A stretch of 50,295 nt of DNA. It comes from Candidatus Buchananbacteria bacterium CG10_big_fil_rev_8_21_14_0_10_33_19 (GTDB lineage Bacteria > Patescibacteriota > Patescibacteriia > 2-01-FULL-39-33). Position 1 is the first letter of the stretch; each line of letters begins with the position of its first letter. Location of the stretch: the NCBI GenBank assembly GCA_002773855.1, contig PEZY01000005.1, positions 72,237-122,531 on the forward strand, read 5' to 3'. The notes beneath the pieces were generated by a model. It made no database searches, was not told where the DNA came from, and was given only the letters and a program-made list of their open reading frames with translations. This document shows positions 1-50,295 of this stretch, piece after piece. Made by a program: the position numbers and the translations under genes.

Positions 1-774
1 CAAAAAAACTGCAAATACAATCACTGCTGCCGATATAATATAAGTTATAATTTTAAGATAACCTAAAAATAAAAAAACATTTAACCAGGCCGCAATAAAA
101 ACATAATAGACCAGACCAGAAACAAAAATAAAGGTACCACCAATTAATACCACTCTTTTACGATTATTAGTACCTATTAAAATAGCTAATAAGATACTTA
201 GAGCCACCATAGCGCAAGCATTAAAACCATCTAATACACCGACCATCAAACTAAGAGTAAACGGGGCCATACCAGCCACCTCAAATTCACCAAAAAAAGG
301 AATATTAATTTTACGTTGTTTTAAAACATCCAACTGATCACTGACTTGTTTTTCAAATGTACCATCAGAAACTTGAGTCCCATAATCACCACTCTCACCG
401 CTTTGCAATTTAGTCAATTGATCTTCTATAAGAGCTAATGTTTTTTCACCAAAACCTAAATAAGCTTGACCACCAATAAAAGTGACTGGCACCAGCCCCC
501 AATTACTCTCCGGCACATTATATTGTTTATAAAAATCATTCAGTTTTGAAATACTACTAGCTTCTGACACCTCATAACGATTAATAACCAAATTAGAATC
601 CCTACTTTCTAAACCATCCAAAAATTTAGATTCCTGTGCACAAACTGGGCAAGTTTTACTATGGAAAAAATTAACCTCCACTTTATTTTGAGCTTTAACC
701 GGCAAAACAAACACAAAAAAAACTAAAATAAAAAAAGAAATAATAAATATTTTATTAATCACCTTATTTATCAT
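1..774 (-). CDS. Thioredoxin/glutaredoxin-fold domain fused to CcdA-like membrane protein (partial, runs off left edge)
   Basis: Open minus frame from ATG at 774 to window start; not in the ORF track because no stop is in the window. Translation begins MINKVINKIFIISFF and contains VNFFHSKTCPVCAQESKFLDGL (CXXC), followed by hydrophobic segments. Confidence 0.75.
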   Translation of the reverse strand, partial: MINKVINKIFIISFFILVFFVFVLPVKAQNKVEVNFFHSKTCPVCAQESKFLDGLESRDSNLVINRYEVSEASSISKLNDFYKQYNVPESNWGLVPVTFIGGQAYLGFGEKTLALIEDQLTKLQSGESGDYGTQVSDGTFEKQVSDQLDVLKQRKINIPFFGEFEVAGMAPFTLSLMVGVLDGFNACAMVALSILLAILIGTNNRKRVVLIGGTFIFVSGLVYYVFIAAWLNVFLFLGYLKIITYIISAAVIVFAVFL

Positions 775-1030
775 TATTTTCTTTTATTACTTTAATTAAA
801 TCTTCTTTTTCCACTAATTTTTGAAGTCTTAAAAATTCCTGCCCATTTTTATCTAAAAAAATAAAAGTTGGAATATCTTCTATACTCCATATTTTTTTAA
901 TATCATTATTTTTATCTATATCTATAAATTCTGTTTTAAGCTCTGGCATCTCTTTCTCAATTTCGGCAAATCTTAGTCGCATTATAATACATTCTGGACA
1001 CCACTCAGCGCCAATTTTTAATATTTTCAT
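764..1030 (-). CDS. Thioredoxin family protein
   Basis: GAEWCPECIIMRLRF CXXC motif and IPTFIFLDKNGQE thioredoxin-fold segment. Confidence 0.8.
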   Translation of the reverse strand: MKILKIGAEWCPECIIMRLRFAEIEKEMPELKTEFIDIDKNNDIKKIWSIEDIPTFIFLDKNGQEFLRLQKLVEKEDLIKVIKENNDK

Positions 1031-1043
1031 AAAATAAACTTAA

Positions 1044-1790
1044 TTATTCAAACAGACCAACTACCATAACCAAAACAATACCCAAAATAAAGGCCGTAAA
1101 ATGAATTAAATTAGTAGAAATTTTATCATGATGTTTAACTTCTGGAATTAAATCTGAAGAAGCAACATAAATAAATCCACCAGCCGCTAACGGCAACAGA
1201 AAGTCAACATTAAAATCCTGGGCTATGAAATAAACCAATAAACCTCCGAGAACAGCTGTTAAACCTGATGCCAAATTAAATAATAGTGCCCTGCCCTTTT
1301 TCCAGCCACTATTAATTAGTACGCCAAAATCACCTAATTCTTGCGGTATCTCATGAGTGGCTACTATTAATGTGGTCACAATTCCCACTCTAATATCAAC
1401 TATAAAAGCCCCAGCAATCGCTAGGCCATCAATAAAATTATGCAAAGCATCGGCTACTAGAATTAAATAAGCAGTCGGCTTTACATATTCTTTGTGTTCA
1501 CATTCTACATGATGACAATGATGCCAATGCACAAATAATTCCAAGGCAAAGAAAATAGAAAAACCAACAATAACCCACATAAAAACCAATGCACTGCTAT
1601 CTAAAACCTCAAAAGACTCTGGTATCATATGCAAAAATGCACCGCCGATCAATGACCCAGCCGAAAAAGCCACCAACCACAATACTATTTTACTTAATAA
1701 TTTATCATTAAACACCAAAACCAAAGCCCCGGCCAAAGACAATAGACTAACACCAATAGTACCAGCTATTATCCATAAAAATAAACTCAT
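1044..1790 (-). CDS. ZIP family metal transporter
   Basis: Motifs ADALHNFIDGLAIAGAF and ATHEIPQELGDFGVLINSGW typical of the ZIP family; His-rich loop HWHHCHHVECEH. Confidence 0.9.
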   Translation of the reverse strand: MSLFLWIIAGTIGVSLLSLAGALVLVFNDKLLSKIVLWLVAFSAGSLIGGAFLHMIPESFEVLDSSALVFMWVIVGFSIFFALELFVHWHHCHHVECEHKEYVKPTAYLILVADALHNFIDGLAIAGAFIVDIRVGIVTTLIVATHEIPQELGDFGVLINSGWKKGRALLFNLASGLTAVLGGLLVYFIAQDFNVDFLLPLAAGGFIYVASSDLIPEVKHHDKISTNLIHFTAFILGIVLVMVVGLFE

Positions 1791-1905
1791 ATCTTATCTA
1801 ATAATAATTATAAACATATCCCTTATATTAACATAAAAGACCCTATTTGACAACTAAACAACTCCCAACTTTTTAAAGTGAGATTATTTATGAATCTAAT
1901 AACTG

Positions 1906-4900
1906 TTAAGCTATAACTGAAACTAGAGATTGTTTTCTAAGTCTATAAAGCCAGAAAATAGTTATGGAGACAATAATTAAAGTGACAATAGTTGTTTGAA
2001 TGTTGAGTAAATTAAAAATAACAGCAATCAAATTCCTCTTAACCTCAAATAGTTTAACTTCACTGGGTAAACTTTTAACTTTCGCCACTGGATCAACGGT
2101 CACCGCAAAAATAGAATGTTGTCCTGGAGCCAACTCTACGATATCTTGAGAATGGTTTATTGTCCAATTACCATCCTTATCAGCTTTGGTTTGATAAATC
2201 AGAGCCTGATCACTATGGATATAAACCACTATATCTTGATTTGGTAATGATTTACCACTAAACTGAATTATATTATTATTAATAACCGACACTGAAGCTG
2301 CAGATACTTCTGGTACCATAATACTTGGCACTTCAGTTGATTCTATTATTTCATTGATATTAACTTCTGATGGCAATGGTAGTGATGGGGTTGTTAACCC
2401 AGTTTCTAAAGATATTGAACTAGATGGCAATGATATTGTTGGCACTCCTGATCCAGTTTCTAATGGTGTCATCCTAGAATCTAGCGATATTACTGGTATG
2501 GCATCAATATCAGCGGGTAGTGTTGTTGGATTAATCATTATAATCAACTCATCAGATGGTTCACTAGTATTACTAGAAAAATCTATAGATTTGACCGTTA
2601 AAATATGAGCGCCATCAGAAAAATTAAAGCCTTGGCCAAAGCGTCCATTATTATCAACTGTAGAGATCAACCGCCCTACTAATAACCCATTGTCATATAA
2701 ATCTATTATAGAACGTGGCTCAGCTAAGCCAGAAATAAAAATATTATTAAAGCTAGTTGGAATGTCTACTGGATTTAAAATTGGTTTAACTGGCGATATG
2801 ATATCTGGTGATATAAATTCTAATGTCGGACCACCACCACTACTACTACCACCACTTGGTTCTGCAATAACAGGAGCTTCATAAATATTAATAGCCTCTA
2901 AAGTCGCCTCATTACCATAATTATCTACCGCCCAAATCTTCATATAATAATCATTACTTATATCTAAGCCAGTGATCACTGTGGAAATTGTATTAATATT
3001 GCTTAAATTAATATCATCTACTTGATCCCATTTTTCAGCTATGCCAGCTCTATTATTTACATCACTAATAATTGAGCCATGCCAAATTTCATAATGATCA
3101 AAGTGGCCATCGGTTATGCCCTCTGACCACTTTAAGGTCACAGTAGTGTCTGTTGATGAAAATTTAGATAAATTAATAAGCCCTGATGGTCCAGCAGTGT
3201 CTACGCTAAAATCAGTTGATTCAACATAATCACTAATATTACCATAAGCATCAGTTGCCCTTAATCTAATTCTGATATCATTTTGTTCTTGATTAGAAAA
3301 ATCAGTATCTGCCGACCAAGTAATCGATTTGCCAGTACTCGTAGCAATATTACTGCCAATATCTCCGGAAGTGCTAGTAGTTGGCACTACCCAAGTACTA
3401 CCACCATCATCAGAAATACTAATCTCCACCAATAAACTATCAGCAGTATCATCACTTAAATCATAAGTAATAGTGACGTCACCGGAACCAAGCACTTGTG
3501 AAGCCAATAAATTAGTAATTACCGGTGGTGCATAATCAACTGCCACCGTAGAAGTAGCATAGTCACCATTATTAATACCATCATTGCCTCTTAACCTAAT
3601 ATAAACATTGGGGTTATAAATCGCTCCTAATTGAGACTGAGCATCCCACACAAAAGTCTGAGCAACGCCAGCTGGCGAACTACTCAAATTAACAACACTA
3701 TCGTGTAATGAGTCGGTAGTGGAAGCGGTCATAATCACCTCTTCACCGGCAAAATCACCAGTTAAGGAATATTCATAAGTGACTAATGAAGCCCGATCAC
3801 TTTGATCATCTTTTAATTCATAATTAACATAGACTAAGCTTGACGTTGTGTTTTGAGTTGGATCTAAATTTTGAATATGAGGCGGATCATTTTCGGTATA
3901 ACCAATAACTACATTATCCAAAATTACCTCTTGACTACCATCACCTTCCAAAAAAGCTTTCCATCTTATTTTATGATTAGTGACGTCAAAAGTAGCAATA
4001 TTACTATTAACAACTGAAGCTGTATTGTAATTTGTCTCCCCGGCTGTCGTCCAAGCGCTACCATCATAGTACTGCCAGGTAGCCCCATCGTCATTGGATA
4101 ATTGATAATAAATTTCACCACCATTTTTAGTCGCGGTCTCAATAAATGAATCCCAAATAGTCACTAGCTCATTAAAAAGTGAGGTTGTAGGATTAATTGT
4201 TGGCTTATCGGAAGCATAAGACACTGTGGTCTTTGACCAATTAACTATCACATTATCAAAGCCAGCTACAGTAGTATATTTGCCGTTATCGCCTGGCGTA
4301 TCATGGTAAGCAACAATTTTTAAGTAATAAGTGCCAGCTATTGGCAACTTGCTAGCTATATCGATAGTGGCACTACTAGCCCAAGGAGTTATATTGGATA
4401 TTTCACCACTACTCCAAACTTCCTGACCTAATGTCGGATTACCGCTGGTAGTGTCAATAAAAACATAAAGTTGATAAGTATCAAGAGCGGCTGGCACTGA
4501 ATAACTAATTGATGACCAATCAAAATTTAAGGTAGCTGTATCGGGAGAATTAATGGTAGTAATAAAAGATTGCCTATACAAGCCAGCCGTTGTTTTATTT
4601 TTAGCCGAACTTAAAGTAATTTCAATATTACCGTCGGGGTTACCACCAGTTGAATAATAAGCGCCACTAGCACCGGGGTTATTAAGCCAATCGGCATAAG
4701 TCCAACCAGTTGCATCACTATCAAAACCGGAGTTAGTAGTCGCCCCAGAAGTAGTGGCTCCAATATTTTTAAGCTGTGCTACTCCACCAACAACTTCAAT
4801 TTTAGCGCTGTCATAGGTATAATCTTCAGCGCTGTCAAAAGCCCAATTCTCCGTCGCCGCTAACAAGGCCTGCCCACCCAACAAATAAAACGAGGTAAAA

Positions 4901-5235
4901 ATAATCAAAAGCACCTTTAAAATTATAAAAGTGCCAGCACCAAAACCAGTAGTTAAGCTAATGCGTCTTCTAGCGGTATAAGCCCAGATAATGCTTTCCT
5001 TATTATTTTCTTTTTCTTCGTTAATTGAAAAAATAAAACCTTTTTCTTGAACTTTTTTAGGAGAAACAATAAAATACATTGGTAAAGAAATAATCGCAAA
5101 GCCAAGCTCAAAAAATATTATAATCAAAACCTGTGGGAAAATTTTAATCCAATTATCGGATTCGATCACTTTCTTCTTGATCTTAAAAATAAAATTGGAA
5201 AGCTTAAAAAATAAATTGAACCATTTGGCCGACAT
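1906..5235 (-). CDS. Large surface protein with fibronectin-III-like and Ig-like segments and N- and C-terminal TM helices
   Basis: Hydrophobic N-terminus, FnIII-like segment (TDTTVTLKWSEGITDGHFDHYEIWHG), Ig-like repeats, C-terminal TM. Confidence 0.7.
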   Translation of the reverse strand: MSAKWFNLFFKLSNFIFKIKKKVIESDNWIKIFPQVLIIIFFELGFAIISLPMYFIVSPKKVQEKGFIFSINEEKENNKESIIWAYTARRRISLTTGFGAGTFIILKVLLIIFTSFYLLGGQALLAATENWAFDSAEDYTYDSAKIEVVGGVAQLKNIGATTSGATTNSGFDSDATGWTYADWLNNPGASGAYYSTGGNPDGNIEITLSSAKNKTTAGLYRQSFITTINSPDTATLNFDWSSISYSVPAALDTYQLYVFIDTTSGNPTLGQEVWSSGEISNITPWASSATIDIASKLPIAGTYYLKIVAYHDTPGDNGKYTTVAGFDNVIVNWSKTTVSYASDKPTINPTTSLFNELVTIWDSFIETATKNGGEIYYQLSNDDGATWQYYDGSAWTTAGETNYNTASVVNSNIATFDVTNHKIRWKAFLEGDGSQEVILDNVVIGYTENDPPHIQNLDPTQNTTSSLVYVNYELKDDQSDRASLVTYEYSLTGDFAGEEVIMTASTTDSLHDSVVNLSSSPAGVAQTFVWDAQSQLGAIYNPNVYIRLRGNDGINNGDYATSTVAVDYAPPVITNLLASQVLGSGDVTITYDLSDDTADSLLVEISISDDGGSTWVVPTTSTSGDIGSNIATSTGKSITWSADTDFSNQEQNDIRIRLRATDAYGNISDYVESTDFSVDTAGPSGLINLSKFSSTDTTVTLKWSEGITDGHFDHYEIWHGSIISDVNNRAGIAEKWDQVDDINLSNINTISTVITGLDISNDYYMKIWAVDNYGNEATLEAINIYEAPVIAEPSGGSSSGGGPTLEFISPDIISPVKPILNPVDIPTSFNNIFISGLAEPRSIIDLYDNGLLVGRLISTVDNNGRFGQGFNFSDGAHILTVKSIDFSSNTSEPSDELIIMINPTTLPADIDAIPVISLDSRMTPLETGSGVPTISLPSSSISLETGLTTPSLPLPSEVNINEIIESTEVPSIMVPEVSAASVSVINNNIIQFSGKSLPNQDIVVYIHSDQALIYQTKADKDGNWTINHSQDIVELAPGQHSIFAVTVDPVAKVKSLPSEVKLFEVKRNLIAVIFNLLNIQTTIVTLIIVSITIFWLYRLRKQSLVSVIA

Positions 5236-5239
5236 ATAT

Positions 5240-6064
5240 TTAAAGAGTTAAAATGGTTAAAAAGATACCTAAAATTATAATTATAGTTATCGATGAATTT
5301 ATAAAAATATCACTGTTTTTTAATAATTTATTAATTAATATATCTTGTGATTTAAAATATTGCCTATAAGACAACTGACTACGAACTTCTTTTTCTTCAT
5401 CAAAACCAAACGCTAAAATCGAATGATTACCTTCACTTAATTTAAGTTCATCTCTAACCAAATCAACTTGCCATTCGCCTTGATCATCAATATCACCAAC
5501 TAAAATAATAGTTTGACTATCAGAAATTAGTAATACTATTTTTGTCTGGGGTTGGCCGATACCATAAAAACGATAATCTCCGCCCCTAAGTTTATCTATT
5601 TTAGTCAATTCCGGAATGATCATTTCATCAAACACCTTAGCTGTTTGGATACCTGTTTCAGACATAATTACTTCTTCTTGCAATAAGTCAACGGATTTTA
5701 AATCAGAAACAGAATATAGCTGAATTGGTCCAAAAATAACCGGTGCCAATATAATTAACAAAAGCTTAACCAGCCAAATAAAAAAAATCACACTAACACT
5801 GGTTAAAGTGAGAATGCGACGTAAATTATAATCAAAATTTATTTTAGTATAATCACTTTTTTCTTCTAAGTAGGCAGTCACTCTTGATGATTTCATACCA
5901 ACATAAAGTGGGAGCGACACGAAACTAAGTAGTAACTCTAAAAAAATTAAATTAAAAACGTTAAATATAGCTTTAAAGCCAGATCTTCTTGTTAGCTGCT
6001 GTTTTTGCTCATAAATTCTACTAGTGAGAATTAAAACTAGATTCAACCAACGAGCCTGAAGCAT
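5240..6064 (-). CDS. Membrane-anchored protein related to the termini of the 1906-5235 protein
   Basis: N-terminal 2-TM module and C-terminal Ig-like + TM module resemble those of the adjacent gene by eye. Confidence 0.65.
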   Translation of the reverse strand: MLQARWLNLVLILTSRIYEQKQQLTRRSGFKAIFNVFNLIFLELLLSFVSLPLYVGMKSSRVTAYLEEKSDYTKINFDYNLRRILTLTSVSVIFFIWLVKLLLIILAPVIFGPIQLYSVSDLKSVDLLQEEVIMSETGIQTAKVFDEMIIPELTKIDKLRGGDYRFYGIGQPQTKIVLLISDSQTIILVGDIDDQGEWQVDLVRDELKLSEGNHSILAFGFDEEKEVRSQLSYRQYFKSQDILINKLLKNSDIFINSSITIIIILGIFLTILTL

Positions 6065-6073
6065 ACAATTATA

Positions 6074-6484
6074 TTAATAGTTATTTATTTTTTCTAATAT
6101 CACAGTTAAATCGGTATTAGCTTTTACATAATAATCGGATGCCCCCATATTTTTAGCCTTTTCTATATCGCCACTATCACCTAAATTAGATAAAATTATA
6201 ACTGGTATATCTTTCATTTTAGGATCAGCTTTAAGTGACTTTAGGACCGAAAAACCATCCATTTTAGGCAAGATTAAATCCAATAAAATAATATTTGGCT
6301 TAAGTCTCTGAGCCATTTTAAGAGCAGTATCGCCATCACTGGCAGTAGCAATAGTACAAACAGATCTTCTTTTTAAGAATAAATAAAGCGCTCGTAAAAG
6401 TACTTGATCATCTTCTACTATTAAAATCATTTTATTCTTTTTACTGGTCAACACTTTTTCAGTCTTATTGACTTTTTTAACCAT
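6074..6484 (-). CDS. Response regulator, receiver domain only
   Basis: ILIVEDDQVLL, phosphoacceptor ILLDLILPKMDGF, conserved K in DYYVKANTD; no output domain. Confidence 0.9.
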   Translation of the reverse strand: MVKKVNKTEKVLTSKKNKMILIVEDDQVLLRALYLFLKRRSVCTIATASDGDTALKMAQRLKPNIILLDLILPKMDGFSVLKSLKADPKMKDIPVIILSNLGDSGDIEKAKNMGASDYYVKANTDLTVILEKINNY

Positions 6485-6489
6485 ATAAT

Positions 6490-6888
6490 TTATTTAACTC
6501 TGGCTTTAACAGCTTTAATTATTTTAAACATATCAGTATTAGCTTTAATAAAATAGTCTTCAGCGCCTAAAGCCTTAGCTGATTTTACTTCAGAAATACT
6601 ATCCAAATTAGAAATTATAAAAACTGGCACAGTTTTTAATTTGTCATCATCCTTTAATTGTCTTAAGACTTCAAAACCATCAAGACCTGGTAAAATTAAG
6701 TCCAATAAAATTAGATGAGGTTGGAATTTACTAGCCAAATCATAAACTTGCAAGCCATTATTAGCATTAGCTACATCAAAATCTTCTCTAATTAGCAAAT
6801 CCATCAAAGCTTTAGCTAAAAGAGCATCATCCTCAACTAATAATATTTTTTTATTTTTTACGCTAGTTTTTCTGCCAAATATAACCAT
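6490..6888 (-). CDS. Response regulator, receiver domain only
   Basis: ILLVEDDALL, LILLDLILPGLDGF, DYFIKANTD. Confidence 0.9.
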   Translation of the reverse strand: MVIFGRKTSVKNKKILLVEDDALLAKALMDLLIREDFDVANANNGLQVYDLASKFQPHLILLDLILPGLDGFEVLRQLKDDDKLKTVPVFIISNLDSISEVKSAKALGAEDYFIKANTDMFKIIKAVKARVK

Positions 6889-7041
6889 ACAAAACTTTAT
6901 TTTAATTTAAAAATAGATAACTCATTTTAATATAAAACACCTATCTATACTATTATTATTTAAATATTTCTTTAATCTCGTCGCCTAATATATTAATTAA
7001 ATAAATTACTTCTAATAATATAATTTTAACGCCTAACTTAC

Positions 7042-7413
7042 TTATTTTTGTACTTCTTCTTTTATTTTTTCAATCATTTCGTCCAAAGAATACTTGGATT
7101 TAATAAAATAACCATTAGCTCCTAAATCCATACACTTAGAGATGCTATCTTCACCCTCATAAACAGTTAAAACAAAAACTGGTATATCTTTGGATTTTTC
7201 ATCTTTTTTTAAAGATTCTAACACCTCCCAACCATCTTTTTTAGGCAACAATAAATCCAACAATATCAAATCTATATCGCCATTTTTAGACATTTTAATA
7301 CCATCATCTCCGTTAAACGCCTGTTCTACATCAAAATCGGACTGTTTTAAAGACGTAGCAATAGCACTTTGCAATATATTATCATCTTCAATAACTAATA
7401 TTTTTTTATTCAT
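7042..7413 (-). CDS. Response regulator, receiver domain only
   Basis: ILVIEDDNIL, LILLDLLLPKKDGW, GYFIKSKYS. Confidence 0.9.
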   Translation of the reverse strand: MNKKILVIEDDNILQSAIATSLKQSDFDVEQAFNGDDGIKMSKNGDIDLILLDLLLPKKDGWEVLESLKKDEKSKDIPVFVLTVYEGEDSISKCMDLGANGYFIKSKYSLDEMIEKIKEEVQK

Positions 7414-7417
7414 AATA

Positions 7418-7804
7418 TTATTTAATATTTAAAACTTCGTTAATTTTATTAATGATATCAGAGATTTTAAAATGGGCCTTAATGATATAACCAACTGCCC
7501 CTAAATCCAAGCCTTTTTTAACATCCTCTCTTTGCCCTAAATTAGTAATAAATATTACTGGTATTTTAGCTAATTTAGTATCTGCCTTTAAGTCTTCCAG
7601 CACCTCAAAACCATCTTTCTTGGGTAAGATAATATCCAGTAGAATCAAATCTAAGCTTTCTTTTTTAGCCAAAACCATAGCCTCTTCACCATCAACCGCC
7701 GAAAAAATCTCAAAATTATTTTCCTGTAGCGCATAGCCTAAAGCTTTTTGCAAAAAATTGTCATCTTCTACAATTAAAATTTTCTTTTTCATAGTATTAT
7801 TCAT
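7418..7804 (-). CDS. Response regulator, receiver domain only
   Basis: ILIVEDDNFL, LILLDIILPKKDGF, GYIIKAHFK. Confidence 0.9.
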   Translation of the reverse strand: MNNTMKKKILIVEDDNFLQKALGYALQENNFEIFSAVDGEEAMVLAKKESLDLILLDIILPKKDGFEVLEDLKADTKLAKIPVIFITNLGQREDVKKGLDLGAVGYIIKAHFKISDIINKINEVLNIK

Positions 7805-7809
7805 AATAA

Positions 7810-10800
7810 TTATTTTTTAAGAATAGAAAAATAAAATGTTGTGCCTACACCTAATTTAGACTTAAACCAGATTTTACCACCATGACCTTTAACTATAGCA
7901 TTAGCTATATACAAACCCAGGCCAGTGCCAGACGTTTCTTTGGTAATAACATTATCCGCTCTAAAGAATTTCTCAAAAACTCTTTTTTGTTGTCCAAGTG
8001 GTATGCCTATTCCATCATCCTTGATAAAAAAAGTAACATCTTTTTTATCAGGTTTGTAACCAATTTCAACAATTCCATTTTCATTAGAATATTTAATAGC
8101 ATTACTAATTAAATTTTGAAACACCTGTCTAATATGCTCCGCATCTGCTAAGGCTATAATTTTGGCCGGTGCCGATTTGCAGACAATAATTTTTACTTTT
8201 TTTTCTTGAGCTAAGGCAGTATTATCAACAATAACACTCTTAATAATAGGAAAAATATCAATGTTAGACTTGATAATAGAAAATTTTTGATCACCAGTTT
8301 CTATTTTAGATACGCTCAACAAATCAGCCACCAAACTTATCATTCTTTCATTACTTTCAGATATTTGATTCAAAAACTCCAATTGTTTATCATTTAATTT
8401 ACCAATATTTTGATTTAATAATAATTCTAAAAACCATTTAATGCCGGTTAATGGCGTCCTAAGTTGGTGAGAAGCTATGGATACAAATTCGGTTTTTATT
8501 TTATCGATATTTCTTTCCCTACTGACATCACGAAAAACCACCACACAACCTGTAATATTCCCAGACTCATCTTTAATTGGAGCAGCGCTGTCATCAACTG
8601 GCATAGCATCATTATTTTTTTGCACTAAAATAGTATGATTGGATAATTCACTGATAGTGCCATTTTCCATAGCCTGTATTATAAATTGATCATTTATTTG
8701 ATGATTTTTTTCATAAACAAAGTTAAACACTTCTTTATAATTTTTACCGATCACCTCTTCTGGCTTACAGCCTAATAACTGATAAGAAACCTTGTTTAAC
8801 ATAGTTATTTTATAATCAGTGTCAATCACAAACACATAATCACCAATATGTTCCAAAACCGCTTGCAATCTTTCTGATTTTTCAAAATTTAAATTATTAA
8901 TTTTTTCCAATTCTTTTTCCGATTCAACAATCTTGGTAATATCTGAAGTTACCGTCAAGGTACCAATTACCTTACCATTTAAATCAAAAAATGGCACTTT
9001 AGAATACAGCCCCCACATACTGTTATTGTTATATGGGCTAGTAAATTGTCTCACTATATTAAATTTGGGTTTACCAGATTTAATAACTTCTAAATCATCT
9101 TTTCTGGTTATTTTAGCTACTTTTTTATCCTTAATAAAATCAATGCTCCTCTTACCAATAATTTTAGATTTTGGTAAACCAATCCAATCAACAAAAGCCT
9201 TGTTAACCTCTAAAAATTTATCATCAGCACTTTTATAAATCACAAAATCTGGCAATACATCAAAAATAGCCTCAAATTTAGACTTTTGATTAACTAATTC
9301 ATTTTTAATACCCTCTCTAATAGTTATATCTTTTAAAGTAACCATTAGACCTATTATTTTGCCAGACATTTTTCTAATAGATATTGATGGCTCTAATGTG
9401 GTGTCCTGATTTCTAGAATTCTTTAATATTAAATTATCTAATTTAACTGGTTTTCCAGTCACTACTTTCCTAAAATTTGAAGCCATGGTTTTTAATCTAG
9501 TTGGTGTCATAATATCTTTCAACTGAGAAAAATGTTTACCAATAAAAACCTTGGGACTATAACCAATTATTTTTTGCCATTTACTATTCACATCAATAAT
9601 ATGACCAGATTTATCAAATAAAACTATTATATCATTAGAAGCATTGAATACACTTCTATATCTTTCTTCATTTTGAATGATTTTTTCTTCATCATTTTTT
9701 TGTTTAGTTATATCTCTAACTATAGCTTGAATTAGAACATCACCGCCAACTACTACCCTATTTAAAGACACTTCGGCATCAAACAAAATACCAGTTTTAG
9801 TCTGATGTTGCCAATAAAATCTTTGAGACTGGCCATTTAAAACTTTCTTTATAAAAGCCATACCTTTTTTACTAGATTTTTTGCCATCAGGTTGTGCTAC
9901 TGGTGAAAAATCAAAAGGCGTATGGTCTACAACATCTTTTTTATCATGACAACCAAACATCTTTATAACCGAAGAATTACAATCAATAAATTTTTCACCA
10001 ACCATCAAAAATATGCCATCATCAGCTGAGTCAAAAATACTTCGATATTTCTCTTCACTTTCTTGCAATTCCCTTTCAGCTAGCCGACGCTCTGTTAAAT
10101 TATGCACATTACCAAACACTGCATAAACATCGCCATTTTTATCTAGTAATGGCACCAAGGTAGTACCAATATATAACGTTTGACCATTAACTGACATTGT
10201 TGATTCCTCAGTCAAAACTTGCTTAGTTTTTACTACCTTATTTAGACTCTCAATATAACCCTTGCTAATCTTTGGTGGAAATAAACTTTTAATTGATTTG
10301 CCAATTAATGATTTAGACTTACCACGAAAAAGTTTAAAGGCTGACTTATTTAAACTCAAAATATTATAATTCCTATCAAGTGTAAAAATAAAATCAGAAT
10401 TATTATCAGAAAGAACTTGATAATCGCTTAATTGTTTTAGTAATTTTTCTGCTAACTGATGCTCTTTTGTCACATCATTAAATATCCCCTGAATATAACC
10501 ACGACCATTAATATTAATTAAGCCAGCACTAATATTCACATTCAATAATTTGCCAGATTTGGTTAATACTGAAACTTTACTAATAGTACCACCACCACTC
10601 TTAATATGTTTTTGAAAAGAACCACTGAATTGTTTGTTAGCTTCTTTGGGATGCAAATCTCTTTGATGCATAGTTCTTAATTCCTTAAGAGACCAGCCAG
10701 TCATTTTTTGAGCGGCCTTATTAGCATCAATAATTTTACCATCCGTGTCCGCAATAAAAATAGCATCTGACACCTTATTAAAAAAACTACCACGCTCTTT

Positions 10801-10830
10801 TTCTATTAATTTGTAAATTTCTTTTTTCAT
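7810..10830 (-). CDS. Cytosolic multi-PAS sensor histidine kinase
   Basis: Several PAS repeats (e.g. DAIFIADTDGKIIDANKAAQKMTGW), H-box IASHQLRTPLTGIKWF, HATPase motifs NAIKYSNENG, DDGIGIP, GTGLGLYI; no obvious TM. Confidence 0.93.
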   Translation of the reverse strand: MKKEIYKLIEKERGSFFNKVSDAIFIADTDGKIIDANKAAQKMTGWSLKELRTMHQRDLHPKEANKQFSGSFQKHIKSGGGTISKVSVLTKSGKLLNVNISAGLININGRGYIQGIFNDVTKEHQLAEKLLKQLSDYQVLSDNNSDFIFTLDRNYNILSLNKSAFKLFRGKSKSLIGKSIKSLFPPKISKGYIESLNKVVKTKQVLTEESTMSVNGQTLYIGTTLVPLLDKNGDVYAVFGNVHNLTERRLAERELQESEEKYRSIFDSADDGIFLMVGEKFIDCNSSVIKMFGCHDKKDVVDHTPFDFSPVAQPDGKKSSKKGMAFIKKVLNGQSQRFYWQHQTKTGILFDAEVSLNRVVVGGDVLIQAIVRDITKQKNDEEKIIQNEERYRSVFNASNDIIVLFDKSGHIIDVNSKWQKIIGYSPKVFIGKHFSQLKDIMTPTRLKTMASNFRKVVTGKPVKLDNLILKNSRNQDTTLEPSISIRKMSGKIIGLMVTLKDITIREGIKNELVNQKSKFEAIFDVLPDFVIYKSADDKFLEVNKAFVDWIGLPKSKIIGKRSIDFIKDKKVAKITRKDDLEVIKSGKPKFNIVRQFTSPYNNNSMWGLYSKVPFFDLNGKVIGTLTVTSDITKIVESEKELEKINNLNFEKSERLQAVLEHIGDYVFVIDTDYKITMLNKVSYQLLGCKPEEVIGKNYKEVFNFVYEKNHQINDQFIIQAMENGTISELSNHTILVQKNNDAMPVDDSAAPIKDESGNITGCVVVFRDVSRERNIDKIKTEFVSIASHQLRTPLTGIKWFLELLLNQNIGKLNDKQLEFLNQISESNERMISLVADLLSVSKIETGDQKFSIIKSNIDIFPIIKSVIVDNTALAQEKKVKIIVCKSAPAKIIALADAEHIRQVFQNLISNAIKYSNENGIVEIGYKPDKKDVTFFIKDDGIGIPLGQQKRVFEKFFRADNVITKETSGTGLGLYIANAIVKGHGGKIWFKSKLGVGTTFYFSILKK

Positions 10831-10849
10831 ATTTTATAAGATCAAAAAA

Positions 10850-10868
10850 AATAGTCAAAATGACTATT
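10850..10868 (-). terminator. Terminator/attenuator-like hairpin upstream of the histidine kinase
   Basis: Minus strand aatagtca-ttt-tgactatt followed by tttttt, about 20 nt before the kinase ATG. Confidence 0.6.
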
Positions 10869-10995
10869 TATTAATTTGATTATATTTTTCTAAGATTATT
10901 AAATTTTTATTGACACCCGTTAAGACATTATCAATATTTAAAGAAATTGAAGTTATAATTAAACCGACTAGATTTAAATTGTTTTGCCTAGTCAT
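10864..10995 (-). CDS. Candidate 43-aa small protein (not in supplied track)
   Basis: ATG to TAG: MTRQNNLNLVGLIITSISLNIDNVLTGVNKNLIILEKYNQINK; promoter-like sequence just upstream, stop overlaps the hairpin. Confidence 0.35.
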   Translation of the reverse strand: MTRQNNLNLVGLIITSISLNIDNVLTGVNKNLIILEKYNQINK

Positions 10996-11014
10996 AAAGG
11001 TAAGTTGTATTAGT

Positions 11015-11043
11015 ATTATAAATAATATTACAAAAAATTACAA
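11015..11043 (-). promoter_or_regulatory. Candidate sigma-70 promoter TTGTAA-N17-TATAAT
   Basis: Minus strand ttgtaa (11043-11038), 17-nt spacer, tataat (11020-11015). Confidence 0.5.
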
Positions 11044-11046
11044 CAA

Positions 11047-11085
11047 ATAAAAAAACCACCAGAAATTTCTGGTGGTTCTTTTTTG
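11047..11085. terminator. Bidirectional intrinsic terminator
   Basis: Perfect palindrome AACCACCAGAAATTTCTGGTGGTT (11054-11077) with T tracts on both strands. Confidence 0.85.
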
Positions 11086-11097
11086 AATATTAATAAC

Positions 11098-11346
11098 TTA
11101 AGAGAAAGTATGGCCACAACCGTAACAGTGATACCAATCATCGACCTTAGTCTGATTAAGATTGGGATTCATGCCCACTCGGTGTCTTTGCTGACACAAT
11201 TTATTAGGACAAAGGCCATTTTTATCAATTCTCTTAACTGTAAATCTAAACTTTTGACCAAAAATACTAATTATTTTGAAAACTGATTTTACTGACATTT
11301 TACCACCACTTCTCCCTTTTGTTGTTTTTGAGCCCCTGTGGGCCAA
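11098..11346 (-). CDS. Small zinc-ribbon-like protein
   Basis: Cys motif CPNKLCQ...YHCYGCGHTFS and basic N-terminus. Confidence 0.55.
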   Translation of the reverse strand: MAHRGSKTTKGRSGGKMSVKSVFKIISIFGQKFRFTVKRIDKNGLCPNKLCQQRHRVGMNPNLNQTKVDDWYHCYGCGHTFS

Positions 11347-11399
11347 TGGTATTCAAAAAAGTTTTATAACCATAGCATATTTATGATTAAAAGTCAAGT

Positions 11400-11915
11400 T
11401 TAGAATTCAATTCCCGCTCGCGCTGGTACTTTCTGTTCAAAATAATGTTTAACCATCCTCATCTCCGTTATCAAATCAGCCCGAGCTTCTATTTCTGGCC
11501 ATAATCCTCTACCAGTCAATATCAATTCTAAATCTTGAGGCAAAGAATTATCCAAATAGTCTAACAAATCAACTAGTGGCAACATTTTTAATCTCACCGC
11601 ATTTAAAACTTCATCTAACACAATTAAATCATAATTATGTTGGATATCTAATAATTTAGCCATGGATTGTTGAGCCATATCCAAATCTTCTGATTCAAGA
11701 GAAAAATCAAAACGACCATCACTAGAACGCCTATCACGACCAAAAGAAAAATAATCAATACCCAAGTCCTCTAATATCTTGCGTTCATTATAATTATCAC
11801 CACCTTTGTCAAAAAAAATTATCGCCACTTTACTACCAAAACCCTTAGCTCTGAGTACTAAGCCCAGAGAGGCGGTAGTTTTTCCCTTGCCATCGCCATA
11901 GTAAACCTGAATCAT
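11400..11915 (-). CDS. cobO: Cob(I)alamin (corrinoid) adenosyltransferase, CobA/CobO type
   Basis: P-loop VYYGDGKGKTTASLGLVLRAKG and LIVLDEVLNAV; start placed at internal ATG (11915), just after the nrdJ stop, rather than at track start 12002. Confidence 0.85.
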   Translation of the reverse strand: MIQVYYGDGKGKTTASLGLVLRAKGFGSKVAIIFFDKGGDNYNERKILEDLGIDYFSFGRDRRSSDGRFDFSLESEDLDMAQQSMAKLLDIQHNYDLIVLDEVLNAVRLKMLPLVDLLDYLDNSLPQDLELILTGRGLWPEIEARADLITEMRMVKHYFEQKVPARAGIEF

Positions 11916-11917
11916 AG

Positions 11918-14284
11918 TTAAATTGAACAAGCACTTACGCCACAATTTTGACAAGTATAGCAACCCTCTGAAATCATAATCGCCCCACCACACTCTGGAC
12001 AAACACCGCTAGCAATAACTTCTTTTTTATTAGCTGATTTTACTGGGTTATGACCGTTAGTTACTACTTTACTTTGATTAACCATCGGCATTTCATCGGT
12101 CACACCAGCATTAGGATCTAACTGCTCTTTATTTTTATCTTCATCTTTAGCAATATTTAAAATTTGTTTATCCCGACTACCATCTCGATACACCGTACAA
12201 CCCTTACAGCCAGCTCGCCAAGCCATTAAGTAGCCATCCATAACATCTTTCTTGGTAGCTGAATATGGAAAATTAACTGTCTTAGAAATAGCATTATCAC
12301 AGTGCTTTTGAAAAGCTGCTTGCATTTTAATATGATCCGAGGCCGAAATATCCATGGATGTTACAAATACCTTCTTAACACTATCTGGGATACCTGCGAC
12401 ATTTTGCAAACTACCATTATTAATAATTTGTTTCTTAATACTATCAGACCAACAACCATTTTCTTTTAGGGCTTTTTCTAGATGTTTATTAAAATAAGTT
12501 AAATCAACATTACCACCCAACACATGTTTATAGTAATAAGCCAAAGCAAAATATGGCTCAACGCCACCAGACACATCCATCGTCATAGATATTGTACCAG
12601 TTGGGGCAATGTTGGTTAAAGCGGCATTACGCATTTTAACACCTCGTTCTTGATAAACAGATTTATCATAATTCTTAAATACGCCCTTTTCCTCGGCTAA
12701 TTCCTGAGACATTTGATGGGAAGCCTCTTGGATAGTCTTCATCACTTTATCAGCCATGTCAAAACCTTCTGGAGTGTTATAGCCGATATCTAATTTATAA
12801 AGCATGTCAGCAAAGCCCATAATACCCAAGCCAATTCGACGATTATCTTTAGACACTGTATTTACTTTTTCTGCCTGATACTGAGTAATATCAGTCACAT
12901 TATCCAACATTCTAACCGCTGATTTTGTCACATGCTTTAATCTCTCCCACAAAACCTCACCATTTTTAGCAAACTTTTCTAAATTAATAGAACCCAAGTT
13001 ACAGACATCGCCATCGTGTAAAAATTGCTCACCACAAGGATTACAAGCCTCTATCCGACCCAAGCCAGGTAACGGGTTAACCTTGTTAACAGTGTCCAAA
13101 AATACACAACCCGGCTCACCATTACTCCAAGCGGCGGAAATAATTTCATTAAAAATTTCACGAGCGGTCATTTTTTCTTCAACTATATCCAAAATCGTAT
13201 CATGTTCATCCCGCACTACTCGATGTAATGGATAATCTTTACCATTAAACCTTGGGATCCAAATGCTTTCATCATTTTTCTCGACCGCTTCCATAAATCG
13301 ATCAGTTAAACCAACCGAAATATTAAAATTCTTAATTTCCCCTTCTCGAGCTTTGCAATGTACAAACTCCAAAATATCAGGGTGTTCGACACTCATCACT
13401 GCCATATTAGCTCCATGACGATTTTGTTGTTTAATTACCCCAAAAGCCCGGTCATACACTTTCAAAAAAGATACTGGACCAGAAGCTACACCTCGAGATT
13501 TTTTAGCTCCCGAGCCAGCTGGCCTTAAGGTATGAAAAGGAAATCCTAAGCCAGAACCAGATTGTTGCAATAGTGCGGCATCTTTTAAAGTATCAAAAAT
13601 ACTGGTCATAGAATCAGAAATATTCAGCACAATACAATTAGCTACTACTGGCAACTCTGTCCCAGCATTGGTTAAAGTTCTACCAGCTGGTGTAAATTCA
13701 AAATTACTCAAAACTTCATAAAAATCCTTTTCAATTTCGGCTATTTTTTCCGAGCTTTTATTATATCTTTGTTCTACTGCCGCCAAAGAATTAGCTACTC
13801 TCTCCATCATTTGTTCTGGAGTCTCGATAACCTTCTCATTTTGATCTTTTTTAAGGTATCTTTTAGCCATCACCTTTAGAGCATTATCGGAATATGGCAA
13901 GGCAGTTACTAGGCCGTCCAAAATACCCTGCTGTCTTTCACGAGATTTAGACCTTTCTTCACGGTAAATAATATAGTTCTTAGCTACGGCGGGTAAATCA
14001 CTGTGAATTAGGATAATTTCTACAACATTTTGAATATCTTCAATAGATGGTATGCTTTCGGCATTGTATCTATTATTTAAGATATTAATAACACTTTCTA
14101 CTAAATTATCAACTATATTATAGTCATAATTATTAGAAGCCGTAAAAGACTTAATAATAGCTTGTTTGATTTTGTCCTTATTAAAATCAACAACTCGACC
14201 GTCTCTCTTACGGATCTTAGAAATTGTCTTTGATTCTGAAACATTGTCCTCAGAACCAGGTAAATTATTGGAGTTATCCACCAT
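11918..14284 (-). CDS. nrdJ: Vitamin B12-dependent (class II) ribonucleotide reductase with N-terminal ATP-cone
   Basis: ATP-cone KIRKRDGRVVDFNKDKI; NPCGEQ, NIAPTGTISM; C-terminal zinc-type CPECGG...CQNCG. Confidence 0.92.
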   Translation of the reverse strand: MVDNSNNLPGSEDNVSESKTISKIRKRDGRVVDFNKDKIKQAIIKSFTASNNYDYNIVDNLVESVINILNNRYNAESIPSIEDIQNVVEIILIHSDLPAVAKNYIIYREERSKSRERQQGILDGLVTALPYSDNALKVMAKRYLKKDQNEKVIETPEQMMERVANSLAAVEQRYNKSSEKIAEIEKDFYEVLSNFEFTPAGRTLTNAGTELPVVANCIVLNISDSMTSIFDTLKDAALLQQSGSGLGFPFHTLRPAGSGAKKSRGVASGPVSFLKVYDRAFGVIKQQNRHGANMAVMSVEHPDILEFVHCKAREGEIKNFNISVGLTDRFMEAVEKNDESIWIPRFNGKDYPLHRVVRDEHDTILDIVEEKMTAREIFNEIISAAWSNGEPGCVFLDTVNKVNPLPGLGRIEACNPCGEQFLHDGDVCNLGSINLEKFAKNGEVLWERLKHVTKSAVRMLDNVTDITQYQAEKVNTVSKDNRRIGLGIMGFADMLYKLDIGYNTPEGFDMADKVMKTIQEASHQMSQELAEEKGVFKNYDKSVYQERGVKMRNAALTNIAPTGTISMTMDVSGGVEPYFALAYYYKHVLGGNVDLTYFNKHLEKALKENGCWSDSIKKQIINNGSLQNVAGIPDSVKKVFVTSMDISASDHIKMQAAFQKHCDNAISKTVNFPYSATKKDVMDGYLMAWRAGCKGCTVYRDGSRDKQILNIAKDEDKNKEQLDPNAGVTDEMPMVNQSKVVTNGHNPVKSANKKEVIASGVCPECGGAIMISEGCYTCQNCGVSACSI

Positions 14285-14373
14285 ATTATTAGAGAGTTAT
14301 TTATAAGAGTTTATATATCTTATCACAAAATAAAAAGGCGAGCAAAATAAGTAGGGAATAAAATTAAAGATTC

Positions 14374-14402
14374 TAAAAAAACACCATTTTTTGGTGTTTT
14401 TC
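14374..14402. terminator. Intrinsic terminator
   Basis: aaaaacacc-attttt-ggtgttttt, downstream of the MEDS-domain gene. Confidence 0.75.
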
Positions 14403-14449
14403 CTATTAAAAAATAAAATAACAGACCTAATATTATATTTAGTAAATAT

Positions 14450-15109
14450 TTATTTTTTTAAAATTTTTAACATTTTTTGCCTAGCACTGCTAAATTCTTC
14501 ATCTGATAAATAAATTGGGTTTTGAATAATTTTCTTACCATATATTACATAAGGATGTGTTTTAAAAACATCTACTAACAACTCTTCAGAAAAACGTTTT
14601 TGGTTGTACTGACAAATAGCACAAACCCCATACTCCTCAAAAAAATCATTTAATTTATATTCATATTCTATTAACTTTTCTGACCCTGGATCACCGCCAA
14701 ACATCCAAGTCATCTCTCCGGTTATTCTCAAACCAGTATAACCATTTTTAATGGCTGTCCGAGCAGTCTTTTTTATAAAAGCTACCATCTTTTTAGGACT
14801 AAAATACCCATCCTTTAAATAGGTTTCATTTTTAGTTAACAGTAATAAATTACCTTTTTTAATCGCTGATAAAAATAACTTGGAATCATCTAATTTCATA
14901 GCCTTAATTACTGCTTCAGTTGTGTTATCATCAGCCACGTAAATACATTTCTCGTTCCTATCTAAGCCAATTTTAATAAAAGGAATGATAGAAGAAAATT
15001 GCTCGCTGAGCGTATTGTAAATCAAACACAAATGATCACCTAACTTAATATCGGCTAACTGATTAAAAAATTGTGACTTTTTAGTCTTATTCATATAATT
15101 ATTATACAC
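14450..15109 (-). CDS. MEDS (DcmR-like sensory) domain protein
   Basis: GDHLCLIYNTLSEQFSSIIPFIKIGLDRNEKCIYVADDNT pattern of the MEDS family. Confidence 0.75.
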   Translation of the reverse strand: MYNNYMNKTKKSQFFNQLADIKLGDHLCLIYNTLSEQFSSIIPFIKIGLDRNEKCIYVADDNTTEAVIKAMKLDDSKLFLSAIKKGNLLLLTKNETYLKDGYFSPKKMVAFIKKTARTAIKNGYTGLRITGEMTWMFGGDPGSEKLIEYEYKLNDFFEEYGVCAICQYNQKRFSEELLVDVFKTHPYVIYGKKIIQNPIYLSDEEFSSARQKMLKILKK

Positions 15110-15183
15110 CCATTCATATTTAAATTAAATACCAAGGACTTGGGCCTAGATCTGATATTTTAAAATGCCTTAAAATATTAACC

Positions 15184-15212
15184 AATAAAAAAAGTGCGAA
15201 ATTATCGCACTA
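15184..15212 (-). terminator. Intrinsic terminator
   Basis: Minus strand agtgcga-taatt-tcgcact followed by a T tract. Confidence 0.75.
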
Positions 15213-15224
15213 GTAAACATAACT

Positions 15225-15758
15225 TTATTTTTTTATTTCCCTGGGACCATTAACACCAGAAATTCCACAACCAATCCAATGTACTTCAGCACTGTTTGTA
15301 TCTGGTGCATCTAAAACCACCAAATAATCATCAGCATCATAAGTAGTCCAGCCATTATCACTTTTAATGATATTGTTAACCAATGGCTCAACATCACCAT
15401 AAAAATGCACAAATCCACAACCATAATCCACGGCAATTATCATTTTTCCAGCGAAGGGAGAAATGGCCTTAAAGACATTAAATTCTGGACTATCCTTAAG
15501 ACTAAATAGCAATTTAGACCAAGCTTGCTTGTCTCCTTTTTTTAAAAGTTCAATTTTGTCTTCTATATCACGAGCCAAAGAAGTTCTAACGCCACAAAAT
15601 CCTCTTGGCACATCATCAACTGTGCTAACTGACTTTACGACTGCGACTTTATTTTCTTCCGTTGGATCTAAAATAAATAATCTCAATGAATTTAAATAAT
15701 CATTAAATAATCGACTACGACGTTCATCTCGAGCCATATCTGTTAAGGCATCACTCAT
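15225..15758 (-). CDS. Hypothetical protein with strong Shine-Dalgarno
   Basis: Long ORF, upstream aaaggagacataaaATG, terminator downstream. Confidence 0.65.
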   Translation of the reverse strand: MSDALTDMARDERRSRLFNDYLNSLRLFILDPTEENKVAVVKSVSTVDDVPRGFCGVRTSLARDIEDKIELLKKGDKQAWSKLLFSLKDSPEFNVFKAISPFAGKMIIAVDYGCGFVHFYGDVEPLVNNIIKSDNGWTTYDADDYLVVLDAPDTNSAEVHWIGCGISGVNGPREIKK

Positions 15759-15801
15759 TTTATGTCTCCTTTGGTAACTATAAATTACAAATTAAATAAA
15801 A

Positions 15802-16137
15802 TTAAATAAGATGTAATTTATATTTACCCCAAAGTGAACTACAGATATACGATCTATCGCCATTTTTTTTATAAGCCACCGGACAAATAGCCACTTCATA
15901 ACCTCGGGACTTAAACTGTCTGATAACCACTCCAGGACGAGGATCCATCATGGAAGTTGGTACATTTATAATATTAATTAATGGTTGATAACCTTCTGCT
16001 AAAAGATCAGCTGGATCACCAACTACTCTCACACCAGCAATTTCAACCTCTAAATCATTATTACTTTCTACTGCTCGACGCATTAGTGTGGCAATTAGCA
16101 GAGCTATAACCAAAACCACTAAAGTAGCAACTATCAT
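15802..16137 (-). CDS. Hypothetical protein with N-terminal TM helix
   Basis: MIVATLVVLVIALLIATLM TM segment; upstream gaaggaggcaaatATG. Confidence 0.65.
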   Translation of the reverse strand: MIVATLVVLVIALLIATLMRRAVESNNDLEVEIAGVRVVGDPADLLAEGYQPLINIINVPTSMMDPRPGVVIRQFKSRGYEVAICPVAYKKNGDRSYICSSLWGKYKLHLI

Positions 16138-16165
16138 ATTTGCCTCCTTCTTTGGGGTTTATTTA

Positions 16166-16178
16166 AGGTACGATACCT
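16166..16178. promoter_or_regulatory. Candidate operator palindrome AGGTA-CGA-TACCT
   Basis: 5-bp inverted repeat between a TTGACA-like -35 (minus, 16204-16209) and the 16137 start; the -10 is weak. Confidence 0.35.
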
Positions 16179-16260
16179 AATAATTACCATTTGCACGGAA
16201 ATTTGTCAATATAATTTATTACGTAACAAATTAATCATATTTTAAATTAAAAATAAAAAA

Positions 16261-16317
16261 CAGCCGCGTTGCGCTAAAGGGAGTAATTTGGGAAAAAGTT
16301 TCATAACAGGTGGCTGA
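16261..16317 (+). other. Candidate structured RNA/leader upstream of the GH3 gene
   Basis: Locally GC-richer segment closed by CAGCCGC ... GTGGCTG (7 pairs including one G-U). Confidence 0.3.
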
Positions 16318-16419
16318 CCTCATTTTCAGTAAATCTTAACACATACTCCTTATTGACTTAATTATTTTTATACTACAATCATCTTACATAGATGTTAACA
16401 AAGTGTTAAAATACTAAAT

Positions 16420-18315
16420 ATGAAAATGCCAAATATCAATCAATTTTATAACAAATTTAATTCTAAAATAGAATATTTTATGAAATACTATTACCTGTTG
16501 ATTATTGGAGTATTATTGATTATCGGAGCATTATTAATTAGTCTATTCTATTTTGGAGAACAAAAAAATCAATTTTTTAAGCTAGTCGATATCTGTCAAG
16601 ATAGGCATACTATTGAATGTAGGACTGACCAATTACCTTATAACAACCCCAAACTCCCCCTAGAGAAACGAGTGGATGATCTTTTGAGCAGAATGACGCT
16701 GCCAGAAAAAATTGGCCAGATGATGTTAATTGAAAGAAATAGTCTAAAAAATGACAATGATATAGCTTTATATGGCCTAGGTGGACTGCTGAGCGGCATG
16801 GGTTCAAAACCAGATCTAGACACACCAGAGGGTTGGCTAAGTATGGTAAATGAGTACGGTCGCATTAGCAAAACTACTAGACTAGGAATACCAGTCTTAT
16901 ACGGAGCTGATGCTATCCACGGACATACTAATATAAAAGAAGCGACTGCTTTCCCTCATTTTATTGGTTTAGGAGCTACTGGTGATGTCGAACTAGTCAA
17001 AAAAGTTGCGCTGGCAACCACTCAGGAATTAGCAGCCAGCGCTATTTATTGGAATTTTTCACCGAATGTGGATGTTTTAGGCGACCCCAGATGGGGCCGA
17101 TTTTATGAATCATTTGGTTCTGATCCATCACTAGTAACCAGACTGGGAGTGGCCTATTTGGAAGGAATTGCAGCATATGATTCCAGTCCTTATCATCCGA
17201 TTGGCACCGCAAAACATTTTATTGGAGCTGGAGCTATGCTTTGGGGAACATCAGTTAATAAAAACTTTAAAATTGATCAAGGAGAATCAGATATTAGTTT
17301 AGATGAACTTCGCCAGCGACATTTGCCATCATTTAAGGCTGCTATCGCAGCTGGTGTGCCAAGTGTTATGATTGGTCTCAATAATTGGCAAAACAAAAAA
17401 ATTTCTGAAAACCAGTATCTAATTACCGATGTCCTAAAAAAAGAAATGGGATTTAGTGGTTTTGTAATATCTGATTGGTATGGCGCCTATGAAATTGAAA
17501 ACAATAAATATAAAGCTACGGTCACCGCTGTCAACGCTGGTATTGATATGATTATGCTACCTTTTGAATATAAAAGATTTATGGCAGATATACAGACAGC
17601 TGTCGACAAAGGAGATATTAGTCAGGAGAGAATAGACGATGCCGTAGCGAGAATCCTGAAAGTAAAATTTCAAATTGGCTTATTTGATAATCTAAATTAC
17701 AATCCAGCAGCTATAGCTGACATTGGTTCCGCCGAACATCGTGCAATAGCTAGAGAAGCAGTCAGCAAATCAATCGTTATTTTAAAAAATGAAAAACAAT
17801 TAATCCCAATTTCTAAATTTTCAAAAAAAATATATGTCGCCGGAGACGCAGCTGATAATTTAGGCATACAACTAGGCGGTTGGTCGGTCGAATGGCAAGG
17901 TATAAATGGTAATTGGACTCCTGGCACGACAATATTAGATGGAATACGGGAAGTAGTATCACCTCAGGTTAATTTGGTATATAATAAAGATGGAAACTTT
18001 AATGACAATAGTAAACTAGCTGATATTGGCATTATGGTGGTTGGAGAGAAGCCATACGCCGAAGGCTGGGGAGATAAAGAGGATTTATCTTTAAGTGATA
18101 ATGATTTAGAAATAATTGATAAATTGAAAAAAAATTCTAAAAAAATTATAGTTATAATCATATCTGGACGTCCTTTAGTAATAAAAAATGAAATAAAAAA
18201 TTGGGATGCTACCGTGGCTGCCTGGCTTCCCGGCAGTGAAGGTGCCGGAGTTGCTGACATTATATTTGGCAACAAACCAATAACTGGCAAACTACCGGTC
18301 AATTGGAGTCTATAA
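16420..18315 (+). CDS. Glycoside hydrolase family 3 (beta-glucosidase-like), N-terminal membrane anchor
   Basis: DDLLSRMTLPEKIGQM, PVLYGADAIHGH, FSPNVDVLGDPRWGRFYESFGSDP, AKHFIGAGA, nucleophile region GFVISDWYG, GH3 C-domain to GKLPVNW. Confidence 0.93.
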   Translation: MKMPNINQFYNKFNSKIEYFMKYYYLLIIGVLLIIGALLISLFYFGEQKNQFFKLVDICQDRHTIECRTDQLPYNNPKLPLEKRVDDLLSRMTLPEKIGQMMLIERNSLKNDNDIALYGLGGLLSGMGSKPDLDTPEGWLSMVNEYGRISKTTRLGIPVLYGADAIHGHTNIKEATAFPHFIGLGATGDVELVKKVALATTQELAASAIYWNFSPNVDVLGDPRWGRFYESFGSDPSLVTRLGVAYLEGIAAYDSSPYHPIGTAKHFIGAGAMLWGTSVNKNFKIDQGESDISLDELRQRHLPSFKAAIAAGVPSVMIGLNNWQNKKISENQYLITDVLKKEMGFSGFVISDWYGAYEIENNKYKATVTAVNAGIDMIMLPFEYKRFMADIQTAVDKGDISQERIDDAVARILKVKFQIGLFDNLNYNPAAIADIGSAEHRAIAREAVSKSIVILKNEKQLIPISKFSKKIYVAGDAADNLGIQLGGWSVEWQGINGNWTPGTTILDGIREVVSPQVNLVYNKDGNFNDNSKLADIGIMVVGEKPYAEGWGDKEDLSLSDNDLEIIDKLKKNSKKIIVIIISGRPLVIKNEIKNWDATVAAWLPGSEGAGVADIIFGNKPITGKLPVNWSL

Positions 18316-18456
18316 TTTAAAACATTTGATACTAATTATAATGTTATCTATCTTTGATAAATCAAAAATCATCAATACAACTTTAATTTTTTTGTACTAA
18401 CACTAATATATACTTAATAAAAAAATAATATATAATTAATCATTAAATTTAAATTT

Positions 18457-18705
18457 ATGGGAATTATTCTTTGGATTATATTCGGTGGCCTAGTGGGCTG
18501 GATCGCCTCCATCATCATGAATACCAACGCCCAACAAGGTATTATTATGAATATACTAATCGGCATTATTGGTGCAGTCATCGGTGGCTGGCTCATGAGC
18601 TTTTTCGGCAAAAGTGGTGTTGGTTCTTTTAATTTATACAGTTTTTTAGTGGCCCTACTTGGAGCCCTATTCCTGATTTGGATTTTTAAAATGTTGCGCC
18701 ATTAA
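18457..18705 (+). CDS. GlsB/YeaQ/YmgE family membrane protein
   Basis: IIFGGLVGWIASIIMN...GIIMNILIGIIGAVIGGWLMSFFG family pattern. Confidence 0.88.
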   Translation: MGIILWIIFGGLVGWIASIIMNTNAQQGIIMNILIGIIGAVIGGWLMSFFGKSGVGSFNLYSFLVALLGALFLIWIFKMLRH

Positions 18706-18726
18706 TTACTGTTCATTACACTAATA

Positions 18727-18754
18727 AAAAAGACCCCTAGGGGGGTCTTTTTTA
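18727..18754 (+). terminator. Intrinsic terminator
   Basis: aaaaagacccctaggggggtctttttt. Confidence 0.85.
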
Positions 18755-18762
18755 TTTTATAT

Positions 18763-18778
18763 TCCGCGAACTGGACTC
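18763..18778 (-). pseudogene. tRNA-Asn 3'-end fragment
   Basis: 16 nt TCCGCGAACTGGACTC identical to the 3' end of the intact tRNA-Asn. Confidence 0.55.
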
Positions 18779-18919
18779 ACCTTCCACTCTAATCGGCTTC
18801 CGCCTCTTCGGTTACACGCCGGCTCTCGCGGTTTGCTTCGCCCAAAAGTGCGTCATCAAACATCGCTCCGGACTTCGAGTCCAGACGCGACACAAGCTAT
18901 TGTGTCGCTTTCGCTTCAC

Positions 18920-18958
18920 AAAAATAAAAACAGGCACAAAGTGCCTGTTTTTATTTTT
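18920..18958 (-). terminator. Intrinsic terminator after tRNA-Asn
   Basis: Perfect 18-bp stem aaaaataaaaacaggcac-aaa-gtgcctgtttttattttt. Confidence 0.85.
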
Positions 18959-18959
18959 G

Positions 18960-19031
18960 CTCCGCGAACTGGACTCGAACCAGTAACCTACCGGTTAACA
19001 GCCGGTTGCTCTACCATTGAGCTATCGCGGA
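18960..19031 (-). tRNA. tRNA-Asn (GTT)
   Basis: Minus strand TCCGCGATAGCTCAATGGTAGAGCAACCGGCTGTTAACCGGTAGGTTACTGGTTCGAGTCCAGTTCGCGGAG folds as a cloverleaf, anticodon GTT; CCA not encoded. Confidence 0.95.
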
Positions 19032-19058
19032 ATATATTTTTACTTTCTGATCAATTTA
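19014..19058. repeat. 45-bp direct repeat, copy 1 (tRNA 5' end plus upstream)
   Basis: ccattgagctatcgcggaatatatttttactttctgatcaattta. Confidence 0.9.
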
Positions 19059-19175
19059 ATCGGTTGCTCTTCCGGGGCAGCGCCAAATGCTCCCACTTGG
19101 TCGCATCTGTCGATCTTTCGCTTCGCCTTACGGCTCGCTCAATTCTGCCCGTTCATCCGGCTACGCCTTCTGAAC

Positions 19176-19220
19176 CCATTGAGCTATCGCGGAATATATT
19201 TTTACTTTCTAAACAATTTA
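19176..19220. repeat. 45-bp direct repeat, copy 2 (orphan tRNA-Asn 5' fragment)
   Basis: ccattgagctatcgcggaatatatttttactttctaaacaattta; near-identical to 19014-19058. Confidence 0.9.
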
Positions 19221-19221
19221 A

Positions 19222-19282
19222 AAAAATATAAGTTGATATTAAAGGCGAGCCGTTACAGACTCACCTCAAACATAATATCAAC
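19222..19282 (-). terminator. rpoD terminator, two-tier hairpin
   Basis: Minus strand GTTGATATTA...GGTGAG...CTCGCC...TAATATCAAC followed by a T-rich tract. Confidence 0.7.
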
Positions 19283-19303
19283 TATATCGACTATTGTCAA
19301 CAA

Positions 19304-20620
19304 TTAAAAATCCCGAAGTTTTTCCACACCTTTAATTTTTTCTATCTTTTCCAAAGCTTTCGCTTCGATTTGCCTAATACGTTCACGTGTTACATCAAAC
19401 TCCTGACCCACTTCTTCTAGTGTATGAGCTACTCCATCTTTAAGTCCAAATCTCATTTCCAAAACTTTCTGTTCTCGGGGTGTTAATTGAGATATCACTT
19501 CTTGAACATAATCACCCAAAATCTGCAAAGCGGCTACTCTATCTGGAGTGACAGTTTTTTGATCCTCAATAAAATCTTCTAACACGCTATCATCACTATC
19601 ATCACCTACTGGCGTACCCAGTGATATTGTTTCTTGAGAAATTTTTATAATGTGATTAATCTTTTCAATATCCTCTCCCATTTCAGCCGCAATTTCCTCG
19701 GGCATTGGTTCCCGTCCTAAATCCTGAACTAATCTTCTTTCCACTTGTTGGAATTTATTAATATTTTCCACCATATGCACTGGAATTCTAATAGTTCTAG
19801 ATTGATCAGCTAGCGACCTAGTAATAGCCTGACGAATCCACCAAGTGGCATAAGTCGAAAACTTATAACCCTTATGGTAATCAAATTTATCCACGGCTCT
19901 AAACAAGCCAATATTACCCTCTTGAATTAAATCCAAAAGCGACAAACTCTTACCAGTAAATCTTTTGGCAATAGAAACTACTAATCTTAAATTGGCTTTA
20001 ATTAATTGATGTTTGGCTTCCATATTGCCTCGCTCAATTTCCTTGGCCAACATAATCTCCTCATCAGACTTCAAAAGTGGCACCCGACCAATTTCTCGCA
20101 AATACATCTGAATGGAATCAGTAGAAATATCACCCAAATTAATATCAATTTCTGCTAATTCTTTTAACTTAGCCATAGTGCGGCTTTTGGTTTTATCAAC
20201 TTTCTTAGGTTTAATTTCTTCTTTGAGCGCAAATGGGCTCTTTAGCATAGTACTGCCAAAAAAACCACCACTTTCCACCACACTGACACTGGCAGATGAT
20301 AAATCCTCTAATAATTCTTCGTATCTATCGACATATTCTTCCAACTCAGGGAAGATAATCATAATTTCTTGTTCTGTAATAAAACTTCGCGATCTACCTT
20401 TTCTGATAAGATTTATAATCGCTTCTTCGTCTGGTTTTATTTCTACCTTGGGAATTTTTAAAGTTTTAACCTTCTTTTTTAAAACAGCTGATTTTTTCGG
20501 CTGAGTTTTTTTCTTACTTATCGGGTTAACTTTTTTCCTAGTAGATTTTTTGACGGTTTTTTTTACAGAAACTTTTTTATTGGCCTTGGCTACAGCCTTA
20601 TTAACAATTTTTTTCGTCAT
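19304..20620 (-). CDS. rpoD: RNA polymerase primary sigma factor
   Basis: [56 protein letters not shown]-terminal [21 protein letters not shown]. Confidence 0.97.
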
Positions 20621-20680
20621 GAAAATTTTATGATTAAGACGGTTTAGTAATTTTATTTATCTAACAACCAAATTAAAAAA

Positions 20681-20691
20681 ATAATACCAAA
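20681..20691 (-). promoter_or_regulatory. Candidate extended -10 (TTTGGTATTAT) upstream of rpoD
   Basis: Minus strand tttggtattat in the dnaG-rpoD gap. Confidence 0.4.
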
Positions 20692-20724
20692 CCAAACAAA
20701 ATAAAATATTTATTATTTAACTTA

Positions 20725-22626
20725 CTACTCTTTTCTTTTTAATAACTCTGATAATTCCAGCGACAAGCTATTGATCTTATTCGAATCAGATCTTTTTTCA
20801 GCTTCTTGCAAATCCTGGTTTAACAAACTTATTTTTTTATTTAAGTAATCGTTATTAAGTATTTTGAGAGTGGCGCTTAATTCGGCCTTAGCTTCCTTGG
20901 CTGTTAAATCAGCGAAATCTTTAGCGGAAAGCAAAAATGACTCGTCAAGCAAGTTAATAAGCTCTTGGTTACTTAAATTGTCTTCTTCTTTGAGAAAATC
21001 TTTAATAATACTGTGCAAATCCATTTCGGCTTTATCCACAGATAAAAGAGATTTTAATTCATTACTTTTACTATAGAATAACACTAATCTTTTGTAAAGG
21101 TCAAGGGCTACTCTGGTATATAAGTATTCGACCAATAAATCATCCACTAATTTAGGTAATAAAACTGGAAATTTTAAAATAATGGCTAAAATCCGGCTAA
21201 ACAACTGCAAATCCTTGGTTAACGCCTCATTGTTTACTACGCTTTTTATCTCGGAATTATTGCTGTCTGATACTATATTTTTTGGCAAATTAGACATTTC
21301 TTCTTGCAAAATACTCTCAGAAATACCAGTTTTTTGTGACAAGACTTTTCTCCAATGACCTATTTCTAATTTGTTATTAATTTTATTAATCCGTGGCAAC
21401 AATTTTCTAACCACTATTAATTTTTGATCAACATTATTAATGTCTATAGCTGAAAACTCTTTATCAAAAAAATATTCCATAATCGGCCTAGCCCGTGCTA
21501 CTGCCTCCTGCCAATTAGCTGGATTATTTTTAATCATTTCATCTGGGTCCTTGGCACCAATAATATTAACCACTTTTATGGTTATGCCATGACTGCCAGC
21601 ATAATCTTGTAACTTACCTCTTCTATCTTTTGATTGAAATCTGTAATTATTTAATGAATCTAATAAAGCATCGCCTTTAGTCGTAGCATTTTGACCAGCT
21701 ATATCAGCATCTAGGGCAAATAAAAAATTATTAGTATGTCTTTTGATTAATTCAAATTGATCCATAGTTAAAGCCGTGCCAGACGAAGCTACGACATTTT
21801 TAAAACCATGTTGGTGAGCAGTTATGGCATCCATTTGACCCTCAACTATCACAGCACTATCTTGTGATTTAATATAAGACTTAGATTTACTAAGAGCAAA
21901 AACAATTCGACTCTTATCATAAATATCAGTTTGAGGACTATTAATATATTTACCCATCACTTCTGTGGCTTCTTTGTCTGGACTGACTCGAGCCGTAAAA
22001 GCCACTGTATTGCCACTGGCATCATCAATTGGAAACATAATACGACTTCTAAAACGATCAAAAAAACCAAAGCCACTTTTCTTTTTCAGTGACAGACCAG
22101 CCAAAAATATTTCCTGATCATTAAAACCACGCTTTTTTAAAAAGTCATAAATATTAGTCCAACCATCTGGACTATAGCCAATTTGCCAATCAATAATTGT
22201 GTCCTCCGTTAAACCACGATTTAATAAATACTGTAAAGCCGGTTTGGCTGATTCACTATTGAGCAAGACATAATGATAATACTTCTTAGCTAGCTCCATG
22301 GCCTGCAGTAATCTGGTTTTTTGACTATTATCTTTGTGATCATAATTACTTAAAACCACACCAGCCTTTTTGGCCAAAACTTTCTTAGCCTCTGGAAACT
22401 CCAAGCCCTCTATTTTCATTAAAAATTCAAAAATATCACCACCCGCCCCACAACCAAAACACTTAAAAATCTTCTTTTCTGGACTAATCATCATTGATGG
22501 GGTTTTTTCGTTATGAAACGGACAAAGAGCTCTAAAATTAGAGCCCGCTTGAACCAATTTAACATACTCCGACATTAAATCGGTGATACTAATTCTATCT
22601 TTTATTTCATCAATTTCACTGGCCAT
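20725..22626 (-). CDS. dnaG: DNA primase
   Basis: Zinc finger CPFHNEKTPSMMISPEKKIFKCFGCGAGGD; TOPRIM VIVEGQMDAITAHQHG. Confidence 0.97.
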   Translation of the reverse strand: MASEIDEIKDRISITDLMSEYVKLVQAGSNFRALCPFHNEKTPSMMISPEKKIFKCFGCGAGGDIFEFLMKIEGLEFPEAKKVLAKKAGVVLSNYDHKDNSQKTRLLQAMELAKKYYHYVLLNSESAKPALQYLLNRGLTEDTIIDWQIGYSPDGWTNIYDFLKKRGFNDQEIFLAGLSLKKKSGFGFFDRFRSRIMFPIDDASGNTVAFTARVSPDKEATEVMGKYINSPQTDIYDKSRIVFALSKSKSYIKSQDSAVIVEGQMDAITAHQHGFKNVVASSGTALTMDQFELIKRHTNNFLFALDADIAGQNATTKGDALLDSLNNYRFQSKDRRGKLQDYAGSHGITIKVVNIIGAKDPDEMIKNNPANWQEAVARARPIMEYFFDKEFSAIDINNVDQKLIVVRKLLPRINKINNKLEIGHWRKVLSQKTGISESILQEEMSNLPKNIVSDSNNSEIKSVVNNEALTKDLQLFSRILAIILKFPVLLPKLVDDLLVEYLYTRVALDLYKRLVLFYSKSNELKSLLSVDKAEMDLHSIIKDFLKEEDNLSNQELINLLDESFLLSAKDFADLTAKEAKAELSATLKILNNDYLNKKISLLNQDLQEAEKRSDSNKINSLSLELSELLKRKE

Positions 22627-22631
22627 AGTTA

Positions 22632-23213
22632 TTATAATTTATTCAACCTCTTGAAAAGATATCTTATCACAAACAATATTAATAAGCCAAACAAAGCATA
22701 ATACCTAGCATAACCACTATATTGACCTAAATATGTCCAAGATATGCCAATAAAATAACCAAAAAAAACAATAATGGTCATTTCTGATACTGTGCCAATT
22801 AAATTAAAAACTAAAAATTTTTTATATGGTATTTTTTGATAACCAGATGTCAAAACCGTTAATATTCTAAAGCCGTAAATAAACTTACTCATTACCAAAT
22901 AATAACGATAGTTATTATGAAATTTTTCGCCAAAAAGTGTTAATTTTTTCTGATATTTATTACCACCAAAATATTTTTTAAAATAATCTAAAAATATTTT
23001 TAACTTTGTACCCACTAAATACCACAAATTATCAGCCACAATTACTCCCGCCAAACTAAACAAAATAACCAAATAGATATTTAAAATATTAAGGGTAGCC
23101 AAAAATACAGCCGCTAACACTACTATTTCACCAGCAAAAATAGTCCCAAAAAATACTATAACATAACCATATTGTTTGATGATTTCAATAATAATCGGTA
23201 TTAAAGTTTCCAT
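22632..23213 (-). CDS. DedA family membrane protein
   Basis: Hydrophobic protein with KFIYGFRILTVLTSGYQKIPYKKFLVFNLIGT; DedA/SNARE-associated pattern. Confidence 0.8.
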   Translation of the reverse strand: METLIPIIIEIIKQYGYVIVFFGTIFAGEIVVLAAVFLATLNILNIYLVILFSLAGVIVADNLWYLVGTKLKIFLDYFKKYFGGNKYQKKLTLFGEKFHNNYRYYLVMSKFIYGFRILTVLTSGYQKIPYKKFLVFNLIGTVSEMTIIVFFGYFIGISWTYLGQYSGYARYYALFGLLILFVIRYLFKRLNKL

Positions 23214-23221
23214 AATTATTG

Positions 23222-23590
23222 TTAATTGTTTTGGCTTAAATCACCAACATAATAACTACTTAACAAGTCCCAAGCAAAATTAGAATGAATAGAAGCAAAA
23301 ACACCAGTCACCTCGCTACCACAGTTATCAGTAATATTATCGCGACCACCCGGATGCTTACCGATATACGACGACAAATCATAAATTTTACTATTAATAA
23401 CCAAATAACAATCATCCGGCGATGAATGAGCCGACACCTCGCTAAAAACTAGGTTAATTGTCGGCGAAATATTAACATTATTATCAACACTATAATTAAA
23501 ACCTGCCCAAGTATTAAAAAAATTAACAGTAAAAATACCGCCAACTATAATCACAAAAACTAACAAAAAAACCAAAGTTATTTTTTTCAT
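23222..23590 (-). CDS. Cytochrome b5-like heme-binding protein with N-terminal TM
   Basis: YDLSSYIGKHPGGRDNITDNCGSEVTGVFASIHS. Confidence 0.85.
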   Translation of the reverse strand: MKKITLVFLLVFVIIVGGIFTVNFFNTWAGFNYSVDNNVNISPTINLVFSEVSAHSSPDDCYLVINSKIYDLSSYIGKHPGGRDNITDNCGSEVTGVFASIHSNFAWDLLSSYYVGDLSQNN

Positions 23591-23595
23591 TTAAT

Positions 23596-24891
23596 TTAAA
23601 AATTAAATTCTTCTGAATGGATTAATTTTTTATCAACACCCAAACCCACAATTTGCTGTTTCAAAGATTCTATCATAGACATTGGTGCGCAAATAAAAAT
23701 ATCTTTTTCAGCCAACGCTCCAGACACATTATTTATAGTATCAGCGTTAAGATAGCCACTCTTATCATAACAAAAAAGATGTACTTTTAATTTGGGATTC
23801 AAACTTCTAAGAAAATCCAAATATATTGACTCACTATCATTTTTAAGACAATAAAAAAGATCAATGGAATAATCATCATCCTTTTGGAGTGATTGAGCCA
23901 TACTCAAAAATGGCGTAATACCAATACCACCAGCAATCCAAATTTGATTTTTATAAACAGCATTTTGATGAGAAAAAGATCCAAATGGTCCCTCCACCTT
24001 AGCTATAGATCCTGGTTTCAAATTAACCATTTTATTAGTATAGTCACCCAAACCTTTAACTGTAATTTTCAACAAATCATCTTCGGGCCTAGACGAAATA
24101 GTAAAAGGATGGCTTTCTTTGGAAATTGACGGATCAATAAAACTGATAAAAATAAACTGTCCCGCTCTAAACTTTAATTTTTTAGTTTGTGGCTTCAGAC
24201 TTATCTCCCACACCTTATCATTTAAAAGCACTACACTCTCAATTATATAACTATATTTTTTAACCAAATATTTACCCAATATAGTTCTGTAAACAAAAAC
24301 AGTTACCCCTAGAAATGCCAAACTAAACATATAAAACTTAAGCGGTGCATATCTAGATATATCACTAGGTATTAACAAAGCATGAAGAGATCCCAGAAAA
24401 AAAGCTAAGCCAAAAAATTTATGAGTTATCTTCCACAGATTATACTTTGGGCGCAGATACAGAGTTAAAACAATCAACAATACCATTAAACCTAAGGACA
24501 TAATGCCTAAATTTTTTGGTAAATCAGAACTTAAAGAAAAAAAGTAGACTGCTCCAGCCAATGAACCACCGGCATATTTAAAAATAAGTAACAAAGGATG
24601 AATTAAAAATAATATAAAAGCCCATTGACCAATCAAACTATGCTTAGCATAAACATTATTTAAACCCTTAAAATATTTATCCAGAAAAATAAACCGACCA
24701 CTTAAAATCAAACTAATAGAAAACAAGGCCATGCCCACCAAGGCGGTTAGCTGTCCAAAGCTCGAGGCTATAGCTAGTAAACTACTAAACCTAGGCAAAC
24801 TTGGTGGTGCTAAAAACCATAAGCCAATTGGTATAATCGCCAAAACTACAATAGTCAACCAAGCATGATTTAATTGAGAGTTTTTTTTCAT
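23596..24891 (-). CDS. Ferric reductase-like transmembrane flavin oxidoreductase
   Basis: His-bearing TM helices (KHSLIGQWAFILFLIHPLL; HKFFGLAFFLGSLHALL), FAD motif HPFTISSRPED, NAD(P) motif IAGGIGITPFLSMAQ. Confidence 0.88.
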   Translation of the reverse strand: MKKNSQLNHAWLTIVVLAIIPIGLWFLAPPSLPRFSSLLAIASSFGQLTALVGMALFSISLILSGRFIFLDKYFKGLNNVYAKHSLIGQWAFILFLIHPLLLIFKYAGGSLAGAVYFFSLSSDLPKNLGIMSLGLMVLLIVLTLYLRPKYNLWKITHKFFGLAFFLGSLHALLIPSDISRYAPLKFYMFSLAFLGVTVFVYRTILGKYLVKKYSYIIESVVLLNDKVWEISLKPQTKKLKFRAGQFIFISFIDPSISKESHPFTISSRPEDDLLKITVKGLGDYTNKMVNLKPGSIAKVEGPFGSFSHQNAVYKNQIWIAGGIGITPFLSMAQSLQKDDDYSIDLFYCLKNDSESIYLDFLRSLNPKLKVHLFCYDKSGYLNADTINNVSGALAEKDIFICAPMSMIESLKQQIVGLGVDKKLIHSEEFNF

Positions 24892-24900
24892 ATCAATATT

Positions 24901-26007
24901 TTATTTGATTTTTAAATAATTAGACGCTAAATAAGTAGACACCGGCAAAGACAAAGCCACTCCAACACTACCGACTAACGACCTGACAATTTCGGTGGCA
25001 ATAATTTCATTATTAATCACTGACGAAACAGACAAAAATGGCTGCTGATGAACCACAAACAATAATAGAAGTGGCAAAGAAGCACCGGCATAAGTTAAAA
25101 ATAAAGTATTAATAATTGCTCCCAAATGAGTATTGCCAATTTTATAGGCCCGTCTAAAAACCTCTACCTTAGATAAATCAGGATTAGCTTCTTTAATCTG
25201 TTCGACTGCCTCTATTTGACCAACAATCACATCGTCTAATACGCCAACTGTACCAATAAGTATACCAGCTAACAACAATCCCTTAAAATCTATAGCCTGT
25301 TTACCAATACCAATCAAAAAGGCGGCCTCTTCCTGAGCCATACCGGTTAACCTAGTTAAATTAGTAAAAATTACTGATAAAACCATTGTAGCAACCAAAG
25401 ACAATAAAACACTAACAATCGCTAAATGTGATTTTTGATTAAACCCCCCTGTTAAATAAATCATAATGGCCAGAATCAAAAAAGCTCCAATTACACCAAC
25501 AACTAACGGATTACTACCAGCTAAAATTTGCGGTAAAATTAATTTAATAATTACAAAAAAACTTAAAACCAAACTAATCAAAGCTTTTACCCCCTTTGAT
25601 CTGCCAGCCACTACGACAATAACCGCAAACACAATAGTCAGTATATACAAATAGCCTCGTCTAACAAAATCAACAATATAAAATTTATCAATGTTATCTA
25701 AATCCAGACTCCCTTGCACTAAAACTCTATCACCTACTCTATAGACATTAGCACCTACCACCTCAAATTCCGAAATACCATTATATTCTATCTCTTGATT
25801 CTTAAAATTACCGTCCAAGCCTCTCAACAAAATATTTTGCTGGATTAATTTACTGCTATCGTCTCTGATAATTTCTTTTTGATCTAATATTTTAATTACT
25901 TTAGCTTCAAAAATTTCACTACTAGCACTGGAATTATCTTGAGCTAAAATTGATAGTGGCACCAACAACACAATCAGTGATATTAAAATTGTTATTTTTT
26001 TAATCAT
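24901..26007 (-). CDS. YibE/F family membrane protein
   Basis: GTVGVLDDVIVGQIEAVEQIKEANP and IGNTHLGAIINTLFLTYAGASLPLLLLF. Confidence 0.88.
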   Translation of the reverse strand: MIKKITILISLIVLLVPLSILAQDNSSASSEIFEAKVIKILDQKEIIRDDSSKLIQQNILLRGLDGNFKNQEIEYNGISEFEVVGANVYRVGDRVLVQGSLDLDNIDKFYIVDFVRRGYLYILTIVFAVIVVVAGRSKGVKALISLVLSFFVIIKLILPQILAGSNPLVVGVIGAFLILAIMIYLTGGFNQKSHLAIVSVLLSLVATMVLSVIFTNLTRLTGMAQEEAAFLIGIGKQAIDFKGLLLAGILIGTVGVLDDVIVGQIEAVEQIKEANPDLSKVEVFRRAYKIGNTHLGAIINTLFLTYAGASLPLLLLFVVHQQPFLSVSSVINNEIIATEIVRSLVGSVGVALSLPVSTYLASNYLKIK

Positions 26008-26056
26008 ACTAAAATTATTTAGCCATCATCACAAAATATTTTGTTGATTTAATTAA

Positions 26057-26680
26057 TTATATTTTTTTAGCAATAAAATTTAAATAATTTTTTGACCTGG
26101 GTTTAAATTCTTCAAAATAGATTATTTCAAAACCAGCAAATCTGAGTAATTCTTCGACTTCTGATTTAGTATAAAAACTAAACCATCTTGTCATATCACT
26201 ATCAAAGCTATCACGGTACCCTTCGGTGTCACCTTCTATTAAACCTAGTCCAAATACACCATCAGTTTTTAATACCCGCTTAATTTCTGACAACACTTGA
26301 GATACTTCTGATTTAGGTATATGTAATAACGAAGTATAAGACCACACCCCACCAAAAGTCTGATCAGCAAAAGGCAAATTATTAAAATCTCCTAAAACAG
26401 AATTAAGGCCTCTAGCCTGGCAAATTTCCACCATAGCTTCTGAAGCTTCCAAGCAAGTCACCTCTAAGCCCTCTTGTTTTAAAATTAAGCCATCACGCCC
26501 TGGCCCACTACCAATATCTAATACATTACCTACTGCTAACTTTTTAAATTGACTAATAAAAGGTTTAGGAAAAAGTTGCCAAAAATCAATCGTCTCCTGA
26601 TCATAGTCTTGGGCTTTTTGATTATAAGTTTGAATGGTTTTAAGATCCATAAAATTTAGACTACTATCATTAATAAACAT
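26057..26680 (-). CDS. Class I SAM-dependent methyltransferase
   Basis: VLDIGSGPGRDGLILKQEGLEVTCLEAS. Start may be the internal Met (MDLKTIQTYNQ). Confidence 0.85.
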   Translation of the reverse strand: MFINDSSLNFMDLKTIQTYNQKAQDYDQETIDFWQLFPKPFISQFKKLAVGNVLDIGSGPGRDGLILKQEGLEVTCLEASEAMVEICQARGLNSVLGDFNNLPFADQTFGGVWSYTSLLHIPKSEVSQVLSEIKRVLKTDGVFGLGLIEGDTEGYRDSFDSDMTRWFSFYTKSEVEELLRFAGFEIIYFEEFKPRSKNYLNFIAKKI

Positions 26681-26857
26681 GGTACTATAACTAGATATTA
26701 CAAGTAATATAAGAGTATCTTAGCACGATTTTAAGCCTTTTTTCAATATATCTGAATCGAGCTCCAATTTTATTAACATATGATTAAAGCAAGACACTTA
26801 TTTTAAATTTAATAATAACAAACAGACACCATCAAATAATGTATTTTTGTTAACTAC

Positions 26858-27325
26858 TTAGATATTTATGGCTTGCTTGATTGTCATTTCCAATTTACTG
26901 GAATCATCTGTCCCTACACGATAAATTTTTCTGTTTTTCATTGTTATTTCAACCGCATCAAAACCAGAAACATTATATATCCACATTTTGGGCCATAACC
27001 ATAGTCTTATTCCCCAGCCATAATACCAATGATTTTTTACTTGTTTTACTGATATTATTTCACTAAGCAAAAACTTTTTTCTAAAAATTCCATAACCAAA
27101 TTTAATCCTAAGATATTTTTTATCAATGGAAGTTGTCAAGACGGTAAATGATGTCAAAATAACCAGAATTAATGTCATTACACTCGTAACCAATAAATTT
27201 GTACCGGAATCAACAGACGGTGATTCAGCTCTAGCCGTTATTTGAAGCCATGCAAAAAACATCAACACAGCCAGCACAACCACTAACATTAAATATCCAA
27301 TTTGAGTGTGTTTGTATGAAGTCAT
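26858..27325 (-). CDS. Membrane protein with bacterial PH-like C-terminal region
   Basis: Two TM segments then FRKKFLLSEIISVKQVKNHWYYGWGIRLW...VEITMKNRKIYRVGTDD. Confidence 0.55.
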   Translation of the reverse strand: MTSYKHTQIGYLMLVVVLAVLMFFAWLQITARAESPSVDSGTNLLVTSVMTLILVILTSFTVLTTSIDKKYLRIKFGYGIFRKKFLLSEIISVKQVKNHWYYGWGIRLWLWPKMWIYNVSGFDAVEITMKNRKIYRVGTDDSSKLEMTIKQAINI

Positions 27326-27334
27326 AAGTTATGT

Positions 27335-28144
27335 TTATTTAATTGTTTGGATAATTTTATCAACCATTGCGTCAACATCAAAAGTTTCTCTTTCACTGAC
27401 ACAAGCCTTATTTTGTGCTTCATCGTAATTGTTGCAGTTAGGATAACGCAAAATAAAACTAACCTTAACTAGTTTGTCATTTTTAATAGTAGTATAGGTA
27501 TATGACGAGTACACACTACCAGCCGCACCTTCGTTTTTTATATTCATGCAGTAAATTCTGTCATCAACTAACCTCTGATAAGTTACATCCGCCAAGCTAC
27601 TTACTTCCATTGGTGTAGTTTTGCAGGAAAAAGTTCCTGTTTCTATTTTCACGACTGGTGGCCAGTCTACAACGCTGATATATTTTGCCAGTAACCCTTT
27701 GGGGTATTGATATGTTATTCCATCGTCATTAGTGATTATCGTCCAGTGATTATTATTGGCATTATTGCTGTTTTCAATAATAGTCCAAAGCGAATAGTAA
27801 CGGCTGTAATATTTGTGAGTGGCAACCGCGCTGGCTCCTGTTGATGATTTAAAAATATAACCCGAGCCCATTTGCTCTATAAAATAATAATCCTTTTCTT
27901 TCATAAAAGACTTTATTATCTCCAAATTACCACTTTTGGTAATGTATTTATTTTCTCCAATATCTAATTTAACAACATCTCTATTGCCAAAAGTTAGCTG
28001 GGAAATACCTTTAATTTGTGGCCAAGGATTGCCTTCTTGGAAAATTACTGACGAGTAGAAAAACATAAAAATACCCAACACTAAGATAGTGACGGATATA
28101 AGCAACAAAACCTTTTTATTTTTTGATGAGTGTTCAAAAATCAT
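27335..28144 (-). CDS. Hypothetical membrane-anchored protein
   Basis: N-terminal TM; no family recognised. Confidence 0.55.
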   Translation of the reverse strand: MIFEHSSKNKKVLLLISVTILVLGIFMFFYSSVIFQEGNPWPQIKGISQLTFGNRDVVKLDIGENKYITKSGNLEIIKSFMKEKDYYFIEQMGSGYIFKSSTGASAVATHKYYSRYYSLWTIIENSNNANNNHWTIITNDDGITYQYPKGLLAKYISVVDWPPVVKIETGTFSCKTTPMEVSSLADVTYQRLVDDRIYCMNIKNEGAAGSVYSSYTYTTIKNDKLVKVSFILRYPNCNNYDEAQNKACVSERETFDVDAMVDKIIQTIK

Positions 28145-28150
28145 AATAGA

Positions 28151-28333
28151 TTATTTTTTCTTTCTGCCTCTAACTACAATAACAATAGTAGCAATAATTA
28201 GGACGAGACCAATTCCTTGTAATCCAGGACTATCGTCAAATTCACCAAATATAATAAAAAATATTCCCAGTAACACTGCTAGAATTTTCGGGATCCAATA
28301 TAAGATTTTATTTTTTATGTCAGAGTAGTTCAT
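28151..28333 (-). CDS. Small hypothetical membrane protein
   Basis: 60-aa ORF with two hydrophobic segments, tightly spaced with the next gene. Confidence 0.45.
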   Translation of the reverse strand: MNYSDIKNKILYWIPKILAVLLGIFFIIFGEFDDSPGLQGIGLVLIIATIVIVVRGRKKK

Positions 28334-28386
28334 TTACTTATAGTATAGCTCAAAAATTAACTTTATTGAATGGCTGATTTTTATAG

Positions 28387-28429
28387 CAAAAACAAAAACA
28401 GCGACCAAAAAGTCGTTGTTTTTATTTAA
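28387..28429 (-). terminator. Terminator-like hairpin after tRNA-Ser
   Basis: aaaaacagcgac-caaaaa-gtcgttgttttt. Confidence 0.6.
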
Positions 28430-28497
28430 CTATTTATGCATGCGAGTCGCACATTTGTCATAGACAAATGGGTTGACCTCGATAATAAATTGTAACT

Positions 28498-28587
28498 TGG
28501 CGGAGAGAACAGGATTCGAACCTGCGGTACCTTTTACAGTACACACGCTTTCCAAGCGTGCGCCTTCAACCACTCGGCCACCTCTCC
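28498..28587 (-). tRNA. tRNA-Ser (GGA)
   Basis: Minus strand GGAGAGGTGGCCGAGTGG...CTTGGAAAGCG...GGTTCGAATCCTGTTCTCTCCGCCA; long variable arm, anticodon GGA, encoded CCA. Confidence 0.96.
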
Positions 28588-28711
28588 AAATTTACTCGGC
28601 AAGGCCTCGAACAAAAAAATGTTGTCCTCGCGTTTCCAGGGTTCCTTTTTGTCACCCGTAAAATACTCAAAAGTAGACTACCCCAATTTTAACCAAAATA
28701 ATGAATTTTGT

Positions 28712-28760
28712 CCATAAAAGCCAAACACTTCAGACTAGGTCTGAAGTGTTTGATTTATGG
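28712..28760. other. Long palindromic hairpin
   Basis: ccataaaa..caaacacttcagac-tag-gtctgaagtgtttg..tttatgg: 14-bp perfect inner stem plus outer stem. Confidence 0.6.
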
Positions 28761-28788
28761 TAATTTAGCCAAATTCTAAAATTTGATT

Positions 28789-29388
28789 TTATTTGATCAT
28801 ATCTTCAATCAAAGCCTCGAATTCTACTTTCTCAGCCGCTAAATCTTGCTTTTGTTCATAACCATTACCAATCCGAGAATACTTACAACCAAAAACGAAA
28901 GTTGGAATAGAACCACCTGGGTTAAATTCTTTGTAAATTGCTAAATCCTTTGCTGGCACGACAGATTCTTTTTGAGCAGTTAAGGTATTATCATTTGTGT
29001 CTACTTCCCAATGATAAGCTACGATTTTACCTTCAGCTACATATTTACTAACCACTTCATCAAAAGTATCTTTGATCCATTGGCAATGAGGACACCAAGT
29101 CGTCGAAAATAAATAAACCACTGGTTTACCATCTTCGGTACATATTTCAGCTTCAGACTTTTCTGAAAAAGTAGTCACACCCGGCACATTAGCCTGATTT
29201 TGAGCTACTGGTTGTTGCTGATTATTATCACCAGTTACCACATTTTGTTGCCCAGCCACACTAGGAGTGTTACCACTCTTACCACTTAGAAACACTACAC
29301 CCAAAATTATTAAACCAATAACACTAATAGAAGCTATACCGCCAAAAAGGCCTAAGAGAAATTGTTGGTTTTTAACACCTTCACTCAT
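28789..29388 (-). CDS. Membrane-anchored thioredoxin-fold protein
   Basis: Single TM then VVYLFSTTWCPHCQWIKDTFDEV (CPHC) and SIPTFVFGC. Confidence 0.85.
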   Translation of the reverse strand: MSEGVKNQQFLLGLFGGIASISVIGLIILGVVFLSGKSGNTPSVAGQQNVVTGDNNQQQPVAQNQANVPGVTTFSEKSEAEICTEDGKPVVYLFSTTWCPHCQWIKDTFDEVVSKYVAEGKIVAYHWEVDTNDNTLTAQKESVVPAKDLAIYKEFNPGGSIPTFVFGCKYSRIGNGYEQKQDLAAEKVEFEALIEDMIK

Positions 29389-29422
29389 ATTTTTTTAAAA
29401 TTATTTATTATCTTTAAATTTA

Positions 29423-30883
29423 TTATTTTATGTCTGGCTTTTTATTGTGCCAGCTGGTTACTTGTTGATACTGATAACCGGCTCGCAAAATAGTTTTTTC
29501 ATCAAAACGTTTACCCAGCAATTGAATACCAACTGGCAAACCACCAGCAAATCCAGCTGGCAAGGACAAACCACAAATACCGGCTAACGAGGCTGGAATA
29601 GTAAATATGTCAGCCAAATAATCCTTCAGTGGATTATTAGTATTCTCCCCCAACTTCCAAGCTGGCGTTGGCGACACTGGTGTCAGTATAACATCAATAT
29701 CCTCAAATGTCTTGTCAAAATCTTGTTTAACCAAAGTTCTAACTTGCATAGCCTTTTTGTAATAAGCATCATAATAGCCAGACGACAAGGCATAAGTGCC
29801 AATCATTATTCGTCTTTTTACCTCAGCACCAAAGCCACTGGTCTTAGTATCTAAATAAAGATCTAACAACTCCCTACTATCACGCTTAGACAAGCCATAC
29901 CTAATACCATCATATCTAGCCATATTAGAACTCACCTCACTGGGACAAATAATATAATAAGCCGCGACTGCTAAATCCGTATGTGGCAAACTAACATCAA
30001 TCACTTCAGCACCCATCTCTTCAAACTTTTTGGCTGCTGACAAGATAATATTTCTAACTTCTTCATCAACCCCTTCAATAAAATATTCTTTGGGCAAGCC
30101 AATCCTTAAACCTTTAATATCTTTTTTAATCTCTTGTAAATAATCATCCACTTTTTCTGCCGGAGTAGTCGAATCTTTTTCATCACGCCCAGCTATCTGC
30201 TGTAAAATAAAAGCCGCATCTTCCACATTTTTAGTAATTGGACCAATAGTGTCCAGTGATGAGGTCATAGCCATTACTCCATATCTAGAAACTCGGCCAT
30301 AAGTTGGTTTTAGTCCAGTAGCGTTACAAAACGACGCTGGCTGACGAATAGATCCGCCAGTATCTGTGCCCAATGAATAAGCACACATATCAGCTGCTAC
30401 GGCTGCCGCACTACCACTCGAACTACCACCTGGCACTCGACTAATATCCCACGGATTATGAGTGGGGAAAAATCCAGAATTTTCACCAGAACCACCCATC
30501 GCAAATTCATCCAAATTAGTCTTACCAATAATAACTCCCTTAGACTCTCTGATGGTTTTAACCACTGAAGCATCATAGGGTGGGACATAATTCTCTAAAA
30601 TTTTAGAAGCGCCGGTTGATTTAATACCTTTAGTGCAAAAAAGATCTTTTATAGCTACTGGAATACCAGCTAGTGGCGACAATGATTCATTGTGTTTGAT
30701 TTTTGCATCCACTAATTTAGCCTGAGACAATGCTTCAGTTTCATTTAAAGTAATAAAAGCACCAACTTTAGAATCAAAAGATTTTATTTGTTCTAAATAT
30801 TTTTTCGTTATTTCCTCACTAGAAAATTTCTTATCTCGTAAGCCTTCAAATGTTTCTAGAGCGGTTAATTTATTTAAATCCAT
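29423..30883 (-). CDS. gatA: Asp-tRNA(Asn)/Glu-tRNA(Gln) amidotransferase subunit A
   Basis: Amidase signature GGSSSGSAAAVAADMCAYSLGTDTGGSIRQPASFC. Confidence 0.97.
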   Translation of the reverse strand: MDLNKLTALETFEGLRDKKFSSEEITKKYLEQIKSFDSKVGAFITLNETEALSQAKLVDAKIKHNESLSPLAGIPVAIKDLFCTKGIKSTGASKILENYVPPYDASVVKTIRESKGVIIGKTNLDEFAMGGSGENSGFFPTHNPWDISRVPGGSSSGSAAAVAADMCAYSLGTDTGGSIRQPASFCNATGLKPTYGRVSRYGVMAMTSSLDTIGPITKNVEDAAFILQQIAGRDEKDSTTPAEKVDDYLQEIKKDIKGLRIGLPKEYFIEGVDEEVRNIILSAAKKFEEMGAEVIDVSLPHTDLAVAAYYIICPSEVSSNMARYDGIRYGLSKRDSRELLDLYLDTKTSGFGAEVKRRIMIGTYALSSGYYDAYYKKAMQVRTLVKQDFDKTFEDIDVILTPVSPTPAWKLGENTNNPLKDYLADIFTIPASLAGICGLSLPAGFAGGLPVGIQLLGKRFDEKTILRAGYQYQQVTSWHNKKPDIK

Positions 30884-30894
30884 AAAAGTTTTAG

Positions 30895-31179
30895 TTATAA
30901 AATCTTTGGCACCTTAACGTAACCATTGCTATTTTCTGGAGCAGAGCCAACTAACTCATTACTAATACCAGATTCTTGTATTTCATCATCTCGCATAACA
31001 TTAACCAAACCAGTAACTTGAGACGTTTCTTCTACGCCATCGGTATTAATGGTTTGTAATTTTTCAACATAATCCAAAATATCAGACAACTGCTGACTGT
31101 ATAAATTAGCATCTTGATCGGTTAAATTTAACCTAGCCAATTTAGCAATATGTTCTACTTCTGCTTTAGATAATTTCAT
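30895..31179 (-). CDS. gatC: Asp-tRNA(Asn)/Glu-tRNA(Gln) amidotransferase subunit C
   Basis: VEHIAKLARLNLTDQDANLYSQQLSDILDYVEKL...MRDDE. Confidence 0.95.
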   Translation of the reverse strand: MKLSKAEVEHIAKLARLNLTDQDANLYSQQLSDILDYVEKLQTINTDGVEETSQVTGLVNVMRDDEIQESGISNELVGSAPENSNGYVKVPKIL

Positions 31180-31246
31180 GAAATTTATAGTTAATAACTA
31201 AAAAGATTCTATCATTTATGACATTTTTTGGCAATATCTCAAATAA

Positions 31247-34149
<2,903 letters not shown>

Positions 34150-34151
34150 AA

Positions 34152-34760
34152 TTATCTTTTATAAACTCGACTAGAAATTGTAGTCTGAATAAATATTTCC
34201 TTTTCAAATTTGGGATTAATATTTTGATTTTTTAATTTTAAAAATATTACCACTCGAGGTTGTTTGTTGGTCGCTGGGTTAGTGTTATAAATATCTTCTA
34301 AGTTTGGGATGATATAAAACTTAACATCAGTTACCGCTACGTCATCAGCATTCAAATTGGCCGCTTGGCCATTGACAATATATTCCAAATTATTACCACT
34401 AGCTGATTTAACAATCGAAGTCTCATTACCAAGCTCATCTTTTAGAAAATCAATTCTATCCTGTGGCTGGACCGCCTCCACTGGATATTTTATTTGCCGA
34501 GCTCTTATTTCTCTGGCTATTTTTTCGACAATATAGCGACCGTCATTTTGTAATCGTTGATAGCTAGCAGTGTGCTGATGTAAGCTACTAGCATTAAGAT
34601 AAACCGCAGAGATAATAACTGAGGCAATAGAAAAAATACCAATAGCAATGACTACTTCAGCGAGACTGAAACCAAAACATAAAACATCTAACGTGTAACG
34701 TCTAACATTTTTTCTATTATTTTTTGATAATGCTCCAAAGCATTTTACCAACTTTATCAT
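34152..34760 (-). CDS. Prepilin-like (type IV minor pilin) protein with unusual long leader
   Basis: Prepilin motif CFG/FSLAEVVIAIGIFSIASVI preceded by an element-derived leader. Confidence 0.8.
   Translation of the reverse strand: MIKLVKCFGALSKNNRKNVRRYTLDVLCFGFSLAEVVIAIGIFSIASVIISAVYLNASSLHQHTASYQRLQNDGRYIVEKIAREIRARQIKYPVEAVQPQDRIDFLKDELGNETSIVKSASGNNLEYIVNGQAANLNADDVAVTDVKFYIIPNLEDIYNTNPATNKQPRVVIFLKLKNQNINPKFEKEIFIQTTISSRVYKR
34678..34708 (-). repeat. 7-bp tandem array (a), downstream of S23 gene
   Basis: + strand AAAACAT CTAACGT GTAACGT CTAACAT; minus-strand units fit AYGTTAN. Confidence 0.85.
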
Positions 34761-35064
34761 TTAATTTAAGTATTTCTTTATAATCTATTTCTTTTATTAA
34801 ACCTTGTTCATAAGAAAAATATAATAAATATTTTGACTCCTTCAATGAACCATAAGATATTTCTAAAAAATTTATATAGACTTTACAATTTACACCTTTT
34901 CTTCTAGCATAGCCCTCTATATAATTTAAGATAACCGACATAGAAGATCTTCTAATCTGAGAAGTAATGCCATACAATTCATCTTTAGGAAAACTTTTTG
35001 TAATATTATAAATCATTTTTACATACTTGTGCATTGTTATCTTTAAATCATCATGAAAATTCAT
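34717..35064 (-). CDS. S23/four-helix bundle protein (23S rRNA intervening-sequence protein family)
   Basis: KMIYNITKSFPKDELYGITSQIRRSSMSVILNYIEGYARR...FLEISYGSLKESKYLL matches the S23/IVP family pattern. Confidence 0.9.
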   Translation of the reverse strand: MNFHDDLKITMHKYVKMIYNITKSFPKDELYGITSQIRRSSMSVILNYIEGYARRKGVNCKVYINFLEISYGSLKESKYLLYFSYEQGLIKEIDYKEILKLNDKVGKMLWSIIKK

Positions 35065-35070
35065 ACTACT

Positions 35071-35098
35071 ACGTTTTATGTTATAAGTTAAACGTTAC
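35071..35098 (+). repeat. 7-bp tandem array (b), upstream of S23 gene
   Basis: + strand ACGTTTT ATGTTAT AAGTTAA ACGTTAC. Confidence 0.85.
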
Positions 35099-35105
35099 AT
35101 ATAAT

Positions 35106-35759
35106 TTATTTCCAATTAAAAATTCTTTCTTGAACTGATATATTTCTATTTTGACCAACTAAAGTCCAAGAAACTGCTGATTTAACATCAATACCAACTT
35201 TCAATTCTGAAGCTAAGCAACTAGAACTCTTAACTGTAAAATCAACATTAAAATCATCACACTGTAAATCATTATTAGCATCACTACAACAAATATTTTG
35301 AGTTTCAATTAAACGATGATAAGTGGTTGGCTGTCCAGAATTATCATGACTATACAAGCCAGTAATCGGATCACTATAAATAGTTGTAGCACCATCGTTT
35401 AAATTATCGGCAGCCAAGTAGTCTAATAACACATTTTCAGAAAATGGATTGACAATTATGCCACTACCGTCGCCATCTAAACCACTATCCCAATAACACG
35501 GATCATAAGTCACGCTATTGTGAAAACAGCTATCGTTATTTTCTATAGCCAACCAATTAGAATCTCTAATATTTTTTACAATTTCTACCCCTTCTCTGGC
35601 CAAATTAATAGATAATATCCTAGCTCCAGCCTCTTGTTCACCATTAAAATTAGAAATAAAAAGACCCCAGACACTAAAAAGACCAACTGTAATAACACCA
35701 ATCGCCACTACTAATTCCAGCAGTCCCTGACCCTTTTGATTTTTAATATCAAAATCCAT
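35106..35759 (-). CDS. Prepilin-like protein (PilV-type)
   Basis: QKGQGLLELVVAIGVITVGLFSVWGLFISNFNGEQEAGARILSINLAREGVEIVKNIRDSNW. Confidence 0.8.
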   Translation of the reverse strand: MDFDIKNQKGQGLLELVVAIGVITVGLFSVWGLFISNFNGEQEAGARILSINLAREGVEIVKNIRDSNWLAIENNDSCFHNSVTYDPCYWDSGLDGDGSGIIVNPFSENVLLDYLAADNLNDGATTIYSDPITGLYSHDNSGQPTTYHRLIETQNICCSDANNDLQCDDFNVDFTVKSSSCLASELKVGIDVKSAVSWTLVGQNRNISVQERIFNWK

Positions 35760-35771
35760 TAATTACAAATT

Positions 35772-36344
35772 TTAATTATTTAAAATATCCATTCGACCAG
35801 AAATGCTATTAACTCTAATATTTTTAGAGACGCTCAAATCATCGGCGTGTTTCAAATTAATCAACACTTCATTACTAGCAACCAGTAAATCATCCAGATA
35901 CATTTTAATATCACTCCGTGGTGGTGTTATTTCTATAATCAAATTATTACCTGACATATCAACTATAGTTTTTTCTAATTGCACAGTGGCTATATCAATA
36001 ATAGCATTGACGCTATTTTTGGCTTTTAATGAATATGAACAGTTAACTGAACATTTATCTATCTCAAAAATATATGACACTGGTACTTGTCCGGCTACCA
36101 CTTTACCAGACAAAGATGAAGTTTGCATTTGTTTAATACCATCCAAAATTAGTCTTGATTCATTATCCATATACCGAGCTTTTTCATTGCCTCTAAAATT
36201 TACCACCGTTAAAGTTGAAAATATCCCAACAATAGCAATGACAATTATCATTTCGGCTAAAGTAAAGCCATTTTCAGATAGCGCAAAACGCCTAACGTAT
36301 AACGGTTTATTTCTTTTTAAGAGTAGTCTAACTAATTTTATCAT
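35772..36344 (-). CDS. Prepilin-like (GspH/pseudopilin) protein with unusual long leader
   Basis: ENG/FTLAEMIIVIAIVGIFSTLTVVNFRG. Confidence 0.8.
   Translation of the reverse strand: MIKLVRLLLKRNKPLYVRRFALSENGFTLAEMIIVIAIVGIFSTLTVVNFRGNEKARYMDNESRLILDGIKQMQTSSLSGKVVAGQVPVSYIFEIDKCSVNCSYSLKAKNSVNAIIDIATVQLEKTIVDMSGNNLIIEITPPRSDIKMYLDDLLVASNEVLINLKHADDLSVSKNIRVNSISGRMDILNN
36285..36305 (-). repeat. 7-bp tandem array (c)
   Basis: + strand AAAACGC CTAACGT ATAACGG; minus-strand units fit NYGTTAN. Confidence 0.8.
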
Positions 36345-36354
36345 TAAATTTAAA
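36307..36354 (-). pseudogene. Putative S23 3'-end remnant between arrays (c) and (d)
   Basis: + strand aattttatcattaaatttaaa vs S23 gene aactttatcatttaatttaag (18/21 by eye); frame reads FKFNDKIS*TTLKKK* vs S23 C-terminus LKLNDKVGKMLWSIIKK*. Confidence 0.5.
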
Positions 36355-36369
36355 TTAAATTAACAAAAT

Positions 36370-36397
36370 ATGTTATATGTTATGCGTTACGTATTAC
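36370..36397 (+). repeat. 7-bp tandem array (d)
   Basis: + strand ATGTTAT ATGTTAT GCGTTAC GTATTAC. Confidence 0.85.
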
Positions 36398-37176
36398 ATT
36401 AAACTTAAATACCAATTCACAACCACATCTCCCCAAAGTATCGCCACCAATGTCCCGACGGCCAAAAAAGTGCCGAAAGGAATTTGAGATTTAAATTTTT
36501 TTGTTCCCCAAATTAACAAGAATATAGACACCATCGAACCAATAATATAAGAAAAAAACAAAGCCACTACTACAGACTTAGCTCCCAACATCAAGCCCAT
36601 CAAAGCTCCCATCCGTAAATCACCACCACCTATCCATTTACCAGCTGATATTAAAAACTGTACAACAAAAAACCCTAAGCCAATCACCAGTCCAACTAAC
36701 AAACTAATCCAGCTAAAGCCCAAGGTCAAATTAAACAAGAAAGCTATTAGCATGGCCGGTATAGTAATCCTATCTAATATTAAATACCATTTTAAATCAT
36801 AAACAAAAATAATTATCAAAAAACTAACAAAAACCAAATTTCTTAACCATAAAAGCCAGATATCAGAATTATAAAAAAGATTGTCAAAACTCAACATGCC
36901 AATAATATTATAAGTAACTAACACAAATAATAAACCAGTTACTATTTCCATTACTGGATATTGCCATGATATTTTTTTCTGACAATAACGACATTTACCC
37001 AATTGAATAATAAAACTAAGTAATGGTATTAAATCAATTGGCATTAAGATATGATGACAATGCGGACAATTAGAACGAGACCTAACAATATCAGTGCTGC
37101 TATGCATTCTAATAACAACCACATTCAAAAAACTGCCGATTATCAAACCCAAAATAAATATAAAAATATAAAACAC
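36394..37176 (-). CDS. pilD: Prepilin peptidase
   Basis: FILGLIIGSFLNVVVIR, CPHC...CRYC pairs, GGGDLRMGALMGLMLG. Confidence 0.95.
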   Translation of the reverse strand: MFYIFIFILGLIIGSFLNVVVIRMHSSTDIVRSRSNCPHCHHILMPIDLIPLLSFIIQLGKCRYCQKKISWQYPVMEIVTGLLFVLVTYNIIGMLSFDNLFYNSDIWLLWLRNLVFVSFLIIIFVYDLKWYLILDRITIPAMLIAFLFNLTLGFSWISLLVGLVIGLGFFVVQFLISAGKWIGGGDLRMGALMGLMLGAKSVVVALFFSYIIGSMVSIFLLIWGTKKFKSQIPFGTFLAVGTLVAILWGDVVVNWYLSLM

Positions 37177-37213
37177 GGGATAATTTTTAATTTCTAATTT
37201 TTAATTTTCAAAT

Positions 37214-37621
37214 TTATCTATCCAACCCCTCATTGGTTAGCGCATACTTACCACTAGTAAGTCCCAACAAGCCTGACTCTAAATAAAATTCTACTCTAAA
37301 ATTATCATCAGTCATTTGTGTTAAAACATATCGTAAACTATCAGTATTGACCGGATCAATAAGCGTTGAAACATTTGGTGATTGACCGCTACGACCAGTA
37401 CAAAAGTTTATTAGCATACCTTCGCTGCATTCTGGTATTTTATAAGTATTAAACTTCAAAAAATAAATATTCATTTCTGATTCTAAAATCCGCATATCGC
37501 CAAGTCGTTGATAATCCTTTATTCTAATTGAGTTATAAATAAACCACCAAACCAGCAATGAAACGGCAGTTATTAGTAAAACAACATAAATAATTATTTT
37601 TATATTCTGTTTTTGAGTCAT
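37214..37621 (-). CDS. Pseudopilin-like protein lacking a recognisable prepilin cleavage motif
   Basis: N-terminal TM then IRIKDYQRLGDMRILESEMNIYFLKFNTYKIP, resembling pilin helix/loop regions. Confidence 0.6.
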   Translation of the reverse strand: MTQKQNIKIIIYVVLLITAVSLLVWWFIYNSIRIKDYQRLGDMRILESEMNIYFLKFNTYKIPECSEGMLINFCTGRSGQSPNVSTLIDPVNTDSLRYVLTQMTDDNFRVEFYLESGLLGLTSGKYALTNEGLDR

Positions 37622-37654
37622 TTAAATCAATAATATTAGCTAATTTATAGTCAT

Positions 37655-37669
37655 ATTATACCACAAAAA
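37655..37669 (-). promoter_or_regulatory. Candidate extended -10 promoter (TTTTTGTGGTATAAT)
   Basis: Minus strand ttttgtggtataat upstream of 37214-37621. Confidence 0.5.
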
Positions 37670-37678
37670 TAACCATAA

Positions 37679-37708
37679 CAAAAATCCCCCATTGCTGGGG
37701 GATTTTAT
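37679..37708 (-). terminator. Intrinsic terminator after pilin
   Basis: aaaatccccc-attgct-gggggatttt. Confidence 0.85.
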
Positions 37709-37728
37709 ACTAAATTGCCAATAAAAAA

Positions 37729-38133
37729 TTATGGGCAAACAGTCTCAGTACCAGCTAAACTAGCAACTTCCTTAGCCTGACCAGTTGAATCGACGCAGAA
37801 ATCTACAGTTTCATCAGAACACAAACCAGCCCAAGCAACCCAAGCCGAATCATTAATGCCACCAACATTGATCTGATAGGTTGCGGAATCAGGACTACAG
37901 CTTGGAGGCAATAGATTGGAAATTTCAGTGTTAGTCATATCAAAACCAGTAAAAACACCTGAATCATACTGCACGGCAGCAAAAGTTCTGATTTGTGATA
38001 AGTCACTTTTGATTTGGGCATCACGAGCCTTATTTCTAGCGGTGTTTAAAGAAACCACAGCTAGCGAAGAAAGCATACCGATAATAGCAATAACCACCAA
38101 AAGTTCGATTAAAGTAAAACCTTTTTTATTCAT
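37729..38133 (-). CDS. Major type IV pilin-like prepilin
   Basis: MNKKG/FTLIELLVVIAIIGMLSSLAVVSLNTARNKARDAQIKSDLSQIRTFA. Confidence 0.93.
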   Translation of the reverse strand: MNKKGFTLIELLVVIAIIGMLSSLAVVSLNTARNKARDAQIKSDLSQIRTFAAVQYDSGVFTGFDMTNTEISNLLPPSCSPDSATYQINVGGINDSAWVAWAGLCSDETVDFCVDSTGQAKEVASLAGTETVCP

Positions 38134-38166
38134 AAAACTAAATTATTAATTTTTTATTGATTTTTG

Positions 38167-38223
38167 TCCACTCGAGTGGATGAAAACCTGAATTAAAAAC
38201 TATTTCTAATCCAAGGATTCTAG
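38167..38223 (-). promoter_or_regulatory. Inverted repeats in the pilin 5' leader
   Basis: Perfect palindrome TCCACTCGAGTGGA (38167-38180) and imperfect tctaatccaaggattctaga (about 38204-38223). Confidence 0.5.
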
Positions 38224-38274
38224 ACATTTTTTCGACCTTTTTTATTTATTAAACAATATCCACAATCTACTTAC

Positions 38275-38287
38275 AGTATACCACAAA
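38275..38287 (-). promoter_or_regulatory. Candidate extended -10 promoter (TTTGTGGTATACT) for pilin
   Basis: Minus strand tttgtggtatact about 140 nt upstream of the pilin ATG. Confidence 0.5.
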
Positions 38288-38378
38288 TTACCAAAACAAA
38301 AAAATACAAAAACATTTATTTTTTATAAATTTTTCTCAATCAAACATTCTAGTGATTTTTAGTTTTTTATGGTTTATT

Positions 38379-39590
38379 CTAAAAAGCGGCTGATAATTGC
38401 CAAATTGGCATAATAACTGCTGCCACAAAACCACCAACTACAATACCCAAGAAAATCATAATAATTGGCTCTATTAAAACTGATAAATTAGCCACGGAAT
38501 TATCAATTTCTCGACCATAAAACTCAGTTAATTTTTCCAACACTTCTTCTAATTTACCAGTTTCCTCACCAACACTTATCATTTGAGACACTAAAACCGG
38601 CACGTATCTGTTGGCTACAATACTATCTGCCAAAGAACTACCCTCATCAACATCAGAAATGGCTTGTTCTAACATTCGATCATATACGGTATTGCCAACC
38701 ACCCGTCGGACCACTCTTAAAGCTTTAGAAGCTGGTACACCACCCTTAAGTAGAGTATTTAAACTTCTAGTGATGCGCACCACATAAACATAGGTAGCAA
38801 TTTTACCAAAAACTGGTACTCGAATCTTAAACAAATCAAAAATTCTACGGCCACTGACAGTTTTATTAACAGTAAACCAAAAACCACCAAGCACTGATAA
38901 TATGCCAATCACAACTACATACCAATAATCCTTAAAAAAATCGGAAGTACCTAGTAGTATCCTGGTCATTAAAGGCAATTTGACCCCAGACTCTCTTAAC
39001 ATTTGAGTCATTTGTGGTACTACAAAAACCATTACCACAATACCCACAATAACTAATCCGGACAAAATAAAAGCTGGGTAGATCATTGCGCCCTTAACTT
39101 TTGATTGCAAATCATAATCCTTTTCTTGTTGATCCGCTAAATAACTCATCACCTCACTTAAACGACCAGAAGTTTCACCAGAACCCACAATATTAGTATA
39201 AAAATCACTAAAAACATTGGGATAAAGAGCCATAGCCTGAGACAGTTTAGCACCACCATCTACTTCATCGGCTATGCCAGAAATAATCGCCTTAAAATAT
39301 TTATTACCAGCCTGCTTGACCAATATTCTAAGTGCTTTAACAATTGGTAAATTAGCATCTATCATTACTGACAACTGTCTAAAAAATATAACTTTTTCTT
39401 TAGTTTTAATACGATTTAGAAAGCCCATCATTTGATTTTCAAAATCTTTGGCTGTTTGTTTTTTAATACTAATAACCGACAAACTTTTTTCTAAAAGCAA
39501 AGAAACAACTACATCTTCAGATATGGCATCTATTTCACCTTCAACTAATTGATTATTTAAATTTTTAGCTTTGTAAGAAAATAAGGACAT
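38379..39590 (-). CDS. pilC: Type IV pilus inner-membrane platform protein PilC
   Basis: VIFFRQLSVMIDANLPIVKALRIL...GETSGRLSEVMSYLADQQEKDY...SVGEETGKLEEVLEKL. Confidence 0.95.
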   Translation of the reverse strand: MSLFSYKAKNLNNQLVEGEIDAISEDVVVSLLLEKSLSVISIKKQTAKDFENQMMGFLNRIKTKEKVIFFRQLSVMIDANLPIVKALRILVKQAGNKYFKAIISGIADEVDGGAKLSQAMALYPNVFSDFYTNIVGSGETSGRLSEVMSYLADQQEKDYDLQSKVKGAMIYPAFILSGLVIVGIVVMVFVVPQMTQMLRESGVKLPLMTRILLGTSDFFKDYWYVVVIGILSVLGGFWFTVNKTVSGRRIFDLFKIRVPVFGKIATYVYVVRITRSLNTLLKGGVPASKALRVVRRVVGNTVYDRMLEQAISDVDEGSSLADSIVANRYVPVLVSQMISVGEETGKLEEVLEKLTEFYGREIDNSVANLSVLIEPIIMIFLGIVVGGFVAAVIMPIWQLSAAF

Positions 39591-39600
39591 GATTTTAAAT

Positions 39601-40671
39601 TTATCTTAAAAGTGATTCTAATATTTTTCTATCTGTAGTATTATCCAGAGCATCTTCTCTGGTTATTTTAGATGACTTAACTAATTTTGCCAAACCATAA
39701 TTAAATGACACCATACCTTCGTTTCTGGAAGTTTGAATTAAATTATTTAAACCAGCAATATTACCATTGATAATCATAGACTTAACCGCTTCATTCATAA
39801 CCAATACCTCCTGAACTACTGCCACGCCACCACCAATTTTAGGTATAATCTTTTGACAAATAACGGCCCGCAAAGCAGTTGCTAGCAAATCTCTAATTCT
39901 TTCTTGATCATAAGCTGGAAACATATCCAATATTCTAGCAATAGCATTGGTCGATGAATCAGCACTAATAGCACTAAAAACCAACGAACTCCCCCTAGCA
40001 ATTTCCAAGACCGCTGGAATAACCTCTGACTTATTAATCTCTTCTAAAAAGAGAATATCACCGTCTTCCTCTTCAAAATATTTTAAAGCCTCGGCAAATG
40101 AATTAGTATCAATGCCTACCTCTCGCTGTTCAATAATACTTTTATTATTGGTAAAAATGTATTCTATTGGATCTTCAATGGTAATAATATACTCTTTTCT
40201 GGAACGGTTTATTTCTTCGATTAAAGCGGCTATGGTAGTTGATCTACCAGATCCAAATGGACCAGATACTAATATTAAACCATTTTTATTTTTAACTAAA
40301 TTAGACAGAATTGAATTTAATTTTAAAGATTCTAATGTTGGCACCTGATAAGGAATATGTCTCAAAGAAACTGACAAAAAACCGCGTTGATAAAAAATAT
40401 TTACCTTAAATCTCAAATTGTTATCAAAATTATAAGCCAAAACAATTTCTTTGTTAACTAATAACTTTTCTTTTTTTTCTTTAGTGAGCAAAAAATCCAC
40501 TAAACCTTGCATAAAATCTTGGGTTACCACTTCTTGATCTTCCAAGTAAACCAAATGATCATCTATTCTAAGAATCGGATTATTCCCGACAGAAAAATGT
40601 AAATCAGATGCTCCTCTCTTAACAGCATCAGTTAGGATATTTTTAATAGTTAATTCTTGACCAACCGACAT
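39601..40671 (-). CDS. PilT-like ATPase with degenerate catalytic motifs
   Basis: PilT architecture (GASDLHFSVGNNPILRIDDHLVYL) but Walker A GPFGSGRSTT and altered Walker B/His-box regions. Confidence 0.88.
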   Translation of the reverse strand: MSVGQELTIKNILTDAVKRGASDLHFSVGNNPILRIDDHLVYLEDQEVVTQDFMQGLVDFLLTKEKKEKLLVNKEIVLAYNFDNNLRFKVNIFYQRGFLSVSLRHIPYQVPTLESLKLNSILSNLVKNKNGLILVSGPFGSGRSTTIAALIEEINRSRKEYIITIEDPIEYIFTNNKSIIEQREVGIDTNSFAEALKYFEEEDGDILFLEEINKSEVIPAVLEIARGSSLVFSAISADSSTNAIARILDMFPAYDQERIRDLLATALRAVICQKIIPKIGGGVAVVQEVLVMNEAVKSMIINGNIAGLNNLIQTSRNEGMVSFNYGLAKLVKSSKITREDALDNTTDRKILESLLR

Positions 40672-40692
40672 AATTTAATTTTAGACTTATTA

Positions 40693-41088
40693 CTAAGCAA
40701 TGTGATTGCTTTTAATTAAATCCTTTATTTTAGCCACTACCTCCGAAGGCATAAAATGAGCTTTAATTAAATAATCAGTCGCTCCCAAGCTTAGGCCTTT
40801 TTCCACATCAGCCTTTTGACTTAAATTAGTCAATAATATAACTGGAATATCCTTTAACTTTTTATCCTTTTTAATATTTTCTAAAACTACAAAACCATTT
40901 AATTTTGGTAGTATTAAATCCAACAAAATCACGGCTGGTCTTTTTTTGCCGACTAATTCTAAACCCTTTTCGCCATCATAAGCTGTATAAACATCAAATC
41001 CTTCGAGTTCGAATTTTGTTCTATAAAGATCTGCTAAAAAAACATCATCTTCCACAATTAGGATTGGAATATTATTTTTTTGAATCAT
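40693..41088 (-). CDS. Response regulator, receiver domain only, in the pilus locus
   Basis: ILIVEDDVFLADLY, VILLDLILPKLNGF, DYLIKAHFM. Confidence 0.92.
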   Translation of the reverse strand: MIQKNNIPILIVEDDVFLADLYRTKFELEGFDVYTAYDGEKGLELVGKKRPAVILLDLILPKLNGFVVLENIKKDKKLKDIPVILLTNLSQKADVEKGLSLGATDYLIKAHFMPSEVVAKIKDLIKSNHIA

Positions 41089-41112
41089 AATATAATAAAT
41101 TATTAATAATAA

Positions 41113-42858
41113 TTAAATCTGAGAAGCCCTCATTACCTCTTCCATAGTAGTAATACCTCGTAATCCTTTAATAATACCATCTTGCATTAAAGTTACAAAA
41201 CCTTGTTTTTTCATTAAAGCTCGAACATCCTCCATAGTAAAGTCTCTGGCAATTAAATCTCTAAATTCAGAAGTGATATCTAAAATTTCCGCAATCACAG
41301 TTCGACCATAATAACCAGTATCACCACAATCACTACAACCAGCTCCTTTGTAAAATTTATACTTACCACCGAATTCTTCTAAATATGTTTTTGGCATATT
41401 TTCTATTTCCTTCATAACGACTTTTTCGGCTGATGGTGGTAGTTTTATTTCTTGTTTGCAATTAGGGCATACCTTTCGAACTAAGCGCTGAGCCATTAAA
41501 ATATTTAAAGTGGATGCCAGCAAAAAAGCCTCGCCTTTCATATCTATCAAGCGTGGTATAGCCCCCCAAGCACTGTTAGTGTGTAATGTAGAAAAAACTA
41601 AATGACCAGTTAAACCAGCATGAACTACTAATTCCGCAGTTTCATTATCACGAATTTCTCCCACCATAATTACATTAGGATCTTGACGCAAAATTGCTCT
41701 AAGACCAGAAGCAAAATCAAAACCAATTTCTGGAATAATTTGTGATTGATTAATGCCTTCAATATAATACTCAATTGGATCCTCTAACGTCGTTATATTT
41801 ACACCTTCGCTATTTAACATATTTAAAACGGAATAAAGAGCCGTGGTTTTACCACTACCGGTTGGACCAGTTAACAAAAATATGCCGTGAGGTTTAATAA
41901 TATTTGCTTCAATAATTTTAATGTGATAGTCACTAAAACCTAATTCGGTTAAAGTAGGAATACCAGCCGATGTATCCAAAACTCTCATCACCACTTTTTC
42001 GGCATTTAACATAGGGAAAACAGAAATTCTCAAATCAATTTCTTTATCGCCTAACTTCATTCTAATTCTGCCGTCTTGCGGTTTTCTGGTTTCATCTAAT
42101 TTTAGATTAGCCAAAACTTTTATTCTAGACACCACTGAACTGTATAAATATTCTGGCAAGGTAATGGTAGTATGTAAAACGCCATCAACTCTATATCTCA
42201 CTCGACCTTCATGATGTTTGGGTTCAATATGAACATCTGAAGCTCCACCTTCAACAGCATGGCGAATGATTACTGATACAATTTTAGCAACTGGCGCCGA
42301 TTTAATAACATCTATATTATCTGTAATCTCTTCAACTCTAGTAACGTCCTCTTTACCTTCTTCGGTAAACTTTTCTCGAGCCGATTCTAGGGCTGTGCCA
42401 ATTTCTTTCTTAAAGCCACTATATTGTCTAAAAATGTCTCGGTAATCAGCCAAAGATATTACATAATACTTTGGATTTAAGCCTTGTTGTTGGGCCAAAA
42501 ATTCAATAGCCTCTTGAGCTATAAAATCATTAGGGTTAACCATGCCCACTTTTATCATATCTTCTGCTTTTTCAAAAATTATCATTTCATAATTCTTGGA
42601 AACCTTTTGTGGTAATAAATTCAAGACTTCACCTGCTACTTTAACATCTGCTAAATCAATAGCTTCCATGTTAAAAGCCTGACCCTTAATTCTAGTAAAC
42701 TCTTCGGCTGAAAATATACCATCAGACACCAAAATATCTTCCAATTTTTTATCTGAAGTTTCTAATTTATTCTCTACTTCCAACAACCGCTTAGGATCTA
42801 TTAAACTTTTTTGTAATAGAAAATCTTTTATTTTTGATAATTTGTCTTTACTATTCAT
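41113..42858 (-). CDS. pilB: Type IV pilus assembly ATPase PilB
   Basis: GPTGSGKTTALYSVL, LRQDPNVIMVGEIRDNETAE, GHLVFSTLHTNSA, zinc CPNCKQ...CSDCGDTGY. Confidence 0.97.
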   Translation of the reverse strand: MNSKDKLSKIKDFLLQKSLIDPKRLLEVENKLETSDKKLEDILVSDGIFSAEEFTRIKGQAFNMEAIDLADVKVAGEVLNLLPQKVSKNYEMIIFEKAEDMIKVGMVNPNDFIAQEAIEFLAQQQGLNPKYYVISLADYRDIFRQYSGFKKEIGTALESAREKFTEEGKEDVTRVEEITDNIDVIKSAPVAKIVSVIIRHAVEGGASDVHIEPKHHEGRVRYRVDGVLHTTITLPEYLYSSVVSRIKVLANLKLDETRKPQDGRIRMKLGDKEIDLRISVFPMLNAEKVVMRVLDTSAGIPTLTELGFSDYHIKIIEANIIKPHGIFLLTGPTGSGKTTALYSVLNMLNSEGVNITTLEDPIEYYIEGINQSQIIPEIGFDFASGLRAILRQDPNVIMVGEIRDNETAELVVHAGLTGHLVFSTLHTNSAWGAIPRLIDMKGEAFLLASTLNILMAQRLVRKVCPNCKQEIKLPPSAEKVVMKEIENMPKTYLEEFGGKYKFYKGAGCSDCGDTGYYGRTVIAEILDITSEFRDLIARDFTMEDVRALMKKQGFVTLMQDGIIKGLRGITTMEEVMRASQI

Positions 42859-42864
42859 AGAGCA

Positions 42865-43149
42865 CTATTTTTTAGGACTAAATGGATCACCTCTATCTGG
42901 ATTTTCCTGATTTATTAAAATTGGCCACTCACCGTATTGCCTAAATTTTCCTAATTCTGATATTATTTTTTGTTTTAAGTTCTTATTTATAACAGTGCCA
43001 GTAATTGGTGGAGCGATAGATTGATAGTCTTCACCAATTATCTTTTTTTCTATATTTGGCCAAAAAAACCAGACCACAGTAAACACCACAACTACTAAAG
43101 CCATAATATAAATGAAACTCTTGGACACTTTTTTTCTAATTAAATCCAT
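42865..43149 (-). CDS. Small membrane-anchored protein of the pilus locus
   Basis: Single TM, tightly spaced between pilB and the pilO-like gene. Confidence 0.55.
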   Translation of the reverse strand: MDLIRKKVSKSFIYIMALVVVVFTVVWFFWPNIEKKIIGEDYQSIAPPITGTVINKNLKQKIISELGKFRQYGEWPILINQENPDRGDPFSPKK

Positions 43150-43153
43150 AACT

Positions 43154-43777
43154 TTATTTACTAGGATAATAATAAGTTGACAATTCTAATTTATAGCCAA
43201 CTTCATCAGGTGAAAAACTAATCGCCTTAACATCAAAAATCATCAAACTAGATTCTAAGGCTTCAATAAAACGACCAAAATTACCATAATCATTGCCAGC
43301 CGAACTAATAACTGTCATATTAATATCAACTCTTTTAAGCTTCGAGTCCCCTAAACCATTAGCTACTACTTCATTGGCCTCAATATTTTCAACAATAAAC
43401 TTATATTCACTAGCTAGTCGGCTTAATTGAACTACTATTGATGATAAATCAAAACGACTAGGTAGGGCTAAATTAAGTTTTCTCTCTTCATCAGGCGTAA
43501 ATTCAATTATTTTACTAGAATATTGACTCAAAAAATTACCGTCAGATTTAAGCTTATTAACTTCACCTTCTAATTGCAATAAAACTGTTTCTTTGTTTGA
43601 TTTTACTTCCCACTTAGGAACAATTACAAAATAATACCCAATGTACAGAATAATCACTCCAACCAAAATAAGAATTAATTTAAAATATTTATTTAAAACT
43701 TCCAGTAGTCTTTTATCTGGTTCAGTTTTTTTAGATTGATTATCGATAAGATTGTCGATATCTTTAATGTCTGCCAT
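43154..43777 (-). CDS. PilO-like pilus assembly protein
   Basis: Single TM, coiled segment, position after pilM/pilN-like genes. Confidence 0.65.
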   Translation of the reverse strand: MADIKDIDNLIDNQSKKTEPDKRLLEVLNKYFKLILILVGVIILYIGYYFVIVPKWEVKSNKETVLLQLEGEVNKLKSDGNFLSQYSSKIIEFTPDEERKLNLALPSRFDLSSIVVQLSRLASEYKFIVENIEANEVVANGLGDSKLKRVDINMTVISSAGNDYGNFGRFIEALESSLMIFDVKAISFSPDEVGYKLELSTYYYPSK

Positions 43778-43782
43778 TACTT

Positions 43783-45033
43783 TTAATTATTTTCATTAGT
43801 AAATACACCGTCATTTAAAGTTAAATTAATATCAAATTTAACACCTTTAATTCCAGCTTTATCACCACTAACCACTTCTAAATTATTAACTTTAACCTGT
43901 TTCACAAAATCACTAGCTTTTTCAAAGGCGGTTATTTGTTGAGCGACTTTTCTATAGCTATCAGCGATTTGCTCTTCAATAGTGCTACCACTACCTATTG
44001 CGGCAATAGCTGGTAACATAAACTTACCAGAAGTATCAGCTGTAAACTCACTATAATAAACATTATCCAGAGTATACTTTTCCAGCAGTCCAAAAAACTT
44101 AGTCCAATAAATATGTTTAGTTAATAATTTATTAATAGCCAATAATTTATCTTGTAAAATAATATTTTTTTCTTGAACTCCCTTAAAATCATTAATGTAT
44201 GCCGCTAGTTTATTTTTATTTTCAGTTAAACCAGCAATATTAGACTCAATCTTTTTTTCTTGTTGATCAATAGTCAGATAAACAGCAGTAATTATTAAAG
44301 CTGGCATTAAAATTGCCAAAATAGTGCCAATAATTTGTTGTTTATTTTTAGGATAAGTTTTAAATAATAATTCTTGAGGCACCAAATTAATGTCTATCTT
44401 TGATTTTTCGGCTTTTGGTGCTGTGTGATATTTAGTTTTAACGCCCACTACTGGCCTACTATTATTAGATTGATTTGGCTTTACTGGCATCACCAAAGGC
44501 TTACCAGGCATGGTCATTTTTGGCTTTGGCGAAAATAGATTCATCAAACTAACCATAAACCCTGGTTTTTTTCTTCTAAGTTCTGGGCTATTTTTAAAGT
44601 TAACTTTAGTTTTTTGTGATTTATTTTTTAATTCAAATGATGGCATAGCTGGTGAAATTTGATTCTCAACTGTCGACTTAACTGGAGACTGGGCCGGGCC
44701 GATAGCATTTAAAAAAGTATTTTTTTGTTTGGGCAGACTTTTTATAGGGGCAGAGCTATGTCTAATATCATTTTTATTACTAAATTCTGAAGTATTAATT
44801 CGATTACCAAAAGAAGTGCTAGGTCTGACAACTGATGCTGATTTTATTTTACCACCAAAAATACCTGACCATAAAGATTTTTTAGGTCTAGATGGTTTAA
44901 TTGGCATAATCGGTTTTTCGGCCTTACCAGCTGACAGATTAACAGTAAAAGTCTTCGGCTGTTTAGCCGCTTTTAGAATCTCCTTCTTTTCCTTATTCCG
45001 CATTTCTTCTGGTAATAAGTTTATATTAGCCAT
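43783..45033 (-). CDS. PilN-like protein with long basic Pro/Lys-rich N-terminal linker
   Basis: MANINLLPEEMRNKEKKEILKA and later KIDINLVPQELL, TM ILMPALIITAVYLTI, coiled region. Confidence 0.75.
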   Translation of the reverse strand: MANINLLPEEMRNKEKKEILKAAKQPKTFTVNLSAGKAEKPIMPIKPSRPKKSLWSGIFGGKIKSASVVRPSTSFGNRINTSEFSNKNDIRHSSAPIKSLPKQKNTFLNAIGPAQSPVKSTVENQISPAMPSFELKNKSQKTKVNFKNSPELRRKKPGFMVSLMNLFSPKPKMTMPGKPLVMPVKPNQSNNSRPVVGVKTKYHTAPKAEKSKIDINLVPQELLFKTYPKNKQQIIGTILAILMPALIITAVYLTIDQQEKKIESNIAGLTENKNKLAAYINDFKGVQEKNIILQDKLLAINKLLTKHIYWTKFFGLLEKYTLDNVYYSEFTADTSGKFMLPAIAAIGSGSTIEEQIADSYRKVAQQITAFEKASDFVKQVKVNNLEVVSGDKAGIKGVKFDINLTLNDGVFTNENN

Positions 45034-45054
45034 TACTCTTTAGTCTTAATTTAA

Positions 45055-46167
45055 TTATTCGATGTCACGCATAGACAAGCCGATAGACACCGCAAATTTA
45101 GAACCCAATCTATCCAAAATTGGTTTTAATTCGGTGGGAAAAATAACTCTAGCCCAAGGATCACCAACGTAGGTATTTATATTCAAGGTATTAGACAAAT
45201 AACCAGACAAATTACCTAAAAGCGATGAACCGCCAGTTAAAATTATTTTTTCTACTTTTTTATTATTTTGTTCCTGATAAGCGCTAAGTGTGTACTTAAT
45301 TTCGTTTAAAATTGGTACAAACGCTTTTTCAACGGTTTGTGGTAAGGAGTTATCAGCAGTTTCTGAACCTAAAGACAAATCTTGCTTAAACTGTTCAGCT
45401 CTATCAAAATTAATATTTAAACTATTAGATATGGCTCTAGTAATCATTGTACCACCCATTTCTAGACTTCGACTTAAAACTGGTATACCTCTTTCAACAA
45501 TGGCAATGCTAGAAGTACTAGCTCCTAAGTCAACCAACATAATTATAGATTTATCATTACCAACCAGTGATCTAATTAAGGCAAAATTTTCTGTTTCTAA
45601 ACTAAGCAAAGTTAAACCAGCTCTATTAAAAATGTCCACGTATTTTTTAACTAATTTTTTACTGGCACCAGTTAAAAGTATTTTTAAATTTTTTTGTGGT
45701 TTAGAAAATATTTTACCAATTGGCTGATTATTTTGTTCTCCAGAAATATTTTCATTTTTAGCAGATATCACAACATCGTCTTCTAATTCTTCAATGATTT
45801 TCCAATCCAAAATAATATCTTCTAGAGGCATGGGAATTATTTTTTTGGCTTCCCAACTAATAGCCGAGGCTAACTCTTTCTTAGGTAAATTTGGTAAATT
45901 TAAAATAGAAGTAAACACCGAAAAATTTGGCAAAGCAGCAATTACTTTTTTTGATGAAGTTTTTGACTTGGCACAAATTTCAGAAATCATTGCAGCTGTG
46001 CCATCAGTATCATCGATTAAGTTTTTGATTTCACCTGGTTTTTTTTCAATAAAACCATAAGTTACTAGTCGTGGTCTACCTTTAAAATTAGATAATTCAA
46101 TAATCTTAATAGATGATGTGCCTATATCAATACCTAAGTAACTTGATTTTGAGGAAAAAATTCCCAT
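45055..46167 (-). CDS. pilM: Type IV pilus assembly protein PilM
   Basis: YLGIDIGTSSIKIIELS, MLVDLGASTSSIAIVERG, EKIILTGGSSLLGNLSGYL. Confidence 0.93.
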   Translation of the reverse strand: MGIFSSKSSYLGIDIGTSSIKIIELSNFKGRPRLVTYGFIEKKPGEIKNLIDDTDGTAAMISEICAKSKTSSKKVIAALPNFSVFTSILNLPNLPKKELASAISWEAKKIIPMPLEDIILDWKIIEELEDDVVISAKNENISGEQNNQPIGKIFSKPQKNLKILLTGASKKLVKKYVDIFNRAGLTLLSLETENFALIRSLVGNDKSIIMLVDLGASTSSIAIVERGIPVLSRSLEMGGTMITRAISNSLNINFDRAEQFKQDLSLGSETADNSLPQTVEKAFVPILNEIKYTLSAYQEQNNKKVEKIILTGGSSLLGNLSGYLSNTLNINTYVGDPWARVIFPTELKPILDRLGSKFAVSIGLSMRDIE

Positions 46168-46189
46168 ATTTATTAATGAATTTACTATT

Positions 46190-48016
46190 TTAATAAGAAA
46201 AATCTCTCACTACTGGCAACCCCTCAACAAAACCGCTCAAGGCTTTAGGCGGATTAGCTGTTAGTCTGCCATCGTATATTATTCTCTCTGAACCCTGTAA
46301 TAAATCAGCATAATTTCTTTCTAAATCGAAAGCTTTGGCAATAACTAGTCCCAAAACACTCAATGGTTTATCAGAATCTCCAGAGAAAAACGCCCCACAA
46401 CCGGTTTTATTATAATTGTGATAATCAGTCTCAGACCCACTAGCTATTTGACAAGCAGTATCGTTACCTAAAACTACAAAGGCCCCTACAACTTTCTCTA
46501 CTGACGGATCAATTATTAAATCTCCTCTAATAATCCAGACAGCTGAGGCCAATTGATCTAACTTTGTTGGTACACCAGGCTCATAAGAAATGTTTGCTGA
46601 AATATTTAAATCACCGTCTACAATTATTATACCATTTCCTGACACGTTTGCGCTACTGTTAGTAAGTTGTAAACTATCAGGAATTTGTAAATCACCATCA
46701 AAGTGATAAACTTGTCCGCTTAAACTGCCACCAGTCGGTCCATTCCAAGCGCTAGCCGAAATATCATTGACAATTTGACCATATTTATTTCTAGTACCTA
46801 TGCCCGCTACTTTAGTTATTAAGCCAGTGATATCAATTTTTCCTAAAGCATTTCTATAAATACCGCCACTTGGCGATGACTGTAAGAATCCAGTATCCAC
46901 ACCCTGCACCAAACCAGTGGCTATGTCCTCACAATTTTGAGTTTTGATATTAACATTAATATCTTCAGCGAAAATACAATAGGTGGCATTTTTACCTTCA
47001 ACTCCAGATTTTTGTCGCACCCATTTGGGGGTATAAATAGAACCATACAAAGTTTGTAACCAAGGAAAAACAATATAACTAGATCCAAATTCAGTATTAT
47101 AGTGTAACCAACCAGCCCCAATTACTAAATCATCTGAAGTGGCATTATTATTATCAATATCAGCACCATTCCAAGACCAGCCCAATAACCGACCATCACT
47201 TAAATTTCTATTGACACCATACTGCTCCAAAGAAGTTGGCACTGAATTATTACAAGCTGAACAAGTAATTCTATCAGCTCCCAAAATACTTTCGGTAGTG
47301 CAAGTACTACATGATGTATAAATATAACCACTACCACCAGCTACAAAATCTTGTTCTCCCGGAACTATTGGATAATCAGTACCATTAAAATTGGTTTGGG
47401 CAAAGCAAGTATTACAAGTATCATAGTCATCTTCTGAATAAGTTATACATTTACCAGTGGGAATTAAATTACCTTCACCATCGTCAACCACTTCTGGAAC
47501 ATCACACTTTGGCTGACAATCATAACAAGCTTCGCCAGTCCCAGCTGGGATAATACCAGTTTCCCCACGACGCAATTTTATCCAACCATCATCATCTAGA
47601 GCATAAACCTTAGCCCAACCGGCTATTTTACCAGTAACATTATCCATTGTTGTATTTAATACACCGCTTGGTGGCACTCCCACGCAGCCTAATCTATCAT
47701 CGCCAGCACCATCACCAAAGCACACCCAACCCACATTCTCCGACCAAGCATAGCCAGATATTTTATTAGTCGGATCTATGATTACACTATAATCAACGCC
47801 AGGACCAGTAATTAAGCAATCACCGGGGTTTAACAACTGACAATTATTAGAATTAAGCGAAAACCAACCATAATTTTCTGACCACAACCAGCCAGCAAAA
47901 GAAAAGGTAATCCCCTGAGCTTTAGCGTCATAAAAACGATAACTAGTTATACTAATAACTACTATAATCAAAATTATTAATATCAAAGAACTGAATTTTA
48001 TAATTTTATATGCCAT
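46190..48016 (-). CDS. Secreted protein with WSENxGW repeats and a Cys-rich segment
   Basis: N-terminal TM; GWLWSENYGWFSLNS and GYAWSENVGWVCFG; clustered CxxC motifs CYDCQPKC...CNTCF...CSTC...CSAC. Confidence 0.7.
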   Translation of the reverse strand: MAYKIIKFSSLILIILIIVVISITSYRFYDAKAQGITFSFAGWLWSENYGWFSLNSNNCQLLNPGDCLITGPGVDYSVIIDPTNKISGYAWSENVGWVCFGDGAGDDRLGCVGVPPSGVLNTTMDNVTGKIAGWAKVYALDDDGWIKLRRGETGIIPAGTGEACYDCQPKCDVPEVVDDGEGNLIPTGKCITYSEDDYDTCNTCFAQTNFNGTDYPIVPGEQDFVAGGSGYIYTSCSTCTTESILGADRITCSACNNSVPTSLEQYGVNRNLSDGRLLGWSWNGADIDNNNATSDDLVIGAGWLHYNTEFGSSYIVFPWLQTLYGSIYTPKWVRQKSGVEGKNATYCIFAEDINVNIKTQNCEDIATGLVQGVDTGFLQSSPSGGIYRNALGKIDITGLITKVAGIGTRNKYGQIVNDISASAWNGPTGGSLSGQVYHFDGDLQIPDSLQLTNSSANVSGNGIIIVDGDLNISANISYEPGVPTKLDQLASAVWIIRGDLIIDPSVEKVVGAFVVLGNDTACQIASGSETDYHNYNKTGCGAFFSGDSDKPLSVLGLVIAKAFDLERNYADLLQGSERIIYDGRLTANPPKALSGFVEGLPVVRDFSY

Positions 48017-48034
48017 TAACTATTTAATAATAGT

Positions 48035-50295
48035 TTATAATTCACAACATCGTATACTAGTAACTCCACCACTAGAATTTAATTGCACACCAGCCATAAA
48101 TTTATCTTGAAGACAAGCGTTTTGAGCTGAATTATTAACCAACTGCCAACCACAATTATCTGGTGAATTATTAGAAGCTGAAAAATTTCCAGTAGCGGAT
48201 ACATCGCCACCAAAAGTCACATCACGACCGTCAGCTTTAATAAAATAATTTAAACCAGGATTGACATTACTATTAGTTAAATAACTTGTAGTACCAACTT
48301 GAGAAATAGCAACATATTTATTATCAACCAAAGCTGTAGCTGAAGCATCATACACAAATAATCCACCTAAACCATTTTGCGGATGAACCTCTAAGCCATT
48401 ACTAAGTTTAATCCAATCATCGTTAGCGTCGCCCATAGAAGCGTCATTATCAATATAACTGCCGCCGCCAATCCGCAAATTATTATTAACAAAAACATTA
48501 TCATAAGTAGTAGAATAAACCTGATCAGTATTAACACTAGACGCTCTAGAAATACTATAATTAACCATATCCAAACTTTGAGTCGCCCTATGATTGCCTA
48601 AATTGTCACCAAGGCAATTAGTACCATCAGCTAAACAAACATTTTTACTATTAACGGTTAAACTTGTGCCAGATACCGTTAAATTTCCACCTATGGTGAC
48701 ATTTCTGCCACTACCTTTGATAAAATAATTAGTCAAAGCAGCCCCGCTATCAGCTAAATAACTATCACCATCAACTTGGGTAATGCCAAACCAGTCACCA
48801 GCCGCATTATCCTTATCACGTACTATAACACCATAACTATCAGTATTAGAATGAAGATCTATAAAGCCGTTCAATTTAATCCAATCGTCAGCATTACCAC
48901 CCAACGTAGTGTCATCATCAATAGTGGCGCCGGCCTGTAACGCTAGACTGCTATCAATATTAACGTAAGGGTTGGTATTAGAATAAATACTATCTGTATA
49001 TAGAGAACTAACATTATTAATATTATAATTACTCATATTTAAATTACCAGTCGCTGTATGATTGCCTAAATTGTCTGCACCAGATGGCGGACTAGACAAA
49101 TCCCACTGTGTACCAGTATAAATTAAAATTTGACCAGCTATTGGTGTAGTAGCAGCAATTGATCTGCCTTGTAATTTATTAGCATTCCAAAGAGCTGATC
49201 CAGTCTGAGCAGACACCGTATCTGCAGCAACTGTAATACCAGTACCAGCACCAACATTAAGAGTAACATCACCCGTAGTGCCACCACCTATTAAGCCATT
49301 ACCAGCGGTTACTGCAGTTATATCACCACCGCCACCACTAACTAAGCCATCAACATAGCCTTTTGTAGCTGCATCAGAAAATATAGTTGGCACTCCTAAA
49401 TTTGTAACCTTACTACCAGAAATATCTAAATTACCAGCTAATTTCATATTACCTTGAGTGTTTATAGAAGCTACCGGTGTTAAGCCATTAACTCCCCAAG
49501 TCCAACCCCTAGTAGCTGTGTTATTCATGCTATTTTTAATGCTATAGTCAGTAACTGAACCATATTTATATTCAGCAGTATTACCCATACTAACCTTATA
49601 GCTATCACTACTCCAAAACCTAACACCATTACCAACACTAGCTCCAATATCAATGTAATTAACATTATCAATTTCTCCACTATTCATATTTAAAATACCT
49701 TGTACTTGAATAGTATCATTACTATCACCTAGCCAAATATTTTCAGCAGTACCGCTTCTACCGTAAACAGCATTGACATATAAATCTCCACCAATAGTCA
49801 CATTTCTACTACTACCTTTAATAAAATAATTAGTCAAAGCAGCGGCACTATCAGCCAAGTAACTGTCTCCGCCAACCTGAGTTAAGCCTAAATAGCTAGC
49901 ACTACTAGAATCACGAAGCACTATGCCATAATTATCAGTACTAGATCTCATCTCTATATAACCATTTAATTTAATCCAATCATCATTAAATTCTCCTATG
50001 GTAGTATCATCATCTATAGTACCGGCAACTTTAAGAATTAAATTGTCATTAATAACAACATCAGCAGAAGAACTGTAGATATTAAAATTACCCATATTTA
50101 AATTAGTGGTCGCAGTATGATTACCTAAATTATCACCAATACCACCACCCGAAGCCGTACAACCAGCTGATGTACAAATTGGCGTCGCACTACCACCAAT
50201 ATAAATACTACCATCCATACCCACTCTCAGTTTTGCTGAATTACTTGGTGACTCTAATAACAATAAATTTCCAGTGCCACCAGTAGCTGATCCGT
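48035..50295 (-). CDS. Large repeat-containing secreted/surface protein (5' end beyond the window)
   Basis: Frame stays open to the edge (GSATGGTGNLLLLESPS upstream of the listed start). Three DNLGNHxAT...DDWIKL...YFIKGxxRxVTxGG modules. Confidence 0.75.
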   Translation of the reverse strand, partial: GSATGGTGNLLLLESPSNSAKLRVGMDGSIYIGGSATPICTSAGCTASGGGIGDNLGNHTATTNLNMGNFNIYSSSADVVINDNLILKVAGTIDDDTTIGEFNDDWIKLNGYIEMRSSTDNYGIVLRDSSSASYLGLTQVGGDSYLADSAAALTNYFIKGSSRNVTIGGDLYVNAVYGRSGTAENIWLGDSNDTIQVQGILNMNSGEIDNVNYIDIGASVGNGVRFWSSDSYKVSMGNTAEYKYGSVTDYSIKNSMNNTATRGWTWGVNGLTPVASINTQGNMKLAGNLDISGSKVTNLGVPTIFSDAATKGYVDGLVSGGGGDITAVTAGNGLIGGGTTGDVTLNVGAGTGITVAADTVSAQTGSALWNANKLQGRSIAATTPIAGQILIYTGTQWDLSSPPSGADNLGNHTATGNLNMSNYNINNVSSLYTDSIYSNTNPYVNIDSSLALQAGATIDDDTTLGGNADDWIKLNGFIDLHSNTDSYGVIVRDKDNAAGDWFGITQVDGDSYLADSGAALTNYFIKGSGRNVTIGGNLTVSGTSLTVNSKNVCLADGTNCLGDNLGNHRATQSLDMVNYSISRASSVNTDQVYSTTYDNVFVNNNLRIGGGSYIDNDASMGDANDDWIKLSNGLEVHPQNGLGGLFVYDASATALVDNKYVAISQVGTTSYLTNSNVNPGLNYFIKADGRDVTFGGDVSATGNFSASNNSPDNCGWQLVNNSAQNACLQDKFMAGVQLNSSGGVTSIRCCEL
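48195..48607 (-). repeat. Surface-protein module 3 (approximate bounds)
   Basis: DNLGNHRATQSLDM ... NYFIKADGRDVTFGGDV. Confidence 0.75.
48675..49075 (-). repeat. Surface-protein module 2 (approximate bounds)
   Basis: DNLGNHTATGNLNM ... NYFIKGSGRNVTIGGNLTV. Confidence 0.8.
49778..50134 (-). repeat. Surface-protein module 1 (approximate bounds)
   Basis: DNLGNHTATTNLNM ... NYFIKGSSRNVTIGGDLYV. Confidence 0.8.

Follow-up and report, generated by a model that had tools for sequence, protein, structure and literature searches.

The S23 gene and its arrays in the pilus operon

The window, i.e., the whole stretch of 50,295 nucleotides analysed here (from contig PEZY01000005.1 of a Candidatus Buchananbacteria genome), includes a pilus operon in which a gene for an S23/23S_rRNA_IVP four-helix-bundle protein lies between prepilin genes, outside any rRNA gene. 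S23/IVP proteins are known from intervening sequences (IVSs) in 23S rRNA, the ends of which pair as a stem that is excised; to our knowledge, no function is known for S23 or "four helix bundle protein" genes. In the operon, the S23 gene is the only ORF of a unit, element 1, that encodes no recognisable transposase, and a second, shorter unit, element 2, provides the leader of a prepilin gene:

34152..34760, minus strand: prepilin-like gene, its leader from the S23 3' end and array; start codon within the 3' end of S23 but in a different frame
34673..35099, minus strand: element 1, ~427 bp, between two prepilin genes; missing from the orthologous junctions L127-L133, decayed in L126
34673..34707, minus strand: downstream terminal array of element 1, ATGTTAG ACGTTAC ACGTTAG ATGTTTT (ATGTTTT); lag-7 p=0.0005
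34717..35064, minus strand: S23 gene, sole ORF of element 1 (PF05635, E=6.5e-26; AlphaFold model)
35071..35098, plus strand: upstream terminal array of element 1, ACGTTTT ATGTTAT AAGTTAA ACGTTAC; lag-7 p=0.008
35772..36344, minus strand: prepilin gene (N_methyl, PF07963), leader encoded by element 2 (leader comparison)
36282..36397, no strand assigned: element 2, ~116 bp, without S23 or with an internal deletion; arrays at 36282-36305 (minus) and 36370-36397 (plus)

The initial annotation had described the S23 ORF as framed by inverted period-7 arrays, a description borne out by the sequence, by Markov-null statistics and by the family-wide comparison below. The units of element 1 are degenerate and mutually inverted; within the window alone, their lag-7 scores are modest but above chance, and their inverted complementarity reaches 28 against a null mean of 17.9 (p=0.008; Markov nulls throughout). 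The upstream array begins 6 bp beyond the S23 start codon, as annotated; the downstream one begins 9 bp past the stop rather than 8, and its four units at 34680-34707 (minus) are extended to 34673 by a fifth, ATGTTTT. The S23 3' end and the prepilin start overlap in different frames at 34717-34760. A bAvd profile matches the S23 ORF weakly (E=2e-7, below cut-off), and an Rfam search near the locus gave sub-threshold matches only.

The annotation had missed the inverted AYGTTAN pair of element 2 and the other AYGTTAN arrays of the genome. Flanks of window-type S23 genes rank high as matches to the element 2 arrays, and a weak similarity (53 versus a shuffled mean of 35 and maximum of 52) at about 36308-36350 likely marks an S23 3' remnant inside element 2, which is not present in the orthologue of the sister species G001 (L126). 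A three-unit AYGTTAN search of the 945-kb host genome with at most two mismatches returned 14 overlapping matches in about six places, and one with the reversed pattern. The host has a second S23 gene (the two lie at C10:326743 and on C2), whose flanking inverted arrays are TATAAAGTC-like and differ in motif and period. A further period-7 tandem array (TAATTTT/TAATTTC) occupies 37181-37215 of the same operon, between a prepilin peptidase-like gene and the one that follows, with no S23 nearby.

S23 proteins and flanking arrays across bacteria

The S23 protein is kept by purifying selection, with dN/dS of 0.08-0.16 between copies that mostly occupy different loci. Six residues (Q36, R39, S43, N47, E50 and E76) are each at least 96% conserved across 166 proteins; such a polar conserved set is unusual for a plain helical bundle and marks a candidate functional site. 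No nuclease or transposase domain was recognised in S23. The AlphaFold model of the window protein (pLDDT 95.6) superimposes on 2GSC and 2RLD with TM scores of 0.90 and 0.88, and on Avd from the reverse-transcriptase complexes of diversity-generating retroelements (DGRs; 8UBx, 4DWL) with TM ~0.8. 2GSC is a homopentamer (PMC4990558); as a speculation, a five-fold S23 ring would suit the 4-5 units found per array.

To examine the flanks of the family at large, we collected 166 non-redundant S23 loci of several phyla from genome contigs, whole-genome relatives and plasmids, and compared each upstream flank with the reverse complement of its own downstream flank, using flanks swapped between loci as the control and a score of at least 24 as the threshold. 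Complementary flanks were found at 89% of the loci versus 6% of the swapped pairs (p=2e-83), with median scores of 35.5 and 16, respectively, and the own downstream array was the best of all 166 for 93 of the upstream arrays. The best period was 7 at 116 of the 166 loci upstream and 108 downstream, followed by 8 and 9, with control stretches flat; the median array length is 4.6-4.7 units. An independent sample gave complementary flanks for 74% versus 8% in Cyanobacteriota and 59% versus 3% in Bacteroidota, with period 7 or 8. The proposed tie between arrays and S23 genes is upheld by strong enrichment beside S23 in both the 166 loci and the independent set. Chance or microsatellite slippage is ruled out as an origin by the matched inverted arrays at both flanks.

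The array motifs vary from locus to locus, and S23 is the only protein that the loci have in common. Mapped on the S23 protein tree, unit length changes 20 times versus 36.2 in shuffled data, none of 200 shuffles being as low, and one supported clade of 10 members is entirely of period 8. Unit length and S23 lineage are linked; S23 may well bind the arrays, and the clustering of unit lengths could also come from co-inheritance without binding. S23 is present in 48 of 58 genomes of the searched relatives and, over the cut-off, in 60 of the 80 genomes sampled from another phylum, and none was found in viral contigs and phages. AYGTTAN arrays had no match in S23-free relatives, in numbers too small for significance. 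Units of S23 gene plus arrays are no peculiarity of this locus: they turn up in widely differing bacteria.

Empty sites, target duplications and array-only derivatives

The initial annotation had proposed a candidate mobile element in the pilus operon, to be checked against orthologous loci without it. Such loci exist: the pilus junction lacks element 1 in seven relatives (L127-L133), and in the sister species all that is left is a decayed remnant, the 3' end of S23 with one array, from which the following prepilin gene now apparently takes its start and leader. Prepilin leaders are normally cleaved, which may explain why insertion is tolerated here. Two of these relatives show other repeats at prepilin junctions. 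L127 (G002) has, at the junction of element 1, an A-rich octamer-like array with CAAAACAAAAAAACAC twice, possibly an independent array insertion, and L131 (G008) has a different inverted repeat, CCCCTCCTTACGAAGGAGGGG, at the upstream junction, at the start of another prepilin; insertions seem to be tolerated at prepilin starts.

Insertion can be read to the base in cyanobacterial conjugative plasmids. In the VirB operon, four empty plasmids read AAAAAGTAATTAACAAATAA, and filled plasmids read AAAAAGTAAT-(array-S23-array)-GTAATTAACAAATAA, an exact 5-bp duplication of GTAAT; the filled copies L201 and L209 have five versus three upstream units, and another plasmid has a half-deleted copy. A second plasmid operon shows an exact 5-bp duplication of TTCTA (L218 filled, L220 empty), and a third site a 5-bp repeat with one mismatch. 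The two exact duplications are both cyanobacterial, with none in Patescibacteria. In plasmid cases 2, 3, 6 and 7 the flanks are too diverged for duplications to be read, and so are the empty relatives of the window copy. The occupied and empty plasmids are near-identical, and the arrays are the termini of the inserted DNA.

The same edges emerge from copies at unrelated loci. Element 1 and a Falkowbacteria locus (L047) are 73% identical in DNA over a stretch that begins 45 bp ahead of the S23 gene and ends 24 bp behind it, i.e., from array to array; similarity is likewise bounded by the arrays among plasmid copies at three different loci (L200, L217 and L218) and stops at them in further cases (H44, H142-H145). 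As similarity starts and stops at the arrays in otherwise unrelated loci, the arrays are the edges of a moving unit. Empty orthologous sites, 5-bp duplications and arrays as termini together support the idea of a mobile element: there is good support for its moving by DNA insertion, and we regard a mobile element bounded by the inverted arrays as nearly certain.

The unit moves into gaps between co-transcribed genes. Among 152 loci with two neighbours, 118 S23 genes are in sense with both and 7 antisense to both, with gaps of ~55 bp to the neighbouring genes. Such a bias would be expected if the element depends on host transcription or if antisense insertions are selected against, and an RNA intermediate is also compatible with it. 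Not every S23 copy is active: in three Bacteroidota sets (L311/L347/L343, L348-L350 and L302/L304/L315), S23 is conserved across species along with kilobases of flanking DNA, which suggests that these copies are stable or domesticated.

Arrays also occur without S23. An inverted AGGGAAC-like pair at a TraM locus (L210) is a MITE-like derivative. In G047, which has 12 S23 copies, period-7/8 arrays outside S23 loci number 7.5 per 100 kb versus one in 257 kb of S23-free samples, and a resident S23 array is the best match for 4 of 12 such solo arrays (p=0.003); since most have no such best match, their link to S23 is partial. G043, also rich in S23, has few extra arrays of this kind (1.5 per 100 kb).

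Mechanism, rival explanations and known systems

Left array, S23 gene and right array make up a minimal mobile DNA element of ~430 bp. We propose that S23 forms a pentameric ring like that solved in 2GSC, which would recognise the 4-5 units of either terminal array and bring both ends together, and S23 may either catalyse insertion itself or recruit host factors for it. It could act in trans on S23-less array pairs and so spread array-only derivatives. In host transcripts, the element may shield or excise itself, in the manner of rRNA IVSs, through a stem formed by its two arrays; in RNA folding the arrays can pair (z=-3.2), with the window element at z=-0.4, not better than shuffled. On balance, we favour a minimal mobile element in which S23 recognises the arrays at the termini and drives insertion or recruits the factors for it, and S23 is probably the mobility protein of the element. 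The broader proposal, that S23 is the mobility enzyme of an unrecognised and very widespread transposon class with tandem-array termini and no known transposase, with rRNA IVSs and many dispersed heptamer repeats as its products, falls a little short of an even chance.

The sense bias, the Avd-like fold, the weak bAvd match and the potential of the arrays to form a terminal stem would all suit RNA-mediated mobility, in which the element RNA is excised by RNase III at the array stem and reverse-transcribed into DNA, with S23 acting like Avd. However, an RVT_1 domain was not found in G001, G021 or G024, which have 3, 8 and 7 S23 matches, respectively, and the sole RVT_1 of the host genome (L226, C10:231240-231848) lies away from both of its S23 genes; we thus consider this route rather unlikely. 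Similarly, with no catalytic domain recognised in S23 and S23-less array pairs at L210 and element 2, S23 could be a passenger or array-binding cofactor, an unrelated transposase inserting the element in trans and making the 5-bp duplications. This is improbable, as the motifs differ by locus with S23 as the sole common protein, unit length follows S23, and a survey of the host genome for Y1 transposases found none. Lastly, S23 might be a stable host regulator that autoregulates or tunes operon expression through binding to array RNA, with cis-regulatory arrays and a unit that no longer moves; operonic sense placement and the conserved Bacteroidota cases are in its favour, but the polymorphism between occupied and empty sites, the duplicated targets and the occurrence of similar copies at unrelated loci tell against it, and the empty sites largely refute it as a general account, making it highly improbable.

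Several known systems resemble the S23 element favoured here. The 23S rRNA IVSs of Coxiella and Leptospira share with it the S23 ORF, a size of ~430 bp and terminal inverted repeats (PMC4990558). In Coxiella, the IVS has been described as a selfish element of 428 nt with termini that form a 28-bp stem and with tandem heptamers (GACAGAT) of variable copy number ahead of the S23 ORF (Warrier et al. 2016, PMC4990558); these heptamers make the rRNA IVS look like an element of the same kind. How rRNA IVSs arose has been described as unclear since 1990, with transposition cited as one hypothesis for that of Coxiella (Warrier et al. 2016, PMC4990558), and IVP ORFs have been reported from scattered rRNA insertions in CPR bacteria (PMC11270868). 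The window element has the S23/IVP ORF and complementary termini of an rRNA IVS; unlike one, it lies between protein-coding genes, has arrays at both ends with a unit varying with S23 lineage, and belongs to a family with target duplications and empty sites. If S23 and its arrays are a mobile element, rRNA IVSs would be recast as one form of it, and both S23 function and IVS origin become directly testable.

Avd of DGRs has the same four-helix-bundle fold, whereas the bAvd score of S23 is below cut-off and no reverse transcriptase adjoins S23 in the host genome. REPIN/RAYT systems and MITEs share short inverted ends, non-autonomous derivatives and intergenic spread, but here the ends are tandem arrays and the host genome has no Y1 transposase. 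Target-site duplication is shared with classical insertion sequences, a recognisable transposase being absent here; if S23 with its arrays is mobile, a way of transposing that uses no known transposase fold may come to light. We found no link of S23 to intergenic inverted arrays or target duplications in the open-licence literature, and a prior description elsewhere is possible. Cyanobacterial STRR and TAACTGA repeats are likewise heptamer arrays that lie between genes, close to start codons, in overlapping sets of phyla, although described without a link to S23 (PMC4679880), and TAACTGA arrays were not found flanking S23 in the Cyanobacteriota/Bacteroidota sample. How the dispersed TAACTGA heptamers spread was not evident, and one possibility suggested was a mobile protein that binds the repeats (MacGregor 2015, PMC4679880); S23 with its arrays, if mobile, would be a candidate for what generates the heptamer repeats dispersed in bacteria.
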